This document shows positions 1-64,000 of a stretch of 64,000 bases of DNA, piece by piece. The stretch covers positions 1 through 64,000 of the forward strand of contig CAJAVU010000023.1 of NCBI GenBank assembly GCA_903945495.1. Direction: 5' to 3'. Positions within the stretch are counted from its first letter, which is position 1. Each line of letters begins with the position of its first letter. The DNA comes from an uncultured Flavobacteriales bacterium (lineage in GTDB: Bacteria; Bacteroidota; Bacteroidia; Flavobacteriales_D; Crocinitomicaceae). The notes beneath the pieces were generated by a model, which did no database searches, was not told where the DNA came from, and saw nothing but the letters and a program-made list of their open reading frames with translations. The position numbers and the translations under genes were made by a program.

Positions 1-282
1 AATCCAAATGAGAATATGAAAACATCTGGAGATATGTTCTTCTTCAAAAGTGCGGTTGGACTTGCGGGTGGTGCCGAATGGAATTTTACTGGTTCAACTT
101 GTTTAGTAGCAGAAATCGGTTATTATTACGGTTTCACACCACTTTATTGGGGTCGTGATGCAGATTCAGATAAAATGTCATTGTACACACGTGCTGGAGA
201 GAACGGAACATTTTCTGACGATTACTTAGTAAACAAAGCAACACAAGGACAATTAATGTTCAAAGTTTCAATTTTATTCTAA
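1..282 (+). CDS. C-terminal end of an outer-membrane beta-barrel protein (partial, 5' cut by window)
   Basis: The reading frame is open from base 1 to a TAA stop at 280-282, so the true start lies outside the window; the Met at base 16 is probably internal. The visible 93 or so residues have alternating hydrophobic/aromatic strands and turns rich in Gly, Asp and Asn, and end in the segment FKVSILF, a hydrophobic/aromatic C-terminal strand typical of outer-membrane beta-barrels. No enzyme motif is visible. The family cannot be named from this fragment; outer-membrane porin-like or PorT-like proteins are possible. It ends 11 bases before nadE and may share its transcript. Confidence 0.6.
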   Translation, partial: NPNENMKTSGDMFFFKSAVGLAGGAEWNFTGSTCLVAEIGYYYGFTPLYWGRDADSDKMSLYTRAGENGTFSDDYLVNKATQGQLMFKVSILF

Positions 283-293
283 CGAGCCAAACA

Positions 294-1070
294 TTGAATT
301 ATCTCAAAGCTTCACAACACATTAAAGCCTGGTTGAATGACTACTGTGATTCGGCCAGGCTTTCTGGTTTTATTGTCGGAATATCAGGTGGAATTGATTC
401 TGCGCTAACATCAACCTTGTGTGCGTCGACAGGTAAAAAAACCATTTTGGTCAACATGCCTATTCGTCAGTCGGCAAATGAATATTCGCGCGCCGCAAAG
501 CACATCGAAAATTTGAAAGGTAGATTTCCGAATGTTGAGAGTATTGAAATTGATTTGACAGCCATTTTTGAACTGATGGAAACAACTTTCCCTCATGAAA
601 CGGTGGAGAATCAGTTAGCAATGGCCAACACGCGTGCTCGTTTGAGAATGACGACCTTGTATGCACTAGGTCAAACGCATGCATGTTTAGTTGCTGGTAC
701 TGGAAATAAAATTGAAGATTTTGGAGTTGGATTTTTCACAAAATATGGTGATGGTGGAGTTGATTTGAGTCCAATTGCCGATCTAACAAAATCACAAGTA
801 AGCGCTATGGCTGCTGAACTAAATGTTATTTCAGAAATTCTGGAAGCAAAACCTACGGACGGATTGTGGGGCGATAGCAGAACAGATGAAGATCAGCTAG
901 GTGCAAGTTATCCCGAATTAGAATGGGCAATGGATTTTTCTGGCGACGAAAATGAATTGAGTGAACGAGAAAAAGAAGTACTTAAAATATATCGTAGATT
1001 AAACGCAATCAACAAACATAAAATGGAGCCAATCCCAGTTTGTTTAATTCCTTCTAGTCTTTTAGAATGA
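294..1070 (+). CDS. nadE: NAD(+) synthase, ammonia-dependent type
   Basis: Catalyses the last step of NAD biosynthesis, ATP-dependent amidation of nicotinate adenine dinucleotide. The 258 residues match the short NH3-dependent class without a glutaminase domain. The ATP-pyrophosphatase P-loop SGGIDS is at residues 31-36, followed by the family signatures GTGNKIED and TKYGDGGVDLSPIADLTKSQV (conserved NadE active-site region) and KPTDGLWGDSRTDEDQLG. The start is a TTG at 294; no ATG or GTG in frame lies before the P-loop, so the TTG is the only reasonable start. It sits 11 bases after the upstream stop. Family assignment is firm; the start codon is less so. Confidence 0.93.
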   Translation: MNYLKASQHIKAWLNDYCDSARLSGFIVGISGGIDSALTSTLCASTGKKTILVNMPIRQSANEYSRAAKHIENLKGRFPNVESIEIDLTAIFELMETTFPHETVENQLAMANTRARLRMTTLYALGQTHACLVAGTGNKIEDFGVGFFTKYGDGGVDLSPIADLTKSQVSAMAAELNVISEILEAKPTDGLWGDSRTDEDQLGASYPELEWAMDFSGDENELSEREKEVLKIYRRLNAINKHKMEPIPVCLIPSSLLE

Positions 1071-1109
1071 ACTAAAATAAACAAGGATAAATTTTACAAC
1101 TAGCTGACA

Positions 1110-3341
1110 ATGAAAAAACTAAAACATTACCTTTTATTGATAATTCTATCAAGTTTTATCTCTGAATCCTTCGCGCAAGTTGACTTTAATAATTATACTA
1201 CATTACTATCAAAAGGTACGATTCCCCAAGATTTCACGAAACAAACATTTCAAAAATTAGAGGAGGATTTAAAAACTGGACGTGCTGAGTTAAACCAAAA
1301 TCAAGAAAAAGTATTTTTTGAGGGAACAAATTATGCAATTGATGAAATCCTGCATTCTGGTTTCGTTATTTACGGTGATGACATCACTACCTACATTTGT
1401 GAAATTGCTGACAAGCTGTTGGTTAACGAACCAGAGCTTCGTTCAAAACTCCGCTTTTATACGATTAAATCAAATTCTGCAAATGCGTTTAGTACCGATC
1501 AAGGAATTGTCTTTTTTACGACAGGATTAATTGCACAACTTACCAGTGAAGCGCAATTAGCCTATATTCTGGCACATGAAATTTCGCATTACACAGAAAA
1601 ACATGTTGTTGAAACGTTTGATTGGACAACATCCAACTATCGTCAAGATGATAGAATCGAACGATTAAGTCAATATTCCAAAGAAAAAGAATTTGAAGCG
1701 GATAAAATAGGCGTTAAATTATTTCATGACGCTGGTTATTCCGCAGATGAAATCTTTGCAACGTTTGATGTATTGATGTATTCCTATTTGCCTTTCGACG
1801 AAATTGAATTTCCAACGACTTACTTTAGTAATGAGAATATTTTCATTCCTCAATCTCTTTTTCCAACAAAAAAATATGAAATAAAAGCGGTTGAAGACTA
1901 CGACGATGAATTAAGTACACATCCTAATATAAAAAAGAGAAAGGAAGCCGTAGAAAAGGAAATTGGCGGCTTAAGCGATTGGGGTTCGACTACTAATTAT
2001 TTAGGAACCGAGCGCTTTGAATATGTCCGCTCAATTGCACGTTTTGAAAGTGTGAGAAGCGATATTTTAAATGCTCAGTACGGTGATGCACTTTATTCTA
2101 TCTTCATTTTAGAAAAGGATTATCCAAATTCGATGTATCTAAAACGACTGAAAGCCCATGTTTGGATGAATTTGATGTTGTATAAAACCGAGAATAAATC
2201 TTCTAGAACAATAAATAAAACAACCGATTTGGAAGGTGAATCTGCGGCTCTTCACTTTTTTCTTAAAAAATTAAACAAAGATGGTTTGACGACCATTGCG
2301 CTTCGTCAAGTGTATCAGCTTCACATTCAAAATCCTGATGATGAGGAAATAAATGCTGTTTACACAAAATTTGTTACAGACCTCGCTACAACTGACAACT
2401 TCAAAATTGAGAACTTTTCGAAAAAGAAATTTGAAGATGCTGCAGCGGAATATATAAAAGCAAAATCGGATACCATAAAAGTAGAGATAAAAGACACAGT
2501 TAGTTCTCAAAAAAAGTCCAAATACGACAAAATTAAAACCAAGAAAAACGCTGATAATCCGGTTAATTTTGACTCAACAAAATACTATTTGTATGGACTT
2601 ACTGACATACTAGCCGATAGTTCATTCATTCAATTATTTACAGAGAAAAAAGCAATTTATCTAGAGAAGAAAGAAGCATTAGATAAATATAATGCACTTT
2701 CAAGACAAGAGCAAAAAGAGATAAATAAGCGTGAAGAAGCAACTGAATTCAATCTTGGTTTAAATGAAATTATCGTTGTAGAACCGATGGTTTACAGCTA
2801 CAAACGTGGACAGGTGAACAATGTTAAATCAGAAAAATTAGAAAAAGATTTTTCCGATGCAATCGAAAGTTCAGCTGAGCAAGTTGGAATAAAAACATAT
2901 CCAATCGATAGTCGAACCTTAGAAGCGAAAGGAACACAAGGGTACAATGAGCGATGTATTTTAATCAGCCTTTTAAATCAATTGGCAGAAGATGAAGAGG
3001 TTACTATTTTCCCTGTAGATTATCAATTATTAAAAACAATTCGAAATGATTACGGAACATCCAAAGTTATGTTTTCACTTGTCGAACATCAGTATTCTCC
3101 AAATATTAACGTAGCAAGTGCATTATCTTCTCTTATCATTTATCCTATTTTATTGATTTATCTTCCAGTCGGTATTTTATCGGGCAACAACACAGAGATG
3201 AATGTCCTCATTCTAGATCTTGAAAATGGGGAAATTGAAGATGGTATCAGTTATTACTTCAAGGATTCTCCTAAAAAATTACAATTAGGTGCGCACATGT
3301 ACGATATTTTTACAAAACTTAAAACGAATCCTGCAAACTAA
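1110..3341 (+). CDS. Exported M48-family zinc metallopeptidase, large
   Basis: A periplasmic or envelope-associated metallopeptidase. Residues 1-22 form a signal peptide ending ESFAQ. The zinc motif HEISH is at 156-160 and the third ligand is expected at E194 in the EFEAD segment (194-198), the normal M48 arrangement (BepA/YfgC-like). At 743 residues it is far longer than a simple M48 protease. The C-terminal two thirds holds a charged helical region, two Lys-rich stretches and a hydrophobic segment near residues 670-693 that could be membrane-associated. The next gene starts 6 bases downstream and is probably co-transcribed. Role by analogy with BepA: outer-membrane protein quality control (inference). 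Confidence 0.8.
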   Translation: MKKLKHYLLLIILSSFISESFAQVDFNNYTTLLSKGTIPQDFTKQTFQKLEEDLKTGRAELNQNQEKVFFEGTNYAIDEILHSGFVIYGDDITTYICEIADKLLVNEPELRSKLRFYTIKSNSANAFSTDQGIVFFTTGLIAQLTSEAQLAYILAHEISHYTEKHVVETFDWTTSNYRQDDRIERLSQYSKEKEFEADKIGVKLFHDAGYSADEIFATFDVLMYSYLPFDEIEFPTTYFSNENIFIPQSLFPTKKYEIKAVEDYDDELSTHPNIKKRKEAVEKEIGGLSDWGSTTNYLGTERFEYVRSIARFESVRSDILNAQYGDALYSIFILEKDYPNSMYLKRLKAHVWMNLMLYKTENKSSRTINKTTDLEGESAALHFFLKKLNKDGLTTIALRQVYQLHIQNPDDEEINAVYTKFVTDLATTDNFKIENFSKKKFEDAAAEYIKAKSDTIKVEIKDTVSSQKKSKYDKIKTKKNADNPVNFDSTKYYLYGLTDILADSSFIQLFTEKKAIYLEKKEALDKYNALSRQEQKEINKREEATEFNLGLNEIIVVEPMVYSYKRGQVNNVKSEKLEKDFSDAIESSAEQVGIKTYPIDSRTLEAKGTQGYNERCILISLLNQLAEDEEVTIFPVDYQLLKTIRNDYGTSKVMFSLVEHQYSPNINVASALSSLIIYPILLIYLPVGILSGNNTEMNVLILDLENGEIEDGISYYFKDSPKKLQLGAHMYDIFTKLKTNPAN

Positions 3342-3347
3342 CTTTTT

Positions 3348-4196
3348 ATGAAAACTATCATTTCAATATCGCTATTATCGTTCTTAGTTGCCTTTACAGG
3401 CTATTCTCAAAAAACGAAAGTTAAGAACAATGGATATTATGGAAAGCGCACGTTTTTTGATTTATCAACGGTTATTTCTGTACCACTTTTCTCAAATGTC
3501 TTTACGGATAATACTGCTTATAAAAAAGAAGCAGCTGGATTGTCTACAGGGAAAGATTACTTTAATTATGGGTTTAGAATTTCAATCGGTCATGCATCAA
3601 AACGAAATTTTGCAGTTTTATTTGAGTACGGACAAGACTATTCGAATATCTACCCCAATAATTATATTCAGAATGATTATTCTGGAAGCTTCAATTACGT
3701 CTATGCAAATATCAAACATCAAATGATGGATGTGAAGACGAATATTTTTATGCCTAAACTGGAGTTTGCTACAAAGAATTCACTCTTACCAATGGGGTTA
3801 AGTCATCAAATTGGTCTTGGCTATTCAAAAAGTAAAATTGCACTTCATGAATATACCTATTTGCTTACGGGCGAAGATGAAAATGGTGTTCCTTTAAGCG
3901 GAGGATATAAAAAGTATGATGCAAAAGATCAAAACAATCAATTATTCAATTCGAAACGAATGCAACCAGTCAACAAGTTCATTATTTTGTACGCCTTAAA
4001 TTTGCGCAGTCCAATTTCAAAAAGTTTGATGATTAATTATGGAATCCGTTATACTTTGCAATTTGGGCGTTATAATTCATACGCAAATTCAGGTGACGGA
4101 ACTTACCTTGATGAAAAAGAACTATTGAGCTTAATTAGTCGCCAGAGAAGCTTCAGCTTTATGTCATTTCACATTGGTTTAACATTGGCCTTATAA
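3348..4196 (+). CDS. Exported protein of unknown function, beta-barrel-like
   Basis: 282 residues with a clear signal peptide (residues 1-20, ending GYSQ). The mature part alternates short amphipathic strands rich in Tyr, Phe and Ser with polar turns, and the last residues (FHIGLTLAL) resemble a closing outer-membrane strand. No catalytic motif is recognised. The start lies only 6 bases after the M48 protease stop, so the two are very likely one operon and may act together in the envelope. This is an outer-membrane or periplasmic hypothetical; a specific family is not assigned. Confidence 0.6.
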   Translation: MKTIISISLLSFLVAFTGYSQKTKVKNNGYYGKRTFFDLSTVISVPLFSNVFTDNTAYKKEAAGLSTGKDYFNYGFRISIGHASKRNFAVLFEYGQDYSNIYPNNYIQNDYSGSFNYVYANIKHQMMDVKTNIFMPKLEFATKNSLLPMGLSHQIGLGYSKSKIALHEYTYLLTGEDENGVPLSGGYKKYDAKDQNNQLFNSKRMQPVNKFIILYALNLRSPISKSLMINYGIRYTLQFGRYNSYANSGDGTYLDEKELLSLISRQRSFSFMSFHIGLTLAL

Positions 4197-4203
4197 ATCT
4201 TAC

Positions 4204-4233
4204 AAGCGCAATTGAAATCAGTTTATTGCGCTT
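4204..4233. terminator. Hairpin between convergent genes, overlapping the ferredoxin stop
   Basis: A perfect 9-bp inverted repeat, AAGCGCAAT (4204-4212) and ATTGCGCTT (4225-4233), separated by 12 bases. It lies between the end of the exported-protein gene (4196) and the convergent ferredoxin gene. The right arm contains the ferredoxin stop codon and its last codons. There is no long T-run on either side, so intrinsic termination is likely but not certain; it could also stabilise 3' ends. Confidence 0.5.
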
Positions 4234-4546
4234 CTGGAGCCAAACGCAAAACAATTCCATCGATATCGTCATTGATGTGAATTTGACATCCTAAACGACT
4301 ATTTGGTTTTACAAAAAACGCTTGGTCTAACATATCCAATTCAGCATCACTTTGCTCAGGTAATGTAGTTTCTGACTCAAGATAACATTGACACGTTGCA
4401 CACATAGCCATTCCTCCGCATTCGCCTTTCACAGGAAGCTCATACGATTTACACAACTCCATTACGTTCATGTTCATGTCTGTTGGAGCAATCAACTCGT
4501 GTGAAACACCTTCTCTATCAATAATTGTTACTGTTATTTCGTTCAT
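4223..4546 (-). CDS. [2Fe-2S] ferredoxin, adrenodoxin/ISC type
   Basis: A small cytoplasmic electron carrier of 107 residues. Cluster ligands are C43, C49 and C52 in the pattern C-x5-C-x2-C, and C87 in the segment RLGCQIH. This spacing is that of adrenodoxin-like/ISC ferredoxins rather than plant-type ones. One additional Cys (C54) follows the third ligand. The ATG start at 4546 gives the usual N-terminal beta strands (ITVTIIDREG). It stands alone, convergent with the exported-protein gene upstream. Its redox partner is not evident in this window; no other ISC genes are adjacent. Confidence 0.88.
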   Translation of the reverse strand: MNEITVTIIDREGVSHELIAPTDMNMNVMELCKSYELPVKGECGGMAMCATCQCYLESETTLPEQSDAELDMLDQAFFVKPNSRLGCQIHINDDIDGIVLRLAPEAQ

Positions 4547-4581
4547 TGTATGGAATTTTCTGCAAAACTACTATTTTCTTA

Positions 4582-5010
4582 TCAATTGTAGATACGCAAA
4601 ATGTTTGAGCCGTTAAATACTGTCTGATATTGACGTAAACCAAATTCCGAATTGCTAATCGCTGATCCATCATACAAGGAAAATGTTGCTGTTGAACAAG
4701 AATCAATCAGTATTAAAAAATTATCATTATCCGGATAAAGTGGCAAAGCACACGCACCATCTGGATCTTGCGGAGAATGACGATCGAACGCTATAAATTC
4801 ATCAATTGAACGGCGATAAATGATAATTCCACGTGAACCACCATTGACATATGTAAACCCACCAACTCCCATTAAGCTAGAATAACTTGGCAAGGTAATA
4901 TCAATCGTAAAATCAAATGGAATATTTGGAACTGGATGTGAATTACCTTTGTTACACGCACTCAATGTAAAAACAGAAAGTGCTAAAAATAAAATAAATC
5001 GTAACTTCAT
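4582..5010 (-). CDS. Lipoprotein with a Rieske-like domain lacking cluster ligands
   Basis: 142 residues from the ATG at 5010; a possible ATG 18 bases upstream would add six residues before an otherwise normal signal peptide. The lipobox LSAC places the lipidated Cys at C19. The later sequence follows the layout of Rieske domains: a GIIIYRRSIDEFIAFDR strand pair, a first loop where CxH would be (here SPQ after DRH), a second loop DSCSTATFSLYDGSAIS where CxxH-x-S would be, and the closing LRQYQT...LRIYN strands. Three of four [2Fe-2S] ligands are missing, so it should not bind a cluster. The family relation is my reading of the pattern; function is unknown. Confidence 0.6.
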   Translation of the reverse strand: MKLRFILFLALSVFTLSACNKGNSHPVPNIPFDFTIDITLPSYSSLMGVGGFTYVNGGSRGIIIYRRSIDEFIAFDRHSPQDPDGACALPLYPDNDNFLILIDSCSTATFSLYDGSAISNSEFGLRQYQTVFNGSNILRIYN

Positions 5011-5037
5011 AGCGTTGATTATGTACAAAACAAATGT

Positions 5038-5307
5038 ATGAAGATTAAAACGTTTATTGGACTTCTTTTATTGCTTATTATTGGATTAACTTCTACAAGT
5101 TGCGGCAGTGCAAAGGTTGGAGAAAATCCATCATCTGTTGCCGAGGCGGAAGAAATATTGGCGAAAAAGGCAAAAAAGCAAAGTAAAATTGCCAAAAAAG
5201 AAAAAAAGAAAGCCTATAAAATTTATTGGAAAAAGCAATCCAAAGAAGCTAGAAAATCAGTTAAACGCAATGCGAAACGTCAACGCAAACTAGCCCGAAG
5301 AAAGTAA
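5038..5307 (+). CDS. Small, very basic lipoprotein
   Basis: 89 residues. A hydrophobic signal segment (residues 5-18) ends in a lipobox, STSC, with the likely lipidated Cys at position 22. After a short acidic linker, residues 40-89 are almost entirely Lys, Arg, Ala and Gln, predicted as one highly charged helix ending KLARRK. No known domain is recognised. It is divergent from the Rieske-like lipoprotein gene with only 27 bases between the chosen start codons, so the two promoters must overlap the coding ends. The positive tail could bind LPS, nucleic acid or peptidoglycan (speculation). Confidence 0.55.
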   Translation: MKIKTFIGLLLLLIIGLTSTSCGSAKVGENPSSVAEAEEILAKKAKKQSKIAKKEKKKAYKIYWKKQSKEARKSVKRNAKRQRKLARRK

Positions 5308-5332
5308 ACTCTAAACAAATATGAAGAAAATA

Positions 5333-7270
5333 TCAATCTTCCAATTCCATCAATTCTTCCGTAGCTTTTTCCCAATCCATCATTAATTGGTCCAATTCAG
5401 CCTTCACCTTACTATATTCAGCCAATAATTTATTCGATTGCTCTTCATTGGTATAATCTAATAAGGCAATTTCCTCATCCATCTTTTCAAGTAAGACTTC
5501 GTGTGCGTTAATAGCATCCTCCACTCGTTTCACCAAATTGTTTAATTGATTTTTCTTGCGTTTTAATTCTTTCGCTTCTTCAAATGACAACTTAGGTGTT
5601 TCAACTTCTTTTTGAACCTGAACTGTTATTTCTGCATGCTTCACCTTTTCTTCAGACATGTCGTGGTACATTTTTCGTTTCAAAAACTCTTGTACCCCAA
5701 AATGGTGAATTTTCAATGTTTTATCCTCAATGTCCCAAATACGATTCGTCAATCCCTCCAAGAATTCACGGTCATGCGATACCACAATGAACGTTCCTTC
5801 GTAGTTTTTTAAAGCTTCTTTCAGTACTTCTTTACTTTGAATATCTAAATGGTTCGTAGGCTCATCAAGAATTAAAACGTTCGAAGGACTTAACAACAGT
5901 TGACACAACGCCAATCTTGTGCGTTCACCACCTGAAAGAACTCCTACTTTTTTGTCGACATCTTCACCTGTGAATAAGAATGCTCCTAAAACACTTCGTA
6001 AATCGCGACGGATTTCACCAGTCGCAACATCATCAACCGTTTCATAGATCGTTTTCATTTTATCCAAACTCTCCGCTTGATCTTGAGCGAAATAGGTAAT
6101 CTGAGCATTGTGCCCTAAATTAACAATTCCATCACCTTCCAACTGGTTCATGATGCGTTTCAATAAGGTAGATTTCCCCACACCATTCGGTCCTAATAAG
6201 GCAATTTTCTCTCCACGACCAACAGTCAAATTAATATTCTTAAAAAGAACTTTATCGCCAAACGTTTTTCCCATGTCGTGCATTTCCAACACCCATTTCC
6301 CGGGTTGAACACTTAAGGGAAAAGCAATCTTCATTTTAGCAACTCCTACTTTATCAACTTCAATGATTTCAGTTTTTTCAAGCTTTTTTATGAGTGATTG
6401 TGCGAATGCAGCTTTATTCTTTTTTGCTCTAAACTTATTGATTAATTCTTCAGTATGCTTAATATCCTTCTCTTGCTGCTTTTTAGCGCCTTCTAAACGA
6501 TCTAATTCCTCTTCACGTACTTGTTTATACTTTGTATATGGAAATGGAAAATCTAATACCTTTCCAAGGCTAATCTCCAATGTTCGTTTCGTAACATTAT
6601 CCAAAAAAAGACGATCGTGGGAAATTACAATTACCGCTCCTTCAAATTTCTGTAAATAAGTCTCTAACCAACTAATTGAAATAATGTCTAAGTGATTCGT
6701 TGGCTCATCCAGCAAAATAACATCTGGTTGATTTACCAATATTTTTGCCAATTCTGCACGCATTTTCCATCCACCAGAGAAGGTGTTCAATTCGCGGTGA
6801 ATCTCGTCTTCATTAAAACCTAATCCTTTTAATGTGTTGACTATTTTCTCTTCCCACGTATATCCTTCATGTAAATTAAACTGATGATTGTATTCATTCA
6901 ATTGATTCAACAAGTTCAAATACGATTCAGATTCATAATCAGTTCTACTGACTAACTGATGATTCGTATCTTCAATATCGTGTTTGAGTTTCGTCAAAAG
7001 AGCATTCGACAAGTTCAAATATTCGAATACAGACTTACTTGAATCTATCTTGATATCCTGAGTCAAGAAACCAATTGTACAATCCTTTGGTTTATGTATT
7101 TTACCATCCGTTGGGTTATCCCACCCTGCAATAAGGCGCATCATGGTAGATTTCCCCGCACCATTCTTTCCAACTAAACCAATTTTATCACCTTTATTGA
7201 TTTGAAGACTTACATTTTCAAATAAAAAACCTTGTGGCAAATGAACGCCTAGCTGTTCCAAATTTATCAT
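5333..7270 (-). CDS. ABC-F family ATPase (translation factor type)
   Basis: 645 residues with two fused ABC ATPase domains and no membrane segments, the ABC-F architecture. First Walker A GKNGAGKST at 34-42, first signature LSGGWKMR with DEPTNHLD. Second Walker A GPNGVGKST, second signature LSGGERTR with DEPTNHLD. The two domains are joined by a charged helical linker (the P-site interaction motif region), and the C-terminal 90 or so residues form a Lys/Glu-rich coiled coil as in Uup/YdiF-type members. ABC-F proteins act on the ribosome, resolving stalled or slow translation, and a few protect from antibiotics; nothing here indicates resistance. Assigned to the family with confidence, not to a subfamily. 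Confidence 0.92.
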   Translation of the reverse strand: MINLEQLGVHLPQGFLFENVSLQINKGDKIGLVGKNGAGKSTMMRLIAGWDNPTDGKIHKPKDCTIGFLTQDIKIDSSKSVFEYLNLSNALLTKLKHDIEDTNHQLVSRTDYESESYLNLLNQLNEYNHQFNLHEGYTWEEKIVNTLKGLGFNEDEIHRELNTFSGGWKMRAELAKILVNQPDVILLDEPTNHLDIISISWLETYLQKFEGAVIVISHDRLFLDNVTKRTLEISLGKVLDFPFPYTKYKQVREEELDRLEGAKKQQEKDIKHTEELINKFRAKKNKAAFAQSLIKKLEKTEIIEVDKVGVAKMKIAFPLSVQPGKWVLEMHDMGKTFGDKVLFKNINLTVGRGEKIALLGPNGVGKSTLLKRIMNQLEGDGIVNLGHNAQITYFAQDQAESLDKMKTIYETVDDVATGEIRRDLRSVLGAFLFTGEDVDKKVGVLSGGERTRLALCQLLLSPSNVLILDEPTNHLDIQSKEVLKEALKNYEGTFIVVSHDREFLEGLTNRIWDIEDKTLKIHHFGVQEFLKRKMYHDMSEEKVKHAEITVQVQKEVETPKLSFEEAKELKRKKNQLNNLVKRVEDAINAHEVLLEKMDEEIALLDYTNEEQSNKLLAEYSKVKAELDQLMMDWEKATEELMELED

Positions 7271-7316
7271 AGTGCAAAGATAGGTTTCGCTGTTAATTTA
7301 TCCTAAAGTCCTAAAA

Positions 7317-7350
7317 CAAAAAAAGCCCCGTAAAATACGAGGCCTTCTTT
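7317..7350 (-). terminator. Intrinsic terminator after gldN
   Basis: On the minus strand the stem GCCTCGTA / TACGGGGC (one G-T pair) with a TTTT loop is followed by a run of seven T. It lies just beyond the gldN stop at 7364 and ends the porP-gld transcription unit. Confidence 0.75.
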
Positions 7351-7363
7351 TAAAGTATTTGAA

Positions 7364-8377
7364 TTAGAAACTCCAAACATCATGTTCTAAAGTTCTGATC
7401 TCTTCTTTAATTTTTTCTGCTTCAAATAAAGCATCAACTCCTGCTTTGTATGTGTCAATTTTTCTGTCATATACATTTGATTCTTTGTACATCACTGAAG
7501 AAAAACGACGTTTCCAAAACAAGTCATCAAAACTCATCCATTGCGCATCATTCTGATCATTGTAAGCAAAGTAGTTATTGAATACAAAACGACAGTGTGG
7601 GAAATACAACCAGAATAATTCTTTGTATTTTCCTCCTTCTTTAGTTGCATCATAAATAACTGGTGCAATTCCAAGAATTCGAACATCTAACACTGAACGT
7701 TCTTTATCAAAGAACCAATCTTCTTTCAAACGATATTGAACAATGTGTTCTGATAAAATTGGAGATTTATCCTGAACAAAAATTGGAGCTGGACTTACCT
7801 CTTCACCAGTAAATGGATCATAGGTAACAGAATCCTCACCAATAGAGTTCTTAACAGACTCATATCGCCCTTCTCCCAAAACATTCAAGTATCCGTCAAT
7901 TGAACTTCTGTAATTGTTATCAGAATAATAATTCAATCCTGGCTGAGGAACTAAAGGGTATTTGAATTGATCTCCATCCCAAACTCCTAAACCAAATACA
8001 TCGTATGGATTTTTAGGTTCGAATACAGTTAAGTCACCATTCAAAACATGATGTTTAATAACTGTCCACAAACTCCAACGACTTGAATTTTTAACCCAGT
8101 TCGAATCAACATAAAAGTCAAACGGATAATACAACGGATGATTTATTTTTTCTCGCAAATCGATAAAACTCCAAACACGTTTACTCCAAACTACATCAGC
8201 TTCACGCACATGCTCGTAAGGAATCATTTTCTTTGTTGGAATATGCTCTTGAATATAAACACCATCCACTACCCCACCAGGCTGAACATTAACAGGACCC
8301 CCGTTAATCTCCTCTAACTGAGCATTCACATTTCCAAAAAAGGAAATCGAAACCGCCAAAATTAAAAAATACTTCAT
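7364..8377 (-). CDS. gldN: T9SS/gliding motility protein GldN (PorN)
   Basis: 337 residues with a signal peptide (1-19, ending NVNAQ). It is the periplasmic partner of GldK: in T9SS bacteria GldK and GldN (PorK and PorN) form the large ring under the outer membrane through which cargo secretion is coordinated. Recognised from its position as the last gene of the gldK-L-M-N set, its length, and conserved segments such as VREADVVWSKRVWSFIDLREKINHP and HCRFVFN. It is followed at once by a terminator. The gap to gldM is 50 bases, consistent with one transcript. Confidence 0.92.
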   Translation of the reverse strand: MKYFLILAVSISFFGNVNAQLEEINGGPVNVQPGGVVDGVYIQEHIPTKKMIPYEHVREADVVWSKRVWSFIDLREKINHPLYYPFDFYVDSNWVKNSSRWSLWTVIKHHVLNGDLTVFEPKNPYDVFGLGVWDGDQFKYPLVPQPGLNYYSDNNYRSSIDGYLNVLGEGRYESVKNSIGEDSVTYDPFTGEEVSPAPIFVQDKSPILSEHIVQYRLKEDWFFDKERSVLDVRILGIAPVIYDATKEGGKYKELFWLYFPHCRFVFNNYFAYNDQNDAQWMSFDDLFWKRRFSSVMYKESNVYDRKIDTYKAGVDALFEAEKIKEEIRTLEHDVWSF

Positions 8378-8427
8378 AATTAATAATTTTTAATCAACAC
8401 TTGTTTTATTCAAAAGCATCTATCGAA

Positions 8428-10161
8428 TTACAATTTAAACATCGATGATGCAATTTTATTTTTCACACCTGTACCAGAATAGATACAAGAGAACCCTACT
8501 TGAGAACCTTTTGGTGCTGCTTTTAAGAATCGCATAGCTTCAGCACTCAATGTACTACCTGTACCTGTAACCGTTTTCGGTGCACCAGGAATACTCATAG
8601 CCCATTGTGTAACTTGGAATTTCGCTTTTGTCAATGGAATACCATCTCCGTAACGAGCATACAGCTGAGTTGCTGTAATCGATCCTTTATCACCATCAGC
8701 CGCTTGACCCCAGTAAATCTCAGCTTTTGGCATTGATTTGATCATGAATTCAAAAGAACCTAAGCTAACTGTTTTGTTTGATGCAGTACTTTTACCAGAA
8801 ACAGTGATTTTACATGTTTTACCAGAACCTGGAGATGCAATCCATTGCGCTCCTGATTTTGACAATGTAACACCACTACCTGAAACCGATGTTTGGTCGT
8901 AACCAGAAGCAACAGCCTCAACAACGTTTTGGTAACCGCGATAAAGTACACGCATATCAGGTAAAGAAACTGTACCTTGAGGTTTCATAACAACAATTTT
9001 CTTTTCCCAAGGCATTGTTTTTGGAACACCTGATTTGTTCAAAATTGTAATCGTACCCGATAAATTCAACTCAGAACCACCAGCTTTAGCAGTAACAAAA
9101 CCACGTCCGTCATGAGTTTCTTTTAAAGAACCACCGTTAACAGTAACGATTGGTTGTTTGTCAGAATCAAACGCTGCCATCATTACTTCGATGTTTACTT
9201 CCTCGTTTGCATTAGCAACCTCAGGACCATACGCCAAAGCAACAATTTTGTTGAATGAATACTCACCACCACCAACACGTCCTCTTACTAGAGCAACAGC
9301 ATCAGCACGCGCAGTCAAAATCTCTTTTTGTAAAGAAGATAAAGAAGCTAAAGCTGCTACTGACGGAGAGTGATCAAATGTTTTACCAATCCAGTGAACT
9401 TCACCTTCTTCGTTTTCCTCCATCTTCACTCGTTCTTGTTTTGTTAACGATTGATAGATTTTAATTAATGCTTCTTGATCATCAACAGAAACTGATTTTA
9501 ATGATTTCTCTAATTGACCTTTTAAATCTTTGAAATCTTTGTATTTGTTAATTTTCGGATCTTTGAATGAATACTTTTTCTCAGATGTAGTTGAAGAAGA
9601 AGCAATCAATTCTGATAAATCAGTACGGTACTTGTTGTATGATTCCCACAACTTTTTACCATTTCCTGATGGATTTTTCAAGTCGTCAGCAATACCCATG
9701 ACAAGCATTGGCTCATCATATTTATCTTTCCCTTCTACATGCATCAAATTCATACGAGCCGGTTTTAACGGTTCTTTTGCATTGTATGGAGTTACGATAA
9801 TTGCTCCTTCACCCGTTTTAGTGACATCTTCACCACACGTTTTAAGGATTTCAGTCTTCATATCATCAATCAACTTAATTTGTTCAGCTGTCATTTTGTC
9901 GATTTTATCAACGACAATTAACAAGGCTTTCGCTTTTTTCTGAACATCTGGAGCAGATTTATCTTCTGCTACTTCTTTTAAGTCTGATCTTTTTTCTTCA
10001 CCGCGACCATATTCATTCAAGTTTGAAATTTGAATGTTTTCTTCGATCGCAACGAATGCGTCCAAAATTGCTTTGGATACGTTAAGAGCCAGAAGTGCGG
10101 TAAGTACTAAGTACATCATACCAATCATCTTCTGTCTTGGGGTTTCTTTTCCTCCTGCCAT
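8428..10161 (-). CDS. gldM: T9SS/gliding motor subunit GldM (PorM)
   Basis: 577 residues. The N-terminus MAGGKETPRQKMIGMMYLVL is the hallmark of GldM, with a single membrane helix at about 13-34 and a long periplasmic part built of helical then beta domains. GldM dimers pair with the GldL helix ring to form the proton-driven motor that powers gliding and T9SS export and contacts the GldK/GldN ring. At 577 residues it is about 60 longer than the well-studied GldM and PorM proteins (roughly 510-520). Genes gldL and gldN flank it with short spacers on the same strand. Confidence 0.95.
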   Translation of the reverse strand: MAGGKETPRQKMIGMMYLVLTALLALNVSKAILDAFVAIEENIQISNLNEYGRGEEKRSDLKEVAEDKSAPDVQKKAKALLIVVDKIDKMTAEQIKLIDDMKTEILKTCGEDVTKTGEGAIIVTPYNAKEPLKPARMNLMHVEGKDKYDEPMLVMGIADDLKNPSGNGKKLWESYNKYRTDLSELIASSSTTSEKKYSFKDPKINKYKDFKDLKGQLEKSLKSVSVDDQEALIKIYQSLTKQERVKMEENEEGEVHWIGKTFDHSPSVAALASLSSLQKEILTARADAVALVRGRVGGGEYSFNKIVALAYGPEVANANEEVNIEVMMAAFDSDKQPIVTVNGGSLKETHDGRGFVTAKAGGSELNLSGTITILNKSGVPKTMPWEKKIVVMKPQGTVSLPDMRVLYRGYQNVVEAVASGYDQTSVSGSGVTLSKSGAQWIASPGSGKTCKITVSGKSTASNKTVSLGSFEFMIKSMPKAEIYWGQAADGDKGSITATQLYARYGDGIPLTKAKFQVTQWAMSIPGAPKTVTGTGSTLSAEAMRFLKAAPKGSQVGFSCIYSGTGVKNKIASSMFKL

Positions 10162-10232
10162 GATTAATTAAATTTTATTGGTTTTCAATAAATTAATGTT
10201 CAATTACATTAAAGTAACAGATTAATTAAAAA

Positions 10233-11045
10233 TTAACCTCTAGTAATTGTCATAGCTTTCAACATGTTACCATACACGTTGTTCAAATCAGTCAAGTTTT
10301 TAGACAACATGGCCATGTTCTCTTTGTACAATCTTGTATCTTCAGCTGAAGCAGACAAGTTAGCCATCATTTCAGTAACTTGAGCTTGGAATTTCTCAGT
10401 AGCCTCTAAGTGAGATGAAGAACCTTTCAATTGTAACTCATAAACATTGTTCAATGCTGCTAAGTTTTTAGAAACTTTTTGCATTTGCTCACCGAATGAT
10501 TCACCTTCTTTAGTATCAGCAGTCATACCTGAAATTGATACAGAAGCTCTTTCATAAGCAGCTGACAAGTTAGCAACTTTATCAGAAGCAGCTTGTAAGC
10601 TAGAAACATAAGAATCAGTTGCTGCAGCTGCAGAAGTAACACCTTTTAATTGTGCTGCGTTCTCACCTAAAGCTCTCATTCCATCTCCTAAACGCTCTAA
10701 TAACGCTCCGTCGATTTTTGCTTCTTCTAACATTTTATCTAATTGATCAGTAATTCCGTTACCTTTTCCACCGCGACCTGCAGCTGGTAATGAATCGTGA
10801 TCTAAATCATCTGAATGACCTAAAGCCAATTCTGGGTACACAAGTTCCCAATTTGGATCTTCGTGAATTGGTTCGAATGCGGAGAAAATGAAGATTAATG
10901 CTTCAGTACTCAAACCAACTACTAGCATTGGCCCTGCAAACGGCCAGTGCATAATTTTAAATAACGCTCCGACGATTACTACTGCTGCACCAAATCCATA
11001 CAGCTTCGCCATAAACTTTTTCCATCCTTTACTTCCTGGTTTCAT
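10233..11045 (-). CDS. gldL: T9SS/gliding motor subunit GldL (PorL)
   Basis: 270 residues. Two membrane helices lie at about 12-30 and 38-56, followed by a cytoplasmic coiled-coil-rich tail. The acidic residue in the second helix, E48 in LSTEALIF, corresponds to the glutamate thought to carry protons in GldL (family knowledge), and the FEP motif follows at 58-60. GldL forms the membrane ring of the rotary motor around GldM. The tail has a periodic Ala/Leu heptad pattern with repeated NLxxLNNVY-like segments (residues about 190-265), which suggests internal duplication. Confidence 0.94.
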   Translation of the reverse strand: MKPGSKGWKKFMAKLYGFGAAVVIVGALFKIMHWPFAGPMLVVGLSTEALIFIFSAFEPIHEDPNWELVYPELALGHSDDLDHDSLPAAGRGGKGNGITDQLDKMLEEAKIDGALLERLGDGMRALGENAAQLKGVTSAAAATDSYVSSLQAASDKVANLSAAYERASVSISGMTADTKEGESFGEQMQKVSKNLAALNNVYELQLKGSSSHLEATEKFQAQVTEMMANLSASAEDTRLYKENMAMLSKNLTDLNNVYGNMLKAMTITRG

Positions 11046-11102
11046 AGTTTTCCTTTGTTTTAGGTTTTAATAAAAATTACTACTTTTTTGTTTGTTGTAT
11101 TC

Positions 11103-12650
11103 TTAGCGCAATTCTATATCGCTTCGAATTTCTTCGCCTCCTTCTTTGGTAATGTCACGCCCACCTCTTCCTAAGTGCGTCATCACATTTCTATAACCAA
11201 CATAAGACTTGGCAGTATCTTGATACTCGTAAGTACGTGTTGCATTTTGTAAGTAATAACCTACATCTTTCCACGAACCTCCGCGTAAAACTTTTCGTTT
11301 CATTGATGGTGGATCCCAATCCATCGCATCATAACGGTAATCTGTATTTAAATCATGAGAGAACTCATACATTGATTCATCATACGCTGTCTCACACCAC
11401 TCTGATACGTTTCCAGCCATACAATATAATCCCCAACCGTTTGGATTGTATGAGAATACTTTTACAGTGTGGAAACCACCATCCTCGAAGTAACGACCTC
11501 TCATTGGTTTAAAGTTACCAAGGAAACATCCAGCTTCATTTCTGATGTAAGGACCACCCCAAGGATATTGAGACATACTCAAATCACCACGTGATGCTCT
11601 TTCCCATTCTGCCTCAGTTGGTAAACGGAAATCATTCACAAATAAATCTCCCATAGCAACCAACCAAGAGTTCAATAATTGTGTTCTCCAAACCGAGAAT
11701 GCTTTTGCTTGAACCCAAGTTACTCCAACGATTGGATAATTATCATACGCTGGGTGCCAGAAATACATGTTTGTCATTGGATCATGGAACGAATATGTAA
11801 AGTCACGAACCCAACACAATGTATCTGGATAAACGTTAATAATCTCATCGATAATAAAACGTTGACGATTTTCATGACCACGGATTGCATTGTTTTGACC
11901 TTTCTTATTGATCACTTGACCTAAATCCAAATCCTGACCAACTGGCTCTTCTGTAAATGGATGAACTGGATTTTCTAACGTTCTATGTTCATCAACAGTT
12001 TTGTTACCATCTTTATCATAACCATTAGGGGTAATGTTTACACGACCTCTTTTTGCAGCTTCGCGCAAATCAATCCAATAGTAACGGAACATCAATTTTC
12101 GCACATCAAGTTCACGTCTTTTATAGTATCGCTCTGGTTGAGGATAATACATATCAGCAAGAACTGGCACTACATCTGGATCAGAATAATCAATTCTTCT
12201 ATCCCAATTCAATGAAAAAATCGAACGATTCAATTCACGATCAGATGGATCATATTCTACGTATTCCAATGCACCTTCATCGAAGTACATATCAGCGTAG
12301 TTAATCCAACGCTCAGCGTCTTCATCTTCCTCTAAACCGGCATAGATTTTTTCTCTAGCAATTGAGTCACGCACCCATTCTACGAACTGACGATACTCAT
12401 TGTTTGAAATTTCCGTTTGGTCCATGTAAAACGCTTGAACAGAAACAGTCTTCGCACGTGTTTGGTGCAAAAACGGTACGTCCATGTCATTCTCTCCCAT
12501 CTGGTAGGAACCAGCAGGAATATAGACCATCCCCATAGGGATCTCAGGATGATATACAGGTCTCCCCATCGCGCCTGTAAGGTGTCCAGTTCTTGTACTA
12601 CAAGAAGCTAACACAACACCAATTACTCCAATTAACAAAAGTTTTTTCAT
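11103..12650 (-). CDS. gldK: T9SS/gliding lipoprotein GldK (PorK)
   Basis: 515 residues. Lipobox LASC with lipid Cys at C17. The body is a formylglycine-generating-enzyme (SUMF1-like) fold, seen in GMVYIPAGSYQMG near the start and FRLPTEAEWERASRG, MAGNVSEWCETAY and VLRGGSWKD near the end. In GldK the fold is structural: it forms the outer-membrane-anchored ring with GldN. The protein is longer than the Flavobacterium johnsoniae protein (about 460), with extra sequence at roughly residues 95-250 rich in Asp, Tyr and Arg between the two halves of the FGE fold. Confidence 0.95.
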   Translation of the reverse strand: MKKLLLIGVIGVVLASCSTRTGHLTGAMGRPVYHPEIPMGMVYIPAGSYQMGENDMDVPFLHQTRAKTVSVQAFYMDQTEISNNEYRQFVEWVRDSIAREKIYAGLEEDEDAERWINYADMYFDEGALEYVEYDPSDRELNRSIFSLNWDRRIDYSDPDVVPVLADMYYPQPERYYKRRELDVRKLMFRYYWIDLREAAKRGRVNITPNGYDKDGNKTVDEHRTLENPVHPFTEEPVGQDLDLGQVINKKGQNNAIRGHENRQRFIIDEIINVYPDTLCWVRDFTYSFHDPMTNMYFWHPAYDNYPIVGVTWVQAKAFSVWRTQLLNSWLVAMGDLFVNDFRLPTEAEWERASRGDLSMSQYPWGGPYIRNEAGCFLGNFKPMRGRYFEDGGFHTVKVFSYNPNGWGLYCMAGNVSEWCETAYDESMYEFSHDLNTDYRYDAMDWDPPSMKRKVLRGGSWKDVGYYLQNATRTYEYQDTAKSYVGYRNVMTHLGRGGRDITKEGGEEIRSDIELR

Positions 12651-12766
12651 TCTACCTCTTTTTTATCTTCCGGACATCAAAAAATTAACATTCTACAGGA
12701 TCTACTATTTTCGATATAACGGAATCTCACCTAAAATGGTTACAAATATTTATATTTTTTTCGAAA

Positions 12767-13711
12767 CTACAACCATCTAGGGTGATTAGATTTCGTAATT
12801 GGTGGTTTCGGAATATAATAACAATACTTTAAAAGTATTTCATGTGAACCTCTTGAAACACTCGCAAGCTTATTAATATTAACATCATATGAATAACCAA
12901 TAACAGCTCCTTGGATAGGCATCCAACCAACCATAACAGCAATCGCATCTGATGTACGATATGTTAAACCACCATAGAATTGGTTGTTCCATATATAACG
13001 TGCATTGATGTCCGCTGAAAACTTAACGAAGTCTGTTCTCATTAAAACATTTGCATCTATTTGACCATTTTGACCAATACCAGAGAATTTCTTCCCTCCC
13101 ATGATGTAGTAATGTCTGGCAACCTGATACGTTTGAGGAATCGTCCCAACCGTTTGTGTTAAAATTGATTCATTCAAGTGAGTTGAAGATAATCCTGCAT
13201 AATAATCTGCATTTCCTTTCCAATAAACCCCAAAGTTCATATCGACGTTTGTTGCTGCAAATTCTGCGGGCAAAGTTGGATCAATCATCGTTTGCGGTGG
13301 AACCCATGTTGGTGCCATTCCAAAGTTCACCATTCCAACACCAACACCAACACTTAAAGTACCTGGATTAAGATGTAGAGGAAAAGCTGCATTCAACAAG
13401 ACATTATTTTGTCTGTTAAAACCAATTGCATCATGAAAAAACGAAACCCCTATGTTTACTGGAATAAATCGTCTTAAATTTGACTCAACATTTAATACAG
13501 CTGAATTCGGTGCACCATTGACTTTATCCCATTGATTTCTGTAAATCGTATTGGCACAAATCGAATTATCACCTTGATCAACCCCTGTTTCACCTGGATT
13601 AATACTCATTTTATCATACATAAAATGTGTTATCAACTTGTCTTGTTGAGCCACCAAAGTACCAGCAACAACGGAAAACAATGACGTTAAGAGAATTATT
13701 TTTTTCTTCAT
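12767..13711 (-). CDS. porP: PorP/SprF-family T9SS outer-membrane protein
   Basis: 314 residues with a signal peptide (1-21, ending TLVAQ). The mature start, QDKLITHFMYDKMSINPGETG, and the repeated Gly/aromatic beta strands are typical of the PorP/SprF family, 14-strand-type outer-membrane barrels that work with T9SS. Its place directly before gldK matches the porP-porK-porL-porM-porN order of Porphyromonas. Family members can serve either the core machine or particular surface adhesins (SprF with SprB); position here favours the core role. Confidence 0.9.
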   Translation of the reverse strand: MKKKIILLTSLFSVVAGTLVAQQDKLITHFMYDKMSINPGETGVDQGDNSICANTIYRNQWDKVNGAPNSAVLNVESNLRRFIPVNIGVSFFHDAIGFNRQNNVLLNAAFPLHLNPGTLSVGVGVGMVNFGMAPTWVPPQTMIDPTLPAEFAATNVDMNFGVYWKGNADYYAGLSSTHLNESILTQTVGTIPQTYQVARHYYIMGGKKFSGIGQNGQIDANVLMRTDFVKFSADINARYIWNNQFYGGLTYRTSDAIAVMVGWMPIQGAVIGYSYDVNINKLASVSRGSHEILLKYCYYIPKPPITKSNHPRWL

Positions 13712-13741
13712 AAATTCTTTTTCGCTTACATAATAAACATA

Positions 13742-13765
13742 GGAGAAATTGATTAAAACTTCTCC
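13742..13765 (-). promoter_or_regulatory. Hairpin in the porP 5' leader
   Basis: A 6-bp perfect inverted repeat GGAGAA (13742-13747) / TTCTCC (13760-13765) with a 12-base AT-rich loop, 31 bases upstream of the porP start. It would lie in the leader of the porP-gld transcript. It may protect or regulate the mRNA; no protein-binding family is recognised. Confidence 0.3.
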
Positions 13766-13882
13766 AATTGGCGACTAAAATAAATATTTTTCTTTACAAA
13801 TGAAACTTTTTTCCTCTTTAGTTGTGAGAAAAGACAGAAACAAACAAGAATGAAAAGCTTAGTTAATTTTTAAACACACGGC

Positions 13883-15040
13883 TTAACCTAATTTTTGAAA
13901 AGTTTTCCACCATAAATCTGGCATTTCATTTTTCATTGCTAATTCATAATCGGAATGATCACACGGAACCATATGGTGGCGTTCATATTTAGAACCGGAC
14001 TGTGCAGGATAAGGAACCTCCATCCACCAACGTTCAGACTTGTTGCTTTTATAAAACACTATAACATCCTTAAAATCATCCAAATGAACTGTGAAACGCA
14101 TATAATCTCGTTTGCTTCCAACCGGAAAATCACCTTTACGTTGCGAAACACCATCGATAAAATACCAGATAACTTGTGCAATTAAACTGGATAAACTTCC
14201 AGCTGTAGCTTCAGGAAAATAATTAAAAATCCCTAAACAGGTTAATTTATCACTGATACCTGCATATTTAGAAATCTGACAAATTTGATCTGCATAAAAT
14301 CCATTCGGATATTGATAATCTGGCTGGCGTATTTCCGAAGCTCTGACACTTTGCATATCAATACTTAAAATGTCTGAATTTCGTAAATGTGGCTCCGACT
14401 TCTTAAAATTCGCATTGAATTCACCTAAACGACACGTATCAAAATATAATTTCTCAAACAAATCCATTTCGTGTTTTGACGCAAACGGTGCTTGCAATCC
14501 AATATTGGCATGATTAAACAAATAACAAGGTCTCTCCAACAATAAGTGACTTAAATATCCATCTGCTTTCAATGGCACATCAGGATTCCCTAAATCAAGT
14601 TTGTAATCAACACTACAAAGATTGACCATTTGTTCTAATTGTGCGTAACCACGATACAAAGCCATTGTTAAATCTTGCGAACCACCGACAATAATTGGCA
14701 CTATATTTTCTTTTACCAATTCAGCCACAACTTGACTAACGGCAAAATAGGTATCGGCAATATCTTTTCCAGGTAATATATTTCCTAGATCATACAAGGA
14801 CATTTGCCAATCTAAACCAAGATTTAAATCGTAGAAGAATGAACGAAACTTTTCTTCATTTTGATTGCGTTCTTTCAAATCAGCCCCTCTGTATTCTGGG
14901 ACATACATTAATGCAATACCTTTTTCCTTAATTTCAGGAAATGAATCAAATGAATAACGTTGAATGACAGCACCAATTTGCTGTTCCGCATAGTCTTTTT
15001 CAATTTCAACTTGTGAAAAATAGATTGAAATGTCTTTCAT
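13883..15040 (-). CDS. Arginase/formimidoylglutamase-fold protein with degraded metal site
   Basis: 385 residues with the arginase (ureohydrolase) layout, but three of the six Mn ligands are replaced. Motif 1 reads GGSQD at 119-123 (Gln where GGDHS/GGGHE has His). Motif 2 reads VDYKLD at 144-149 (Lys where DAHxD has His; both Asp kept). Motif 3 reads SIDMQS at 226-231 (Gln for the second Asp of SxDxDxxD). It therefore is probably not an active ureohydrolase. It lies between topA and porP-gldK, a neighbourhood seen in many Flavobacteriia, so a structural or regulatory link with T9SS or the envelope is plausible (inference). No signal peptide: cytoplasmic. Confidence 0.8.
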   Translation of the reverse strand: MKDISIYFSQVEIEKDYAEQQIGAVIQRYSFDSFPEIKEKGIALMYVPEYRGADLKERNQNEEKFRSFFYDLNLGLDWQMSLYDLGNILPGKDIADTYFAVSQVVAELVKENIVPIIVGGSQDLTMALYRGYAQLEQMVNLCSVDYKLDLGNPDVPLKADGYLSHLLLERPCYLFNHANIGLQAPFASKHEMDLFEKLYFDTCRLGEFNANFKKSEPHLRNSDILSIDMQSVRASEIRQPDYQYPNGFYADQICQISKYAGISDKLTCLGIFNYFPEATAGSLSSLIAQVIWYFIDGVSQRKGDFPVGSKRDYMRFTVHLDDFKDVIVFYKSNKSERWWMEVPYPAQSGSKYERHHMVPCDHSDYELAMKNEMPDLWWKTFQKLG

Positions 15041-15141
15041 TTTCTTTGATTTTCATCAAATCTAACTGAAATATACGGCTACAAAATTCCACTCAACAGA
15101 AAGTATTGAATAGAGAAATGTTCAAAAATGACTTTTTACAG

Positions 15142-17532
15142 TTATTTTTTCTTTGCTGGCGCTTTCTTTTTGGCTGGAGCTTTCTTTTTAACAGCTGTGG
15201 TAGTCGTTGCAGCCTTAGCGAATCGACCTTTACCTTTTGATGATTTCGGTTGATCAGCAGCAATTACTAAACATTCTTCCAAAGTCAATTTTTCAGCTTC
15301 AGTACCTTTTGGCAATTTGAAATTATCTTTTCCAATTTTCAAGTAAGCTCCCCAACGACCATTCAACAATTGAACGTCAGCATTTTCAGCGAACACCTTG
15401 ATTAATTTGTTTGCATCAGCCTCACGTTTTTCCAAAATGATTTCAACTGCACGATCATAGGTAATCGACATTGGGTTCTCATCTTTCGGAATTGAAGCAA
15501 AGATTTTACCGTGTTGAATGTATGGCCCAAATCGACCAACGTTTGCTTTTACAACTAACTCTTCAAATTCACCAAGCGTACGAGGCAATTTGAATAACTC
15601 TAAGGCTTGTTCTAAGGTAATACTTCCGATTGATTGATCTTTTTGCAAAGAAGCAAATTGTGGTTTTTCACCATCTGTTTGCTCATCACCAACTTGAATC
15701 ATTGGTCCAAATCGACCGATTCGCGCAATAATTTTCTTTCCACTTTCTGGGTGAACACCTAACTCACGTTCACCAGTTGCACGTTCAGAGTGCTCAAGTG
15801 TATTTTCAACGTTTTTGTGGAATGGATCATAGAATTGGTGAATCATCTTCGTCCAATCGATTAATCCTTTTGCAATTTCATCAAACTCCTCCTCTACTTT
15901 TGCTGTAAAATTGTAATCCATGATTAACTCGAAATGATCTTTCAAGAAATCCGTTACAACAATTCCAATATCGGTTGGAGATAATTTATTTTTTTCTTTA
16001 CCAGTAACTTCAGAACGAACTTCTTCTACTAGTTGATTGTCTTTCAATTTTTTGAAAATGTACTTACGTTCTTCACCTTCTCGCTCATTTTTCTCAACAT
16101 ATCCACGTTTTTGAATAGTTGAAATTGTTGGAGCATAAGTAGATGGACGACCAATTCCTAGTTCTTCCATTTTCTTTACCAACGAAGCCTCAACATAACG
16201 TGATGGTGGACGAGAGAAACGTTCAATCGCAGTGATTTCGTTTACTTTCAATACCTCACCGACAGAAACTTGTGGTAATAAATCTGAAGCAACTTCTTCT
16301 TCGTCGTCTTCTTGGTCAACATTCGATTCAAGATACACTCTCAAGAATCCGTCAAACATAATAACTTCACCTTTCGCTTGAAAATGCTCATTTACAGCAG
16401 GTGAAGCAATTTTGATTGTCGTTCTTTCCAATTGAGCATGTGCCATTTGAGAAGCAATTGAACGCTTCCAAATCAAATCATACAAACGTTCTTCGTCGCG
16501 TTCAGCAGTAATTGAATGTACACCAAAATCTGTTGGACGAATCGCCTCATGCGCTTCTTGAGCGTTGTTGCTTTTCGTTTTATATTTCGTTGGCTTCGAA
16601 TAATCAGATCCGTAAGCACGTTCGATTTCATTTTTTGCTCCTGTGATTGCTGTTTCAGACAAATTCACAGAATCAGTTCTCATATATGTGATTTTTCCAG
16701 CTTCATACAAACGCTGTGCAACAGACATTGTACGTGAAACAGAGAAACCTAATTTCAAACTTGCCTCTTGTTGCAAAGTTGAAGTTGTGAATGGGGCCGC
16801 TGGTGATTTTGTTGCAGGTTTTTTCTGAACATCATCAACAGTGAATATTGCACCATTGCATTTATTTAAAAAGTCTAGTGACTCTTTTTCATTTGTTAAT
16901 TGCTTCGAAAGTTCCGATTTAATTTTTCCTTTCGCTGCTGCAAATAATCCATTTACACGGAAAAAACTTTCAGAATTATGCTTTTGAATTTCGCGTTCAC
17001 GATCAACAATTAAACGCACAGCAACTGATTGCACACGACCTGCAGACAAACTTGGACGAACTTTTTTCCAAAGAACTGGAGAAAGTTCAAAACCAACAAT
17101 TCGATCTAAGACTCTTCGTGCTTGTTGTGCATCAACTAATTCTTTATTGATTTTACGCGGATTATCAATTGCTTTTAAAATTGCCGCTTTCGTAATTTCG
17201 TTAAATGTAATTCGCTTTGTGTCTTTCTTTTCCAAGTTCAATGTCTCGAACAAGTGCCAAGAAATAGCTTCTCCTTCGCGGTCCTCATCGGTCGCTAGCC
17301 ATACCGTTTCGGCCTCCTTTGCTAATTTTTTCAATTCAGCAACAATTTGTTTCTTGTCGGCGGAGACTTCATAGTTGGGATGGAAATTATTGTCTATCTC
17401 AATTGCGATTCCTTTTTTCGCCAAATCTCGAACGTGTCCAAAGCTTGATTTTACAACGAAGTCTTTTCCCAAGTAACCTTCAATAGTTTTAGCCTTAGCT
17501 GGGGACTCAACGATAACGAGATTTTTTGCCAT
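15142..17532 (-). CDS. topA: DNA topoisomerase I (type IA)
   Basis: 796 residues from the ATG at 17532; a longer reading from 17571 would begin inside the promoter -7 box and is rejected. The TOPRIM domain begins KNLVIVESPAKAKTIEGYLG with the acidic metal motif ATDEDREGEA. The active-site tyrosine is Y283 in GKITYMRTDS. C-terminal to the type IA core are several Topo_C repeats (GRFGPxIQ, GRFGPYIQHG, GRWGAYLKIG) instead of zinc fingers, then a Lys/Ala/Pro tail KKKAPAKKK. It relaxes negative supercoils. Divergent from miaB across a 275-base region. Confidence 0.96.
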   Translation of the reverse strand: MAKNLVIVESPAKAKTIEGYLGKDFVVKSSFGHVRDLAKKGIAIEIDNNFHPNYEVSADKKQIVAELKKLAKEAETVWLATDEDREGEAISWHLFETLNLEKKDTKRITFNEITKAAILKAIDNPRKINKELVDAQQARRVLDRIVGFELSPVLWKKVRPSLSAGRVQSVAVRLIVDREREIQKHNSESFFRVNGLFAAAKGKIKSELSKQLTNEKESLDFLNKCNGAIFTVDDVQKKPATKSPAAPFTTSTLQQEASLKLGFSVSRTMSVAQRLYEAGKITYMRTDSVNLSETAITGAKNEIERAYGSDYSKPTKYKTKSNNAQEAHEAIRPTDFGVHSITAERDEERLYDLIWKRSIASQMAHAQLERTTIKIASPAVNEHFQAKGEVIMFDGFLRVYLESNVDQEDDEEEVASDLLPQVSVGEVLKVNEITAIERFSRPPSRYVEASLVKKMEELGIGRPSTYAPTISTIQKRGYVEKNEREGEERKYIFKKLKDNQLVEEVRSEVTGKEKNKLSPTDIGIVVTDFLKDHFELIMDYNFTAKVEEEFDEIAKGLIDWTKMIHQFYDPFHKNVENTLEHSERATGERELGVHPESGKKIIARIGRFGPMIQVGDEQTDGEKPQFASLQKDQSIGSITLEQALELFKLPRTLGEFEELVVKANVGRFGPYIQHGKIFASIPKDENPMSITYDRAVEIILEKREADANKLIKVFAENADVQLLNGRWGAYLKIGKDNFKLPKGTEAEKLTLEECLVIAADQPKSSKGKGRFAKAATTTTAVKKKAPAKKKAPAKKK

Positions 17533-17568
17533 AGTTTGCAATTTAGATTGATGAAGCAAATTTCGGTG

Positions 17569-17576
17569 CAAAAGTA
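17569..17576 (-). promoter_or_regulatory. Putative topA promoter -7 box
   Basis: On the minus strand TACTTTTG matches the Bacteroidota -7 consensus TAnnTTTG exactly and lies 36 bases before the topA ATG. An upstream TTG occurs about 21 bases away and could serve as a weak -33 element. Supports the start at 17532. Confidence 0.5.
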
Positions 17577-17634
17577 AACGTATTTCTATTCAAAAAACAA
17601 TGAAAAAAATTTAGTTGACATATTATATAGTTCT

Positions 17635-17651
17635 TTTAACCTATGGTTAAA
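17635..17651. promoter_or_regulatory. Palindrome in the topA-miaB divergent region
   Basis: A 7-bp inverted repeat TTTAACC-TAT-GGTTAAA sits between the topA and miaB promoters. The symmetry and position suggest a dimeric DNA-binding protein site; no regulator is known from the sequence. It is 96 bases upstream of the miaB -33 element. Confidence 0.35.
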
Positions 17652-17746
17652 GATTTTTCGTCTCAAAAAATATTTTTTCGACGTGCGATTTCAGATGATG
17701 AATTTTACCATTTTATCAAATTTTGGCAAAAAATAAAAACTGCCAT

Positions 17747-17778
17747 TTTGACACACTTCTGATTTTTCCTTATTTTTG
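17747..17778 (+). promoter_or_regulatory. Promoter of the miaB-secG operon (Bacteroidota type)
   Basis: TTTG at 17747-17750, a 20-base spacer, then TATTTTTG at 17771-17778, a full match to TTTG-(19-20)-TAnnTTTG recognised by the Bacteroidota primary sigma factor. The predicted start of transcription is about 20-25 bases before the miaB ATG at 17808. Confidence 0.65.
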
Positions 17779-17807
17779 CTTCCTTAATAGAAATTGAACA
17801 CACCAAC

Positions 17808-19253
17808 ATGGACTTAGGACAAAACAAGGTTATTGACGAAGGCAAACAAGGAGAAGCAACCTTAATTGAAGGAAACGCTCCATCAAATGGAAAAAAATTA
17901 TACGTTGAAAGTTATGGTTGTCAGATGAATTTCTCTGACAGCGAGGTTGTTGCATCCATCATGTCAAATGAAGGATATACGACTACACGTAACGTTGATG
18001 AAGCAGATGTTGTATTAATCAATACATGCTCGATTCGTGAAAATGCTGAAACACGCGTTCGCAATCGGTTGACAGAATTCAAAATCAAGAAAGAGCAAAA
18101 TCCAGATTTAGTCGTTGGAATTTTAGGATGTATGGCTGAACGCTTGAAAAAAGCGCTTTTAGAAGAAGAAAAATTAGTCGATTTAGTTGCTGGACCTGAT
18201 GCTTACCGCGATTTACCAAACTTGGTAGAAGAAGTTGGAACGGGTCAAAAAGCAGTGAACGTATTGCTTTCTCGCGATGAAACGTATGCTGATATTTCTC
18301 CTGTTCGATTAGATCAAGGCGGAGTTGCTGCATTTGTTACGATTACGCGTGGTTGTGATAATATGTGTTCTTTCTGTGTTGTTCCGTTCACACGTGGAAG
18401 AGAGCGCTCTCGTGACCCTCATACAATTGTGAACGAGTGCAAAGATTTATTTGCTAAAGGATATCGCGAAGTAACATTATTAGGACAAAACGTAGATAGT
18501 TATCGTTGGAACATGACATCGAAAGGTGAAATCAAAGATGAAACGCAAGCAACAACTAATTTCGCTGAATTAATGGAAATGGTCGCATTGATTTCGCCAG
18601 ATTTACGTGTTCGTTTCTCCACTTCTCATCCGAAAGATATGACGGATGATGTATTGGAAATGATGGCGAAATACGAAAACATTTGTAACTACATCCATTT
18701 ACCAGTTCAATCAGGAAATACTGCAGTTTTAGAGCGTATGAATCGTTCTTACACACGCGAATGGTACATGGATCGTATTGAAGCAATTCGTCGAATCGTT
18801 CCAGGCTGTGCGATTTCAACAGATATTATCACTGGTTTCTGCGGTGAAACGGAAGAAGAGCATGAAGAAACTAAATCATTAATGGATTGGGTTGAATACG
18901 ACTACGCATACATGTTCAAGTATTCTGAACGCCCAAAAACATTAGCTGAGCGTCGTTTTGATGATGATGTTCCTGAAGAAGTGAAAGGTCGTCGTTTGAC
19001 AGAAATTGTGGATATGCAACAAGCGCATTCTTTGAAAAACAATCAGAAACAAATTGGAAATATTGACCGCGTTTTAGTGGAAGGTTATTCGAAACGTTCG
19101 CAAGATGATATGTGTGGACGTAATAGTAAGAACTCAATGATTGTCTTCCCGAAAGGAGATTTTGGAAAAGGCGATTATGTGATGGTTAAAATCAATGATT
19201 GTACTTCAGCAACTTTAAAAGGTGAAGTTGTTTCGATTTGTCCAAAGAACTAA
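17808..19253 (+). CDS. miaB: tRNA-2-methylthio-N6-isopentenyladenosine synthase
   Basis: 481 residues. Radical-SAM methylthiotransferase that adds a methylthio group to i6A37 of tRNAs. The N-terminal UPF0004 domain carries the three auxiliary-cluster cysteines in [19 protein letters not shown] and ILGCMAERL. The radical-SAM CxxxCxxC is C183, C187 and C190. The C-terminus is a TRAM RNA-binding domain. It is the first gene of a tightly packed operon; the next gene starts 12 bases after its stop. Confidence 0.96.
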
Positions 19254-19265
19254 TTCATAAAAACG

Positions 19266-20507
19266 ATGAACTTACAACAAGTCAAACAACGTTTTGGAAT
19301 TATTGGGAATGCTCCCCTACTCAATCGCGCTTTAGAGGTTGCGATTCAAGTTGCTCCTACTGACATTTCAGTTTTGGTAACTGGAGAAAGTGGAACTGGA
19401 AAGGAAATAATTCCACAAGTGATTCATCATTTGAGTTCTCGAAAACATGGAGAATACATTGCTGTGAACTGTGGTGCTATTCCAGAAGGAACAATCGATT
19501 CAGAATTGTTTGGTCACGAAAAAGGATCATTTACAGGAGCACACGGAAGTCGCCAAGGCTATTTTGAAGTAGCGAACGGCGGAACCATTTTCTTGGATGA
19601 AGTTGCTGAGTTACCGATGCAGACACAAGTTCGCTTGTTGCGTGTATTGGAAACAGGAGAATTCATTCGCGTTGGTTCATCAAAAGTGATTAAAACAAAT
19701 GTGCGCGTGGTTGCTGCAACGAATGAGAATATGCAACGCGCCATTGCTTCTGGTAAATTCCGTGAGGATTTATTTTACCGTTTGAGCACTGTTCCAATTC
19801 CTTTGCCACCGCTTAGAAATCGTAAAGAAGATATTTATTTATTGTTCAGAAAATTTGCGAGTGATTTCGCTGATAAATACAGAATGCCAGCTGTTCGTTT
19901 ATTAGACGATGCTGTTTCGCTTTTGAACAATTATTCATGGCCTGGAAATATTCGTCAACTTAAAAACGTTGTTGAACAAATTTCTGTGATTGAAACAAGT
20001 CGTGAATTGGATGCGCTAACGTTCAATTCCTATTTGCCCGCTGAGAAAGACAAAGTACCAGCGATTATTGGCGAAAATGGAGGTGATAATTTTTCTGAAC
20101 GCGAATTGATGTACAAGTTCTTATTCGATATGAAGAAGGATTTGTCTGAACTAAAGAAATTAGTTGTTGACATGATTGGACAAGGCGGAAATTTCACGTT
20201 GAACAATGATCAAGAGGCAATGGTGAGTCGTTTGTACCAAGAAGTGAATCCTACGTATAGTCAAGCGCGTATTTTACCGCCAACTGTTGAAAGCGAGTCT
20301 GTGGAATACCCGATTATTCAAGAAGCGGATGATTTTGAAACGCATATTGAAGTGGAAGAATCCTTATCTTTGGAAGACCGCGAAAAAGAATTGATTCAAA
20401 AAGCATTGGAAAAACACCGTGGAAAACGCAAATATGCCGCTGCTGAATTAGGAATTTCCGAACGCACCTTGTACCGTAAAATCAAGGAATATAATTTAAT
20501 TGACTGA
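19266..20507 (+). CDS. Sigma-54-dependent transcription activator, Fis family, no receiver domain
   Basis: 413 residues. The AAA+ domain begins almost at the N-terminus: Walker A GESGTGKE at 40-47, the sigma-54 contact loop GSFTGA at 87-92 (canonical GAFTGA, with Ser for Ala), Walker B IFLDEVAEL. The C-terminal Fis-type helix-turn-helix (KYAAAELGISERTLYRKI) binds DNA. There is no response-regulator or sensory domain in front, so its signal is unclear; activity may be set by abundance or a partner. The middle linker (about 270-370) is acidic. It overlaps lptE by one base (stop/start TGATG). Confidence 0.92.
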   Translation: MNLQQVKQRFGIIGNAPLLNRALEVAIQVAPTDISVLVTGESGTGKEIIPQVIHHLSSRKHGEYIAVNCGAIPEGTIDSELFGHEKGSFTGAHGSRQGYFEVANGGTIFLDEVAELPMQTQVRLLRVLETGEFIRVGSSKVIKTNVRVVAATNENMQRAIASGKFREDLFYRLSTVPIPLPPLRNRKEDIYLLFRKFASDFADKYRMPAVRLLDDAVSLLNNYSWPGNIRQLKNVVEQISVIETSRELDALTFNSYLPAEKDKVPAIIGENGGDNFSERELMYKFLFDMKKDLSELKKLVVDMIGQGGNFTLNNDQEAMVSRLYQEVNPTYSQARILPPTVESESVEYPIIQEADDFETHIEVEESLSLEDREKELIQKALEKHRGKRKYAAAELGISERTLYRKIKEYNLID

Positions 20508-21016
20508 TGAAATACCTTGCTCTTTTTGCTTTAATAGCGCTACTTTCGAGTTGTTGGCCTTCAAGTGTTTCATTTGTAGATTCAGGTTCTATGCCCGAAG
20601 TATGGAAAACTTTTTCTATTAAAACCTTGGAAAACAATGCGCCAAACACCCCGATAAGTTATGCTGCAACTCTTTCTGAAGCAATCAAAGACGGAGTACA
20701 AAACAATACACGTTTATTATTAAATCCTACAACGGGTAAAGGCGAAATCTACATTGAAGGAGTTATTACAAATTATTCTGTTACACCAGTTGCTTTGCAA
20801 GAGGGCGACAATGCTCAAAAAAACCGTTTATCGATTAGCACTTCATTTACAATATTCATCTCTGCACCAAAAGAGGACCAGATGACCATGACTACAAGTC
20901 GTTTTGTGGATTACGATTCCGATACAGATTTAGGAAGTGTTGAAGCAACTTTATTGGAAGAAATTAACACGCAGATTGTGCAAGATGTAATAAATAAACT
21001 ACTTTCGAACTGGTAA
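20507..21016 (+). CDS. lptE: LptE-family LPS-assembly lipoprotein
   Basis: 169 residues with lipobox LSSC, lipid Cys at C16. The fold and place match the Bacteroidota LptE family (the outer-membrane lipoprotein that plugs LptD during LPS insertion): a short N-terminal strand, SIKTLENNAP, then an alpha/beta domain ending in a long amphipathic helix (QIVQDVINKLLSNW). Sequence similarity to proteobacterial LptE is low, so the name rests on family pattern and conserved neighbourhood (after the sigma-54 activator, before secG). Overlaps both neighbours by one base, which points to translational coupling. Confidence 0.75.
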   Translation: MKYLALFALIALLSSCWPSSVSFVDSGSMPEVWKTFSIKTLENNAPNTPISYAATLSEAIKDGVQNNTRLLLNPTTGKGEIYIEGVITNYSVTPVALQEGDNAQKNRLSISTSFTIFISAPKEDQMTMTTSRFVDYDSDTDLGSVEATLLEEINTQIVQDVINKLLSNW

Positions 21017-22221
21017 TGTTGAATCTGGAAGAAATAGCGCAACGTATTGCACAACCCGAAATTAGTCGTGTTGAGGATATTGAAGATTTGAAACTTTTTT
21101 CAGATAAGTATCCGTATTGCCAGTTATTTCCGATTCTATATTTAAAAGCACTCGCTCAACACAATGACATTCGTTTCGAAGAAGAATTAACGAAATATGC
21201 GTATTGTATTTCTGACCGAAGTCAATTATATGCGTTGATTCATACTGAGAATGCGATTGGGAATACACAAAACCTAACTTTTACCGAAGAAATTGTTTCG
21301 ATTAACAAAGAACCAATTCAACATATTTCAACTGAAACAATTCAAACGATTGAAGAACCACTTCCTGAAGTTGAAAATATAGATGAAGTCGAAGCAGATA
21401 TTGAAACTCCAATTGAAGTTCCTGTCGAAATTCCGATTGACAACCAAGAAATTGAGCCAAGTATTTCTCCAATCGTTTTAGAAGAAGAGGATGACGAGGA
21501 AGATTTCGATGCTGAATTTATTTCATTGAACATTCGAGGAAATGAAGAACTTCAACAGGAAGATATCCAAGTCCCAATTGTAGAAGTAGAACCAAGTCAT
21601 TTAGAATCATCAGATTCGGATGATCTAGAAATTGAACAAAGCGCATTTGAAACAGTAATTGAAGAAGAACCTGTTTCAGAAGTCGAAGAACAAGAAGATC
21701 CAGTCATCGAAAAGTTTGAAAGAGAAATCTTTTCTGAAGCCATTTCTGCAAATTATAATTTAGATCATTTAGCGCCAATTGAAACGACTATAATTGATGA
21801 AGAAATTGAAGAGGAAATTTTTGTACCCACAGTGAATTCTGTTTCAGGTAAAAAGTCATTTTCTTCTTGGTTGCGCTCAAACGAGAATGATGAACAACCA
21901 AAATTTGACGCAGAAAAAGATCGAATTAATGCAATTGTAGATCAATTTATAAAAGAAGAACCAAAAATTTCGCGTCCTTCAAAAGAGATAATTATTGAGG
22001 AAAAACCAAAGAAAGAATTCTTCTCTCCTACTAAGAAAGCTAAGGAAAGCCTGGACATTCACAGCATGCCTGTTAGTGAAACTCTTGCAAAAATATTTGC
22101 TCTACAGGGCAATTATCCGAAAGCAATTTTCGCATATGAACAATTAATCTTGATAAATCCAGAAAAAAAGATTTTCTTTGCATCCCGAATTGAAGAATTA
22201 AAGAAAAAGTTAAATACATAA
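21016..22221 (+). CDS. Acidic TPR-containing protein of unknown function
   Basis: 401 residues in three parts. Residues 1-80 are a helical domain with aromatic and Cys residues (KYPYCQLFPILYLKALAQ). Residues about 80-270 are low complexity, dominated by Glu, Asp, Ile, Val and Pro. The C-terminal 60 residues hold one TPR-like helical hairpin (AKIFALQGNYPKAIFAYEQLILINP). No signal peptide, so cytoplasmic. It sits between lptE and secG in the same operon (1-base overlap; 3-base gap), a neighbourhood I associate with Flavobacteriia, which hints at envelope or secretion biology. Function unknown. Confidence 0.65.
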   Translation: MLNLEEIAQRIAQPEISRVEDIEDLKLFSDKYPYCQLFPILYLKALAQHNDIRFEEELTKYAYCISDRSQLYALIHTENAIGNTQNLTFTEEIVSINKEPIQHISTETIQTIEEPLPEVENIDEVEADIETPIEVPVEIPIDNQEIEPSISPIVLEEEDDEEDFDAEFISLNIRGNEELQQEDIQVPIVEVEPSHLESSDSDDLEIEQSAFETVIEEEPVSEVEEQEDPVIEKFEREIFSEAISANYNLDHLAPIETTIIDEEIEEEIFVPTVNSVSGKKSFSSWLRSNENDEQPKFDAEKDRINAIVDQFIKEEPKISRPSKEIIIEEKPKKEFFSPTKKAKESLDIHSMPVSETLAKIFALQGNYPKAIFAYEQLILINPEKKIFFASRIEELKKKLNT

Positions 22222-22224
22222 ACA

Positions 22225-22548
22225 ATGGATATTTTATTTTCAACTATCATCATTTTAGCAAGTGTTTTATTAATCCTTGTTGTATACGTTCAAAATCCAA
22301 AAGGTGGAGGTTTGAGTTCAGATTTTGGTGCAGCACAGCAAATTGGTGGTGTACAAAAAACAAATGATTTCATTGATAAAGCGACTTGGTCGTTGGCTGG
22401 TGTGATTATGGTTTTGAGCATCATTTTAACGCTTCGTTCAAAAACACCTGAACCACAAGCAATTGATCCTGCGAAAACAGAACAAGGTCAACAACAAAAA
22501 CCAGGTGGACAAAACCAAGCTGGAGGACAACAAAAACAAGGTAAGTAA
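22225..22548 (+). CDS. secG: Protein translocase subunit SecG
   Basis: 107 residues with two membrane helices (about 4-22 and 54-72) separated by the conserved SecG loop QNPKGGGLSSDFGA. The C-terminal 35 residues are Gln/Gly/Lys-rich and disordered. SecG is the small SecYEG subunit that aids protein export. Last gene of the miaB operon, followed by a strong terminator. Confidence 0.93.
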   Translation: MDILFSTIIILASVLLILVVYVQNPKGGGLSSDFGAAQQIGGVQKTNDFIDKATWSLAGVIMVLSIILTLRSKTPEPQAIDPAKTEQGQQQKPGGQNQAGGQQKQGK

Positions 22549-22570
22549 TACTTAGCAACTCATTATAATT

Positions 22571-22608
22571 AAAATGTCAGTATGTCATACATGCTGACAT
22601 TTTTTTTT
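22571..22608 (+). terminator. Intrinsic terminator after secG
   Basis: Stem AAAATGTCAGTATG / CATGCTGACATTTT with one G-T pair, followed by a run of T (22600-22608). Separates the miaB-secG operon from groES. Confidence 0.85.
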
Positions 22609-22632
22609 GAATTAAATCTCAAAAACCGAATT

Positions 22633-22664
22633 TTTGTCTTAAACCACTACTTGGCATAAATTTG
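22633..22664 (+). promoter_or_regulatory. groES-groEL promoter
   Basis: TTTG (22633-22636), 20-base spacer, TAAATTTG (22657-22664): exact fit to the Bacteroidota promoter. A short direct repeat TGGGGAA(G/C) follows at 22663-22678. No CIRCE element (TTAGCACTC-N9-GAGTGCTAA) is present, so HrcA control is not indicated. Confidence 0.65.
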
Positions 22665-22706
22665 GGGAAGTGGGGAACGTCAAATTTTAATTAAACAAAT
22701 ACAGAT

Positions 22707-22982
22707 ATGTCAACAAATTTCAAACCTTTAGCAGATAGAGTTCTTATTGAACCAGCTGCGGCGGAACAAAAAACAGCGAGTGGAATTATCATTCCTGACA
22801 CAGCGAAAGAGAAACCATTAAAAGGAATTGTAATTGCAGCTGGAAACGGTAAAACAGATGAGCCAATGACAGTAAAAGTGGGCGATACAGTTTTGTTTGG
22901 TCAATATTCAGGAACGGAAATTAAATTAGACGGTAAAACGTTTTTAATTATGCGTGAAGCAGATATCTACGGTATATTTTAA
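22707..22982 (+). CDS. groES: Co-chaperonin GroES
   Basis: 91 residues, the usual cpn10 length. Typical N-terminus ([27 protein letters not shown]) followed by the mobile loop and [18 protein letters not shown]. It caps the GroEL cavity during ATP-driven folding. The groEL gene starts 26 bases downstream, and both share the promoter at 22633. Confidence 0.97.
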
Positions 22983-22990
22983 TTCATTAA

Positions 22991-24643
<1,653 letters not shown>

Positions 24644-24645
24644 TG

Positions 24646-24741
24646 AATTCCGGATTCGGAATTTAGAATTCATGATTTTGGATTACAGAGTCCGTCTCGC
24701 GGCGGATTCTTACTCGTTTCTTTCTTCCCGAAGCAATTCGG
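24646..24741. repeat. GC-richer hairpin cluster after groEL
   Basis: Begins with a perfect 7-bp hairpin AATTCCG-GATT-CGGAATT (24646-24663), then a GC-rich stretch around 24689-24705 with a CCG/CGG fold-back, then CCGAA-GCAA-TTCGG (24728-24741). Such dense palindromes in an otherwise AT-rich genome look like an intergenic repeat element, but no second copy is in this window to prove it. Confidence 0.4.
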
Positions 24742-24766
24742 ATAGCGAGAACGGCTATATATAAAG

Positions 24767-24800
24767 AACTCTCTTCAGTAATGGAGGGAGTTTTCTTTTT
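24767..24800 (+). terminator. Intrinsic terminator of groES-groEL
   Basis: Stem AACTCTCT / AGGGAGTT (one T-G pair), 10-base loop, followed by TTTTCTTTTT. Confidence 0.75.
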
Positions 24801-24851
24801 CAGGCAACTATTCAAAATTCAAGTTGTAATTAAGGTATAAAATCGACTGTC

Positions 24852-25547
24852 ATGAAAACTATCATTCTAACATTTCTATCTGTAATCGTTCTTGATTCTC
24901 CCCTTCTTGCTCAACAAAGAATGGGTATCGATGTATCATCGAGATTAACGGACATTACCCTTTCTACCAACTATCAAAAAGTTGTCAAGAAAAATTTTCT
25001 AATCAGCGGTGGTTTAACGTTTGGATCCTTGGGACGCAAATTCATTGACTTTGATAATGACACAACGTTGTTGAAAAATGGCTTCATCATTCAATCTCCT
25101 TATGCAAATGTTTCAACTTCATTCAGAGGAACAGATGGGAACTATTATCAATTGACGCGCTACAACATGAATTCAAAAGGAATTGGTATTTCCTTAGGCC
25201 TTGGTGTATTCAAAGAATTTAGTGTAAATCATGGCATTCGCTTTAACCTGAATTCAAAATTCTATGTAGTTAATTCAAGAATTCACACTGGGTATTTTAA
25301 TAGTGAAAATTCATTTTTTTCCTATTTAATTTACCATCAGAACTATTTTGTAGGTTCAATAAGTCCAGAAGTATATCATACCATTCGTTTAAGTGGAAGA
25401 TCAACATTGTACTATGGTATTAAGTTGCCCTACTACTTTTCCCTTGATAAAGGAAAATTCAGACCAACCAACTCCAACGAATTATTAGCTGGATTTGAAG
25501 CAGATTTAAGTGTTGGTTTAACCTATGTTATTGGGAAATGTGACTAG
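24852..25547 (+). CDS. Exported protein of unknown function
   Basis: 231 residues with a signal peptide (1-20, ending PLLAQ). The mature part has alternating beta strands with many Tyr, Phe, Asn and Gly (for example GLTFGSLGRKFIDFDND, TLYYGIKLPYYFSLD) and ends in DLSVGLTYVIGKCD, consistent with a small outer-membrane barrel. No enzyme motif. It stands alone between the groEL terminator and the J-domain gene; co-transcription with the latter is possible (60-base gap). Confidence 0.55.
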   Translation: MKTIILTFLSVIVLDSPLLAQQRMGIDVSSRLTDITLSTNYQKVVKKNFLISGGLTFGSLGRKFIDFDNDTTLLKNGFIIQSPYANVSTSFRGTDGNYYQLTRYNMNSKGIGISLGLGVFKEFSVNHGIRFNLNSKFYVVNSRIHTGYFNSENSFFSYLIYHQNYFVGSISPEVYHTIRLSGRSTLYYGIKLPYYFSLDKGKFRPTNSNELLAGFEADLSVGLTYVIGKCD

Positions 25548-25607
25548 AAAGGAAACTGTTACTTTTGAATAACTATTCATTCCAATAGAATTCTTATTTT
25601 CGTTTTC

Positions 25608-26393
25608 ATGTTGGCGTTATCATTTGAACCTATTTCTGAATTACCTAGTTGGGTAGTTGCAACAATATTTGGTGTTCCTTTCATCGGTGGACTGATATTC
25701 TACGGTTATAAAACAAGGCACGCAAAATCATGGCGAAAAGGAATTTTCCCTTTATCACTAAAGCCAACAGATGATAACTTTTTGGAAGCTTATTTAGCAT
25801 TAGGAGCAAAACTTATTCTGATCAATTATTCTGAATCGAAAGGAAAAACGGTGTATCTAAATAATTATTTCAATCGGTATTTCCGTTTCTCAAATTATAA
25901 TTTTGGCGATTCATTATTGTTTTCTTTAAAATATCCAATCCAAACAAAAAGTGTTACTGATTGGTTAAAGCTACATTACTCAGATGAACGTTCGCGAAGC
26001 CAAGTTATTTATTTTTTAACAGGACTAACATTAGTTACAGGTGCTATTACCAAAAATGAAATGGCTTTCCTACTCGAAATTAATTCACAACTTGATTTAA
26101 AACCCGAACACCTTAAACAAATAATTGCAATTTATGCTTCCTATTCTCAATCAACCAAAGAGAAGAATAAAAAACAAGTATACAACGCAAGCCAAACCAA
26201 TGATTGCGATATTCTGGGTATTACAATCAACGCTACACCTCACGAAATCAAAAAAGCGTATCGCAAATTGGTAAAAATCCATCACCCAGATAACTTTGCT
26301 CAGCATTCGGACTATCAGCAAAAAATAGCGAGTGAGAAATTTATACTAATTCAGAATGCCTACGAGCGTTTAATGAAAAAAATGGATGAATAA
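25608..26393 (+). CDS. Membrane-anchored J-domain protein with TerB-like middle
   Basis: 261 residues. One membrane helix near residues 14-34 (VVATIFGVPFIGGLIFYG), then a helical domain (about 55-170) that resembles the TerB-like region of DjlA, and a C-terminal J-domain. The HPD tripeptide is at 226-228 in KIHHPDNF, so DnaK ATPase stimulation should be retained. DjlA-type proteins place DnaK at the membrane. No DnaK or GrpE gene is adjacent, though groES/groEL are about 1 kb upstream. Starts with ATG; a -7-like TACTTTTG lies at 25560-25567. Confidence 0.75.
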   Translation: MLALSFEPISELPSWVVATIFGVPFIGGLIFYGYKTRHAKSWRKGIFPLSLKPTDDNFLEAYLALGAKLILINYSESKGKTVYLNNYFNRYFRFSNYNFGDSLLFSLKYPIQTKSVTDWLKLHYSDERSRSQVIYFLTGLTLVTGAITKNEMAFLLEINSQLDLKPEHLKQIIAIYASYSQSTKEKNKKQVYNASQTNDCDILGITINATPHEIKKAYRKLVKIHHPDNFAQHSDYQQKIASEKFILIQNAYERLMKKMDE

Positions 26394-26420
26394 AAAAAGG
26401 AACCCCGAAGGATTCCTTTT
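26394..26420. terminator. Bidirectional terminator between the J-domain gene and ahcY
   Basis: AAAAGGAA / TTCCTTTT stem with A-run on the left and T-run on the right, so it can work on both strands for these convergent genes. Confidence 0.75.
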
Positions 26421-26441
26421 CATATCTAGAGAAATTTAATT

Positions 26442-27755
26442 CTAGTATCTGTAGTGCTCAGCTTTGTATGGTCCTTCAACTGCCACACCAATGTAATCTG
26501 CTTGATCTTGACGTAAAGTTTCCAATTCAACTCCAATTTTCGCTAAATGCAAACGCGCTACTTTCTCATCCAAGTGTTTTGGAAGCATATAAACATCATT
26601 TCCATAATTAGCACTGTTTTGCCATAATTCCAATTGAGCCAATGTTTGGTTCGTGAATGAATTTGACATTACGAATGATGGGTGACCTGTTGCACAACCT
26701 AAGTTTACCAAACGACCTTCAGCTAAAACGATGATGTCATTTCCTCTGATTGTATACATATCAACTTGTGGTTTGATAGTGTTTTTTGTTGAACCATAGT
26801 TAGAGTTTAACCAAGCCATATCGATTTCGTTATCGAAGTGTCCAATGTTACAAACGATCGCTTTATCTTTCATCGCTTCAAAGTGACGTCCAACAACGAT
26901 GTCTTTGTTTCCAGTTGTTGTAACGATGATATCACCTAATCCGATAACTGTATCTAATTTCTTCACTTCGAATCCGTCCATTGCAGCTTGTAACGCACAA
27001 ATTGGATCGATTTCAGTAACGATAACACGTGCACCTGCACCTTTCAAAGAAGCAGCTGAACCTTTACCAACATCTCCGTAACCACAAACAACCGCAACTT
27101 TACCAGCCATCATAACATCCGTAGCACGACGAATTGAATCTACCAAAGACTCTTTACATCCGTATTTGTTATCAAATTTAGATTTTGTAACTGAGTCATT
27201 GACGTTAATTGCAGGCATTACCAATGTTCCGTTTTTCACACGCTCATACAAACGGTGAACTCCAGTTGTTGTTTCTTCAGAAAGACCTTTAATATCTTTT
27301 GTTAATTCTGGGTAACGATCGAATACCATGTTCGTTAAATCACCACCATCATCCAAAATCATGTTCAATGGTTTACCACCTTCGAAAGCAAAAATTGTTT
27401 GCTCAATACACCAGTCAAACTCTTCTTCGTTCATACCTTTCCAAGCATAAACTGGAATACCTGCAGCAGCAATCGCAGCAGCAGCATGATCTTGTGTAGA
27501 GAAAATGTTACAAGATGACCAAGTAACTTCCGCTCCAAGATCAAGCAATGTTTCAATTAACACAGCAGTTTGGATTGTCATGTGTAAACAACCAGCGATG
27601 CGTGCACCAGCCAATGGTTTTTTACCAGCGAATTCTTCGCGTAATGACATTAATCCTGGCATTTCAGCTTCAGCCAATGTAATTTCTTTGCGTCCCCACT
27701 CAGCAAGACTAATGTCTTTTACTTTGTACGCTAATTTTTCTGTTGTATTACTCAT
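26442..27755 (-). CDS. ahcY: Adenosylhomocysteinase
   Basis: 437 residues. Hydrolyses S-adenosylhomocysteine to adenosine and homocysteine, keeping methylation reactions going. The NAD-binding motif is [19 protein letters not shown]-terminal substrate-domain segments such as [17 protein letters not shown] and the C-terminal PYKAEHYRY ending (with the NAD-contacting Lys and Tyr) are intact. Single-gene unit with a -7-like box upstream and a terminator shared with the convergent J-domain gene. Confidence 0.97.
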
Positions 27756-27785
27756 ATTACTTATTGATTCCTATTTTTAAGTGTG

Positions 27786-27793
27786 CAAATTTA
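27786..27793 (-). promoter_or_regulatory. Putative ahcY promoter -7 box
   Basis: Minus-strand TAAATTTG fits TAnnTTTG, about 30 bases before the ahcY ATG. A clear TTTG -33 element at the usual distance is not seen. Confidence 0.4.
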
Positions 27794-27867
27794 CGAAACT
27801 ACTTTGTTATATAAAAATTTGAATGATTTGAATGATTTTCAAATAATCGAATTATCAAATCTTTGAA

Positions 27868-28887
27868 TCACAATCGTTTTTTAATCATTTCTTCGATACA
27901 GTCAATAAATCGTGGATGGTCATTTGAACTTGGCACCAATTGCACCTTTTCACCACCATGTTCTTCAAAAATCTCTTGGTATTCACCACCAATTTCAATA
28001 ATTGTTTCTAGACAATCAGCTACAAACGCTGGACTAAACACCAACAATTTCTTTGCGCCTTTCTTTCCCCATTCTTCAACCACTTTATCAGAGAAAGGTG
28101 TCAACCATTTCTTATCTAAACGCGATTGAAAACAAACGGTGTATTTATCTTCGGGAATGTTTAGTTTCGAAGCAATTAATCGCGTTGTAGCGTAACTCGT
28201 TGCTTTGTAACAAAACTTATTTTTCTCATTCACTTCTGATTCGCAGGGTTGATCTGAGCACAAATCTGTTTCTTCATATACTTTATCAACTTGTCGTTCT
28301 GGCAAACCATGGTATGAGAAAAGTACGTGATCATATTCTTCCCAGTTAAACTCTTTTGCTCGATCAACAATTGAATCAATATACCCTTCATGATTCCAAA
28401 ACTGACTTACAATTTTCACTTCCGGAATTACCCACCATTTGCGAATAATGTCCATTGCTTTTTCGATAGCAGAACCACTTGAAGCACTGGCATATTGCGG
28501 AAACAATGGAATTATAATGATTTGATCGTAATTGGCTTGATGCATTTTTTCAAGAACAACATCCATACTAGGATTTTGATAACGCATCGCCATTTCAACC
28601 GTCACGTCAGAATCATTAAAACGCTCTTGAACTAACTTTACAACATTTTCCGTATGTGTCATCAAAGGCGAAACACCTTTTCCGAATTCCCATAATTCTT
28701 TATAAATCTTTGCTGATTTCGGTGCTCTAAAAGGAACAATAATCCCGTTGACCAAAAGTTTTCTCGCCAACCATGGAATATCAATTACGCGTGGGTCATT
28801 TAAAAACTCACTTAAATAACGTCTAACATCACTTGTGCTTGGGCTATCTGGAGTTCCTAATTGAATTAAAAGTACGCCTGTTTTCAT
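27868..28887 (-). CDS. hemH: Ferrochelatase
   Basis: 339 residues from the ATG at 28887, where the conserved start MKTGVLLIQLGTPDSP begins; an upstream Met would add 13 unusual residues. Inserts Fe(II) into protoporphyrin IX, the last step of heme synthesis. Family segments include LFSYHGLPERQV (with the metal-site His), KFCYKATSYATTRL and FQSRLDKKWLTPFSD, and the late glutamate-rich CLETIIEIGGEY. No other hem gene is adjacent. Confidence 0.95.
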   Translation of the reverse strand: MKTGVLLIQLGTPDSPSTSDVRRYLSEFLNDPRVIDIPWLARKLLVNGIIVPFRAPKSAKIYKELWEFGKGVSPLMTHTENVVKLVQERFNDSDVTVEMAMRYQNPSMDVVLEKMHQANYDQIIIIPLFPQYASASSGSAIEKAMDIIRKWWVIPEVKIVSQFWNHEGYIDSIVDRAKEFNWEEYDHVLFSYHGLPERQVDKVYEETDLCSDQPCESEVNEKNKFCYKATSYATTRLIASKLNIPEDKYTVCFQSRLDKKWLTPFSDKVVEEWGKKGAKKLLVFSPAFVADCLETIIEIGGEYQEIFEEHGGEKVQLVPSSNDHPRFIDCIEEMIKKRL

Positions 28888-28944
28888 ATAATCTGTTCTT
28901 TTCAAAAAGTGTTGAAAGAATAACATTCCCCAACATCAATTGTT

Positions 28945-29808
28945 TTAATTCGAATAAAATAATTTTTGCTGCCATCCTTCAGCTTGATCTTCGCGCAACA
29001 GATTCAACTTTAATAAAAAGCGAATTGTTTTATCAAATGCCAATGGATACTCTATTCCTTCGTAATTCCAATCTGTTTCTATTAACCAATTTTGTACTTG
29101 ACCAGAACGCAAATTGTAACGCCAAGAAATTACTTCAACTGTGTTTTCATCCTTTTTAACTTCCAAGGCTTTGTGATTTACAATTTCGCACATCTTTTTT
29201 AAAAGATCCGCATGAGAAGCTAAAACCTCATTTCTTACAGCAATCACAAAACATGGCCAAGGTGTGACAACTTCATCAATGTATCTGCATTTACCTTGTT
29301 CGGTGAAGGGGAATGTTGTGTATTTCTCCCACAAGAATCCTTGTGCTTCGTTATGTTCCAAAGCCCACAAACCTCCGTAAATATCGCCGACCACATTAAA
29401 TTTTAATTCGTCCGGATTCCAACCCTCTTGACCTGCCTTAACATATGCCATCAAATGAGAACCTGATCCTTCACGAGAAATAGCGAACGTTTGACCTTTT
29501 AATTGGTCAACTGTTTTGATATCAGAATTGAAAGGAACATGCACTCCCCAATGAAGTGGAGTCACAACATATACCTGTATAATCTTCGCTTTTAATCCTT
29601 CTAAGATTGATTTCGTTATTCCTTCAGTCAACAGAACAGCAATATCAAGACTTCCGGATTCTAAACCACGAATCATTTGTCCAGTCCCTCCGCTCATGTC
29701 ACTCCAGTGTAAATCCAAGCCAATCTCTCTGAATTTCCCTTCCTCTATGGCTAATTTCCATGGCAAGTTAAAATGCTCTGGAACGCCTCCAATTTTTAGA
29801 CCTTTCAT
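28945..29808 (-). CDS. Substrate-binding-protein-like (NMT1/SsuA-type) without signal peptide
   Basis: 287 residues with the type II periplasmic binding protein layout of NMT1/THI5/SsuA proteins: an initial KIGGVPEHFNLPWKLAIEEGKF, GGTGQMIRGLESGSLDIAV, and LKGQTFAISREGSGSHLMA. There is no signal peptide or lipobox at the N-terminus, so the protein should be cytoplasmic. Its start overlaps the stop of the ABC exporter by four bases (translational coupling). The exporter is not an importer of the kind that uses binding proteins, so the link is unusual. It could instead be a metabolic enzyme or sensor of the THI5 type. Ligand unknown. Confidence 0.7.
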   Translation of the reverse strand: MKGLKIGGVPEHFNLPWKLAIEEGKFREIGLDLHWSDMSGGTGQMIRGLESGSLDIAVLLTEGITKSILEGLKAKIIQVYVVTPLHWGVHVPFNSDIKTVDQLKGQTFAISREGSGSHLMAYVKAGQEGWNPDELKFNVVGDIYGGLWALEHNEAQGFLWEKYTTFPFTEQGKCRYIDEVVTPWPCFVIAVRNEVLASHADLLKKMCEIVNHKALEVKKDENTVEVISWRYNLRSGQVQNWLIETDWNYEGIEYPLAFDKTIRFLLKLNLLREDQAEGWQQKLFYSN

Positions 29809-31589
29809 TCTTTTTCTTCTTTAAACTGCATGTCAAACAGTTTTCGGTAATAGCCATCTTGACTTAATAATTCACTATGACTTCCAATTTCTTTTATTTC
29901 ACCTTTATCTAGAACCACGATCTTGTCGGCATTTTGGATGGTCGACAAACGGTGCGCAATAACAATCGATGTTCTTCCTTTCGTCAATTCTTCTGTTGCT
30001 TTCTGAATCATTTCTTCCGATTCATTGTCAACACTTGAAGTTGCTTCATCCAAGATTAGAATTTCCGGGTTGTAAACACAAGCACGAATAAACGAAAGCA
30101 ATTGACGTTGTCCAACTGATAATACACCACCGCGTTCTCCTACTTCATAATCATAACCTCCAGGCAATTTCTGAATAAATTCATCGGCACCAACAATTTT
30201 GGCTGAGGCAATAACCTGTTCTCGTGTAATTGATTCATCACCTAAGGTAATATTATTGTGAATTGTGTCTGAGAACAAGAAAACGTCTTGAAGTACGATA
30301 GCGATATTTCTTCTCAAGCAATTCAGCTCAATTTCACGAACCTCGGTATTTCCAATATAAATTTCTCCTTTTTGAAATTCATAAAAGCGTCCCAATAGAT
30401 TGACAATTGTCGATTTCCCTGCTCCAGTTGCGCCAACAAATGCGACCGTTTCACCAGCTTTTATGGTCAAATCAATGTTCTTCAGAACCCATTCTTCATT
30501 TTGATACGCAAAACTCACATTTCTAAAAGAGATTTCTTGATCAAAATTACAATGTGTATTTGTGCCTGCGTCTTGAATGTGCTCATCTAAATCAATGATT
30601 TCAAACACTCGCTCTGCACGAACGGTTCCTCGTTGAAGAATGTTGAATTTATCTGCCAATTGACGTATTGGTCTGTATAACATTTGGATGAAAAGAACGA
30701 ACGAAAACGTCTCACCATTCATTTGTTTAATCTGATCCGGTGTTTTACCAGAAACATGTAACGCACCATAAACAAGCAACAAAGCGATTGATAAAGAACT
30801 CAGTAATTCTACAACCGGAAAAAAGATTGAATTGGCCCAAACTGCATTGATATGTGCTTGACGATGACCTTTGTTAATAGTTTCAAAATTTGCGTATTCT
30901 TTTCGTTCACGGTTAAACAACTGAACAATTGCCATTCCTGTGATTCGTTCCTGCACGAAGGTATTCAGCTTGTTTACCTGAACTCTTTCCAACTGAAAGG
31001 AATCACGCATTGCCCGGGCAAAAATGCGTGTTGCGTACAATAAGATTGGAATCGGAATAATGGTCATTAAGGCTAATTCCCAATTCATCACAAACATGGT
31101 AATCACGATCAAAATGAGCAGGAATAAATCACCAAGAATATCCATTAATCCTGCGGAAAAAACTTCCGTTATTGCTTCCAAATCGGAAACAACTCTGGTA
31201 ACCAATGCTCCAACCGGTGTTTTGTCAAAATAACGCATTCTGAAGGTCAAAAGATGCCCAAACAGTTTTTTACGAATATCATTGATAATTGATTGTGCAA
31301 TTAAATTAGAAAAATAGGACCCAACAAATTGTACGATTTGCTCGAGAAATAAAATACCGAGAATAACCAAGGTCCAAAACAAAAGCATTTCTGGTTGAGG
31401 CGTTTCTGATTTCAAGTCAATATCAATGTAATTCTTCACCATTGAACCAATCAATATCGGACGAGAAACACCAAGTAAAGCGAGTGTCACAGAACAAAAT
31501 ACAGCTAAAGCAAACGTTTTTCTGTAGGGCTTCAAGTGGGAAACCAAACGCTTAAAAATGGAGATATTAATGGTCGCTTTTTCTGACAT
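29805..31589 (-). CDS. ABC exporter, fused membrane and ATPase domains (MsbA/LmrA-like)
   Basis: 594 residues. Six membrane helices in residues about 20-310, then an ATPase domain with Walker A GATGAGKST, signature LSVGQRQ (Val in place of the second Gly of LSGGQ) and Walker B ILILDEATSSVD followed by the H-loop AHRLST. This is a half-transporter that works as a homodimer. Substrates in the family include lipids, drugs and peptides; the sequence does not tell which. Coupled by a 4-base overlap to the binding-protein-like gene. Confidence 0.92.
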   Translation of the reverse strand: MSEKATINISIFKRLVSHLKPYRKTFALAVFCSVTLALLGVSRPILIGSMVKNYIDIDLKSETPQPEMLLFWTLVILGILFLEQIVQFVGSYFSNLIAQSIINDIRKKLFGHLLTFRMRYFDKTPVGALVTRVVSDLEAITEVFSAGLMDILGDLFLLILIVITMFVMNWELALMTIIPIPILLYATRIFARAMRDSFQLERVQVNKLNTFVQERITGMAIVQLFNRERKEYANFETINKGHRQAHINAVWANSIFFPVVELLSSLSIALLLVYGALHVSGKTPDQIKQMNGETFSFVLFIQMLYRPIRQLADKFNILQRGTVRAERVFEIIDLDEHIQDAGTNTHCNFDQEISFRNVSFAYQNEEWVLKNIDLTIKAGETVAFVGATGAGKSTIVNLLGRFYEFQKGEIYIGNTEVREIELNCLRRNIAIVLQDVFLFSDTIHNNITLGDESITREQVIASAKIVGADEFIQKLPGGYDYEVGERGGVLSVGQRQLLSFIRACVYNPEILILDEATSSVDNESEEMIQKATEELTKGRTSIVIAHRLSTIQNADKIVVLDKGEIKEIGSHSELLSQDGYYRKLFDMQFKEEKE

Positions 31590-31712
31590 GCATGCAAATT
31601 TACCTTTTTTTAACTGCTTGAATAAATTAGTTCGCTTCTTTTTGCAATTATTAGGAGTGAAAGCAATGAAATTTCTGTAAAATCAATTACTTTTATAGCA
31701 AAGCACAACAAA

Positions 31713-32360
31713 ATGGTACACAATCTATCAAACACCAATTCAATTTTCTCCTCTTTTCTGTCAGAAATTCGAGATGTTAATATACAAAAGGACGCAATGC
31801 GCTTTAGACGAAATATGGAACGTATTTCAGAAATAATGGCCTATGAAGTTTCTAAGACTTTGGAGTTTGAACCAACGAATGTTACAACTCCTTTAGGTGT
31901 TGCAAATATACATACCATTAAAGAACAGCCCGTTTTAGCAACAATTTTACGAGCAGGTTTATCAATGCATCAAGGATTGTTGAACTATTTTGACAAAGCA
32001 GATAGTGCATTTATTTCTGCATATAGAAAACATACGACTGTTGAGGATTTTGATATTCATGTGGAATATCTAGCTTCCCCTAAATTGGATAATAGAACAG
32101 TCATCATCAGCGATCCGATGTTAGCTACAGGAAGTTCAATGGTAATGGTTTATAAAGCCATTTTGAAACAAGGAAAACCAAATCGCGTCATTATCGTTTC
32201 AGCAATTGCAACGCCTGATGCTTTGGAATATGTTAAAAGACATTTACCTGAAACCACACAAATTTGGGTTGGTGCAATTGATGCTGAATTAACTGCTCAA
32301 TCGTATATTGTTCCAGGATTAGGTGATGCTGGAGATTTGGCTTACGGTGAAAAATGTTAA
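31713..32360 (+). CDS. upp: Uracil phosphoribosyltransferase
   Basis: 215 residues. Salvages uracil to UMP with PRPP. The PRPP loop is seen in ISDPMLATGSSMVMVYKAIL, and the C-terminal uracil-binding segment YIVPGLGDAGDLAYG is intact. First of three closely spaced plus-strand genes (upp, small membrane protein, HAD phosphatase), the last of which is also a likely pyrimidine nucleotidase, so the unit may serve pyrimidine salvage. Confidence 0.94.
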   Translation: MVHNLSNTNSIFSSFLSEIRDVNIQKDAMRFRRNMERISEIMAYEVSKTLEFEPTNVTTPLGVANIHTIKEQPVLATILRAGLSMHQGLLNYFDKADSAFISAYRKHTTVEDFDIHVEYLASPKLDNRTVIISDPMLATGSSMVMVYKAILKQGKPNRVIIVSAIATPDALEYVKRHLPETTQIWVGAIDAELTAQSYIVPGLGDAGDLAYGEKC

Positions 32361-32371
32361 TCCTTTTCTAG

Positions 32372-32842
32372 ATGCTTTGGGGTAAATACATCGGCTTTTT
32401 TGGCTTTTCAATGATCAAATTTTTGTTCACTCCTTTTGGTGGGCCGAAAGCTGGATTATCGTTTGTTGAAACATATATTGTTTGCGTTGCTGGAGCCTTA
32501 TTAAGTGCCGCAATCTTCTTTTTCTCGAGTGAATACTTTTTAATTCGAGCGCACAAAAAACGCAAAGAAATGATTCTTAAATCGCTTGAAACAGGTATTC
32601 CTTTGAAGCAAAAAAAGAAGTTCACTAAAACCAATAAACTAATCGTTCGCATTAAACATAAACTTGGGATTATTGGTGTTGCGTTTTATGCGCCTTTATT
32701 TCTAAGTATTCCAATCGGAACAATAATTACTGCTAAGTTTTATGGTAAAGAAAAACGTACTTTCCCATTAATCATTTTAGGAATTGGCATCAACGGTGTT
32801 ATTACAACGGGAATTGCCTATATAATTGCTGATTTTTTCTGA
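32372..32842 (+). CDS. Small integral membrane protein of unknown function
   Basis: 156 residues with about four membrane segments (near 8-25, 30-52, 105-125, 130-155) and a very basic cytoplasmic loop in the middle (residues about 60-95, rich in Lys). Proline- and glycine-containing helix ends (FTPFGGPKAG, PIGTIITAKFYGKEKR) recall the small multidrug-export/DedA-like superfamily, but the match is not strong enough to name it. It lies 11 bases after upp and overlaps the next start by one base, so it is part of that operon. Confidence 0.65.
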   Translation: MLWGKYIGFFGFSMIKFLFTPFGGPKAGLSFVETYIVCVAGALLSAAIFFFSSEYFLIRAHKKRKEMILKSLETGIPLKQKKKFTKTNKLIVRIKHKLGIIGVAFYAPLFLSIPIGTIITAKFYGKEKRTFPLIILGIGINGVITTGIAYIIADFF

Positions 32843-33546
32843 TGACTAACAAGCATTTATTTTTTGACCTCGATAGAACTTTGTGGGATTTTGAAAAAAA
32901 TTCAGAAATCGCACTTTTCAAATTATTCCATGAATTAAGCTTGGATGAAGCGATCGACAGTTTCGAACTTTTTCATTCAAACTATAAGAAAAATAATGCT
33001 CTTCTTTGGAAAGAATATGGCGCCGGAAGACTTTCTAAAGAAAATTTAAGAAATGATCGATTTAAAATCACATTAGAGCATTTTGAAATCAACAATCCTG
33101 ACATTGTAAACAAAATCAGTGATGGCTATGTTGAACTTTCTCCTCAACAGACTGCGCTTTTTCCGCATGCGCATGAAACCTTGGACTATTTGAAAAAGGA
33201 AGGGTACAATATGCATATTATCACCAATGGTTTCAAAGAAGTTCAATATATTAAGCTAAAAAAATCTAGTCTCGATCACTATTTTGATGTGATTGTTTGT
33301 TCCGAGGATGTTGGACAAAATAAACCTTCGCCAGCAATCTTTAAACATTCACTTGATTCAGCAAATGCCAAAGCAGCAGATTCTGTTATGATTGGGGATG
33401 ATTACGAAGTGGACGTTGTTGGTGCCCAGAATTTCGGAATGTATGGTATTTTATTCGATCCAGAAAACACATTTTCGCATTACCAAGACCAGCATAGAAT
33501 TCAATCGTTAAATGAACTTCCAGGGCTATTGCCATTCATTTTTTAA
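32842..33546 (+). CDS. HAD-superfamily phosphatase, YjjG-type noncanonical pyrimidine nucleotidase
   Basis: 234 residues. HAD motif I is FFDLDRTLWDF (nucleophile D9, acid D11); motif II is IITNGF; the motif III Lys lies in QNKPSPAIF; motif IV is MIGDDYEVDV. The DRTLWDF variant is typical of YjjG-like nucleotidases that remove noncanonical pyrimidine nucleotides. Its place behind upp fits a pyrimidine role. The start ATG shares its A with the TGA stop of the membrane protein gene. The end is 3 bases from the convergent glycosyltransferase stop. Confidence 0.88.
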   Translation: MTNKHLFFDLDRTLWDFEKNSEIALFKLFHELSLDEAIDSFELFHSNYKKNNALLWKEYGAGRLSKENLRNDRFKITLEHFEINNPDIVNKISDGYVELSPQQTALFPHAHETLDYLKKEGYNMHIITNGFKEVQYIKLKKSSLDHYFDVIVCSEDVGQNKPSPAIFKHSLDSANAKAADSVMIGDDYEVDVVGAQNFGMYGILFDPENTFSHYQDQHRIQSLNELPGLLPFIF

Positions 33547-33549
33547 ATT

Positions 33550-35373
33550 TCATTTCAACTGTCCTTTATGTATTTCAATTGGACCAGAATGATAACGCCC
33601 TTTGTTCGGATTCCAAATGTAAAACTTGAGTTGGTCTGTCGGTAAAATATCCTTAGGCAATTCAAAGGCACAAATCGTATTTTTTTCCTCACCTACTTTC
33701 GCGAAAAGTCCATGTTCGTAGGAATAATAAACGGCTAAATCCTTACCTCTTTTCCAAAAATTGCCATTTCGTTGAACAGTTACAGTTAAATACACCGGAA
33801 CTGTATCTAGTGCTTTTGTTTTACATTTTAAATAATAATACTCAAACCTATTTTTCAATTTCGGCAAATCTTTTACAGCCATTGTACCTTCCAGTGAAAA
33901 CTCATCTTGCGTTGTTTTAATGGAATCGGATGCAAGCGTATTTATAGGAGTACCAAAATTTCGTTTTTTGTTAGACTTCTTAAACAAAATAAAAATGGAG
34001 AATCGAGTTTGGACAGTCTGAATAACTTCTGGATAATAAAACCGAATTGCCTCAATAAACATTGGCACATGGAACTTATTGCTATACGCATATCCAAAAT
34101 ATTCTGTTTGCGCATTTTTCGCACGTTCTACTAATAGATTCAATGCTTCAGGTTTATCCCAATCACTTATTGTCTCTGTTAAATCATTGTCCACATAATA
34201 ATTAATGTAATTGACATGATTGAAATTTGCAGCAAAGGTGATATTCCCTTTGCCAAATTTGGTATTGGCATCATTTATTGCAACACCAATTTCTTTGAAA
34301 ACACCATAATGAACTGGTTCAAGTAATTGGTAACGCAAAAAACTATCGGCAGTTGGTATCAGAGCAACAAGGAAAATTAATCCCATTTTTAACTTTTTTG
34401 ACTGAAGTCCAATAAAATAAAAAGCAGGAAAGAACAAGAATGGCAGTAAAAACTGCATGACAATCTCTCTTAAAATGGGCGTGAATATATGAGACAAAAC
34501 AAATGCACCAATAAAAGCAATGCAGAAAATACTTATAGAAAATGTGCTTTTAGCGCTCCATTGTCGTTTCGAAAAAAATAAAATAAGAACAAAAAGGAAT
34601 ACTAGAGAAAAAAACAACAACCAAGACTCATTGAAAAACAAATGAATGAAATCAATTGGCCACATTAATTTGGGCGCTGCTAACCAACCCAATCCTCCAC
34701 GTCCAACCTGAAAAAGCGTAATGGGTATATGTGGTAAAAACAATATTATGGAAAGTAGTCCGGCTGAGATTAAATAAATGATTCGTGTCTTACCAAGGTA
34801 AAAAAGTCCTACGCCACTGAGCACAGCGGCTACTAAAAAAGCAAAATAATGCGAAAGCATTGCGCCTACTAAACTAATTGCAATTAACAAAGTCCACCTC
34901 CACAAGTGTTGTTGCTGCACTTTCAATTCCAAGATTCCATAAAATGCCAATAACAAGAAAAATACTCCTGAATTATATGGTCTTGCAAAAACAGAATTCA
35001 TCACAGTAAATGTCAATCCTGCATACAACGCAATGAGTAGGAGACCTGAAAATTTGGAAAAATGCCGTATTCCAATGCGATAAATTAATAGAGAAGAAAG
35101 TATGTAAAAAATCAAACTTGTTGAACGAATAGCAAATTCACTATCCCCAAAAAGTTTAATCCAAATCCAAAGTAACACTTGGTAAAAAGCAGGGTGCATA
35201 TCACCAACCTTTATTCCTTTTACCCAAAAATCATCCCAGTTAGAAAAATGGGTTCGATGCCAAGCACTTAATTCATCATTCGATAAACCTTGGTAGTGCA
35301 TAAAAATCAAACGAATCAAAAGCCCCAGCAATAGCAAGGAAACAAAAACCCAATGTTTCTTGAGTAAACGCAT
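33550..35373 (-). CDS. GT39/ArnT-like membrane glycosyltransferase
   Basis: 607 residues. About 10-12 membrane helices cover residues 10-370, then a soluble periplasmic domain of roughly 220 residues. The first periplasmic loop has the acidic pair of GT-C enzymes (GLSNDELSAWHR) and the later KVGDMHPAFYQVLLWIW segment typical of PMT/ArnT-like proteins. These enzymes transfer a sugar from a polyprenyl-phosphate carrier to protein or lipid. Substrate not known. Two bases separate its start from the rlmB stop, so the two are one unit. Confidence 0.82.
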   Translation of the reverse strand: MRLLKKHWVFVSLLLLGLLIRLIFMHYQGLSNDELSAWHRTHFSNWDDFWVKGIKVGDMHPAFYQVLLWIWIKLFGDSEFAIRSTSLIFYILSSLLIYRIGIRHFSKFSGLLLIALYAGLTFTVMNSVFARPYNSGVFFLLLAFYGILELKVQQQHLWRWTLLIAISLVGAMLSHYFAFLVAAVLSGVGLFYLGKTRIIYLISAGLLSIILFLPHIPITLFQVGRGGLGWLAAPKLMWPIDFIHLFFNESWLLFFSLVFLFVLILFFSKRQWSAKSTFSISIFCIAFIGAFVLSHIFTPILREIVMQFLLPFLFFPAFYFIGLQSKKLKMGLIFLVALIPTADSFLRYQLLEPVHYGVFKEIGVAINDANTKFGKGNITFAANFNHVNYINYYVDNDLTETISDWDKPEALNLLVERAKNAQTEYFGYAYSNKFHVPMFIEAIRFYYPEVIQTVQTRFSIFILFKKSNKKRNFGTPINTLASDSIKTTQDEFSLEGTMAVKDLPKLKNRFEYYYLKCKTKALDTVPVYLTVTVQRNGNFWKRGKDLAVYYSYEHGLFAKVGEEKNTICAFELPKDILPTDQLKFYIWNPNKGRYHSGPIEIHKGQLK

Positions 35374-35374
35374 G

Positions 35375-36142
35375 TTAACCGCGTAATTCTTGGCGTGTTT
35401 TTTCGTAAAGTATCATTCCTGCAGCAACACCAACGTTCAATGAAGCGATTTCACCTCGCATAGGAATGCGTGCTCTTACATCAGAAAGATTTAACAAATC
35501 TGACGTGATTCCATCCTCTTCAGAACCTAAGATAATACAAACTGGACCACGCATATTAATTTCATGCAAGGAAACAGCTGCTTTTTCCGTACATGCGATG
35601 ATACGCATACCACATTGTTGTAAATAGAACAATGATTCTTTCAGGCTATTTGTTTTACATACTGGAATTCGATTCAGTGCACCCGCAGATGTTTTAATTG
35701 CATCGGGAGTTACCAAAGCAGATCCTTTTGAAGGAATCAATATCGCATCCACACCTTGGCATTCAGCTGTTCGTGCAATAGCCCCAAAATTTCGAACGTC
35801 TGTAATGCGATCCAAAACAAGAACCAACGGTTTTTCACCACGTTCTAACATTTCTTCAACCAAAGGCTCAATTTCTTTATATTCAATGGGAGAAACCATT
35901 GCAATAACACCTTGGTGATTTCCATCTGTCAAAAAGTCTAACTTTTGAGAAGGAACAAATTGCAATTGAAAGTTTTTACCGGCCAACGCTTCCTTCAACT
36001 CAGTAAACAATTCTTTATTCATGCCTTTTTGAATAAGAATTTTATTGATTTCTCGTTCTGCTTTTATTGCCTCAATCACGGCACGAACTCCAAAAATCAA
36101 ATCTTCAGCTGATTTTTTACGTTCAAATTTTCTTGGTTCCAT
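35375..36142 (-). CDS. rlmB: 23S rRNA 2'-O-ribose methyltransferase RlmB (TrmH/SpoU family)
   Basis: 255 residues. An N-terminal substrate domain (DLIFGVRAVIEAIKA) is followed by the SPOUT catalytic domain with RNFGAIARTAE, IILGSEEDGI and SLNVGVAAGMILYE, the three classical motifs of the knotted fold. Modifies G2251 in the peptidyl-transferase P-loop in E. coli; the exact target here is inferred. Sits between an OsmC-like gene and the GT39 gene, all on the minus strand. Confidence 0.92.
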   Translation of the reverse strand: MEPRKFERKKSAEDLIFGVRAVIEAIKAEREINKILIQKGMNKELFTELKEALAGKNFQLQFVPSQKLDFLTDGNHQGVIAMVSPIEYKEIEPLVEEMLERGEKPLVLVLDRITDVRNFGAIARTAECQGVDAILIPSKGSALVTPDAIKTSAGALNRIPVCKTNSLKESLFYLQQCGMRIIACTEKAAVSLHEINMRGPVCIILGSEEDGITSDLLNLSDVRARIPMRGEIASLNVGVAAGMILYEKTRQELRG

Positions 36143-36151
36143 TCTACTTGT

Positions 36152-36556
36152 TTAATAATTAAAAGTGAAGTCAACTGTAACGTTGTCTCCAAGTGTTTTT
36201 GCTACAGGACAAGCTTTTCCAGCTCTTAAAACACGTTCAGCAGTTTCTTCTGACCATTTGTTTCCTGTTAAATCTAATTCTATTACAATACGCTCAATTC
36301 TTCGTGGAGCTGTGCCCATAATTTTTTGAACTTTTGCTTCTGCATGATCAAAGTTAATCGCATGTTCATTGCAAAAAATACCCATAATTGTAATCATACA
36401 AGATGCATAAGATGTTGCTACCAAATCAGTTGGAGAAAAAGCTTCCCCTCGACCCTTATTATCAACTGGAGCATCTGTAATTATTTCAGTACCTGATTGA
36501 ACGTGCGTACAAGCAGTTCTTAAATTTCCTAAATACTTTACTTCCGAGGTAATCAT
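36152..36556 (-). CDS. OsmC/Ohr-family protein
   Basis: 134 residues from the ATG at 36556; an earlier Met would add 11 residues before the typical first strand MITSEVKYLGNLRT. Two reactive cysteines are expected in SYASCMITIMG and GKACPVAKTL, as in OsmC/YhfA-type peroxidases that reduce organic hydroperoxides with thiols. The second Cys is in a Cys-Pro context. Nine bases separate it from rlmB, so it is probably the first gene of a three-gene unit. Confidence 0.88.
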   Translation of the reverse strand: MITSEVKYLGNLRTACTHVQSGTEIITDAPVDNKGRGEAFSPTDLVATSYASCMITIMGIFCNEHAINFDHAEAKVQKIMGTAPRRIERIVIELDLTGNKWSEETAERVLRAGKACPVAKTLGDNVTVDFTFNY

Positions 36557-36692
36557 ATTAATTCGATGATAATATTGTAACTTTGTCAAGAATTAGAATC
36601 AAAGTAATTCTGAGTGTAAAAATAGGCTTTTTCTTTAAGAAGTCGTTACGCTCGAAACAATACATGGTTCTAAAGTGTTATTAGGGTTGATA

Positions 36693-36700
36693 TAGTTTTG
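36693..36700 (+). promoter_or_regulatory. Putative lipA promoter -7 box
   Basis: TAGTTTTG fits TAnnTTTG and lies 18 bases before the ATG at 36719. A TTG that could begin a longer protein at 36698 falls inside the box, which argues for the ATG. No clear -33 TTTG is seen. Confidence 0.4.
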
Positions 36701-36718
36701 TACTTAACAAGTGTCAAA

Positions 36719-37594
36719 ATGAGTGAAATAATTGAAAAAGACAATACTGAAATTAGAATTAAGAAACCAAAATGGTTGCGTGTAAAATTGCCGACAGGTG
36801 AGAATTACCGTAAAGTTCGTTCGCTAGTTGATGAGCATAAATTGCATACGATTTGTGAAAGCGGAAGTTGTCCAAATATGGGGGAATGTTGGGGAGAAGG
36901 TACTGCAACATTTATGATTTTAGGAAACATATGTACGCGTTCATGTGGATTTTGTGCTGTTAAGACAGGTCGTCCAGAAGAAGTGGACATTTATGAGCCA
37001 GGAAAAGTCGCTCAAAGTGTAAAAATCATGCAAGTGAAACACGCTGTAATTACTTCGGTTGATCGTGATGATTTAAAAGATGGTGGTGCTGAAATTTGGG
37101 CACAAACAGTTCGTGCAATTAGACAACAGTCACCTGGCACAACTATGGAAACATTGATTCCTGATTTCGCAGGTAATTGGGAAAATTTGCAGATACTGAT
37201 TGATGCTGCTCCAGAGATTGTTTCGCATAATTTGGAAACCGTTCGTCGTTTAACAAAAGCGGTACGCATTCAAGCGAAATATGATCGCAGCTTAGAAGTG
37301 TTGTTTCGCTTAAAAAAAGGTGGAATGCGCACAAAATCTGGAATCATGCTTGGTCTTGGTGAATCGGATGAGGAAATCATTGAAACCATGGAAGATTTAA
37401 CAAGTGTTAATGTGGACATTTTGACGATTGGTCAGTATTTACAGCCTACGCCAAAACATTTACCAATTGCCGAATTCGTAACCCCTGAAAGGTTCGATAA
37501 ATACCGTGAACTTGGCTTGAAAATGGGCTTTAGATATGTTGAAAGTGGTCCTTTAGTTCGTTCATCGTATCATGCCGAAAAGCATCTTTTTTAA
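36719..37594 (+). CDS. lipA: Lipoyl synthase
   Basis: 291 residues from the ATG at 36719. Radical-SAM enzyme inserting two sulfurs into octanoyl groups on lipoate-dependent enzymes. The auxiliary cluster cysteines are C46, C51 and C57 ([12 protein letters not shown]); the radical-SAM set is C72, C76 and C79 (CTRSCGFC). The auxiliary-cluster serine is expected in VRSSYHAEK near the end. Lipoyl-dependent lpdA is 3.4 kb downstream on the same strand. No lipB next to it. Confidence 0.96.
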
Positions 37595-37770
37595 TTTTTT
37601 GACTTGTATACTTTTGAAAAAAAAACATGCTGAAATAGTTTAACTTGGTAATGAAATAAATTAAATTTGTAAGAATAAATAAAGATACGCTTGAAAATAA
37701 GTATAAATCATTTCATTTTTATTTATTAACTTGGCGGTCGCGTTAAAACAAAATAGGAAATAACTACATT

Positions 37771-40700
37771 ATGAAACGAAACAAAATAATCATCGGTTCT
37801 GCCGGTTTAGTTGCATTAGCAGCGTTTTTTGCGGTTTCTCCTTGGGGGTTTAAATCTTCTGAGGGTTCGTATTCTAAAAAAGATTTACCTTCTTTAGAGT
37901 CTAAATCTGCTGAAGATGCAAAACAATGGCTTAGTGCCAGATATATTGACCAAGCAACTGGACAACAAATCACGAAAGAAAAATTGGAATTAATTCGTTC
38001 ACAAATCAGAAAGGCTCCAGTAAGTAAAGCTATTTCGTTTGTTGAACAAGGTCCAGATAACATTGGTGGTAGAACAAGAGCCATTCAAGTTGACCGTAAT
38101 GATGTTAATCATTTATGGGCTGGTGGTGTTTCTGGTGGTCTTTTTGTGTCGAACAACCGTGCTAATCAATGGGAGCGGGTTGATTCATACATCAACGCAG
38201 GAGCTTCTCCGTTTATTTCGAGCATGACACAGACGCCTGATGGTACATTGTATGTTGCTACAGGATCGAATCAAGAGTCATGGGCAGGAAATGGAGTTTG
38301 GTACACAACAGATAATGGTGCTACTTGGGCTTCTATTCCAGGAACAGCAAGCTGTACTGAGTTAGCTTCAAATAATGTAGACAACTATGTTTGGTTAGCA
38401 ACAAACTCTGGTGTTCGCAAATGGAAACTAGGAGATGCTGCTTTAACGAATGTTACTGTTTCTTCAGGAGCTTGTAGCACAATTCAAATGTCTAAAGATG
38501 GACAAGTAATTGTGGCTGCAATTGGTTCGAATAAAACATTTGTATCATCTGACGGTGGTTCAACTTGGGCAGATCGTTCAGGAAATGGAACAAACGTTGT
38601 TGCATCAGGTGCACAGCGCATTGAATATTCTATTTCACATGCTCGTGTAAATGGAACGTATTCATTATATGCGGTTCGTACAGGTTCTAACCTATTAGGT
38701 ATGAATGTTTCTCATGACGACGGTGCTACATGGTCACAATTTATCGGCCCATCAGGTACACCAAGTAACTTAGATATTTACAGAAATCAAGGTACATATA
38801 ATTCAATTGTTACTGTTGTTCCGACAGACAATGAAAAAATCTTAATTGGTGGTATTGATATTTGGAAATGGAAACAAACTGTAGACAATCCTCCATCAGG
38901 TGGATTTGAAAAATTAACAGAATGGTTCTTGCCCCAATTTGCTCCAAAATATGCGCATGCAGATAACCACGAAATGAAATGGGATCAAACGAACCGTTTA
39001 TACATCGGTAATGATGGTGGTATTGGAGTTACGGATGACTATGGTGATACGTGGTACCCAGCAAACAGAGGTTACAATGTTACACAATATTATGGTATTG
39101 CTTTCGACCGTGAAGGTGCTGTAATGGGCGGTGCTCAAGATAATGGTACAACATACAACGACCACACTTTATCTACATTCAAAGAATTTAGAGAAGTAAA
39201 TGGTGGTGATGGATTTGCTTGTGAAATCTCTTTCTACAATACTAAAGTAATGTTCTCTTCAGTATATTACAACTCAATTTCTCGCTCTGGTGACAAAGGT
39301 TATACATGGAGTTCATTTGTTCCAAGCTTCCCAAGTTCATATGCAGCTGCAGGAACTGAAGGTTCAATTCACCCATTTGTTACTTCTTATACTTTAGCAG
39401 AAAATTATGATACAAACTCTGAAGATTCTGTTCTTTTTGTAGCAACTCAAGATTATGCTGCTGGTTCAGTTATTAAAATCCCAAGTAAGGCTACTGGTGA
39501 TTCAATGACATATACGACTCCTACAGCGTTGTACTTTGATGATACATTGCAGTATAACCCAGCATTGACGACTATTGATTACAACTGTGTGAACGCATTA
39601 AACGGTCAAACAGTTTATCTAGGAAATTATCCTTGGACACCTTTCGCAAGCGCGTCTCAAACAAATCCACCAACTATTGGAGATTCATTGTTGGTTGATT
39701 TCCCAACGGGTGAAGATACTGTAGTTGTTCAAAGTGTTGGTACATATAATCACTACTTCGGTCAAAACGCTGTAACTGGTGAAGTATTCAGTATGGGTAA
39801 CGAAACGGTTGCTTACAATGTTGCTTGGGATACAATCAAAGTTCAAGATCCTTACCAATCATGGTTCGTAATGTATGTGAACATCAATGGTGGTGAGTTA
39901 TGGGCTACAAGAAATGCGACTCGTTTATCTGTTTTAGATCCAGCTTGGATTAAAATTGCTAAAGGAATTGGAAGTGAATTCGGTTCTGGAAGTAACGGAA
40001 ACATGCGTGTAGATTTAGAATTCTCAAAAGATTTAAATCACCTATATGTTGCTGCAGGAAGTGGTGTTTGGAGAATTGATGGATTAGGAGATATTTATAC
40101 ATCCGATCCGAATTTCAAAACCAAGGCCGGTTATTGGGGAACGGGCTTAGTCAATTTACCATCGGCGACATCGGCGACAAAAATTACGACAACAACGTAT
40201 GAAGGTATTGCTGTCAACCCAAGTAATTCCGATGACTTAGTTCTATTTGGAGGATTTAGTTTAGGAAACAAACGTTCATTAAATGCAACTGCTGCAGTAC
40301 CAACGTTTACTTCTTTAACAAACATCACTTCTCCAAACGTTGCTTGTTATGATGGTATTATCGATAGAGATGATTCTGATATCATTGTTGCTGGTACATC
40401 AGAAGGTGTATTCGTTACTGAAGATGGAGGAGCAACTTGGTCAAATGCATCAGCAGGATTTGAAGGAACTCCAGTATTCCATGTTCGTCAATCTTGGAGA
40501 ACTTGGGATGAAGGAAACCGTCGTCCAGGTGAAATTTATGTTGGAACGTATGGTCGTGGAATCTGGGCATCTGCTGCATACTTAGGTATTGGTGAAACAG
40601 GTGCTGATGGAAACCAAGTTTTCAAAACAAAATTGAAAACATATCCTAACCCAACAACTGATAACACAACATTGACATTCAACTTATCTGAAACGTCAAA

Positions 40701-40878
40701 TGTGAATGTAATGGTTTACAACATCTCAGGAAGATTAGTAAAAACAATTACAAATAGAAATGTACAAGCTGGAGCTCAAACTTTAACAATTGATGCTCAA
40801 GATTTACCTAACGGTACTTACATTGTTAAGTTCATTGCTGGTAAACAAAATGAAACAGCGAAATTCATTAAAATGTAA
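37771..40878 (+). CDS. Secreted beta-propeller (BNR/VPS10-like) protein with T9SS type A sorting domain
   Basis: 1035 residues. A hydrophobic N-terminal segment (IIIGSAGLVALAAFFAVSP) serves as signal peptide. Asp-box/BNR repeats typical of sortilin-like and sialidase propellers recur (TTDNGATWAS, SSDGGSTWADRSG, SHDDGATWSQ, TEDGGATWSNAS). The C-terminal 80 or so residues, from KLKTYPNPTTDNTTLTF to the end KFIKM, are a classical type A T9SS sorting domain, cleaved when the protein is exported by the machine at 7.4-13.7 kb. No catalytic triad seen; adhesion or glycan binding is possible. Confidence 0.88.
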   Translation: MKRNKIIIGSAGLVALAAFFAVSPWGFKSSEGSYSKKDLPSLESKSAEDAKQWLSARYIDQATGQQITKEKLELIRSQIRKAPVSKAISFVEQGPDNIGGRTRAIQVDRNDVNHLWAGGVSGGLFVSNNRANQWERVDSYINAGASPFISSMTQTPDGTLYVATGSNQESWAGNGVWYTTDNGATWASIPGTASCTELASNNVDNYVWLATNSGVRKWKLGDAALTNVTVSSGACSTIQMSKDGQVIVAAIGSNKTFVSSDGGSTWADRSGNGTNVVASGAQRIEYSISHARVNGTYSLYAVRTGSNLLGMNVSHDDGATWSQFIGPSGTPSNLDIYRNQGTYNSIVTVVPTDNEKILIGGIDIWKWKQTVDNPPSGGFEKLTEWFLPQFAPKYAHADNHEMKWDQTNRLYIGNDGGIGVTDDYGDTWYPANRGYNVTQYYGIAFDREGAVMGGAQDNGTTYNDHTLSTFKEFREVNGGDGFACEISFYNTKVMFSSVYYNSISRSGDKGYTWSSFVPSFPSSYAAAGTEGSIHPFVTSYTLAENYDTNSEDSVLFVATQDYAAGSVIKIPSKATGDSMTYTTPTALYFDDTLQYNPALTTIDYNCVNALNGQTVYLGNYPWTPFASASQTNPPTIGDSLLVDFPTGEDTVVVQSVGTYNHYFGQNAVTGEVFSMGNETVAYNVAWDTIKVQDPYQSWFVMYVNINGGELWATRNATRLSVLDPAWIKIAKGIGSEFGSGSNGNMRVDLEFSKDLNHLYVAAGSGVWRIDGLGDIYTSDPNFKTKAGYWGTGLVNLPSATSATKITTTTYEGIAVNPSNSDDLVLFGGFSLGNKRSLNATAAVPTFTSLTNITSPNVACYDGIIDRDDSDIIVAGTSEGVFVTEDGGATWSNASAGFEGTPVFHVRQSWRTWDEGNRRPGEIYVGTYGRGIWASAAYLGIGETGADGNQVFKTKLKTYPNPTTDNTTLTFNLSETSNVNVMVYNISGRLVKTITNRNVQAGAQTLTIDAQDLPNGTYIVKFIAGKQNETAKFIKM

Positions 40879-40894
40879 TTCCTATTAACGCAAT

Positions 40895-40928
40895 AAAAAA
40901 AGGGTTGTCAATTTGGCAACCCTTTTTT
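40895..40928 (+). terminator. Intrinsic terminator after the T9SS cargo gene
   Basis: Stem AAAAAAGGGTTG / CAACCCTTTTTT with a 9-base loop; strong stem with T-run. Confidence 0.85.
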
Positions 40929-40968
40929 ATTTCACACATTTTTGAAGCAATATTTAAAGGAGAAATCC

Positions 40969-40976
40969 TACATTTG
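40969..40976 (+). promoter_or_regulatory. Putative lpdA promoter -7 box
   Basis: TACATTTG fits TAnnTTTG, 21 bases before the lpdA ATG. The nearest TTTG (40941-40944) is 24 bases upstream, slightly longer than usual. Confidence 0.4.
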
Positions 40977-40997
40977 TAACCTATCAAATCAAAAAAA

Positions 40998-42401
40998 ATG
41001 AGTTCTTACGATATTACAATTATTGGATCTGGGCCTGGTGGTTATGTAGCTGCAATTAGATGCGCCCAATTAGGTATGAAAACAGCCTTAATTGAAAAAT
41101 ACGACACATTAGGCGGAACATGTTTAAATGTAGGTTGTATCCCTTCAAAAGCATTGTTGGATTCATCTGAGCATTATCACAACGCTATTCATAATTTCGA
41201 AGAACATGGAATTATCGTTAAGGATGTGAAAGCAAACCTAGAGCAAATGATTAAACGTAAAAGTGAGGTTATTGCTCAAACGTGTGCTGGAATCAAATTC
41301 TTGATGGACAAAAACAAAGTAGATGTGTTGACTGGAGTTGGTTCATTCGTGGACAAAAACACGATCAAGGTGAAAGATAACAGTGGAACTGAAACGACTA
41401 TCAGTACAAAAAATGTAATTATCGCAACAGGTTCTAAACCAAATTTCTTCCCAGGAATGGAACCAGATAAAAAACGCATTATCACTTCTACCGAAGCATT
41501 AAAAATGACGGAAATCCCGAAAAAAATGCTTGTGATTGGTGGTGGAGTTATTGGATTAGAATTAGGTTCTGTTTACGCACGTTTAGGAACTGAAATCGAA
41601 GTAATCGAATTCGCAAATACGATCATTCCTACAATGGACGCAACCTTAGGTAAAGAACTTACGCGTGTATTGAAAAAAGAAGGATTTAAATTCAACCTTG
41701 AGCACAAAGTTCAAAAAGTTGAGAACGTTGGTGATAAAGTTGTTTTAACTGCATTGAATAAAAAAGATGTTGAAGTTACTTTCGAAGCTGATTACTGTTT
41801 AGTTGCAGTGGGAAGAAAACCATATACAGAAGGATTGAACCTTGAAGCTGCTGGTTTAAAAGTAAACAACAAAGGTCAAGTTGAAGTAAATGACCATTGT
41901 CAAACATCTGTTCCGAATATTTATGCTATTGGTGATGTTGTTCGCGGAGCAATGTTAGCGCATAAAGCTGAAGAAGAAGGTGTTTATGTTGCTGAACAAA
42001 TTGCTGGACAAAAACCGCATATCAATTACGGTTTAATCCCAGGAGTTGTTTACACGTGGCCAGAAGTTGCTGCAGTTGGTAAAACAGAAGAAGAATTAAA
42101 AGCTGCTGGTGTTGAATACAAAGTAGGTTCATTCCCAATCAAAGCATTAGGAAGAGCGCGTGCAAGTATGGATACTGCTGGTTTAGTGAAAATTCTTGCT
42201 GATAAAAACACAGATGAAATATTAGGTGTTCACATGATTGCTCCACGTGCTGCGGATTTAATTATGGAAGCTGTAACAGCAATGGAGTACAGAGCATCAG
42301 CGGAAGATATCGCACGCATTTGTCATCCACACCCAACGTATTCTGAAGCAATCAAAGAAGCTGCTTTGGACGCAACAGATGCACGAGCATTACACGTATA
42401 A
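40998..42401 (+). CDS. lpdA: Dihydrolipoyl dehydrogenase
   Basis: 467 residues. FAD flavoprotein (E3) that reoxidises the lipoyl groups of 2-oxoacid dehydrogenases and the glycine cleavage system. The FAD motif is TIIGSGPGGYVAA; the redox disulfide is C42-C47 in GGTCLNVGCIPSK; the NAD motif is VIGGGVIGLELGSVYARLG; the C-terminal catalytic His-Glu pair lies in CHPHPTYSEAIKE. Stands as a single-gene unit with its own promoter and terminator. Confidence 0.97.
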   Translation: MSSYDITIIGSGPGGYVAAIRCAQLGMKTALIEKYDTLGGTCLNVGCIPSKALLDSSEHYHNAIHNFEEHGIIVKDVKANLEQMIKRKSEVIAQTCAGIKFLMDKNKVDVLTGVGSFVDKNTIKVKDNSGTETTISTKNVIIATGSKPNFFPGMEPDKKRIITSTEALKMTEIPKKMLVIGGGVIGLELGSVYARLGTEIEVIEFANTIIPTMDATLGKELTRVLKKEGFKFNLEHKVQKVENVGDKVVLTALNKKDVEVTFEADYCLVAVGRKPYTEGLNLEAAGLKVNNKGQVEVNDHCQTSVPNIYAIGDVVRGAMLAHKAEEEGVYVAEQIAGQKPHINYGLIPGVVYTWPEVAAVGKTEEELKAAGVEYKVGSFPIKALGRARASMDTAGLVKILADKNTDEILGVHMIAPRAADLIMEAVTAMEYRASAEDIARICHPHPTYSEAIKEAALDATDARALHV

Positions 42402-42420
42402 TACGATACAAAATCATAGT

Positions 42421-42450
42421 AAAAGCCCCGAATCTACGGGGCTTTTTTTT
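42421..42450 (+). terminator. Intrinsic terminator after lpdA
   Basis: Stem AAAGCCCCG / CGGGGCTTT, 6-base loop, then T-run. Confidence 0.88.
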
Positions 42451-42533
42451 GTGTCCAAAAGTTGGAAAAGTTGGAATTTGTTTGAATTGTTAAAGAATCT
42501 AAAAAAGCGCATAAACTAAGTTGTTCTTCGTTT

Positions 42534-42543
42534 GTTATATAAC
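42534..42543. promoter_or_regulatory. Palindrome before the TetR-like gene, possible operator
   Basis: GTTATATAAC is a perfect 10-bp palindrome flanked by TTT and (T)AAA that extend the symmetry. It lies 13 bases before the TetR-like start codon, where an autoregulator would bind. Confidence 0.35.
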
Positions 42544-42556
42544 TAAAGCAAACACA

Positions 42557-43192
42557 ATGGCAACAAAAGAAAAAATCACCAAAGCGTACATCGAATTCGA
42601 ATTAATGAATGGTCGAGCGCCACATTCCGCATTCGAATTGTGCAAGAAATTAAAAATTGAAGAAGCAACCTTCTACAAATCGTTTTCAACCTTGAATGCG
42701 ATTCGTGAAGAAATCCTTGTCAATACACTTTCGACAACCTTTGAGATAATTGAAAATGATCCTGAATACCAAGGATATTCTGCTAGAGAAAAAGCACTTG
42801 CTATCTTTTATACGCTTTTTGCTCAATTGGAGAAAAATCGCTCTTACTTTTTGGCTAAATACAGTTCCTTAAAAGAAGCACCTCATCAATTCAAAGAATG
42901 GGATTCATTTATGAAAACCCTAGACATGCGTTTGAATGAAGTTTTGCAAGAAGCGAAAAGCTCTCAAGAAATCATCGATCGACCATTGATTGGCGAACAT
43001 TACCACAAAGGATTCAAATTAATTTTCTCCTATGTTTTCCGTGTTTGGATCAATGATACTTCTGCAGAATTTGCTACAACTGATGCTGCCATCGAAAAAA
43101 GTGTGAATCTAAGTTTTGATTTGTTGGCCACTTCCCCACTCGATTCCATTCTTGATTTTGGGAAATTTGCGTTTAAAACAAAAGTCTTTTAA
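42557..43192 (+). CDS. TetR-family-like transcription regulator
   Basis: 211 residues from ATG 42557 (MATKEKITKAYIEFEL); a longer reading from 42521 starts in the leader and is rejected. An N-terminal helix-turn-helix (residues about 20-50, with SAFELCKKLKIEEATFYKSF) is followed by an all-helical ligand domain. TetR-type regulators normally repress nearby genes. The downstream ABC1-kinase gene starts 2 bases after its stop, so the pair is one operon, probably autoregulated. Confidence 0.75.
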   Translation: MATKEKITKAYIEFELMNGRAPHSAFELCKKLKIEEATFYKSFSTLNAIREEILVNTLSTTFEIIENDPEYQGYSAREKALAIFYTLFAQLEKNRSYFLAKYSSLKEAPHQFKEWDSFMKTLDMRLNEVLQEAKSSQEIIDRPLIGEHYHKGFKLIFSYVFRVWINDTSAEFATTDAAIEKSVNLSFDLLATSPLDSILDFGKFAFKTKVF

Positions 43193-43194
43193 AC

Positions 43195-44505
43195 ATGAGC
43201 GCCGATAAAGGAATGGACAAAATTCCAACATCCAAAGTTCAACGCGCAGCAAAAATCATTGGGACCAGTGCGAAAGTTGGTGGAAACTACGTGAAATACT
43301 TCGCTAAAAAGACCATCAATCCTAGTCTTACAAAAGATGATTTGCACAGCGACAATGCCAATGACATCTATAAATCCTTAAGTGAATTGAAAGGAAGCGC
43401 TTTGAAAGTTGCGCAAATGATGAGCATGGACAATAATGTACTACCACAAGCGTATCAAGATAAATTCTCACTCGCTCAATACAATGCACCTGCTCTATCG
43501 TTTCCCTTGATTCAAAAAACGTTCATGCAACAAATGGGTAAAAAGCCCCATGAATTGTTTGATTCATTTTCGAAAGAAGCAATTCATGCTGCGAGTATTG
43601 GTCAAGTGCACGAAGCGCGCAAAGGAGATTTACATTTAGCAGTTAAAATTCAATATCCAGGAGTTGCTGATGCGATTTCATCCGATTTAAAACTTGTAAA
43701 GCCATTAGCCGCACAACTTTTAAATGTGAAAAGTTCCGAAATCAAACTGTACATGGATGAAGTGGAAGCGAAATTGATTGAAGAAACCGATTACGAATTG
43801 GAACTCATTCGTTCGACTGAAATTGCTCAAGCATGTTCTTCACTTAAAGGACTTCGATTCCCAACATATTATCCAGAACTATCGAATAAGCGCATTTTAA
43901 CGATGGATTGGATTGAAGGTGAAATGTTGCCCGAATTTCTTGCTAAAAAGCCTTCACAAGCGCTAAGAAACCAAATAGGACAATCGCTATGGGATTTCTA
44001 CTTGTACCAAATGAAAGTTGTTCGCAAAGTACACGCTGATCCGCATCCAGGAAATTTCATTGTTGATAGTGAGAATAATCTGTGTGTATTGGATTTTGGA
44101 TGTGTAAAGGAAATTCCGTCTGAGTTTTTTGACAACTATTTTCAGCTATTGAAACCAGGTGTGTTTGAGGATACCGAACGTTTGTATTCCTTGTACTACA
44201 AACTTGATTTCTTCAGAAAAGACGATTCGCCAGAAACAATTGAGTTTCTGAAAGAAGTCTATCACGAAATGATTTCCTTGCTGTCTAAACCATTTTACAC
44301 AGCAACTTTCGATTTCTCCGACAAAGCGTTCTTTACGCAAATCTATACGATGGGTGAAGGATTCTCGAAGAATAAAACCTTCCGCAAAATGAACAATGCA
44401 CGCGGTTCAAAAGATGCGATTTACGTAATGAGAACGTTCTTCGGCTTGTATTCCTTATTGCATTTATTGGAAGCTGAAGTACAATTGAATTATACCTTGG
44501 ATTAA
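43195..44505 (+). CDS. ABC1/UbiB/AarF-family atypical kinase
   Basis: 436 residues. UbiB-fold kinase. The N-terminal extension has ALKVAQMMSMDNN where the family KxGQ motif is expected (here KVAQ, Gly to Ala). The Ala-rich loop is HAASIGQVHEAR, the ATP Lys is in AVKIQYPGV, the catalytic loop is HADPHPGNFIV, and the metal-binding segment is LDFGCV. Members support ubiquinone/isoprenoid lipid metabolism through ATPase activity; here menaquinone or lipid homeostasis is possible. No membrane helix at the C-terminus. Preceded by its presumed TetR regulator. Confidence 0.87.
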   Translation: MSADKGMDKIPTSKVQRAAKIIGTSAKVGGNYVKYFAKKTINPSLTKDDLHSDNANDIYKSLSELKGSALKVAQMMSMDNNVLPQAYQDKFSLAQYNAPALSFPLIQKTFMQQMGKKPHELFDSFSKEAIHAASIGQVHEARKGDLHLAVKIQYPGVADAISSDLKLVKPLAAQLLNVKSSEIKLYMDEVEAKLIEETDYELELIRSTEIAQACSSLKGLRFPTYYPELSNKRILTMDWIEGEMLPEFLAKKPSQALRNQIGQSLWDFYLYQMKVVRKVHADPHPGNFIVDSENNLCVLDFGCVKEIPSEFFDNYFQLLKPGVFEDTERLYSLYYKLDFFRKDDSPETIEFLKEVYHEMISLLSKPFYTATFDFSDKAFFTQIYTMGEGFSKNKTFRKMNNARGSKDAIYVMRTFFGLYSLLHLLEAEVQLNYTLD

Positions 44506-44524
44506 TCAGATAAACTTATAAAAC

Positions 44525-44557
44525 AAAAAGCCCAGTAATTTCTTACCGGGCTTTTTA
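44525..44557. terminator. Bidirectional terminator between the ABC1 kinase and the S46 peptidase
   Basis: AAAAAGCCC(A)GTAA / TTAC(C)GGGCTTTTT stem with A-run left and T-run right; serves both convergent genes. Confidence 0.85.
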
Positions 44558-44572
44558 AATTCTTAATAAGAA

Positions 44573-46711
44573 CTACTCCTTCACCAAGACCATTTCATCC
44601 ACTAAATGTTTCGCACCAGAGTATTTATCCATCACCCACATAACGTAGCGAATATCAACAACAACGTTTCTACAACGATTTGGATCAAACATGTAATCAG
44701 ACATTGTACTTTCCCATGTGCGGTCAAAGTTCAAGCCCATTAAGTTTCCGTTTGCATCAATTACCGGCGAACCAGAGTTTCCTCCTGTTGTGTGATTTGA
44801 ACCTGTGAAACATACCCACAATTCACCATCCTGCGCATAATCGCCATAGTCTTTGTTTTTGTGCATTTCCAACATGCGCGGCAACAATTCAAAATCAGGA
44901 TTTCCAGTGTTGTATTTCGCAATGATTCCATCCAATGTTGTGTGTTCAGTATACGCCATTCCATCTGTTGGAGACGAACCTTCCAATTGTCCGTATGTAA
45001 TTCTCAATGTACTATTTGCATCTGCCCAATGTTTTGCATCAGGGAACATTTCATATTTTCCTTGTACATACACTTTCAACAAAGCATTCATTTGATCATC
45101 AAACGCTTGGTATTTTGGCAATACATTTTCTTTGAAATCCTTTGTCAATTTTGCGTACAATTTGAAACCTGGATCCTTAGCAATTGCTTTTACTGATTTC
45201 TCTTTGAACTTTTGCAAGAAAGCAACATAACGATCTTTATTTGTAAGAATCGATTTTGCGAAAATTGCTTTTGACAATCCATTCACATAATTTACATCTG
45301 CAATAGATTCTGCATCTACGTTTACTTGCGTAAAGTATTCCATCGTCAACAAATCAAAAATCTTTTGATCGACTCCAGCGTCATAATTTTTGAAGAAGCT
45401 ATCAGCACCTTTTATCATTTTATCAATCTGTGCATTCAACTCACCTTTCTCTTTGTATTTAGCATAGTTCGTTGTTAAATCGTCAATCGCTCGTGCCAAT
45501 TTATAAAATTCTGGTCCAACATATAAATACTCAATCGCCATCGAATAACGGAATTCCCATTCACTTCCTTCTGCAACCAATTTATTCATTTGATTGACCA
45601 ATTGACCATACGCTCCGTTCCATTTATCATTCGTCGCGGCCATGTCATTGTATTCTTTTTCTTTCCCAATTTTAACGGAAACTCCATCCAAACGTTTTAA
45701 TCCGTCTACTTGTCCAATCCATTTTTTATAGGCATTCGCAATACTTGCTTGTTTCGCAGAATATTTGATACGAATTTCATCAGACGAACGCATCGCAGCA
45801 TCAATCACACTCAATGATTTCTCACGCATTTTGATTCGCGCCGGACGTTCTTTTTCAACGATAAATTTCAAATAACCTGACGCAACGTGCTGTTCCGTTT
45901 CTCCTGGAAAACCATACACCATTGTAAAATCACCTACTTTTCTGTTTTTAAACGAAATTGGCAAGAAATGAATTGGAGAATATGGAACATTGTTCGTTGA
46001 ATACTCAGCTGGTTTGTTGTCCGTTCCAGCATAAATTCTAAAAACAGAAAAATCTCCTGTATGTCTTGGCCAAACCCAGTTGTCTGTGTCACCACCAAAT
46101 TTTCCAATTGAATTCGGAGGCGTTCCAACCAAACGCACATCTTTAAATACTTCTTTCACGATAATGTAAAAGTGATTTCCAAAATTAAATGGTTTGATTT
46201 CCGCTTCATAATGTGTTCCAACCGTTGCATCTTTGATCAATTGCTCCATGTTTTTACGCATCGCTGCAGCGCGTTTCTCAGCACTTTCAGATTCTACAAC
46301 ACCAAACATTACAGAAGCCGTAACATCATCAATTCGCACCATGCGTGAAGCTGTCAAACCAGCGTTTGGTAATTCTTCCGCGTAATTTTTAGCCCAAAAT
46401 CCATTCTTCAAGTAATCCTTTTCAAGCGATGAATGCGATTGAATTTGTGAATAACCACAGTGATGGTTTGTCAACAACAATCCTTTTCCTGAAACCAATT
46501 CAGCAGTACAACCACCACCAAAATGCATGATTGCATCCTTCAAACTTGAATGGTTTACATCGTAAATATCCTTTGCTGATAATTTCATTCCTTTCGCTTG
46601 CATGTCTGATTCAAAGGCAGAAATAACAGACGGAATCAACATTCCCTCTTCTGCGAAACAGTTGATAAATGTGATGAATGATAAACTTAATGATACTAAA
46701 AACTTTTTCAT
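44573..46711 (-). CDS. S46-family dipeptidyl-peptidase, DPP11-like (Asp/Glu-specific)
   Basis: 712 residues with a signal peptide (1-20, ending NCFA). Chymotrypsin-type S46 peptidase that removes dipeptides from peptides in the periplasm. The His region is TNHHC at 81-85; the nucleophile is S646 in GGNSGSPV. In DPP7/DPP11 the residue 18 places after the catalytic Ser sets specificity (Gly in DPP7, Arg in DPP11, numbered 673 in Porphyromonas, Ser 655). Here that residue is R664 in NFDRT, so preference for Asp/Glu at P1 is predicted. Length fits DPP11 (about 720). Supports growth on peptides. Confidence 0.9.
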   Translation of the reverse strand: MKKFLVSLSLSFITFINCFAEEGMLIPSVISAFESDMQAKGMKLSAKDIYDVNHSSLKDAIMHFGGGCTAELVSGKGLLLTNHHCGYSQIQSHSSLEKDYLKNGFWAKNYAEELPNAGLTASRMVRIDDVTASVMFGVVESESAEKRAAAMRKNMEQLIKDATVGTHYEAEIKPFNFGNHFYIIVKEVFKDVRLVGTPPNSIGKFGGDTDNWVWPRHTGDFSVFRIYAGTDNKPAEYSTNNVPYSPIHFLPISFKNRKVGDFTMVYGFPGETEQHVASGYLKFIVEKERPARIKMREKSLSVIDAAMRSSDEIRIKYSAKQASIANAYKKWIGQVDGLKRLDGVSVKIGKEKEYNDMAATNDKWNGAYGQLVNQMNKLVAEGSEWEFRYSMAIEYLYVGPEFYKLARAIDDLTTNYAKYKEKGELNAQIDKMIKGADSFFKNYDAGVDQKIFDLLTMEYFTQVNVDAESIADVNYVNGLSKAIFAKSILTNKDRYVAFLQKFKEKSVKAIAKDPGFKLYAKLTKDFKENVLPKYQAFDDQMNALLKVYVQGKYEMFPDAKHWADANSTLRITYGQLEGSSPTDGMAYTEHTTLDGIIAKYNTGNPDFELLPRMLEMHKNKDYGDYAQDGELWVCFTGSNHTTGGNSGSPVIDANGNLMGLNFDRTWESTMSDYMFDPNRCRNVVVDIRYVMWVMDKYSGAKHLVDEMVLVKE

Positions 46712-46852
46712 ACGCTAAAATGATAAGTTCCAAAATTAAGTAAAATGATTCGAAATGTGCCAATTAAAGGACAAACGAGCTCACTCACTTATTAACACAG
46801 GATTTTCGCCCTTTTTCGGTAATAATTCGAAAAAAATAGCAACTTTGTGATT

Positions 46853-47512
46853 ATGGAAATAATGAATCAAATTTTTCGTCTAGGAGTTGTTTTTGCCATC
46901 TTCGGATTTATCTGGGGAATTTTTGAGCTTGGATTAAATGTAATGAGTGGCGGCAGAACGCGTACAATTGCAGAGGTTTATTTTATTAAGGCGTTCAAGT
47001 ATTTATTCTTGGTAGATGTTACCTTTTTGTTTTGTTTGGACGATGCACAAAATTTGATTTCAACGTTTAACATCGTTATTGCTGGCTTGGTTTTATTAAC
47101 GTATTTCGTTGGAAAATTTCAAAATCAGCAGAATAAAATGGCCATGTTTCAGATGATGGGAGCTGGAATGACACCAAAGCAAACCACTTTTAATATGCGA
47201 GTTGAAATTGGAGTAATTGTATTGGCAATTGGCGTTTTTAGTTTATTTATTTTCTATCCGGATATTGCTAAAAACCCTATTTCCATTTGGTTTCACGAAA
47301 GCATTATCAACATTGAAGACACTCCAGTTTTCGGTTTTATTTTCAAAGTAATTGGATTCTTCTTTTTGGTGAGTATGATTTTCAAAATGTTGAATGGTTT
47401 CAACTATTTGATTTCAGGAAAACCATTTGTTCAAGCGAGTTCGTCATTTCAATCGTTCACGAAAAATAAGAAAGACGACGAATTTGACGATTACGAAGAA
47501 TTGGATAACTAA
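46853..47512 (+). CDS. Integral membrane protein of unknown function
   Basis: 219 residues from the ATG at 46853; a GTG two codons upstream is possible. About five membrane helices (near 6-28, 42-58, 65-83, 118-138, 162-182), with a charged C-terminal tail (KKDDEFDDYEELD). No motif recognised. It is convergent with coaE and overlaps its 3' end by four bases. Divergent from the DPP11 gene across 141 bases. Confidence 0.65.
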   Translation: MEIMNQIFRLGVVFAIFGFIWGIFELGLNVMSGGRTRTIAEVYFIKAFKYLFLVDVTFLFCLDDAQNLISTFNIVIAGLVLLTYFVGKFQNQQNKMAMFQMMGAGMTPKQTTFNMRVEIGVIVLAIGVFSLFIFYPDIAKNPISIWFHESIINIEDTPVFGFIFKVIGFFFLVSMIFKMLNGFNYLISGKPFVQASSSFQSFTKNKKDDEFDDYEELDN

Positions 47513-48081
47513 AGCGTTGCCAAAAAGGCTTCGACCTGAGTAATTAGTGGTTGTTTTTCATCGTTATTGATTGCGTAGTTCGCCAATTCTTGCTTTTTCT
47601 CATCTGGCCATTGCTTGCTCATTCGCTCCTCTACTTGTTCAGCGGACATTTTATCGCGTTCCATCACACGTTGAATACGTAATTCTTTAGGTGCAGTAAC
47701 CAGTAGATTCAAATCCATTGTTTTGTACGCACCAGTTTCAAATAGAATTGCTGCTTCATTAAAAACGTAAGGAGATGTTTGACTATTGCACCAATCAACA
47801 AATGCAGAACGCACTTTTGGATGAATGATTTGGTTCACTTGAATGCGCAATTGATCATCTGTGAAAAGTTGTTGCGCTAAAAAGGGACGGTTCAGTTCAT
47901 CATCAATGTAAACTTCCGTCCCTAGTAATTGTATCAGCTGACTTCGAATTTCTGGATCCGTATCAACAAGTATTTTCGCAGCTAAGTCTGAATAATACAC
48001 TGGATAACCAAGCGTTTCAAGAATCTTTCCAATAAGGCTTTTTCCTGAACCTATTCCGCCAGTTAATCCAATTTTCAGCAC
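47509..48081 (-). CDS. coaE: Dephospho-CoA kinase
   Basis: 190 residues. Last step of coenzyme A synthesis. The P-loop is GGIGSGKS at 8-15 and the adjacent LAAKILVD and VFNEAAILFETG segments are typical. Last gene of siaB-siaC-coaE, five bases after siaC. The 3' end overlaps the opposite membrane-protein gene by four bases. Confidence 0.95.
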   Translation of the reverse strand: MLKIGLTGGIGSGKSLIGKILETLGYPVYYSDLAAKILVDTDPEIRSQLIQLLGTEVYIDDELNRPFLAQQLFTDDQLRIQVNQIIHPKVRSAFVDWCNSQTSPYVFNEAAILFETGAYKTMDLNLLVTAPKELRIQRVMERDKMSAEQVEERMSKQWPDEKKQELANYAINNDEKQPLITQVEAFLATL

Positions 48082-48086
48082 AGCGA

Positions 48087-48464
48087 TTAAATTTCTTCTA
48101 CTTCAATCATTTTAAATGGAAGCTTGATAATTGCTTGGTAATCTTCACCAGCTTCTTCCATATCTTCATCATCTTCTTCGAAATACCAATTCACTGAAAC
48201 ATCTGTTCCGTTCAATTTTTCTAACTTCTTGAATAAATCCAATATACATTTTGAAGATGAAGTGTTGAAGTATTCCAATTTCATTTCAATCACCGTTTGT
48301 GAACCAGGATTTTCAGCATAATCATCAATCCAATCATTCAATGGTTTATAAAATTCAATTGAATTCTCAGGTATCGATCTCCCTTTCAACAACAATGTTC
48401 CCGCAGCAGGATCAAAAACAACTTCTGGTGTTTTCGCTGAAGCCTCTAAAATCAACTTTTCCAT
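48087..48464 (-). CDS. siaC: SiaC-family phosphoprotein (DUF1987)
   Basis: 125 residues. The SpoIIAA-like regulator with the segment EYFNTSSSK; the Thr there is T68, the same number as the phosphorylated Thr of Pseudomonas aeruginosa SiaC. In that system SiaB phosphorylates and SiaA dephosphorylates SiaC, and free SiaC activates the diguanylate cyclase SiaD. Here only SiaB and SiaC are adjacent, so the effector is unknown. Acidic middle (residues about 98-112). Seven bases downstream of siaB. Confidence 0.85.
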   Translation of the reverse strand: MEKLILEASAKTPEVVFDPAAGTLLLKGRSIPENSIEFYKPLNDWIDDYAENPGSQTVIEMKLEYFNTSSSKCILDLFKKLEKLNGTDVSVNWYFEEDDEDMEEAGEDYQAIIKLPFKMIEVEEI

Positions 48465-48471
48465 CTTTCTA

Positions 48472-49026
48472 TTAATCTATTTTTACGTTCAAGCAAAAAA
48501 AGCTTGTTTCATTATTTATTTTCAAAAACTCAAAATCCAATTTGTTTCCTGATTTTCGTGCGATGTCAATCATTCCCAAACCTGCAGTTCCTTTATCGGA
48601 TACCATTGAATTATTCAAACTGCTTTGATAATATTCTTTTAATCCGTCCTTGTCCATTGAATTAATAATTTCCAAGCGATCTTTTAGCTCTTGAGCCTTA
48701 TCGACATCAATGTAATTACCTGTTTTTACAATGAAATGATCTTGTTCTTTCACAATCAGAACCAAGGCAGATTTTCGCTCTAACAATTCTTTTGAAGCAG
48801 GAGTTGCAGATTCTTCAACATGGTGATAGAGATTTTGCAAGCATTCTACCAAGACATTGAATACCTTTTTACGAATTCTTGGAGTCTCATGCATGGAATC
48901 CATTTTGGCCTCCATGATATGTAAAACTGATGTCAGTAACTCAGCCGTTACAATACCTTTAAACGAAAGGATGACATTTTCATCTTCCATTGTTCGATAC
49001 AGACTGTAGACGTTTGCTAGTGACAT
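48472..49026 (-). CDS. siaB: SiaB-family protein kinase (DUF6272)
   Basis: 184 residues from ATG 49026; an upstream TTG would add five. A GHKL-like small kinase, with the helix ILMEAK/RKKVFNVLVECLQNLYHHVEE (N-box-type Asn and Glu) and the glycine loop KGTAGLGMIDIARKSGN near the C-terminus. This layout matches SiaB, which phosphorylates SiaC. First gene of the siaB-siaC-coaE unit. Confidence 0.82.
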   Translation of the reverse strand: MSLANVYSLYRTMEDENVILSFKGIVTAELLTSVLHIMEAKMDSMHETPRIRKKVFNVLVECLQNLYHHVEESATPASKELLERKSALVLIVKEQDHFIVKTGNYIDVDKAQELKDRLEIINSMDKDGLKEYYQSSLNNSMVSDKGTAGLGMIDIARKSGNKLDFEFLKINNETSFFCLNVKID

Positions 49027-49154
49027 TATGAATAGTTTCAAAACAAATATAATGAATTGATTTTCACAGCAAGCAATTCTTCAAGAAAATAACTGAGAAT
49101 GTATAAAATTAGCTATGCTGCTGCCAATAAGCAGTGAAAGATTATCTTTGTACC

Positions 49155-49889
49155 ATGAGTTCAAAAGAATGGTTTGCAGAGTGGTTTGACACCACGTATT
49201 ATCACACTTTGTATAAAAACAGAAATGATGAAGAGGCTGAACAGTTTATTTCCAAGCTTTTATCTTTTCTAAATTTAAAGAAAAATGCCTCTGTACTCGA
49301 TTTGGCGTGTGGTAAAGGTCGACATTCTGTTACCTTGAACAAACACGGTTTGACTGTTTTAGGTGTTGATTTAGCTCCGAATAGTATTCAAGAAGCGCGT
49401 AAATCTCAAAAAACAGGACTTTCATTTGATGTTCACGACATGCGTGAAGTGATTGAAGGAAAATCGTTTGATGCTATCTTCAATTTATTTACAAGCTTTG
49501 GTTATTTCGATGATTTACAAGACAATGTGCGCGTAATTCAATCAATGCATACCATGTTGAATGATGACGGAATTTTAGTAATTGATTTCATGAATGCAGC
49601 CAAGGTAATTGCGAATTTAGTTATCAAAGAAGAAAAAGAAATCGATGGCATTCAATTCAAAATAGAGCGCATTTATGACGGACAACACATTTTCAAACAC
49701 ATCAAATTCACCGATGATGGAAATGATTTTCACTTTACAGAACGTGTTCAAGCCTTGAAAAAAGATGATTTTTATGATTTATTGGCGCAGAATAAGTTTG
49801 AGATAATTCGTACTTTTGGCGACTTTTCATTAAATGATTTTGATGAAAACACATCGGATCGTTTGATCATTATTGCAAGAAAAAATTAA
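49155..49889 (+). CDS. Class I SAM-dependent methyltransferase
   Basis: 244 residues from ATG 49155. Rossmann-fold methyltransferase: motif I is VLDLACGKGRHS, motif II LGVDLAPNSI, and DGILVIDFMNA follows. Target unknown; related proteins act on small molecules or on proteins. A -7-like box TATCTTTG (49143-49150) is so near the ATG that a leaderless mRNA is possible. The stop overlaps the next ATG by one base (TAATG), so it is co-translated with the ZIP transporter. Confidence 0.85.
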   Translation: MSSKEWFAEWFDTTYYHTLYKNRNDEEAEQFISKLLSFLNLKKNASVLDLACGKGRHSVTLNKHGLTVLGVDLAPNSIQEARKSQKTGLSFDVHDMREVIEGKSFDAIFNLFTSFGYFDDLQDNVRVIQSMHTMLNDDGILVIDFMNAAKVIANLVIKEEKEIDGIQFKIERIYDGQHIFKHIKFTDDGNDFHFTERVQALKKDDFYDLLAQNKFEIIRTFGDFSLNDFDENTSDRLIIIARKN

Positions 49890-50623
49890 TGGAAGCATTT
49901 ATCGTTTATTCAAGTCTTATTTTGTCTGTTGTTCTAGGTGGATTTTTCGTAACCTACTTGCAACAAACGAATAAAGCACAAATTATCAAGTTGCTTCTTG
50001 CTTTTAGCGGTGGTTTTTTACTTGCGATTGCTTTCACCCATTTCATTCCAGATTTGTACCATGAAGAGTCAGCTTCTATTGGCATTTACATTCTAATTGG
50101 ATTCTTGATTCAATTATTGATGGAGTTCTTTTCAGGTGGAATTGAACACGGACACGTTCACGTTCACAAGGGTCAAAAAATGCCTTGGGGATTATTTATT
50201 TCGCTTTCAGTTCATTCAATTTTAGAAGGAATTCCTTTAGGGAATCAATTGATGGGACACGAAATCTTAAGCTCTCACCACCACGGAGACGATAATTCGT
50301 TGTTATTAGGGATTTTATTTCATCAATTACCTGTTGCAATTGCCTTAATGACCTTGTTGATCAATACAAAGCTAACGACTGCAAAAGCTTGGATTGTTTT
50401 AATGCTGTTCGGAATAATGACGCCACTCGGTGTTTTAGTAGGAATGTTAACGCTTCCAGGAGAATTTGGCCTGGATTATCACGTTATTCTTGCAATCGTT
50501 GTTGGTATGTTCTTGCACATTTCAACCACAATTATCTTTGAAACATCCGAAAATCACAAATTCAACTTATTGAAATTATTGGCCATTTTTGTGGGCTGTG
50601 GATTGGCGTTTTTGATGCACTGA
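49889..50623 (+). CDS. ZIP-family divalent metal transporter
   Basis: 244 residues with eight predicted membrane helices. The metal path is seen in HSILEGIPLG (helix IV) and HQLPVAIAL (helix V), and the loop before it is His-rich (HGHVHVHK). ZIP proteins move Zn(II), Fe(II) or similar ions into the cytoplasm. Translationally coupled to the methyltransferase. Confidence 0.9.
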   Translation: MEAFIVYSSLILSVVLGGFFVTYLQQTNKAQIIKLLLAFSGGFLLAIAFTHFIPDLYHEESASIGIYILIGFLIQLLMEFFSGGIEHGHVHVHKGQKMPWGLFISLSVHSILEGIPLGNQLMGHEILSSHHHGDDNSLLLGILFHQLPVAIALMTLLINTKLTTAKAWIVLMLFGIMTPLGVLVGMLTLPGEFGLDYHVILAIVVGMFLHISTTIIFETSENHKFNLLKLLAIFVGCGLAFLMH

Positions 50624-50920
50624 TCCGTTTCTTGATCGCTTTGAGAATGTTTAATTTGCCTATGAAGAATCTATCGTTGAAAGGTAGATAAAAGTTCAGA
50701 TTAATCAGCTTTTTATTATAAAAATCCTCAACACTTTTTTTAGCGAATCTTATAATGGATGAATAAATAGTCAAATTATTGATCCAAGACAAGATACCTT
50801 CTGTGTTGGGATTTCAATTTTTCAAATTTGTATTCTTATTTGAACATTCTATTTAAAGTCATTCTTCAATTATATAATTAATTCCTATTTTTGACAACAT
50901 TCATAAATAAACAATAGGAT
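50624..50920. other. 297-base gene-free region
   Basis: AT-rich spacer between the ZIP gene and the small lipoprotein. No convincing gene or RNA is seen; a minus-strand reading frame here overlaps the ZIP gene and looks non-coding. A -7-like TATTTTTG at 50886-50893 probably belongs to the lipoprotein gene at 50921. Confidence 0.5.
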
Positions 50921-51301
50921 ATGAGAAAATTATTTTTTCTGTTTATAACAATGTTGATACTGTCTTCTTGTAACTCTAAAATTACAACTTTAAAGAATGA
51001 TCTACTCGATAATGTTGAAAAATTAAATCAAATTAAAAAAGAAAATTCAGGTTTTAGATATAATCATGAGATTAAGGAATTTTTACTCTTTCAAAAACCA
51101 ATCATTGATAAAATTATATCCTTAGAGGCAGAAATTGACGCTTATTATAATAGAAATCCAAAAAACGCAGAATACTATTATCGTTACTATAATGAGCAAA
51201 AAATTAAAGATTGTTGTTGGGACAATAACAACTTCTTGATAGATGCACAATTAGCTAACATGGCCACAAAAATATATGTGATCGAAGATGCATACAAATG
51301 A
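50921..51301 (+). CDS. Small lipoprotein of unknown function
   Basis: 126 residues with lipobox LSSC, lipid Cys at C17. The mature part is helical with many Lys, Asn, Tyr and Ile; a Tyr-rich segment (AEYYYRYYNEQK) and CC pair (KDCCWDN) follow. AT content seems higher than in the neighbours, as often seen for recently acquired genes. No domain recognised. It lies at the edge of the polysaccharide locus, convergent with the sugar transferase. Confidence 0.55.
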   Translation: MRKLFFLFITMLILSSCNSKITTLKNDLLDNVEKLNQIKKENSGFRYNHEIKEFLLFQKPIIDKIISLEAEIDAYYNRNPKNAEYYYRYYNEQKIKDCCWDNNNFLIDAQLANMATKIYVIEDAYK

Positions 51302-51324
51302 TTCGTAATTCTATCAGACTTTTC

Positions 51325-51912
51325 TTAGCCTATCATTCGTTTGAAAGTTGCCCACATTATTTTTAGATCTGTTCCAACTGTTGGACGTTCGAGGTATTTC
51401 TTGTTCATCTCTATTTTGGTTGGCATAATGACTTCGATATAGGTTTTGTGTGGATCTTCAGAATTACCCAACAATTCATTTTCGTTGAAATATTCTACCG
51501 AAGCGTAATCTGTAATTCCTGGTTGCACATTTAAAATCTGACGTTGGTCTTCTGTGTATAAATCAACAAATTCTTTGACTTCAGGGCGCGGACCAACGAT
51601 GCTCATCTCCCCTTTCAAGACATTGATAAACTGAGGAAATTCATCCAATTTAAACTTACGCAAGAAATACCCAGAATTAGTAATTCGAGGATCGCGCATA
51701 CCAACCGTTAATTTACCCGCTTTGTCTGCATCTTTTCGCATTGAACGAAATTTCAACATTTTAAATGGAATTCCATGTTTACCAATTCGCTCCTGCCGAT
51801 AAAAAACACCACCTTTTGATTCTAGTAAAATCCAGACAGCCATAACAATTCCAATTGGCAGAAATAGACTCAAGATTATGAGCGAAACGAGTATGTCGAA
51901 AATTCTTTTCAC
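51325..51912 (-). CDS. Initiating sugar-phosphate transferase (PglC/WcaJ-type)
   Basis: 195 residues, the small monotopic phosphoglycosyl-transferase core. One membrane-embedded hairpin (ILVSLIILSLFLPIGIVMAVWI), then RQERIGKHGIPFKMLKFRSM and the catalytic Asp-Glu pair in LRKFKLDEFPQF, and MSIVGPRPE. Transfers a sugar-1-phosphate to undecaprenyl phosphate and starts repeat-unit assembly. Last gene of the locus on the minus strand. Its upstream region holds the GAATGAAG repeat array. Confidence 0.92.
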   Translation of the reverse strand: MKRIFDILVSLIILSLFLPIGIVMAVWILLESKGGVFYRQERIGKHGIPFKMLKFRSMRKDADKAGKLTVGMRDPRITNSGYFLRKFKLDEFPQFINVLKGEMSIVGPRPEVKEFVDLYTEDQRQILNVQPGITDYASVEYFNENELLGNSEDPHKTYIEVIMPTKIEMNKKYLERPTVGTDLKIMWATFKRMIG

Positions 51913-51926
51913 TAATTAGAACATGA

Positions 51927-51966
51927 GAATGAAAAGATGAAGGAATGAAGGAATGAAAGAATGTTC
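51927..51966. repeat. Degenerate 8-bp tandem array, GAATGAAG-type
   Basis: Five consecutive 8-base units on the plus strand: GAATGAAA, AGATGAAG, GAATGAAG, GAATGAAA, GAATGTTC. It lies between the sugar transferase start and the four-helix gene stop. Confidence 0.7.
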
Positions 51967-51991
51967 TTATTCATTTGATCTCAAATTATTT

Positions 51992-52345
51992 TTAGCGATT
52001 GGCTTTTGATGATTTTAATATGCTCGTTAAAATTACAATTAATTCGCCGCAATCATTTGTCAGTTCCTTTAAATTTGGATTTGAATAAATATCCGATGCC
52101 TGAATCAGTCTTAACCAATATTTTGCCTCTTTAGCTTCTTTTAAAGATATTTGAAGTTTCGCAATGAACTCTGCCTTTGAAATTGCACCTTGTGATTCTT
52201 CTATGTTTGCACCAATACTGGTTCCACTTTTTAATAACTGGCGAGAAATAACGTATTCTTTTTTTTCATTTTGCATTTGAAATGAAAACTTTACGATTTT
52301 AACTGCAAAATCAAAACTCTTAGTTACAATTATATTCTCTTTCAT
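51992..52345 (-). CDS. Four-helix-bundle protein (S23/IVP family)
   Basis: 117 residues, entirely helical. Conserved family segments: SFDFAVKIVKFSFQM, YVISRQLLKSGTSIGANIEESQGA, FIAKLQISLKEAKEAKYWLRLI. The family was first seen in 23S rRNA intervening sequences and is common as a stand-alone gene in Bacteroidota glycan loci. Biochemical function unknown. It is flanked on both sides by 8-bp repeat arrays whose units are near-identical when read on opposite strands, which suggests it moves or was inserted as a unit. Confidence 0.85.
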   Translation of the reverse strand: MKENIIVTKSFDFAVKIVKFSFQMQNEKKEYVISRQLLKSGTSIGANIEESQGAISKAEFIAKLQISLKEAKEAKYWLRLIQASDIYSNPNLKELTNDCGELIVILTSILKSSKANR

Positions 52346-52360
52346 GGTCCTTACTGAAAA

Positions 52361-52440
52361 CTTAATTCCTTAATTCCTTAATTCCTTAATTCCTTAATTC
52401 CTTAATTCCTTAATTCCTTAATTCCTTAATTCCTTAATTC
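52361..52440. repeat. Ten perfect tandem copies of CTTAATTC
   Basis: Exactly 80 bases, ten identical 8-base units, starting 15 bases upstream of the four-helix start and ending 1 base before the aminotransferase stop codon. On the minus strand the unit reads GAATTAAG, one base from the GAATGAAG unit on the other side of the four-helix gene. Confidence 0.9.
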
Positions 52441-52441
52441 T

Positions 52442-53650
52442 TTACAAAATCGAATCGACAGCTTTCTTCACAGCATTTACAACTGTTTGAACTTGCGCAT
52501 CCGTCAAATTATAATAAACAGGCAACGAAATTTCATTGTGGTATTTATTCCATGTTTCAGGATAATCTTCCATTTTGTAACCGCGTTTTTTGTACGCCGT
52601 CAAGGTTGGTAATGGTAAAAAGTGAACATTCACAGAAACATCTTGATCAAAAATCACTTGCATGATCGCATCGCGTTGTGCTTCAGTAATGTTTGCAATG
52701 CGCAACTGATATAAATGATAACAACTTATTTTGCTTTCTGTCGTGTGAAGTGGCGTAATTGCCCATGATTCATTTGCAAAAGCAGCATCGTATTGTTCGA
52801 AAATCGATTTTCTTCGATCTAGATTCTCTTGATAGCGTTCCAATTCAACCAAGCCAATTGCAGCTTGTAAATCTGTCATGTTGCATTTAAAACCTGGCTC
52901 TTCAACATCATAACGCCAGTTACCTTTTTGCGTTTTTGCCAAAGCATCTTTGTTTTGACCATGCAAAATCATTGTACAAAACGCTGTATAGATTTCATCG
53001 TGATCAAAGTTGTCAGGCAAATTGAAACACAAAGCGCCACCTTCCGCTGTTGTCAAATTTTTCACTGCATGAAACGAAAAAGAGCTAATGTCAGTCAAAG
53101 AACCTGAACGTTTTCCATTGTAGGTTGCTCCAAAACTATGCGCTGCATCACTGATAACAAGAATACGATCTAATTGCTCTTGTTTTTCGTTATTCGCCGA
53201 AAACATCGATCGAATTCCTTCTTCTCTAACCAATGCATTCAATTGGTCATAATCACACGGAAAGCCAGCTAAATCAACAGCAATTATCGCTTTTGTTCTA
53301 GGCGTAATTGCATTTCGAACCGCTTCAACTGAAATATTAAAATCTCCTGGGTTAACATCCACCATAACTGGTTTCGCTCCAGCGTGAACAATTACATTTG
53401 CACTTGCACAATACGTGTAAGCAGGAAGAATCACTTCATCACCTTCTTGAATTCCCCACCAATTCAATAACACCTGCATTCCCATAGTCCAAGAATTGAC
53501 CGCAACCGTAGTTTTACAACCACAGTATTCAGTTATTTTCTTTTCAAAAAGTTTCGTTCGAGGACCAGTTGTAATCCAACCACTTTGCAAAGCAGCTGTA
53601 ACCTCATCAATGACTTTTTGATCTATTCTTGGTGGTGAAAATGGAATCAT
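52442..53650 (-). CDS. DegT/DnrJ/EryC1-family PLP-dependent sugar aminotransferase
   Basis: 402 residues. PLP lysine is K197 in SFHAVKNLTTAEGG; the start MIPFSPPRIDQKVID and GWITTGPRTKLFE are typical, as is VISDAAHSFGA for the cofactor Asp. These enzymes aminate 4-keto (or 3-keto) nucleotide sugars to make amino sugars for surface polysaccharides. The exact sugar cannot be read from the sequence. No dehydratase partner is present in the window. Confidence 0.93.
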   Translation of the reverse strand: MIPFSPPRIDQKVIDEVTAALQSGWITTGPRTKLFEKKITEYCGCKTTVAVNSWTMGMQVLLNWWGIQEGDEVILPAYTYCASANVIVHAGAKPVMVDVNPGDFNISVEAVRNAITPRTKAIIAVDLAGFPCDYDQLNALVREEGIRSMFSANNEKQEQLDRILVISDAAHSFGATYNGKRSGSLTDISSFSFHAVKNLTTAEGGALCFNLPDNFDHDEIYTAFCTMILHGQNKDALAKTQKGNWRYDVEEPGFKCNMTDLQAAIGLVELERYQENLDRRKSIFEQYDAAFANESWAITPLHTTESKISCYHLYQLRIANITEAQRDAIMQVIFDQDVSVNVHFLPLPTLTAYKKRGYKMEDYPETWNKYHNEISLPVYYNLTDAQVQTVVNAVKKAVDSIL

Positions 53651-53694
53651 ACAAATAATTTTAGTGTATTCGAATAACGCTTCGAAGTTAAGGA

Positions 53695-54720
53695 TTATCT
53701 CGACAATCGTTTTTGTTTATCGGAAGGTTTTTTATTCAAAAGCATAAATTCAAAAATACCTTTCAAATAGCCTAAGCCATAACTAATATGAAGTAAGGGA
53801 AATGTGATTAATACATCCATGAAATTGACCTTTTTATCTTCAGAAACAACATTAGCTGAAACATAAATAGCCAAAAAAACATACATCAAGAATGGAACAG
53901 AAGCCAGAAGGAAGACGGTTGGTGAAATAAACGGCAAAGGCAACAATAGCGCTAAATAACTCACAAATAAAGGCGGAACCAGTTGGCGGAGTGTCGTTAC
54001 TGACTTGTGTTTTCGATTTACATATACTTTCCAATAACCATATTGGAAAAATTGACGCCAAAGACCTGAGTAATTTCCTCGCACATAATATCGCAACGAA
54101 CTATCATTGTCATAATAGATTTTCCCACCTTCATTTGTAACACGAAAATTGAAATCATCGTCTTGATTACGAATCAATTCCTCGTCAAAAAAGCCGATTT
54201 TTTCAAACACCCAATAAGGATACATTGGACTCGTTACGGTATCTGTATAACCCGATTTTTCTAAGGTTCTAAAATTTCCTAGTCCCATTCCAAATGCTGT
54301 AGACATTGCTTTGGAAATTACTCGACCTGTTTCGTTTACGTATTCATTGACAATTTTACCACCCACACACCAAACAGATGGATCCGTTTCAAAGCGTTTC
54401 AAACTGTTTAATAAATAATTTTGACTAAGGATGTGTCTTGCTCCAACAATCTGCACAAAATCGACCTTTCCACCTGCGTAAATACCAAGGTTAAACGCAA
54501 AGGGAGTTAATTGCTTTAGGTTGTCAACCAATTCTAAGTTTGGATACTGTTGGATTAGGTCATTGACACGTTCACGCGTTCCGTCATTACTCATTCCGTC
54601 AACAACAAAGACTTTAATTTCCGCAGAAACGGGTAAATCACATGCAAAAATCGCATGAATACACTCTTCGATGTATTGTTGCTCATTTCTACACGGTATT
54701 ACAATGGAAATCTTTGTCAT
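53695..54720 (-). CDS. Family 2 glycosyltransferase
   Basis: 341 residues. GT-A domain with ISIVIPCRNE, the VDGMSNDGT segment, a DxD-like DFVQIVGARHIL and EEL/NQDDDFNFRV in the acceptor region; two membrane helices near 250-305. The start overlaps the dltA stop by four bases, so this transferase is translated together with the dlt system, a strong hint that the dlt acyl target is the glycan it builds. Confidence 0.92.
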   Translation of the reverse strand: MTKISIVIPCRNEQQYIEECIHAIFACDLPVSAEIKVFVVDGMSNDGTRERVNDLIQQYPNLELVDNLKQLTPFAFNLGIYAGGKVDFVQIVGARHILSQNYLLNSLKRFETDPSVWCVGGKIVNEYVNETGRVISKAMSTAFGMGLGNFRTLEKSGYTDTVTSPMYPYWVFEKIGFFDEELIRNQDDDFNFRVTNEGGKIYYDNDSSLRYYVRGNYSGLWRQFFQYGYWKVYVNRKHKSVTTLRQLVPPLFVSYLALLLPLPFISPTVFLLASVPFLMYVFLAIYVSANVVSEDKKVNFMDVLITFPLLHISYGLGYLKGIFEFMLLNKKPSDKQKRLSR

Positions 54721-56231
54721 GTATGAAAATTTTTAAATGCTTTGTTTAAATAAATTGCTTCCAGTTTCTTTTTATCCGTCTTACCACTTGTATTCAGTGG
54801 TATTTCATGAATTTTTCGAAAATCAGAAGGAATCATATATTCAGGTAATTTTTTTCGTAGAAAAGAGACCAACTCAGCTGAATCTAGTTCATTTTGAGCA
54901 GAATAAAATGCAACAATTTTCTTTGTTTCTCCTTTGCTTTTTAGACCAATCGTACTTGCATTTTCAATTGATTCGAATGTTTTTAGCGTAGAGGAAATAT
55001 CTTCTAATTCGATGCGATATCCATGGAATTTCACCATTTCATCGTTTCTCCCTGCATAAAAAATTAAGCCGTCTTTGTAATAACCTTGATCTCCAGTTAA
55101 ATAAATCCGCTCGTTTTCATAGGTGATGAATTTAGCTTGGTTCAATTCTTCATTGTTCAAATAACCAGGGGACAAGTGTTCGCCCTGAATGCAAATTTCA
55201 CCTACTCCTTCTTCGTCTTCATTTAATAGAATGATTTTCGAATTTGGTTTCGGATATCCAATCGGCATGGCGTTGTATTTCTCGATGATTGAATCATTCA
55301 AGCGCACCGAGGTTGTTAAATTTGTTGCTTCAGACGGACCATAGGCATTCCAAATAGCTGCAGAAGGAAAACGCTTTGCCAATTCCTGATAGGTTTTTAC
55401 TGGTAAAGCTTCACCAGCGAAAACAAAGGAATGTAGATTCGGCAAATGTTCTTCTGTGAAACGCGGATCTCTCAAATAGAGATATACGAGACTTGGAGTC
55501 GAAATCCAAACGCTCACGTTGTGCGCAAGAATTTTATCAATTAAACCCGTTTGATCTTTTAACTCATCAGAGGTAACCGAGACGAGTGTTGCGCCTAAAC
55601 GCAAAAATAAAAATTCATCAAATGATGCAAAATCAAAGCTTAAGGAAGAAACATTGAGCAAAACATCCGTTGAATCAATCGAAAAATCGTTTGAAATCCA
55701 TTGTGAAAATTCGATAATTCCTTTACGTGCAATTGGTACACCTTTCGGACGACCAGTTGTTCCAGAAGTAAAGAGGATATAATTGATCTTATTCTCTGGT
55801 TCTAACGGATTTTTCAATTCAAAATCAATCTTTCCTTGTTGCTTAATACACGTTATAGATGGAGCTTGAATAACACAATCGAATAACTCGTTAATTGCAA
55901 CGTCTGTCGTACAGTTGATTAAAACTTGCGCCTTGCATTCCTCTTTCATCATTTGGATGCGCTCAAAAGGAAAAATAACATCTGCCGGAACATACACAGC
56001 TCCGTAGAGCATTAAAGCAGTTTTCGCTGCAATGATGTGTGCTTGTTTATGTCCGTAAATGATTACAGGATTACTTTTTGGAAGATTCAATTCATTCAAC
56101 AACAGAAGTAATTTATTTACTTCCATTTCGAAATCTCCCCATGACCAAGAAAAATCACTTCCAACAAGCGCAATTTTATCCTTTTCAACATCGGATTCAA
56201 TCAGCTTATTATCTTCAAATGAATACTTCAT
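54717..56231 (-). CDS. dltA: DltA-like aminoacyl-carrier-protein ligase (AMP-forming)
   Basis: 504 residues, the length of DltA. The adenylation motifs are SGTTGRPKG at 156-164, FAGEALPV at 271-278, NAYGPSEAT, YLTGDQG and TSGKTDKKKL (catalytic Lys). DltA activates an amino acid with ATP and loads it on DltC. In D-alanine-specific DltA the segment reads F-C-G-E; the Cys blocks L-alanine. Here it is A272, so the amino acid may differ (L-Ala, Gly or others). The gene overlaps the GT2 gene by four bases and follows dltB after 46 bases. Confidence 0.88.
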   Translation of the reverse strand: MKYSFEDNKLIESDVEKDKIALVGSDFSWSWGDFEMEVNKLLLLLNELNLPKSNPVIIYGHKQAHIIAAKTALMLYGAVYVPADVIFPFERIQMMKEECKAQVLINCTTDVAINELFDCVIQAPSITCIKQQGKIDFELKNPLEPENKINYILFTSGTTGRPKGVPIARKGIIEFSQWISNDFSIDSTDVLLNVSSLSFDFASFDEFLFLRLGATLVSVTSDELKDQTGLIDKILAHNVSVWISTPSLVYLYLRDPRFTEEHLPNLHSFVFAGEALPVKTYQELAKRFPSAAIWNAYGPSEATNLTTSVRLNDSIIEKYNAMPIGYPKPNSKIILLNEDEEGVGEICIQGEHLSPGYLNNEELNQAKFITYENERIYLTGDQGYYKDGLIFYAGRNDEMVKFHGYRIELEDISSTLKTFESIENASTIGLKSKGETKKIVAFYSAQNELDSAELVSFLRKKLPEYMIPSDFRKIHEIPLNTSGKTDKKKLEAIYLNKAFKNFHT

Positions 56232-56277
56232 AGTTCCTTATTTCTCCTGCAAGGTTAAACATCAACTGATTTTCGGC

Positions 56278-57474
56278 TTAAAACAACTTTCCGCTAAAAA
56301 TATAGATTGAAACGGCAACCGCATTCACCAGCATGAAAATCGATAAAACCTTGACCAATTGCGGGTTCAAATTACCAAATAAAACATCACGTCCTTCTTT
56401 TTTGCAGCGATAATTGTAATAGTTATGGATTACCGAGTACAATCCGAAAAGCATACCTGATGCTACATAATGTAGTTCAAAGCCATTCCAAAAACCCATT
56501 AATGTAAAGGTTAAGAACAAGGCTACACTTTGACGTTGAATGGACGTGTTAAAGCGTTTTTTACTCGTGAAATTTTTAAATATCGGTTTGAAGAAATAGT
56601 CGTTTAACCAATCTCCCAATGATTTATGCCAACGTTGCCAAAACTCTTTCGGATTTTGAGCAAGAAAAGGTTTGTCAAAATTTCGTGGAACCTGAATACC
56701 CAAAAAATATCCAAACGCCATGGCTAACAGCGAGTAACCCGCAAAATCAAAGAATAAATAGACCAAATATCCATACATATCAACCAAATAGTAGATGATG
56801 CCATGGAACTGATCTAGATGCGTAAGCAATAAACTATTTAAAGCCGTTGCAAGAATGTATTTGAACAAAAGTCCTGCCACCAGGAAATCCATTCCTTTCA
56901 GAACATTAGCCGAATTAATACTGCTAAATCCTAAATCAACGTTCTTTTCGAAACGCTCATAGCGATCAATTGGACCAATTAAAAGTGTTGGAGGAAACGC
57001 TAAGAATGTAAAATACGAAATAAACGATATCTCTTTTCGATTTGCTTCATCGAAATGAATTTGGAGCATTTTAAACGACGCGTAGGATAAACCAGCAATC
57101 TGAAAAATAGACTGAACTGAAAGCTTAAAACTTGGCAAGACATTGAACAACTTCATTAAAAAAAGCGGCAAGACATACAGAATGATGATTTTAGCACCTT
57201 TCCAATTGTGTTTCTTTGAACAGAACTTAAATAAGAAAAATCCATATCCAATAAACGCGATGAAATGCAGTGGTTTTGGAAATAATAGCAACAAATAGAT
57301 GAAGGAAATTACAGCTAGAAAATAGCCATAGGCTTTTACCGAATTTGAAAACCCAGCTTTTAACAGAAGTCCAAGACCAACAAGCAAAAAGAGGAATACA
57401 TAAAACTGACCATTTGCAAACGGCAAGGTGTTGTGCAATTCTAAAAATGGACTTATGTCTGTCGTAAATATCAA
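56278..57474 (-). CDS. dltB: DltB-like MBOAT acyltransferase, catalytic His replaced
   Basis: 398 residues, about 11 membrane helices. DltB landmarks: LIGPIDRYERF (167-175 region), FDFAGYS around 242-248 and FWQRWHKSLGDWL with H283. The position 47 residues after H283, where MBOAT enzymes have the invariant active-site His in (F/L)WHG, is N330 in FWNG; another His (H335) follows in ELHY. The DNA there clearly reads AAT. DltB moves the aminoacyl group from DltC across the membrane. Start: TTG at 57474, since no ATG or GTG lies between it and an upstream in-frame stop; 11 bases separate it from dltX. Confidence 0.85.
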   Translation of the reverse strand: MIFTTDISPFLELHNTLPFANGQFYVFLFLLVGLGLLLKAGFSNSVKAYGYFLAVISFIYLLLLFPKPLHFIAFIGYGFFLFKFCSKKHNWKGAKIIILYVLPLFLMKLFNVLPSFKLSVQSIFQIAGLSYASFKMLQIHFDEANRKEISFISYFTFLAFPPTLLIGPIDRYERFEKNVDLGFSSINSANVLKGMDFLVAGLLFKYILATALNSLLLTHLDQFHGIIYYLVDMYGYLVYLFFDFAGYSLLAMAFGYFLGIQVPRNFDKPFLAQNPKEFWQRWHKSLGDWLNDYFFKPIFKNFTSKKRFNTSIQRQSVALFLTFTLMGFWNGFELHYVASGMLFGLYSVIHNYYNYRCKKEGRDVLFGNLNPQLVKVLSIFMLVNAVAVSIYIFSGKLF

Positions 57475-57485
57475 ATTTCCAAAGA

Positions 57486-57644
57486 TTAAAATTGTTGATA
57501 GACAAAATCCACTTTTGATTTTGTTTCGATGTTTTGGTTTGGATAAACAAGCTCCTCAATATTGACTACGTAGATTAGAAAATAACCTACTATCAACAAG
57601 GTATACAGCAATACATTGTATAGAAATCTATTTTTTCTCTCCAT
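57486..57644 (-). CDS. dltX: DltX microprotein (52 residues, C-terminal FxYxxF)
   Basis: A short gene too small for usual cut-offs. ATG at 57644, TAA at 57486-57488. Residues 1-6 are basic (MERKNR), residues about 7-28 form one membrane helix, a short periplasmic linker follows, and the protein ends DFVYQQF, that is FxYxxF at 47-52 as the very last residues. This is the diagnostic layout of DltX, whose C-terminal Tyr (here Y49) is thought to accept the acyl group from DltB and pass it on through DltD. It overlaps the dltD 3' end by 17 bases and stops 11 bases before dltB, exactly in the operon. Confidence 0.88.
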   Translation of the reverse strand: MERKNRFLYNVLLYTLLIVGYFLIYVVNIEELVYPNQNIETKSKVDFVYQQF

Positions 57645-58794
57645 AAGTGTCCACTAAAAATTTATTTATTTTCATCCATCCCAAGTGACCTGTATGCATA
57701 ATATCATCCAAAGTACCAGGAACGTAATCGTTTGAATCTGCTGTAAACATATTCAAATATGGAACATCATTTTTGTCTAAGTAATTGGTCATTTTTGTTA
57801 AAATCGGATTAAATCTCTCCAATTTTTCAAAATGATACGGATTCAAATTTTGAATGATTATCGAAACATTTGCGCCATTTTTCTTAAGATAATCTACTAA
57901 CAAATAGAGATCTTTCAATTCTTGATTGTCCGACTTTAAAACCGAAAATTCAGCATGCTTGTAGTCTTTTTTCAAGTATTCCTCATAATATTCATCGTTA
58001 ATGAACATTTTATTGGAATGCACATTGTTCGCAAATTGTTCTTCCAACTCACTAAATTTCTTTTCCCAATTGACGTTTACCGTTTTTTGAGATGGTAGTG
58101 AAATGTTCGATTCCGGATATTGAATAGTAGCGAATTCACTTTTTCTGTTTCTAAAATAATCGTTGAGAACCGGAAAACCGTGATATTCAAACAAATTAAT
58201 AAAGTAATTTATTCTCCTTCCTGGACTGGCGATCAAATACTTGTTTCGATGTAAATAATTACCAATTTCCTGCTTTTCTGCAAGTGTGATACCTTCATCC
58301 TTGATAATTCGCTCTAACAGATTTGGTGTTGCAAATTCTAAAAAAGCTTCGATATTCGTTCCATCTGTATCAAACCAACCTGGACTTACAATAATGCAAA
58401 TATTTGCGTTTTTCACTTCATTTCTATAACCCAATAAGGCAGAGTACATGGCGTATGACTGAAAATAAGCATGTCCGAAACTACTCACTCTTAAATTGAG
58501 GTTATTTGTAGCGAAAATGTGTGGAATATATTCTGATTTTGAGGTTAATTCAGAAGAACCAAGCAAGGTCACGCCTTTTTTTTCTCGCAAAGACAAATAC
58601 AAATTGTGTTCGGCATTCACACCGTCTTTCAACGAATAGGTGTATGAATCTATACCTGTTTTCGTGTTAGAAATTGTTTTAACCTTTGGGTTTTCAATTT
58701 TTAAAACAGTTTGGGTCAGAAAAATAATTGAACCCAAAGAAACAACGAAGGCAAGTAGTAAAGCAGTAATATGATATTTTAGTAGATTCCTCAA
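57628..58794 (-). CDS. dltD: DltD-like esterase/transferase
   Basis: 388 residues with an N-terminal membrane anchor (about 10-30) and an extracytoplasmic SGNH-type domain. The nucleophile motif is GSSE at 79-82; the conserved DltD segment SPGWF (SPQWF in Firmicutes) follows; the acid and base are D364 and H367 in DDIMHTGHLGW. DltD transfers the aminoacyl group to the final polymer. Starts within the dltC stop (4-base overlap) and ends inside the dltX start region. Confidence 0.9.
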   Translation of the reverse strand: MRNLLKYHITALLLAFVVSLGSIIFLTQTVLKIENPKVKTISNTKTGIDSYTYSLKDGVNAEHNLYLSLREKKGVTLLGSSELTSKSEYIPHIFATNNLNLRVSSFGHAYFQSYAMYSALLGYRNEVKNANICIIVSPGWFDTDGTNIEAFLEFATPNLLERIIKDEGITLAEKQEIGNYLHRNKYLIASPGRRINYFINLFEYHGFPVLNDYFRNRKSEFATIQYPESNISLPSQKTVNVNWEKKFSELEEQFANNVHSNKMFINDEYYEEYLKKDYKHAEFSVLKSDNQELKDLYLLVDYLKKNGANVSIIIQNLNPYHFEKLERFNPILTKMTNYLDKNDVPYLNMFTADSNDYVPGTLDDIMHTGHLGWMKINKFLVDTYGEKK

Positions 58795-59015
58795 GCCTTT
58801 AATCTTTCTATGTACGCCATAATCAAGCGAACAGAATTGAAGTTTTCTTCAACAACATCAACCATTGGAATTTGAATAGCGTATTCTCCTTCCAATTCAA
58901 CAATCAACTCAACGATTGTAATTGAATCTAAAATTCTATCCGTCCAAAGCTTATCGTCAATGCCTACTTGTACAAAGGCAATTTCTTCTATTCGATCTTT
59001 TACAAACTGTTCCAT
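58791..59015 (-). CDS. dltC: DltC-like carrier protein
   Basis: 74 residues, all helical. The 4'-phosphopantetheine serine is S31 in RILDSITIVELI. Carries the activated amino acid from DltA to DltB. Length and motif match DltC rather than fatty-acid ACP. First gene of the dlt block, with its own promoter-like box directly upstream; the dltD start overlaps its stop. Confidence 0.87.
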   Translation of the reverse strand: MEQFVKDRIEEIAFVQVGIDDKLWTDRILDSITIVELIVELEGEYAIQIPMVDVVEENFNSVRLIMAYIERLKA

Positions 59016-59020
59016 TGGCG

Positions 59021-59053
59021 CAAAATTAATAAAAAAATCGGTTAATTTTGAAA
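59021..59053 (-). promoter_or_regulatory. Putative dlt promoter with near-leaderless start
   Basis: Minus-strand TAATTTTG (59021-59028) fits TAnnTTTG; TTTC (59050-59053), one base from TTTG, stands 21 bases upstream. Transcription would begin about 1-5 bases from the dltC ATG, which gives a leaderless or almost leaderless mRNA. It lies in the 85-base gap after the O-antigen ligase-like gene. Confidence 0.4.
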
Positions 59054-59100
59054 CTGAAAAGTAGATGAAACAACCCGTTCTAGCTCGAAAATAGGACCAA

Positions 59101-60369
59101 CTATATTGTTGAAGTTTTACTGTTCTTGTCTATTTCAACAAGCATAAAGAAAAACAAGTAGAAGATGATTCCGGCTTGCAATTGAAGCATGGATTCAAAA
59201 AGAGAATTTAGCAACAAACTTGAAAACAAAACAATCAACAAAACGGATCGCTTTTTCACACTGTAAACTACCCCACCGAAAGTAATCAAAAGTAAAATGA
59301 TTAAACCAAAAACTCCAATCTCTAATTGGGTTTGTAAAAATTGATTATGCGGATTGTATTGCTTATCAGCAAAGGTCGGATTTCCTTTGGAACGAATATT
59401 TTTACCCAAATAAATATCTACATTTCCAGTACCAACACCGAACGGATGAGCCGCAATTTCTTCACATGTAATAGACCACATCACCAAGCGTGTTTCTGAA
59501 CTTGATGGTGATTCACTTAATTGCTGAATGAATTTTTCTGGTGATTTAAAATAGCGCTCAGTTGCACGTGCTGTTTCATTGATATCATCTCGAATGAAAG
59601 GCGTTTTGAAAATGAGTACGACCAACAAACCGATTGCAACCAGTGTAAAACCGACCATAACTTTGACAGAAAATCTGTTTTTCAAATACACCAAAAACAA
59701 GATAGCACCTAAAACTAGGATTGAAAGTAAGCCTGCTAATGACATTAACAATAAGGTATACAGCACTAAAAGGACAATTAAACCGAAGAAGCTTACGCGT
59801 TTGATTGATTCTTCTTTGTAGAGAAAATAAGCAGAAACCATTGAAAGTAAGGCAAACACACTCATATACGTTGGATGCATGTGAGGCGATAAATGACTTT
59901 TCAAAAAGCAATAAGGGAAGGAAAAATGCTGAATATAACACGGAATACCAATGTAAATTCCATACCCAAAAGACACTAAGGTAGCCAAAATCAATCCCCA
60001 ATAAACTGGTTTCATTGCAAATCCAGTCGGTTTACGAAAGGAAAATAAAAAAGGAAAAAGTATAAAAACCGCTTTGTTTTCAAGGTACTTTGACGCTTGA
60101 TCCATGTTTTCGGTCCAAATGATTCCAATCGCGTAGGCGCAATACAACATGGCAAACAGTAAACTGAATTTGTTTAATTGAAAGGTGATTGTTTTGCGTA
60201 CATAATTTATAATGATGACAAGAACCATCAATAAAATATACGGACCAGCAAGCTTTGACGCATTAATTAACACGACAAAGAATCCTGCCAAGATTAACTC
60301 GAGGTAATTGATACGTATATAGTTCAACAGTTTCTCCACGATCTTAGCGAATAGTTTTATAAAGTTCAA
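59101..60369 (-). CDS. O-antigen ligase/polymerase-like membrane protein (Wzy_C)
   Basis: 422 residues, about 11 membrane helices. The large periplasmic loop carries HPFGVGTGN and NPHNQFLQTQLEIGVFGLIILL, with the conserved His of the WaaL/Wzy_C family. It either polymerises the repeat unit or ligates the glycan to lipid A core (or to protein). Overlaps the GT4 gene upstream by 26 bases. The 85-base gap before dltC is the main break in this part of the locus. Confidence 0.88.
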   Translation of the reverse strand: MNFIKLFAKIVEKLLNYIRINYLELILAGFFVVLINASKLAGPYILLMVLVIIINYVRKTITFQLNKFSLLFAMLYCAYAIGIIWTENMDQASKYLENKAVFILFPFLFSFRKPTGFAMKPVYWGLILATLVSFGYGIYIGIPCYIQHFSFPYCFLKSHLSPHMHPTYMSVFALLSMVSAYFLYKEESIKRVSFFGLIVLLVLYTLLLMSLAGLLSILVLGAILFLVYLKNRFSVKVMVGFTLVAIGLLVVLIFKTPFIRDDINETARATERYFKSPEKFIQQLSESPSSSETRLVMWSITCEEIAAHPFGVGTGNVDIYLGKNIRSKGNPTFADKQYNPHNQFLQTQLEIGVFGLIILLLITFGGVVYSVKKRSVLLIVLFSSLLLNSLFESMLQLQAGIIFYLFFFMLVEIDKNSKTSTI

Positions 60370-61459
60370 GTAAGTTTTCTGCTTGAGATTCCCATGAATA
60401 ATTCGCAGTTACCTCAGAAATGGCAGCATTTATGATTTTCTCGATATTTTCTTCATTTGTTAAAATCCGCTCAATTTGATTCGCAATTTCAATCGGATTC
60501 AAGGGATCAACCAAAAAGCCAATTTCTTTCTCTTTTACAAATTCATACAACTTAAAATCAGAAACAATTAACGGAATACCAATTGCCATGTATTCAAAGA
60601 TTTTTGTTGAATAGGAGCGTATATAATTTGGCACCGGATGAAGAATTGACAATGCAACTTTTGACTTTTCGGCGTAAACATAGGCTTGGTCAACTGGCAA
60701 TCTTCCATAAAAAACGATGGATTCTTTTACGTTTCTATATTCGGGCAATTGCTCAATTTTTATTCGAACCTCTTCCGAAATTGGTCCTATACAGTGAAAA
60801 GTGTACTGAATGTTCTTCTTTTTTAGTAATTCTAGGGCTCGAATTATCTCGACAATTCCTCTTGCTTCTGAAACTAAACCAACATATAAAATGCCATTTT
60901 CCGTTTTTTGATTAGATGGAATGCGATACACCGAGAGCGAATCAATCACTGGGAAATTCAACACTTTTGTTATCGATTTGGACTTTCCAAGATAGAGTTC
61001 TTCATACGAATCTTCGGCAATAACAATGTAAAATAGTTTTGCCGATAACCATTCAAAAAGTGAATAAATTCCAATGGTGAGCTTAGGAAATTTCAACCAT
61101 TTTTTATCGGTTATTTGTGCTTTCACATTTTCATGAACATCAAAAATGACTTTTTTTCCGAATAATCGCAGGATTAATCCAACCCAAATTAGTTCAGGGT
61201 CATGAAAATGATAAATTTTCGATTTTGTTTTTAAGGCTCTTCTTAACACACGAAAAGCAACAATCGTTGCTCTAAACAATCTGCTTTTACGCTGATTTTC
61301 AACACCTATTACATGAACGTTTTGAACAATTTGATTTTCGGCATTGGGGGCAACTAAAGAAACTGTATAACCATTCTTTGCCAATGTCACGCATTCTTTG
61401 AAAAAGATCCGAGTATCGTTCCAACTATGGACGCTTGTAATATGGCAAACTTTGATCAT
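60344..61459 (-). CDS. Family 4 glycosyltransferase
   Basis: 371 residues, GT-B fold. N-terminal domain ITSVHSWNDTRIFFKECVTLAKNGYTV, C-terminal donor domain with FEYMAIGIPLIVSDF (conserved E-x-x-A/G-x-G-x-P-x-V type motif of GT4). Donor and acceptor sugars unknown. Four-base overlap with the next upstream GT4 gene and 26-base overlap with the ligase-like gene, so all are translationally coupled. Confidence 0.92.
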   Translation of the reverse strand: MIKVCHITSVHSWNDTRIFFKECVTLAKNGYTVSLVAPNAENQIVQNVHVIGVENQRKSRLFRATIVAFRVLRRALKTKSKIYHFHDPELIWVGLILRLFGKKVIFDVHENVKAQITDKKWLKFPKLTIGIYSLFEWLSAKLFYIVIAEDSYEELYLGKSKSITKVLNFPVIDSLSVYRIPSNQKTENGILYVGLVSEARGIVEIIRALELLKKKNIQYTFHCIGPISEEVRIKIEQLPEYRNVKESIVFYGRLPVDQAYVYAEKSKVALSILHPVPNYIRSYSTKIFEYMAIGIPLIVSDFKLYEFVKEKEIGFLVDPLNPIEIANQIERILTNEENIEKIINAAISEVTANYSWESQAENLLELYKTIR

Positions 61460-62490
61460 TCTTTTATGATTTTTTGATAGAGCTTAAGAAACTTTTCACG
61501 ATTCGCTTCCTTTGTGCCATCTTGATCAATACGTTGCTTATTTAGTTCTATTGCTTCTGTTTGATTCAACAAAAGTGCATCTGAAATAAAATCGCTTTCC
61601 AAATCTTCCACCACGATTCCATTTACACCCGATTGTATCCATTCGCGATTCGCAGGTAAATCAGAAACAACAGGAATACTTCCACATGCCATTGCTTCGA
61701 GCAAACTAATCGAAGTAGCATCCGATTCTGGAATTGAAACCCAAATTTTAGCCTTTGAATACCATTGTTCGTTGTCTTCTTTTTGAATCCATCCAACAAA
61801 TTCAACATCATCGGTTAAACCCAATTCATTCGCTTTGTCTTTTAAACTCTCTGTTTCAGTACCCGTTGCGGCAACAACCAAGCGCCAGTCTTTTCGCTCG
61901 TTGTTATGTTTAAAGCGAGCAAACGCTTCAATAATTTTATCGACGCGATACAATTTTTTATGCAAGCGATTGGAATAAACAATATTCTCTTTTGGACAAT
62001 TAACTGGCGTTACATCAATACCAAAATTTGCCACAAGAATATTATTCTTCAGTGTTGCAAGTTTTTCCATTTCTTGCGCCATAAACGTAGAGTCTGATGT
62101 CAAAAAATCGGCATTGCGCAAATTGAATTGCACCAATTTCTTCAACAGAACATTGCTATTTGGCAATAACAACACATCACTTCCCCATGCTGTTAACACA
62201 GTTGGAATTGAACTTTTTCGACTTGCTAAAAGCGTATAAAAAGCAAAGCTATTTGCTTGATGGATATGTATAATAGTAGGTTGAAATGAGGCAATCTGTT
62301 TTTTAATTCCTCGAACTGTAGAAAATAAGTTTTTAATCTTTAAGTTGAAACTTAACTCTACTGTTGGATAATCGTAAGCCGTTGATTTTTCATTCGTTAT
62401 CAATAGCACTTCATCAAAATAGTCTTCAACTAATTGCAAATACTTATAGGTATGAATCGTATTTGAACTGACTAGTAATAATTTACGCAT
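61456..62490 (-). CDS. Family 4 glycosyltransferase
   Basis: 344 residues, GT-B fold. C-terminal motif SIPESDATSISLLEAMACGSIPVVSDL is the GT4 donor-site signature; HIHQANSFAFYTLL lies in the N-terminal acceptor domain. Adds a sugar to the lipid-linked repeat unit. Coupled by a 4-base overlap to the following GT4 gene; 32 bases after the deacetylase-like gene. Confidence 0.92.
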   Translation of the reverse strand: MRKLLLVSSNTIHTYKYLQLVEDYFDEVLLITNEKSTAYDYPTVELSFNLKIKNLFSTVRGIKKQIASFQPTIIHIHQANSFAFYTLLASRKSSIPTVLTAWGSDVLLLPNSNVLLKKLVQFNLRNADFLTSDSTFMAQEMEKLATLKNNILVANFGIDVTPVNCPKENIVYSNRLHKKLYRVDKIIEAFARFKHNNERKDWRLVVAATGTETESLKDKANELGLTDDVEFVGWIQKEDNEQWYSKAKIWVSIPESDATSISLLEAMACGSIPVVSDLPANREWIQSGVNGIVVEDLESDFISDALLLNQTEAIELNKQRIDQDGTKEANREKFLKLYQKIIKE

Positions 62491-62522
62491 TGATAACGAT
62501 TTCGTTAATTAAGTCGACAAAG

Positions 62523-63305
62523 TTAATATTTTAAACCTTCAAAAAAGCGTTTACTGTTTTCGTAGGTGTTCCAATAAAAACTCGATCTCCAATTCTTCGG
62601 ATGCAACAGTAAATGCACAATTTGATACTGATCTAACGCATCTAATTGTGAAATTGGGCCATTGTAAAATCCAGGTCCACCAGCATCCATAATATTGATG
62701 GAGTAATTATCTAAAAACTCAGCATCATACGCTTCGAAGACTAAACCGTTATCGTCCAATACATCACGATTGACAAAGGTGTGATTCGGCATTTTAAGTT
62801 TTCGATTGGCAAAATCACCGTGACTCGCAATGTATTGAATCTTTGATCCTAATTGGGTTTCTAGCGCCGATAAATTGTGCTTGAATTCCTTTCTAATTTC
62901 ATCGAAATGCTGTTGAATCTCTTCTGCTGATTTGATTTTATGACGTTTTGCATAGCTTGCCAATTCTTCATAATGATAACCGCAATCTGATCCATACGCC
63001 AACACTTCTTTCATGATTGGAATATCAATCGTGCAAAGCCTGAAATAGTAAGATGTATGAATCTTGTATTTTTTTTCAATTCGTAACCATTCACGACAAT
63101 AGCTTGGATCTGAATCGATGTCTTGTCGAATCATTAAAATTTTGCGCGAACCAATTTCATTTTTCTTCACTAAATCAAAAAACTGGCTGTGCGGCATGAT
63201 TTCAAATCCTTTGTCCAAAGCCGTTTTAATCAAATGGTCGTATTCATTGATTCTGTTGTGCAGAAAATAATCAAGTCCAATTCGTTTCAATATGGTTTTA
63301 ATCAT
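62523..63305 (-). CDS. Polysaccharide-deacetylase-like protein (CE4-related)
   Basis: 260 residues. The NodB-like order of motifs is visible: IRQDIDSD (catalytic/metal Asp pair; related proteins have RHDVD), DCGYHYEEL (metal His), ASHGDF and LLLHPKNW (late His). The usual His before the Asp pair is Gln here. It may de-acetylate a sugar in the repeat unit. The start overlaps the acetyltransferase-like stop by four bases, so a pair that adds and removes acyl groups is possible. Confidence 0.75.
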   Translation of the reverse strand: MIKTILKRIGLDYFLHNRINEYDHLIKTALDKGFEIMPHSQFFDLVKKNEIGSRKILMIRQDIDSDPSYCREWLRIEKKYKIHTSYYFRLCTIDIPIMKEVLAYGSDCGYHYEELASYAKRHKIKSAEEIQQHFDEIRKEFKHNLSALETQLGSKIQYIASHGDFANRKLKMPNHTFVNRDVLDDNGLVFEAYDAEFLDNYSINIMDAGGPGFYNGPISQLDALDQYQIVHLLLHPKNWRSSFYWNTYENSKRFFEGLKY

Positions 63306-63982
63306 CGCTTAAAGTTTACGGTGAAGGGTTTGAATCCGATTCGTTTCTTGAACATGACTAATCCATTTTCGAACTTTCCGAAGGTGTCATACATGATAAA
63401 GTTAATTCGATTGTCATTTACAAACGTTGAAACGACCCTCGTCATCAATAAATACATGACATTCTCTTTCAAATAGTCGCCGTGACCAAGAATTCGATTA
63501 ATCAATACCATTTCGCCCACGACATAGGTCCACACATACGCTACTAATTTGCCTTCTTTAGAATAAACTCCAAACCAATTATTCACTTCATCGTTTGGCC
63601 ATTCAGTGACTAAGTGCTTATAACTTTCGTCCATTTCACGCCCTTGTCGCTCAGTAGAAGATGTATTAATTTCAAAAATGGCATCAATTTCATTATTCGG
63701 ATTAAACGACTGAAAAGTGTATCCTAATTTTGCGCAGCGTCTCGAAAAATAAGCCGCAGAATTTTTACCATTCACCGAACCCAAATAATCATCTTCTTTC
63801 GAAAATTGATCAATTGGCAATAATGAAATATTGTATTTCTTTAATTTCAAAAAGCCGCGCTTCCACGCCCTGGAATTAAAATAGCTCAAGAGGCGATTAG
63901 CGGTTTCAGAATTCCCTAACCGAATAGCCACTTTTCCCTCTGGAGAAAGAATATTTTTGATTAGAAATTTATACTTTTTCAT
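63302..63982 (-). CDS. GNAT/FemAB-related acyltransferase-like protein
   Basis: 226 residues. A GNAT-like beta-alpha core is visible in WFGVYSKEGKLVAYVWTYVVGEMVLINRILGHGD and the later VMYLLMTRVV helix, FIMYDTFGKFENGLVMFKKRIGFKPF strand-helix-strand end. No precise family is recognised; sugar N-acetylation or peptidyl transfer to glycan are the likely roles. Translationally coupled to the deacetylase-like gene. Its ATG is 18 bases from the window edge, so upstream genes of this locus are not seen. Confidence 0.6.
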   Translation of the reverse strand: MKKYKFLIKNILSPEGKVAIRLGNSETANRLLSYFNSRAWKRGFLKLKKYNISLLPIDQFSKEDDYLGSVNGKNSAAYFSRRCAKLGYTFQSFNPNNEIDAIFEINTSSTERQGREMDESYKHLVTEWPNDEVNNWFGVYSKEGKLVAYVWTYVVGEMVLINRILGHGDYLKENVMYLLMTRVVSTFVNDNRINFIMYDTFGKFENGLVMFKKRIGFKPFTVNFKR

Positions 63983-64000
63983 TCTATTAATTTCGCTCCA

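Follow-up and report, generated by a model that had tools for sequence, protein, structure and literature searches.

The Dlt system of Gram-positive bacteria (dltXABCD) carries out D-alanylation of teichoic acids. Dlt homologues also occur in Gram-negative bacteria, and published work links the dlt genes of Dickeya and the dra genes of Bordetella to antimicrobial-peptide resistance (PMC3544676, PMC5541007, PMC4448142). Among the matches listed from the openly licensed PMC literature, we recognized no account of a dlt system in Bacteroidota, and none of a DltB with the Asn described below. The window, by which we mean the whole 64,000-nucleotide stretch analyzed here, carries dltC-D-X-B-A homologues as five intact open minus-strand frames in its ORF list (positions 54717-59015), all lying where an earlier note on this DNA had placed them (Table 1).

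Table 1. Features of the dlt-like cassette and the surrounding glycan operon in the window
Feature	Coordinates	Strand	Remarks
Initiating sugar-phosphate transferase (WcaJ/PglC type)	51325..51912	-	profile search
DegT/PseC-like sugar aminotransferase	52442..53650	-	present in most genomes of the genus
GT2 glycosyltransferase, next in operon	53695..54720	-	4-bp overlap with dltA
dltA-like amino-acid ligase	54717..56231	-	504 aa; Asp200, Lys484 present; Ala272 at D-Ala gate Cys position; pocket altered
dltB-like MBOAT	56278..57474	-	398 aa; His283 present; Asn330 replaces invariant MBOAT His
dltX-like microprotein	57486..57644	-	52 aa; single membrane helix judged by eye; C-terminus FVYQQF, putative acyl-shuttle Tyr49
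dltD-like acyltransferase	57628..58794	-	GSSE (79-82), D364xxH367; N-terminal membrane helix by eye
dltC-like carrier protein	58791..59015	-	74 aa; phosphopantetheine Ser31 in LDSI
85-bp leader between wzy stop and dltC	59016..59100	-	absent from empty sites of two congeners
Wzy_C polymerase/ligase gene, immediately ahead of cassette	59101..60369	-	PF04932
GT4 glycosyltransferase (a)	60344..61459	-	profile search
GT4 glycosyltransferase (b)	61456..62490	-	profile search
260-aa glycan-locus protein	62523..63305	-	no family above cut-off; homologue in G025
226-aa glycan-locus protein	63302..63982	-	no family match

Profile searches matched DltD to PF04914 (137.1 bits; gathering threshold 22.7) and TIGR04092 (E 7.1e-34, 117.8 bits, below the cut-off of 150), DltB to TIGR04091 (E 1.5e-76), and DltA to PRK04813 (E 4.3e-119; 398 bits against a cut-off of 476), with the DltX model unmatched; all NCBIfam equivalog and subfamily scores of the window's cassette proteins lie under the curated cut-offs, and Photorhabdus DltA likewise falls below 476 against PRK04813, at 379 bits. 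DltC matches PF00550 and has a DltC as its top PDB match; it also matches several carrier families weakly, its top NCBIfam match is not DltC, and it lies below the NCBIfam DltC cut-offs. Its Ser31 is invariant (13/13 aligned sequences), as are the GSSE and DxxH motifs of DltD (also 13/13), which we take to be an acyltransferase of the SGNH type. Profile, PDB, and fold searches indicate that the cassette products are Dlt and not AlgI/PatA proteins and, with the operon context, they support the view that a complete dlt-type operon including DltX lies within a glycan locus. The assertion that all five proteins carry their diagnostic features stands for the catalytic residues of DltC, DltD, and DltX and fails for DltB, which has Asn in place of the invariant MBOAT His.

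No family model, PF12459 included, matched the window DltX in the profile search, and no PDB chain matched it; three of five Bacteroidota DltX copies score 14.7-19.2 bits against PF12459, under its cut-off of 25, and two Gram-positive DltX controls score 57.9 and 72.6 bits. The F-x-Y-x-x-F tail that had been claimed for the microprotein is nonetheless borne out, being present in 39/39 Bacteroidota cassettes in which the region is readable, the window among them. In the 38 others a microprotein with this ending sits between dltD and dltB (38/38); their loci hold 4222 ORFs of 30-90 aa, of which exactly 38 end in the motif, each from a different locus; of the 468 such ORFs in the window, one does. 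A DltX is less rare in Gram-negative bacteria than had been supposed, with others in Photorhabdus and on enterobacterial plasmids, and with about 40 Bacteroidota cassettes in existence.

At a PDB sequence threshold of E 0.001 the window DltB matches DltB structures only, and DltB structures also lead by fold. Its Asn330 occupies the position of His336 in Streptococcus DltB, which is the MBOAT histidine called invariant. His is present there in 7/7 Gram-positive DltBs and Asn in 41/41 Gram-negative DltBs with the region, a set without the Bordetella and Dickeya proteins; a fragment (L080) and the Enterobacter DltB, identical to that of Klebsiella, are left out of the DltB counts. All 28 AlgI-like controls (from 29 loci, one of which yielded no motif-bearing ORF) have the second His, and this His alone is an independent result, since the motif used to select the controls includes the upstream one. 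The controls are 495-546 aa long and 19/28 have F-x-Y-x-x-F within the last 40 residues; the window DltB ends in IFSGKLF, with no shuttle motif of its own. In one Dlt-type DltB (L039) a chance F-x-Y-x-x-F lies in the last helix, not at its end. We infer that His283 is the remaining catalytic His of the window DltB; with Asn330 its catalysis may be weakened or altered.

The amino-binding Asp is kept in 39/39 DltAs and the catalytic Lys in 37/37 readable rows. The gate position (Cys269) is Cys in 5/5 Bacillota controls and in 19/39 Gram-negative rows, and Ala in the window, where a pocket Thr is also changed to Ala; at three further pocket positions (Leu198, code-330, and code-331) the window has Phe, Asn, and Leu, each found in just 1 of 39 DltAs. 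With the gate Cys gone and these residues absent from the 38 other aligned DltAs, the earlier note's D-alanine donor is either wrong or not established, and the donor is possibly not, or not strictly, D-alanine. Loss of the Cys alone is no proof of another donor, since C269A of Bacillus cereus DltA is reported to relax the D-Ala preference, yet still to favor D-Ala (PMC4176424). The nearest cassette, with a DltB 69% identical to that of the window, has a canonical DltA; between the window and its DltB sister (L137) identity is 42% for DltA and 69% for DltB, and between L137 and L138 it is 67% for both. The mean A-versus-B residual is most negative in the window (n=35 cassettes), and its nearest-neighbor DltA-DltB identity gap is -27 points; other cassettes reach -28. 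Replacement of DltA from another lineage gave AU p values of 0.121 and 0.0525, so that the protein may have been replaced or may be fast evolving. A general rule that cassettes in glycan loci have diverged DltAs was dropped, a second such cassette (L092) ranking 5/35 and other cassettes also showing DltA-DltB identity gaps between -20 and -28 points. At the level of sequence, then, the cassette resembles the Gram-positive genes for cell-wall alanylation, but with unusual active sites in its activating enzyme and membrane transferase, from which we conclude that a surface sugar is probably decorated with an amino acid by a modified version of that process.

The cassette lies exactly between the wzy and GT2 genes of a Wzx/Wzy glycan operon, and the four-base overlap of dltA with the GT2 gene is confirmed. 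The locus runs past the window through genes for a FemAB-like protein, Wzx, a second Wzy_C, and an SDR epimerase to RNase Y, and all parts of a Wzx/Wzy-dependent locus were found: initiating transferase, glycosyltransferases, Wzx flippase, and Wzy. In congeners G021 and G013, wzy and GT2 overlap directly with no dlt genes between them, and a search of the genus's 25 other genomes, several of them incomplete (64-99%), turned up no Dlt-type DltB; the genes therefore look like an inserted cassette. The glycan of the locus had been named as the likely target from position, and the empty-site comparison strengthens that proposal.

Most of the approximately 40 Bacteroidota cassettes seem to stand alone, apparently outside glycan loci, and the gene order is C-D-X-B-A in 39/39 with the region. 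Flanks were annotated for 130 proteins at 27 loci, up to three genes per side, leaving out proteins of at least 1000 aa, open-ended ORFs, and short ORFs, and only the 25 commonest of 136 flank families were considered, so single glycosyltransferases there may be missed; for 11 further loci the flanks were compared with the window's own genes only. L146 and L147 were omitted as duplicates of L075 and L074, and L073, L143, and L145, cut by contig ends, and L139, with dltA in two frames, are absent from some counts. L092, scanned apart, is the second glycan-locus cassette, in the order GT2-dltCDXBA-Wzy-DegT-initiating transferase. A DltB clade of the window and L092 is rejected (AU p 2.3e-7), which makes L092 a cassette of other origin, independently recruited.

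The reading we favor, and consider probable, is that a Dlt-like aminoacylation cassette inserted into a Wzx/Wzy-dependent surface-glycan operon esterifies the glycan with an amino acid outside the inner membrane. DltA would adenylate an alpha-amino acid and load it onto holo-DltC, and loaded DltC would dock on DltB, which would carry the aminoacyl moiety through the membrane and onto Tyr49 in the DltX tail, a shuttle predicted from homology with Dlt and PatAB. The tail would then swing to DltD, whose Ser would accept the group for transfer to a glycan hydroxyl, and the aminoacylated glycan would have less net negative charge or an altered serotype. More tentatively, we propose that Gram-negative Dlt systems constitute their own class of transmembrane aminoacylation machine, in which the MBOAT pair is reversed (His...Asn, versus Asn/Asp/His...His elsewhere) and the upstream His283 would be the catalytic base, and that in Bacteroidota the entire system can be slotted in between wzy and a glycosyltransferase gene as a serotype-making cassette, its DltA then shifting in specificity from D-alanine to another amino acid.

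The same machine might instead transfer plain D-alanine to the glycan of the locus despite the altered pocket. We regard this as possible though doubtful: DltA models are the top NCBIfam matches of the window DltA, Asp and Lys are kept, the nearest cassettes have a canonical pocket, and the C269A enzyme retains its preference, but the three private pocket residues and the Cys-to-Ala and Thr-to-Ala changes speak against it, as does a DltA far more diverged than its partner genes. The acceptor could also be another envelope component (lipid A, core, or an outer-membrane protein), with the position in the glycan operon giving expression only. Most relatives apparently lie outside glycan loci, so the system can act on a different acceptor; the component modified by Bordetella dra is reported to belong to the outer membrane (PMC4448142), and the acceptor in Dickeya was unknown in 2013 (PMC3544676) and later thought to be LPS (PMC5541007). 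Against these stand an insertion that left the operon unbroken, the close coupling of the cassette to wzy and GT2, and the independent recruitment of L092 into a similar locus, and we judge this alternative unlikely.

Decay, or a non-catalytic system, is suggested by the Asn itself, in that mutating the corresponding His is reported to abolish PatA activity (PMC12148441), but it is very improbable given the 41/41 Asn count and the plasmid form, five open frames, and the kept catalytic residues of DltC, DltD, and DltX; in one report a Dickeya dltB mutant is polymyxin sensitive (PMC3544676), the Dickeya residue lying outside our comparison. Another report counts against our favored explanation, finding a Dickeya dltB mutant, and not a dltD mutant, sensitive to antimicrobial peptides (PMC5541007). 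O-acylation of the AlgI/PatAB type, or carrier-dependent transfer of an acyl rather than aminoacyl group, would fit the pairing of an MBOAT with a DltD-like protein and the carrier's weak multi-family matches, headed in NCBIfam by a family other than DltC. It is nevertheless scarcely credible, with the shuttle motif on a separate microprotein and missing from the DltB end, DltB structures as the only PDB sequence matches and the leading folds, and the alpha-amino-binding Asp kept in DltA; AlgI/PatB-type O-acetylation itself, which the earlier note had named as a refuting case, we rejected on the Dlt profile and PDB matches, the DltB end, and the AlgI-like controls.

If aminoacylation of the glycan is correct, then amino-acid esters of the Dlt type reach beyond teichoic acids and can also be placed on a Wzx/Wzy surface glycan, and an entire branch of seemingly intact systems lacks a supposedly universal MBOAT acyltransferase His, which would make the part that each active-site residue plays in catalysis directly testable. 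Within a single genus, operons that have the cassette and operons that lack it form a natural pair for comparing the effect of the modification.

The Gram-positive Dlt system shares with the cassette all five proteins, as judged from homology or position, with the DltC Ser, the DltD GSSE and DxxH motifs, a putative DltX shuttle Tyr, and a DltB without a motif of its own. The cassette differs in its C-D-X-B-A order, Asn in place of His336, a DltX outside the Pfam model, the absence of the gate Cys, and its setting in a Wzx/Wzy operon; no TagF-type enzyme (PF04464) was found in the one source genome, which suggests that the classical acceptor is missing. Photorhabdus shares the C-D-X-B-A order and the Asn in DltB, and has a 41-aa DltX ending in YEYQQF, whereas the enterobacterial plasmid genes share the Asn but are ordered D-X-B-A-C; the gate residue is Cys in Photorhabdus and Ile in the plasmid DltA, compared with Ala in the window. 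Unlike the window, neither has a glycan operon that we recognized in the stretches read, nor do the portions of the Dickeya and Bordetella dra accounts compared describe such a setting. PatAB and AlgI-type systems share with the cassette the logic of an MBOAT and an SGNH protein with an acyl-Tyr shuttle (PMC12148441), but in these systems the motif sits on the MBOAT itself, acyl-CoA is used without a carrier, and the His that the window DltB has replaced is kept.

The five genes lie on the minus strand where the earlier note had placed them, tightly packed (dltC and dltD overlap by 4 bases, dltD and dltX by 17), and the 4-base overlap it described between dltA and the GT2 gene is also present. 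Profile searches bear out its Dlt assignment for three of the proteins: DltD matches PF04914 with 137.1 bits, against a gathering threshold of 22.7, and TIGR04092 with E 7.1e-34, DltB matches TIGR04091 (E 1.5e-76), and DltA matches PRK04813 (E 4.3e-119). For DltC there is a match to PF00550 and a weak one to DltC models (PRK05087, E 2.5e-8), its best NCBIfam match being another carrier, AmcB. No window Dlt protein reaches its NCBIfam cut-off, and Photorhabdus DltA likewise falls below it.

Coordinates of the window cassette and of other features discussed
Feature	Stretch	Coordinates	Strand
dltC	window	58791-59015	minus
dltD	window	57628-58794	minus
dltX	window	57486-57644	minus
dltB	window	56278-57474	minus
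dltA	window	54717-56231	minus
initiating transferase, operon start	window	51325	
Wzy_C	window	59101-60369	
second Wzy_C	L106	2839-4083	
DltX-like ORF, Photorhabdus	L095	11197-11322	
weak DltD match with other MBOAT gene	L041	8321-12231	
weak DltD match with other MBOAT gene	L042	7866-10180	
DltB-like and DltD-like genes, Enterorhabdus	L100	1405-3878	
plasmid dltD-X-B-A-C operon	L109	4532-8584	
plasmid dltD-X-B-A-C operon	L116	4532-8584	

Among PDB sequences, window DltB matches two DltBs (E about 1e-41) and nothing else up to E 0.001; DltC and DltD find DltC and DltD best, and DltA finds gramicidin synthase (scored over two domains) followed by DltA. An AlphaFold model of window DltB (mean pLDDT 79) has DltB 6bug as its top PDB match (TM 0.78), and in a TIGR04091 search of 395 phylum genomes, 145 of which match, the window scores highest (257.8 bits), followed by an AlgI-like protein at 208. 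Judged from sequence, the system is homologous to Dlt and would work like one. We do not file it as a D-alanylation Dlt system because DltB lacks His336, DltA lacks Cys269 and the microprotein lacks a Pfam DltX match. A Dlt-like cassette residing in a Wzx/Wzy operon and aminoacylating its glycan is the explanation we consider fairly probable. Our confidence was lowered slightly by the way the window ranks as an outlier in DltA divergence and by a Dickeya finding, in which a dltB mutant but not a dltD mutant is reported to be sensitive to antimicrobial peptides (PMC5541007).

In the window operon the initiating transferase is followed, in order, by genes for a DegT/PseC-like aminotransferase and GT2, by dltA-B-X-D-C, and by genes for Wzy_C, two GT4 and two family-less proteins. 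Beyond the window the operon continues with a FemAB-like protein, Wzx, another Wzy_C and an SDR epimerase up to RNase Y; the two Wzy_C proteins are perhaps polymerase and ligase. DegT matches above 350 bits occur in 24 of 26 genus genomes (own included), two in fragments, the intact ones being 71-93% identical. Seven congeners read around DegT have a locus of this kind, without dlt and with differing genes in its middle; wherever the stretch reaches both RNase Y and the initiating transferase, these two flank it. In congener G021, the second Wzy (77% identical to the window's), Wzx (86%), FemAB (71%), GT4b (88%), GT4a (37%), Wzy (86%), GT2 (73%) and DegT (89%) are present, and wzy and GT2 overlap directly, a junction shared by congener G013. 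No Dlt-type DltB was found in 25 congener genomes, some of them incomplete. Given these findings, the most likely history is that the five-gene cassette, with its 85-bp leader, entered the operon at the wzy-GT2 junction and left it intact; the alternative, many dlt losses elsewhere in the genus, is less simple. Operon context and the empty-site comparison behind this insertion give good support, for the window, to the earlier proposal that the locus glycan is the target.

A comparable arrangement occurs in L092 (Bacteroidetes bacterium UBA5697), which has on one strand GT4, GT4, three others, GT2, dltC-D-X-B-A, Wzy_C, DegT and an initiating transferase. Its DltB and that of the window fall in different starred clades, and L092 represents a second recruitment of a dlt cassette to a glycan locus. 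Placing both in one DltB clade was rejected (AU p 2.3e-7). The flanks of 27 loci supplied 130 proteins, two of them Wzx-like; the 25 commonest of their 136 families include no glycosyltransferase family. A comparison with the window's genes turned up clear GT genes, at distances of up to about 10 kb, only beside the related pair L087/L091, with one very weak match at L142. As far as seen, most other cassettes lie outside such glycan loci; a glycan is therefore well supported as the putative acceptor in the window and in L092, but this support does not extend to the remaining cassettes. Sodium:alanine symporter family genes also adjoin dlt cassettes (2 of 130 flank proteins scanned).

A DltD query among 60 relatives found three, own included, one a weak fragment. 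In the class, PF04914 matches 23 of 395 genomes; for 13, own included, the match reaches at least 124 bits over most of the profile. The other 12 of these all carry the cassette as C-D-X-B-A, a contig end truncating dltA in one. Dlt-type DltB (at least 317 bits) is found in 16 of 200 family genomes, own included, the remaining matches scoring at most 114 bits. Scanning genome contigs with the DltD profile gave 28 loci: 23 Bacteroidota-type (one labelled Chlorobiota and one only 'bacterium'), four Photorhabdus and one Enterorhabdus. With duplicates removed there are 40 Bacteroidota-type cassettes, and the system is therefore sparse but widespread in Bacteroidota, not a single oddity.

At L041 and L042, weak DltD matches adjoin other MBOAT genes, with no dltC, dltX or dltA recognized; the Enterorhabdus stretch likewise has no other recognized dlt genes, and in a family member (L139) dltA is split across two frames. 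Plasmids of Klebsiella electrica and Enterobacter cloacae carry two operons with the same protein accessions, flanked by insertion sequences and with DltX annotated as hypothetical; a third plasmid is listed with an identical partial DltB.

Passages of two papers (PMC8972799, PMC4176424) describe a DltA pocket in which the D-alanine methyl sits in a Leu/Met/Cys cavity and Asp, Thr and Val hold the amino group, and a C269A substitution that lowers selectivity with D-Ala still preferred. Across 39 aligned Gram-negative DltAs (36 Bacteroidota-type, 3 Photorhabdus), the amino-binding Asp is always kept, and the gate residue is Cys in 19, Met in 12, Ala in four, Ile in three and Leu in one. Window DltA has Ala at the gate, Phe for the pocket Leu (1/39), Ala for the pocket Thr (Ala in 18/39) and, at two more positions that we take to be NRPS code 330 and 331, Asn and Leu (1/39 each). 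Its nearest cassettes (L137, L138 and L145; DltB 65-70% identical) have a canonical pocket. With the Asp kept and the pocket altered, an alpha-amino acid is the probable donor for the window, and D-alanine cannot be assumed.

Identities between the window and L137 are 66% (DltC), 47% (DltD), 46% (DltX), 69% (DltB) and 42% (DltA), against 76, 50, 60, 67 and 67% between L137 and L138. The window's mean residual of DltA versus DltB identity is the most negative of 35 cassettes (-5.2; next, -2.6), and nearest-neighbor DltA/DltB gaps of similar size (-20 to -28) are present in other cassettes; the window gene may have been either replaced or fast-changed. L086, L094 and L099 have Cys-type DltAs, yet their DltBs group with those of Met-type cassettes, and the activating enzyme seems to have been exchanged between cassettes.

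The 52-aa window protein matched no family model in profile searches, Pfam DltX included, and its name therefore rests on position and tail. As the earlier note claimed, it ends in F-x-Y-x-x-F. In each of the 39 Bacteroidota cassettes that include this region, the window among them, dltD and dltB are separated by a microprotein whose very last residues read F[VI]Y[QA][QK]F. A count over 38 of these loci gave 4222 ORFs of 30-90 aa, of which exactly 38 have an F-x-Y-x-x-F ending, one per locus, and within the window 1 of 468 does, making the tail strong evidence for a predicted DltX. Three of five scanned Bacteroidota copies match Pfam DltX at 14.7-19.2 bits, under the cut-off of 25, with two Gram-positive controls at 57.9 and 72.6. 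The suggestion that a Gram-negative DltX is a rarity did not hold up: besides the Bacteroidota cassettes, Photorhabdus has a 41-aa ORF between dltD and dltB (tail YEYQQF), and the enterobacterial plasmid operon has a 40-aa one (FEYQKF). In the shuttle outlined in part of PMC12148441, DltB takes D-Ala off DltC and places it on the motif Tyr of DltX, and DltX passes it to DltD, and PatA-type MBOATs bear the motif on their own chain; in contrast to these, window DltB has no F-x-Y-x-x-F at its C-terminal end.

Sections of the MBOAT literature give as the family hallmark an invariant His with an Asn or Asp some 40 residues away (PMC8316800), describe that His as universally conserved and needed by PatA (PMC12148441), and report Asn/Asp...His pairs in ACAT1, DGAT1, HHAT and PORCN, naming for Streptococcus DltB an invariant His336 and a conserved His289 (PMC11035591). 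Aligned to PDB DltB, these two are Asn330 and His283 in the window, so that the earlier note's claim of diagnostic features in all five Dlt proteins does not hold for DltB. His283 is the sole His invariant across 31 + 7 aligned DltB rows. At the His336 position, all 41 Gram-negative DltBs that include the region have Asn (38 are Bacteroidota-type and 3 from Photorhabdus), as does the plasmid DltB of Klebsiella/Enterobacter, whereas His is found there in 7/7 Gram-positive DltBs and 28/28 AlgI-like proteins. This pattern fits a functional branch in which His and Asn have exchanged places, with His283 as the putative catalytic base.
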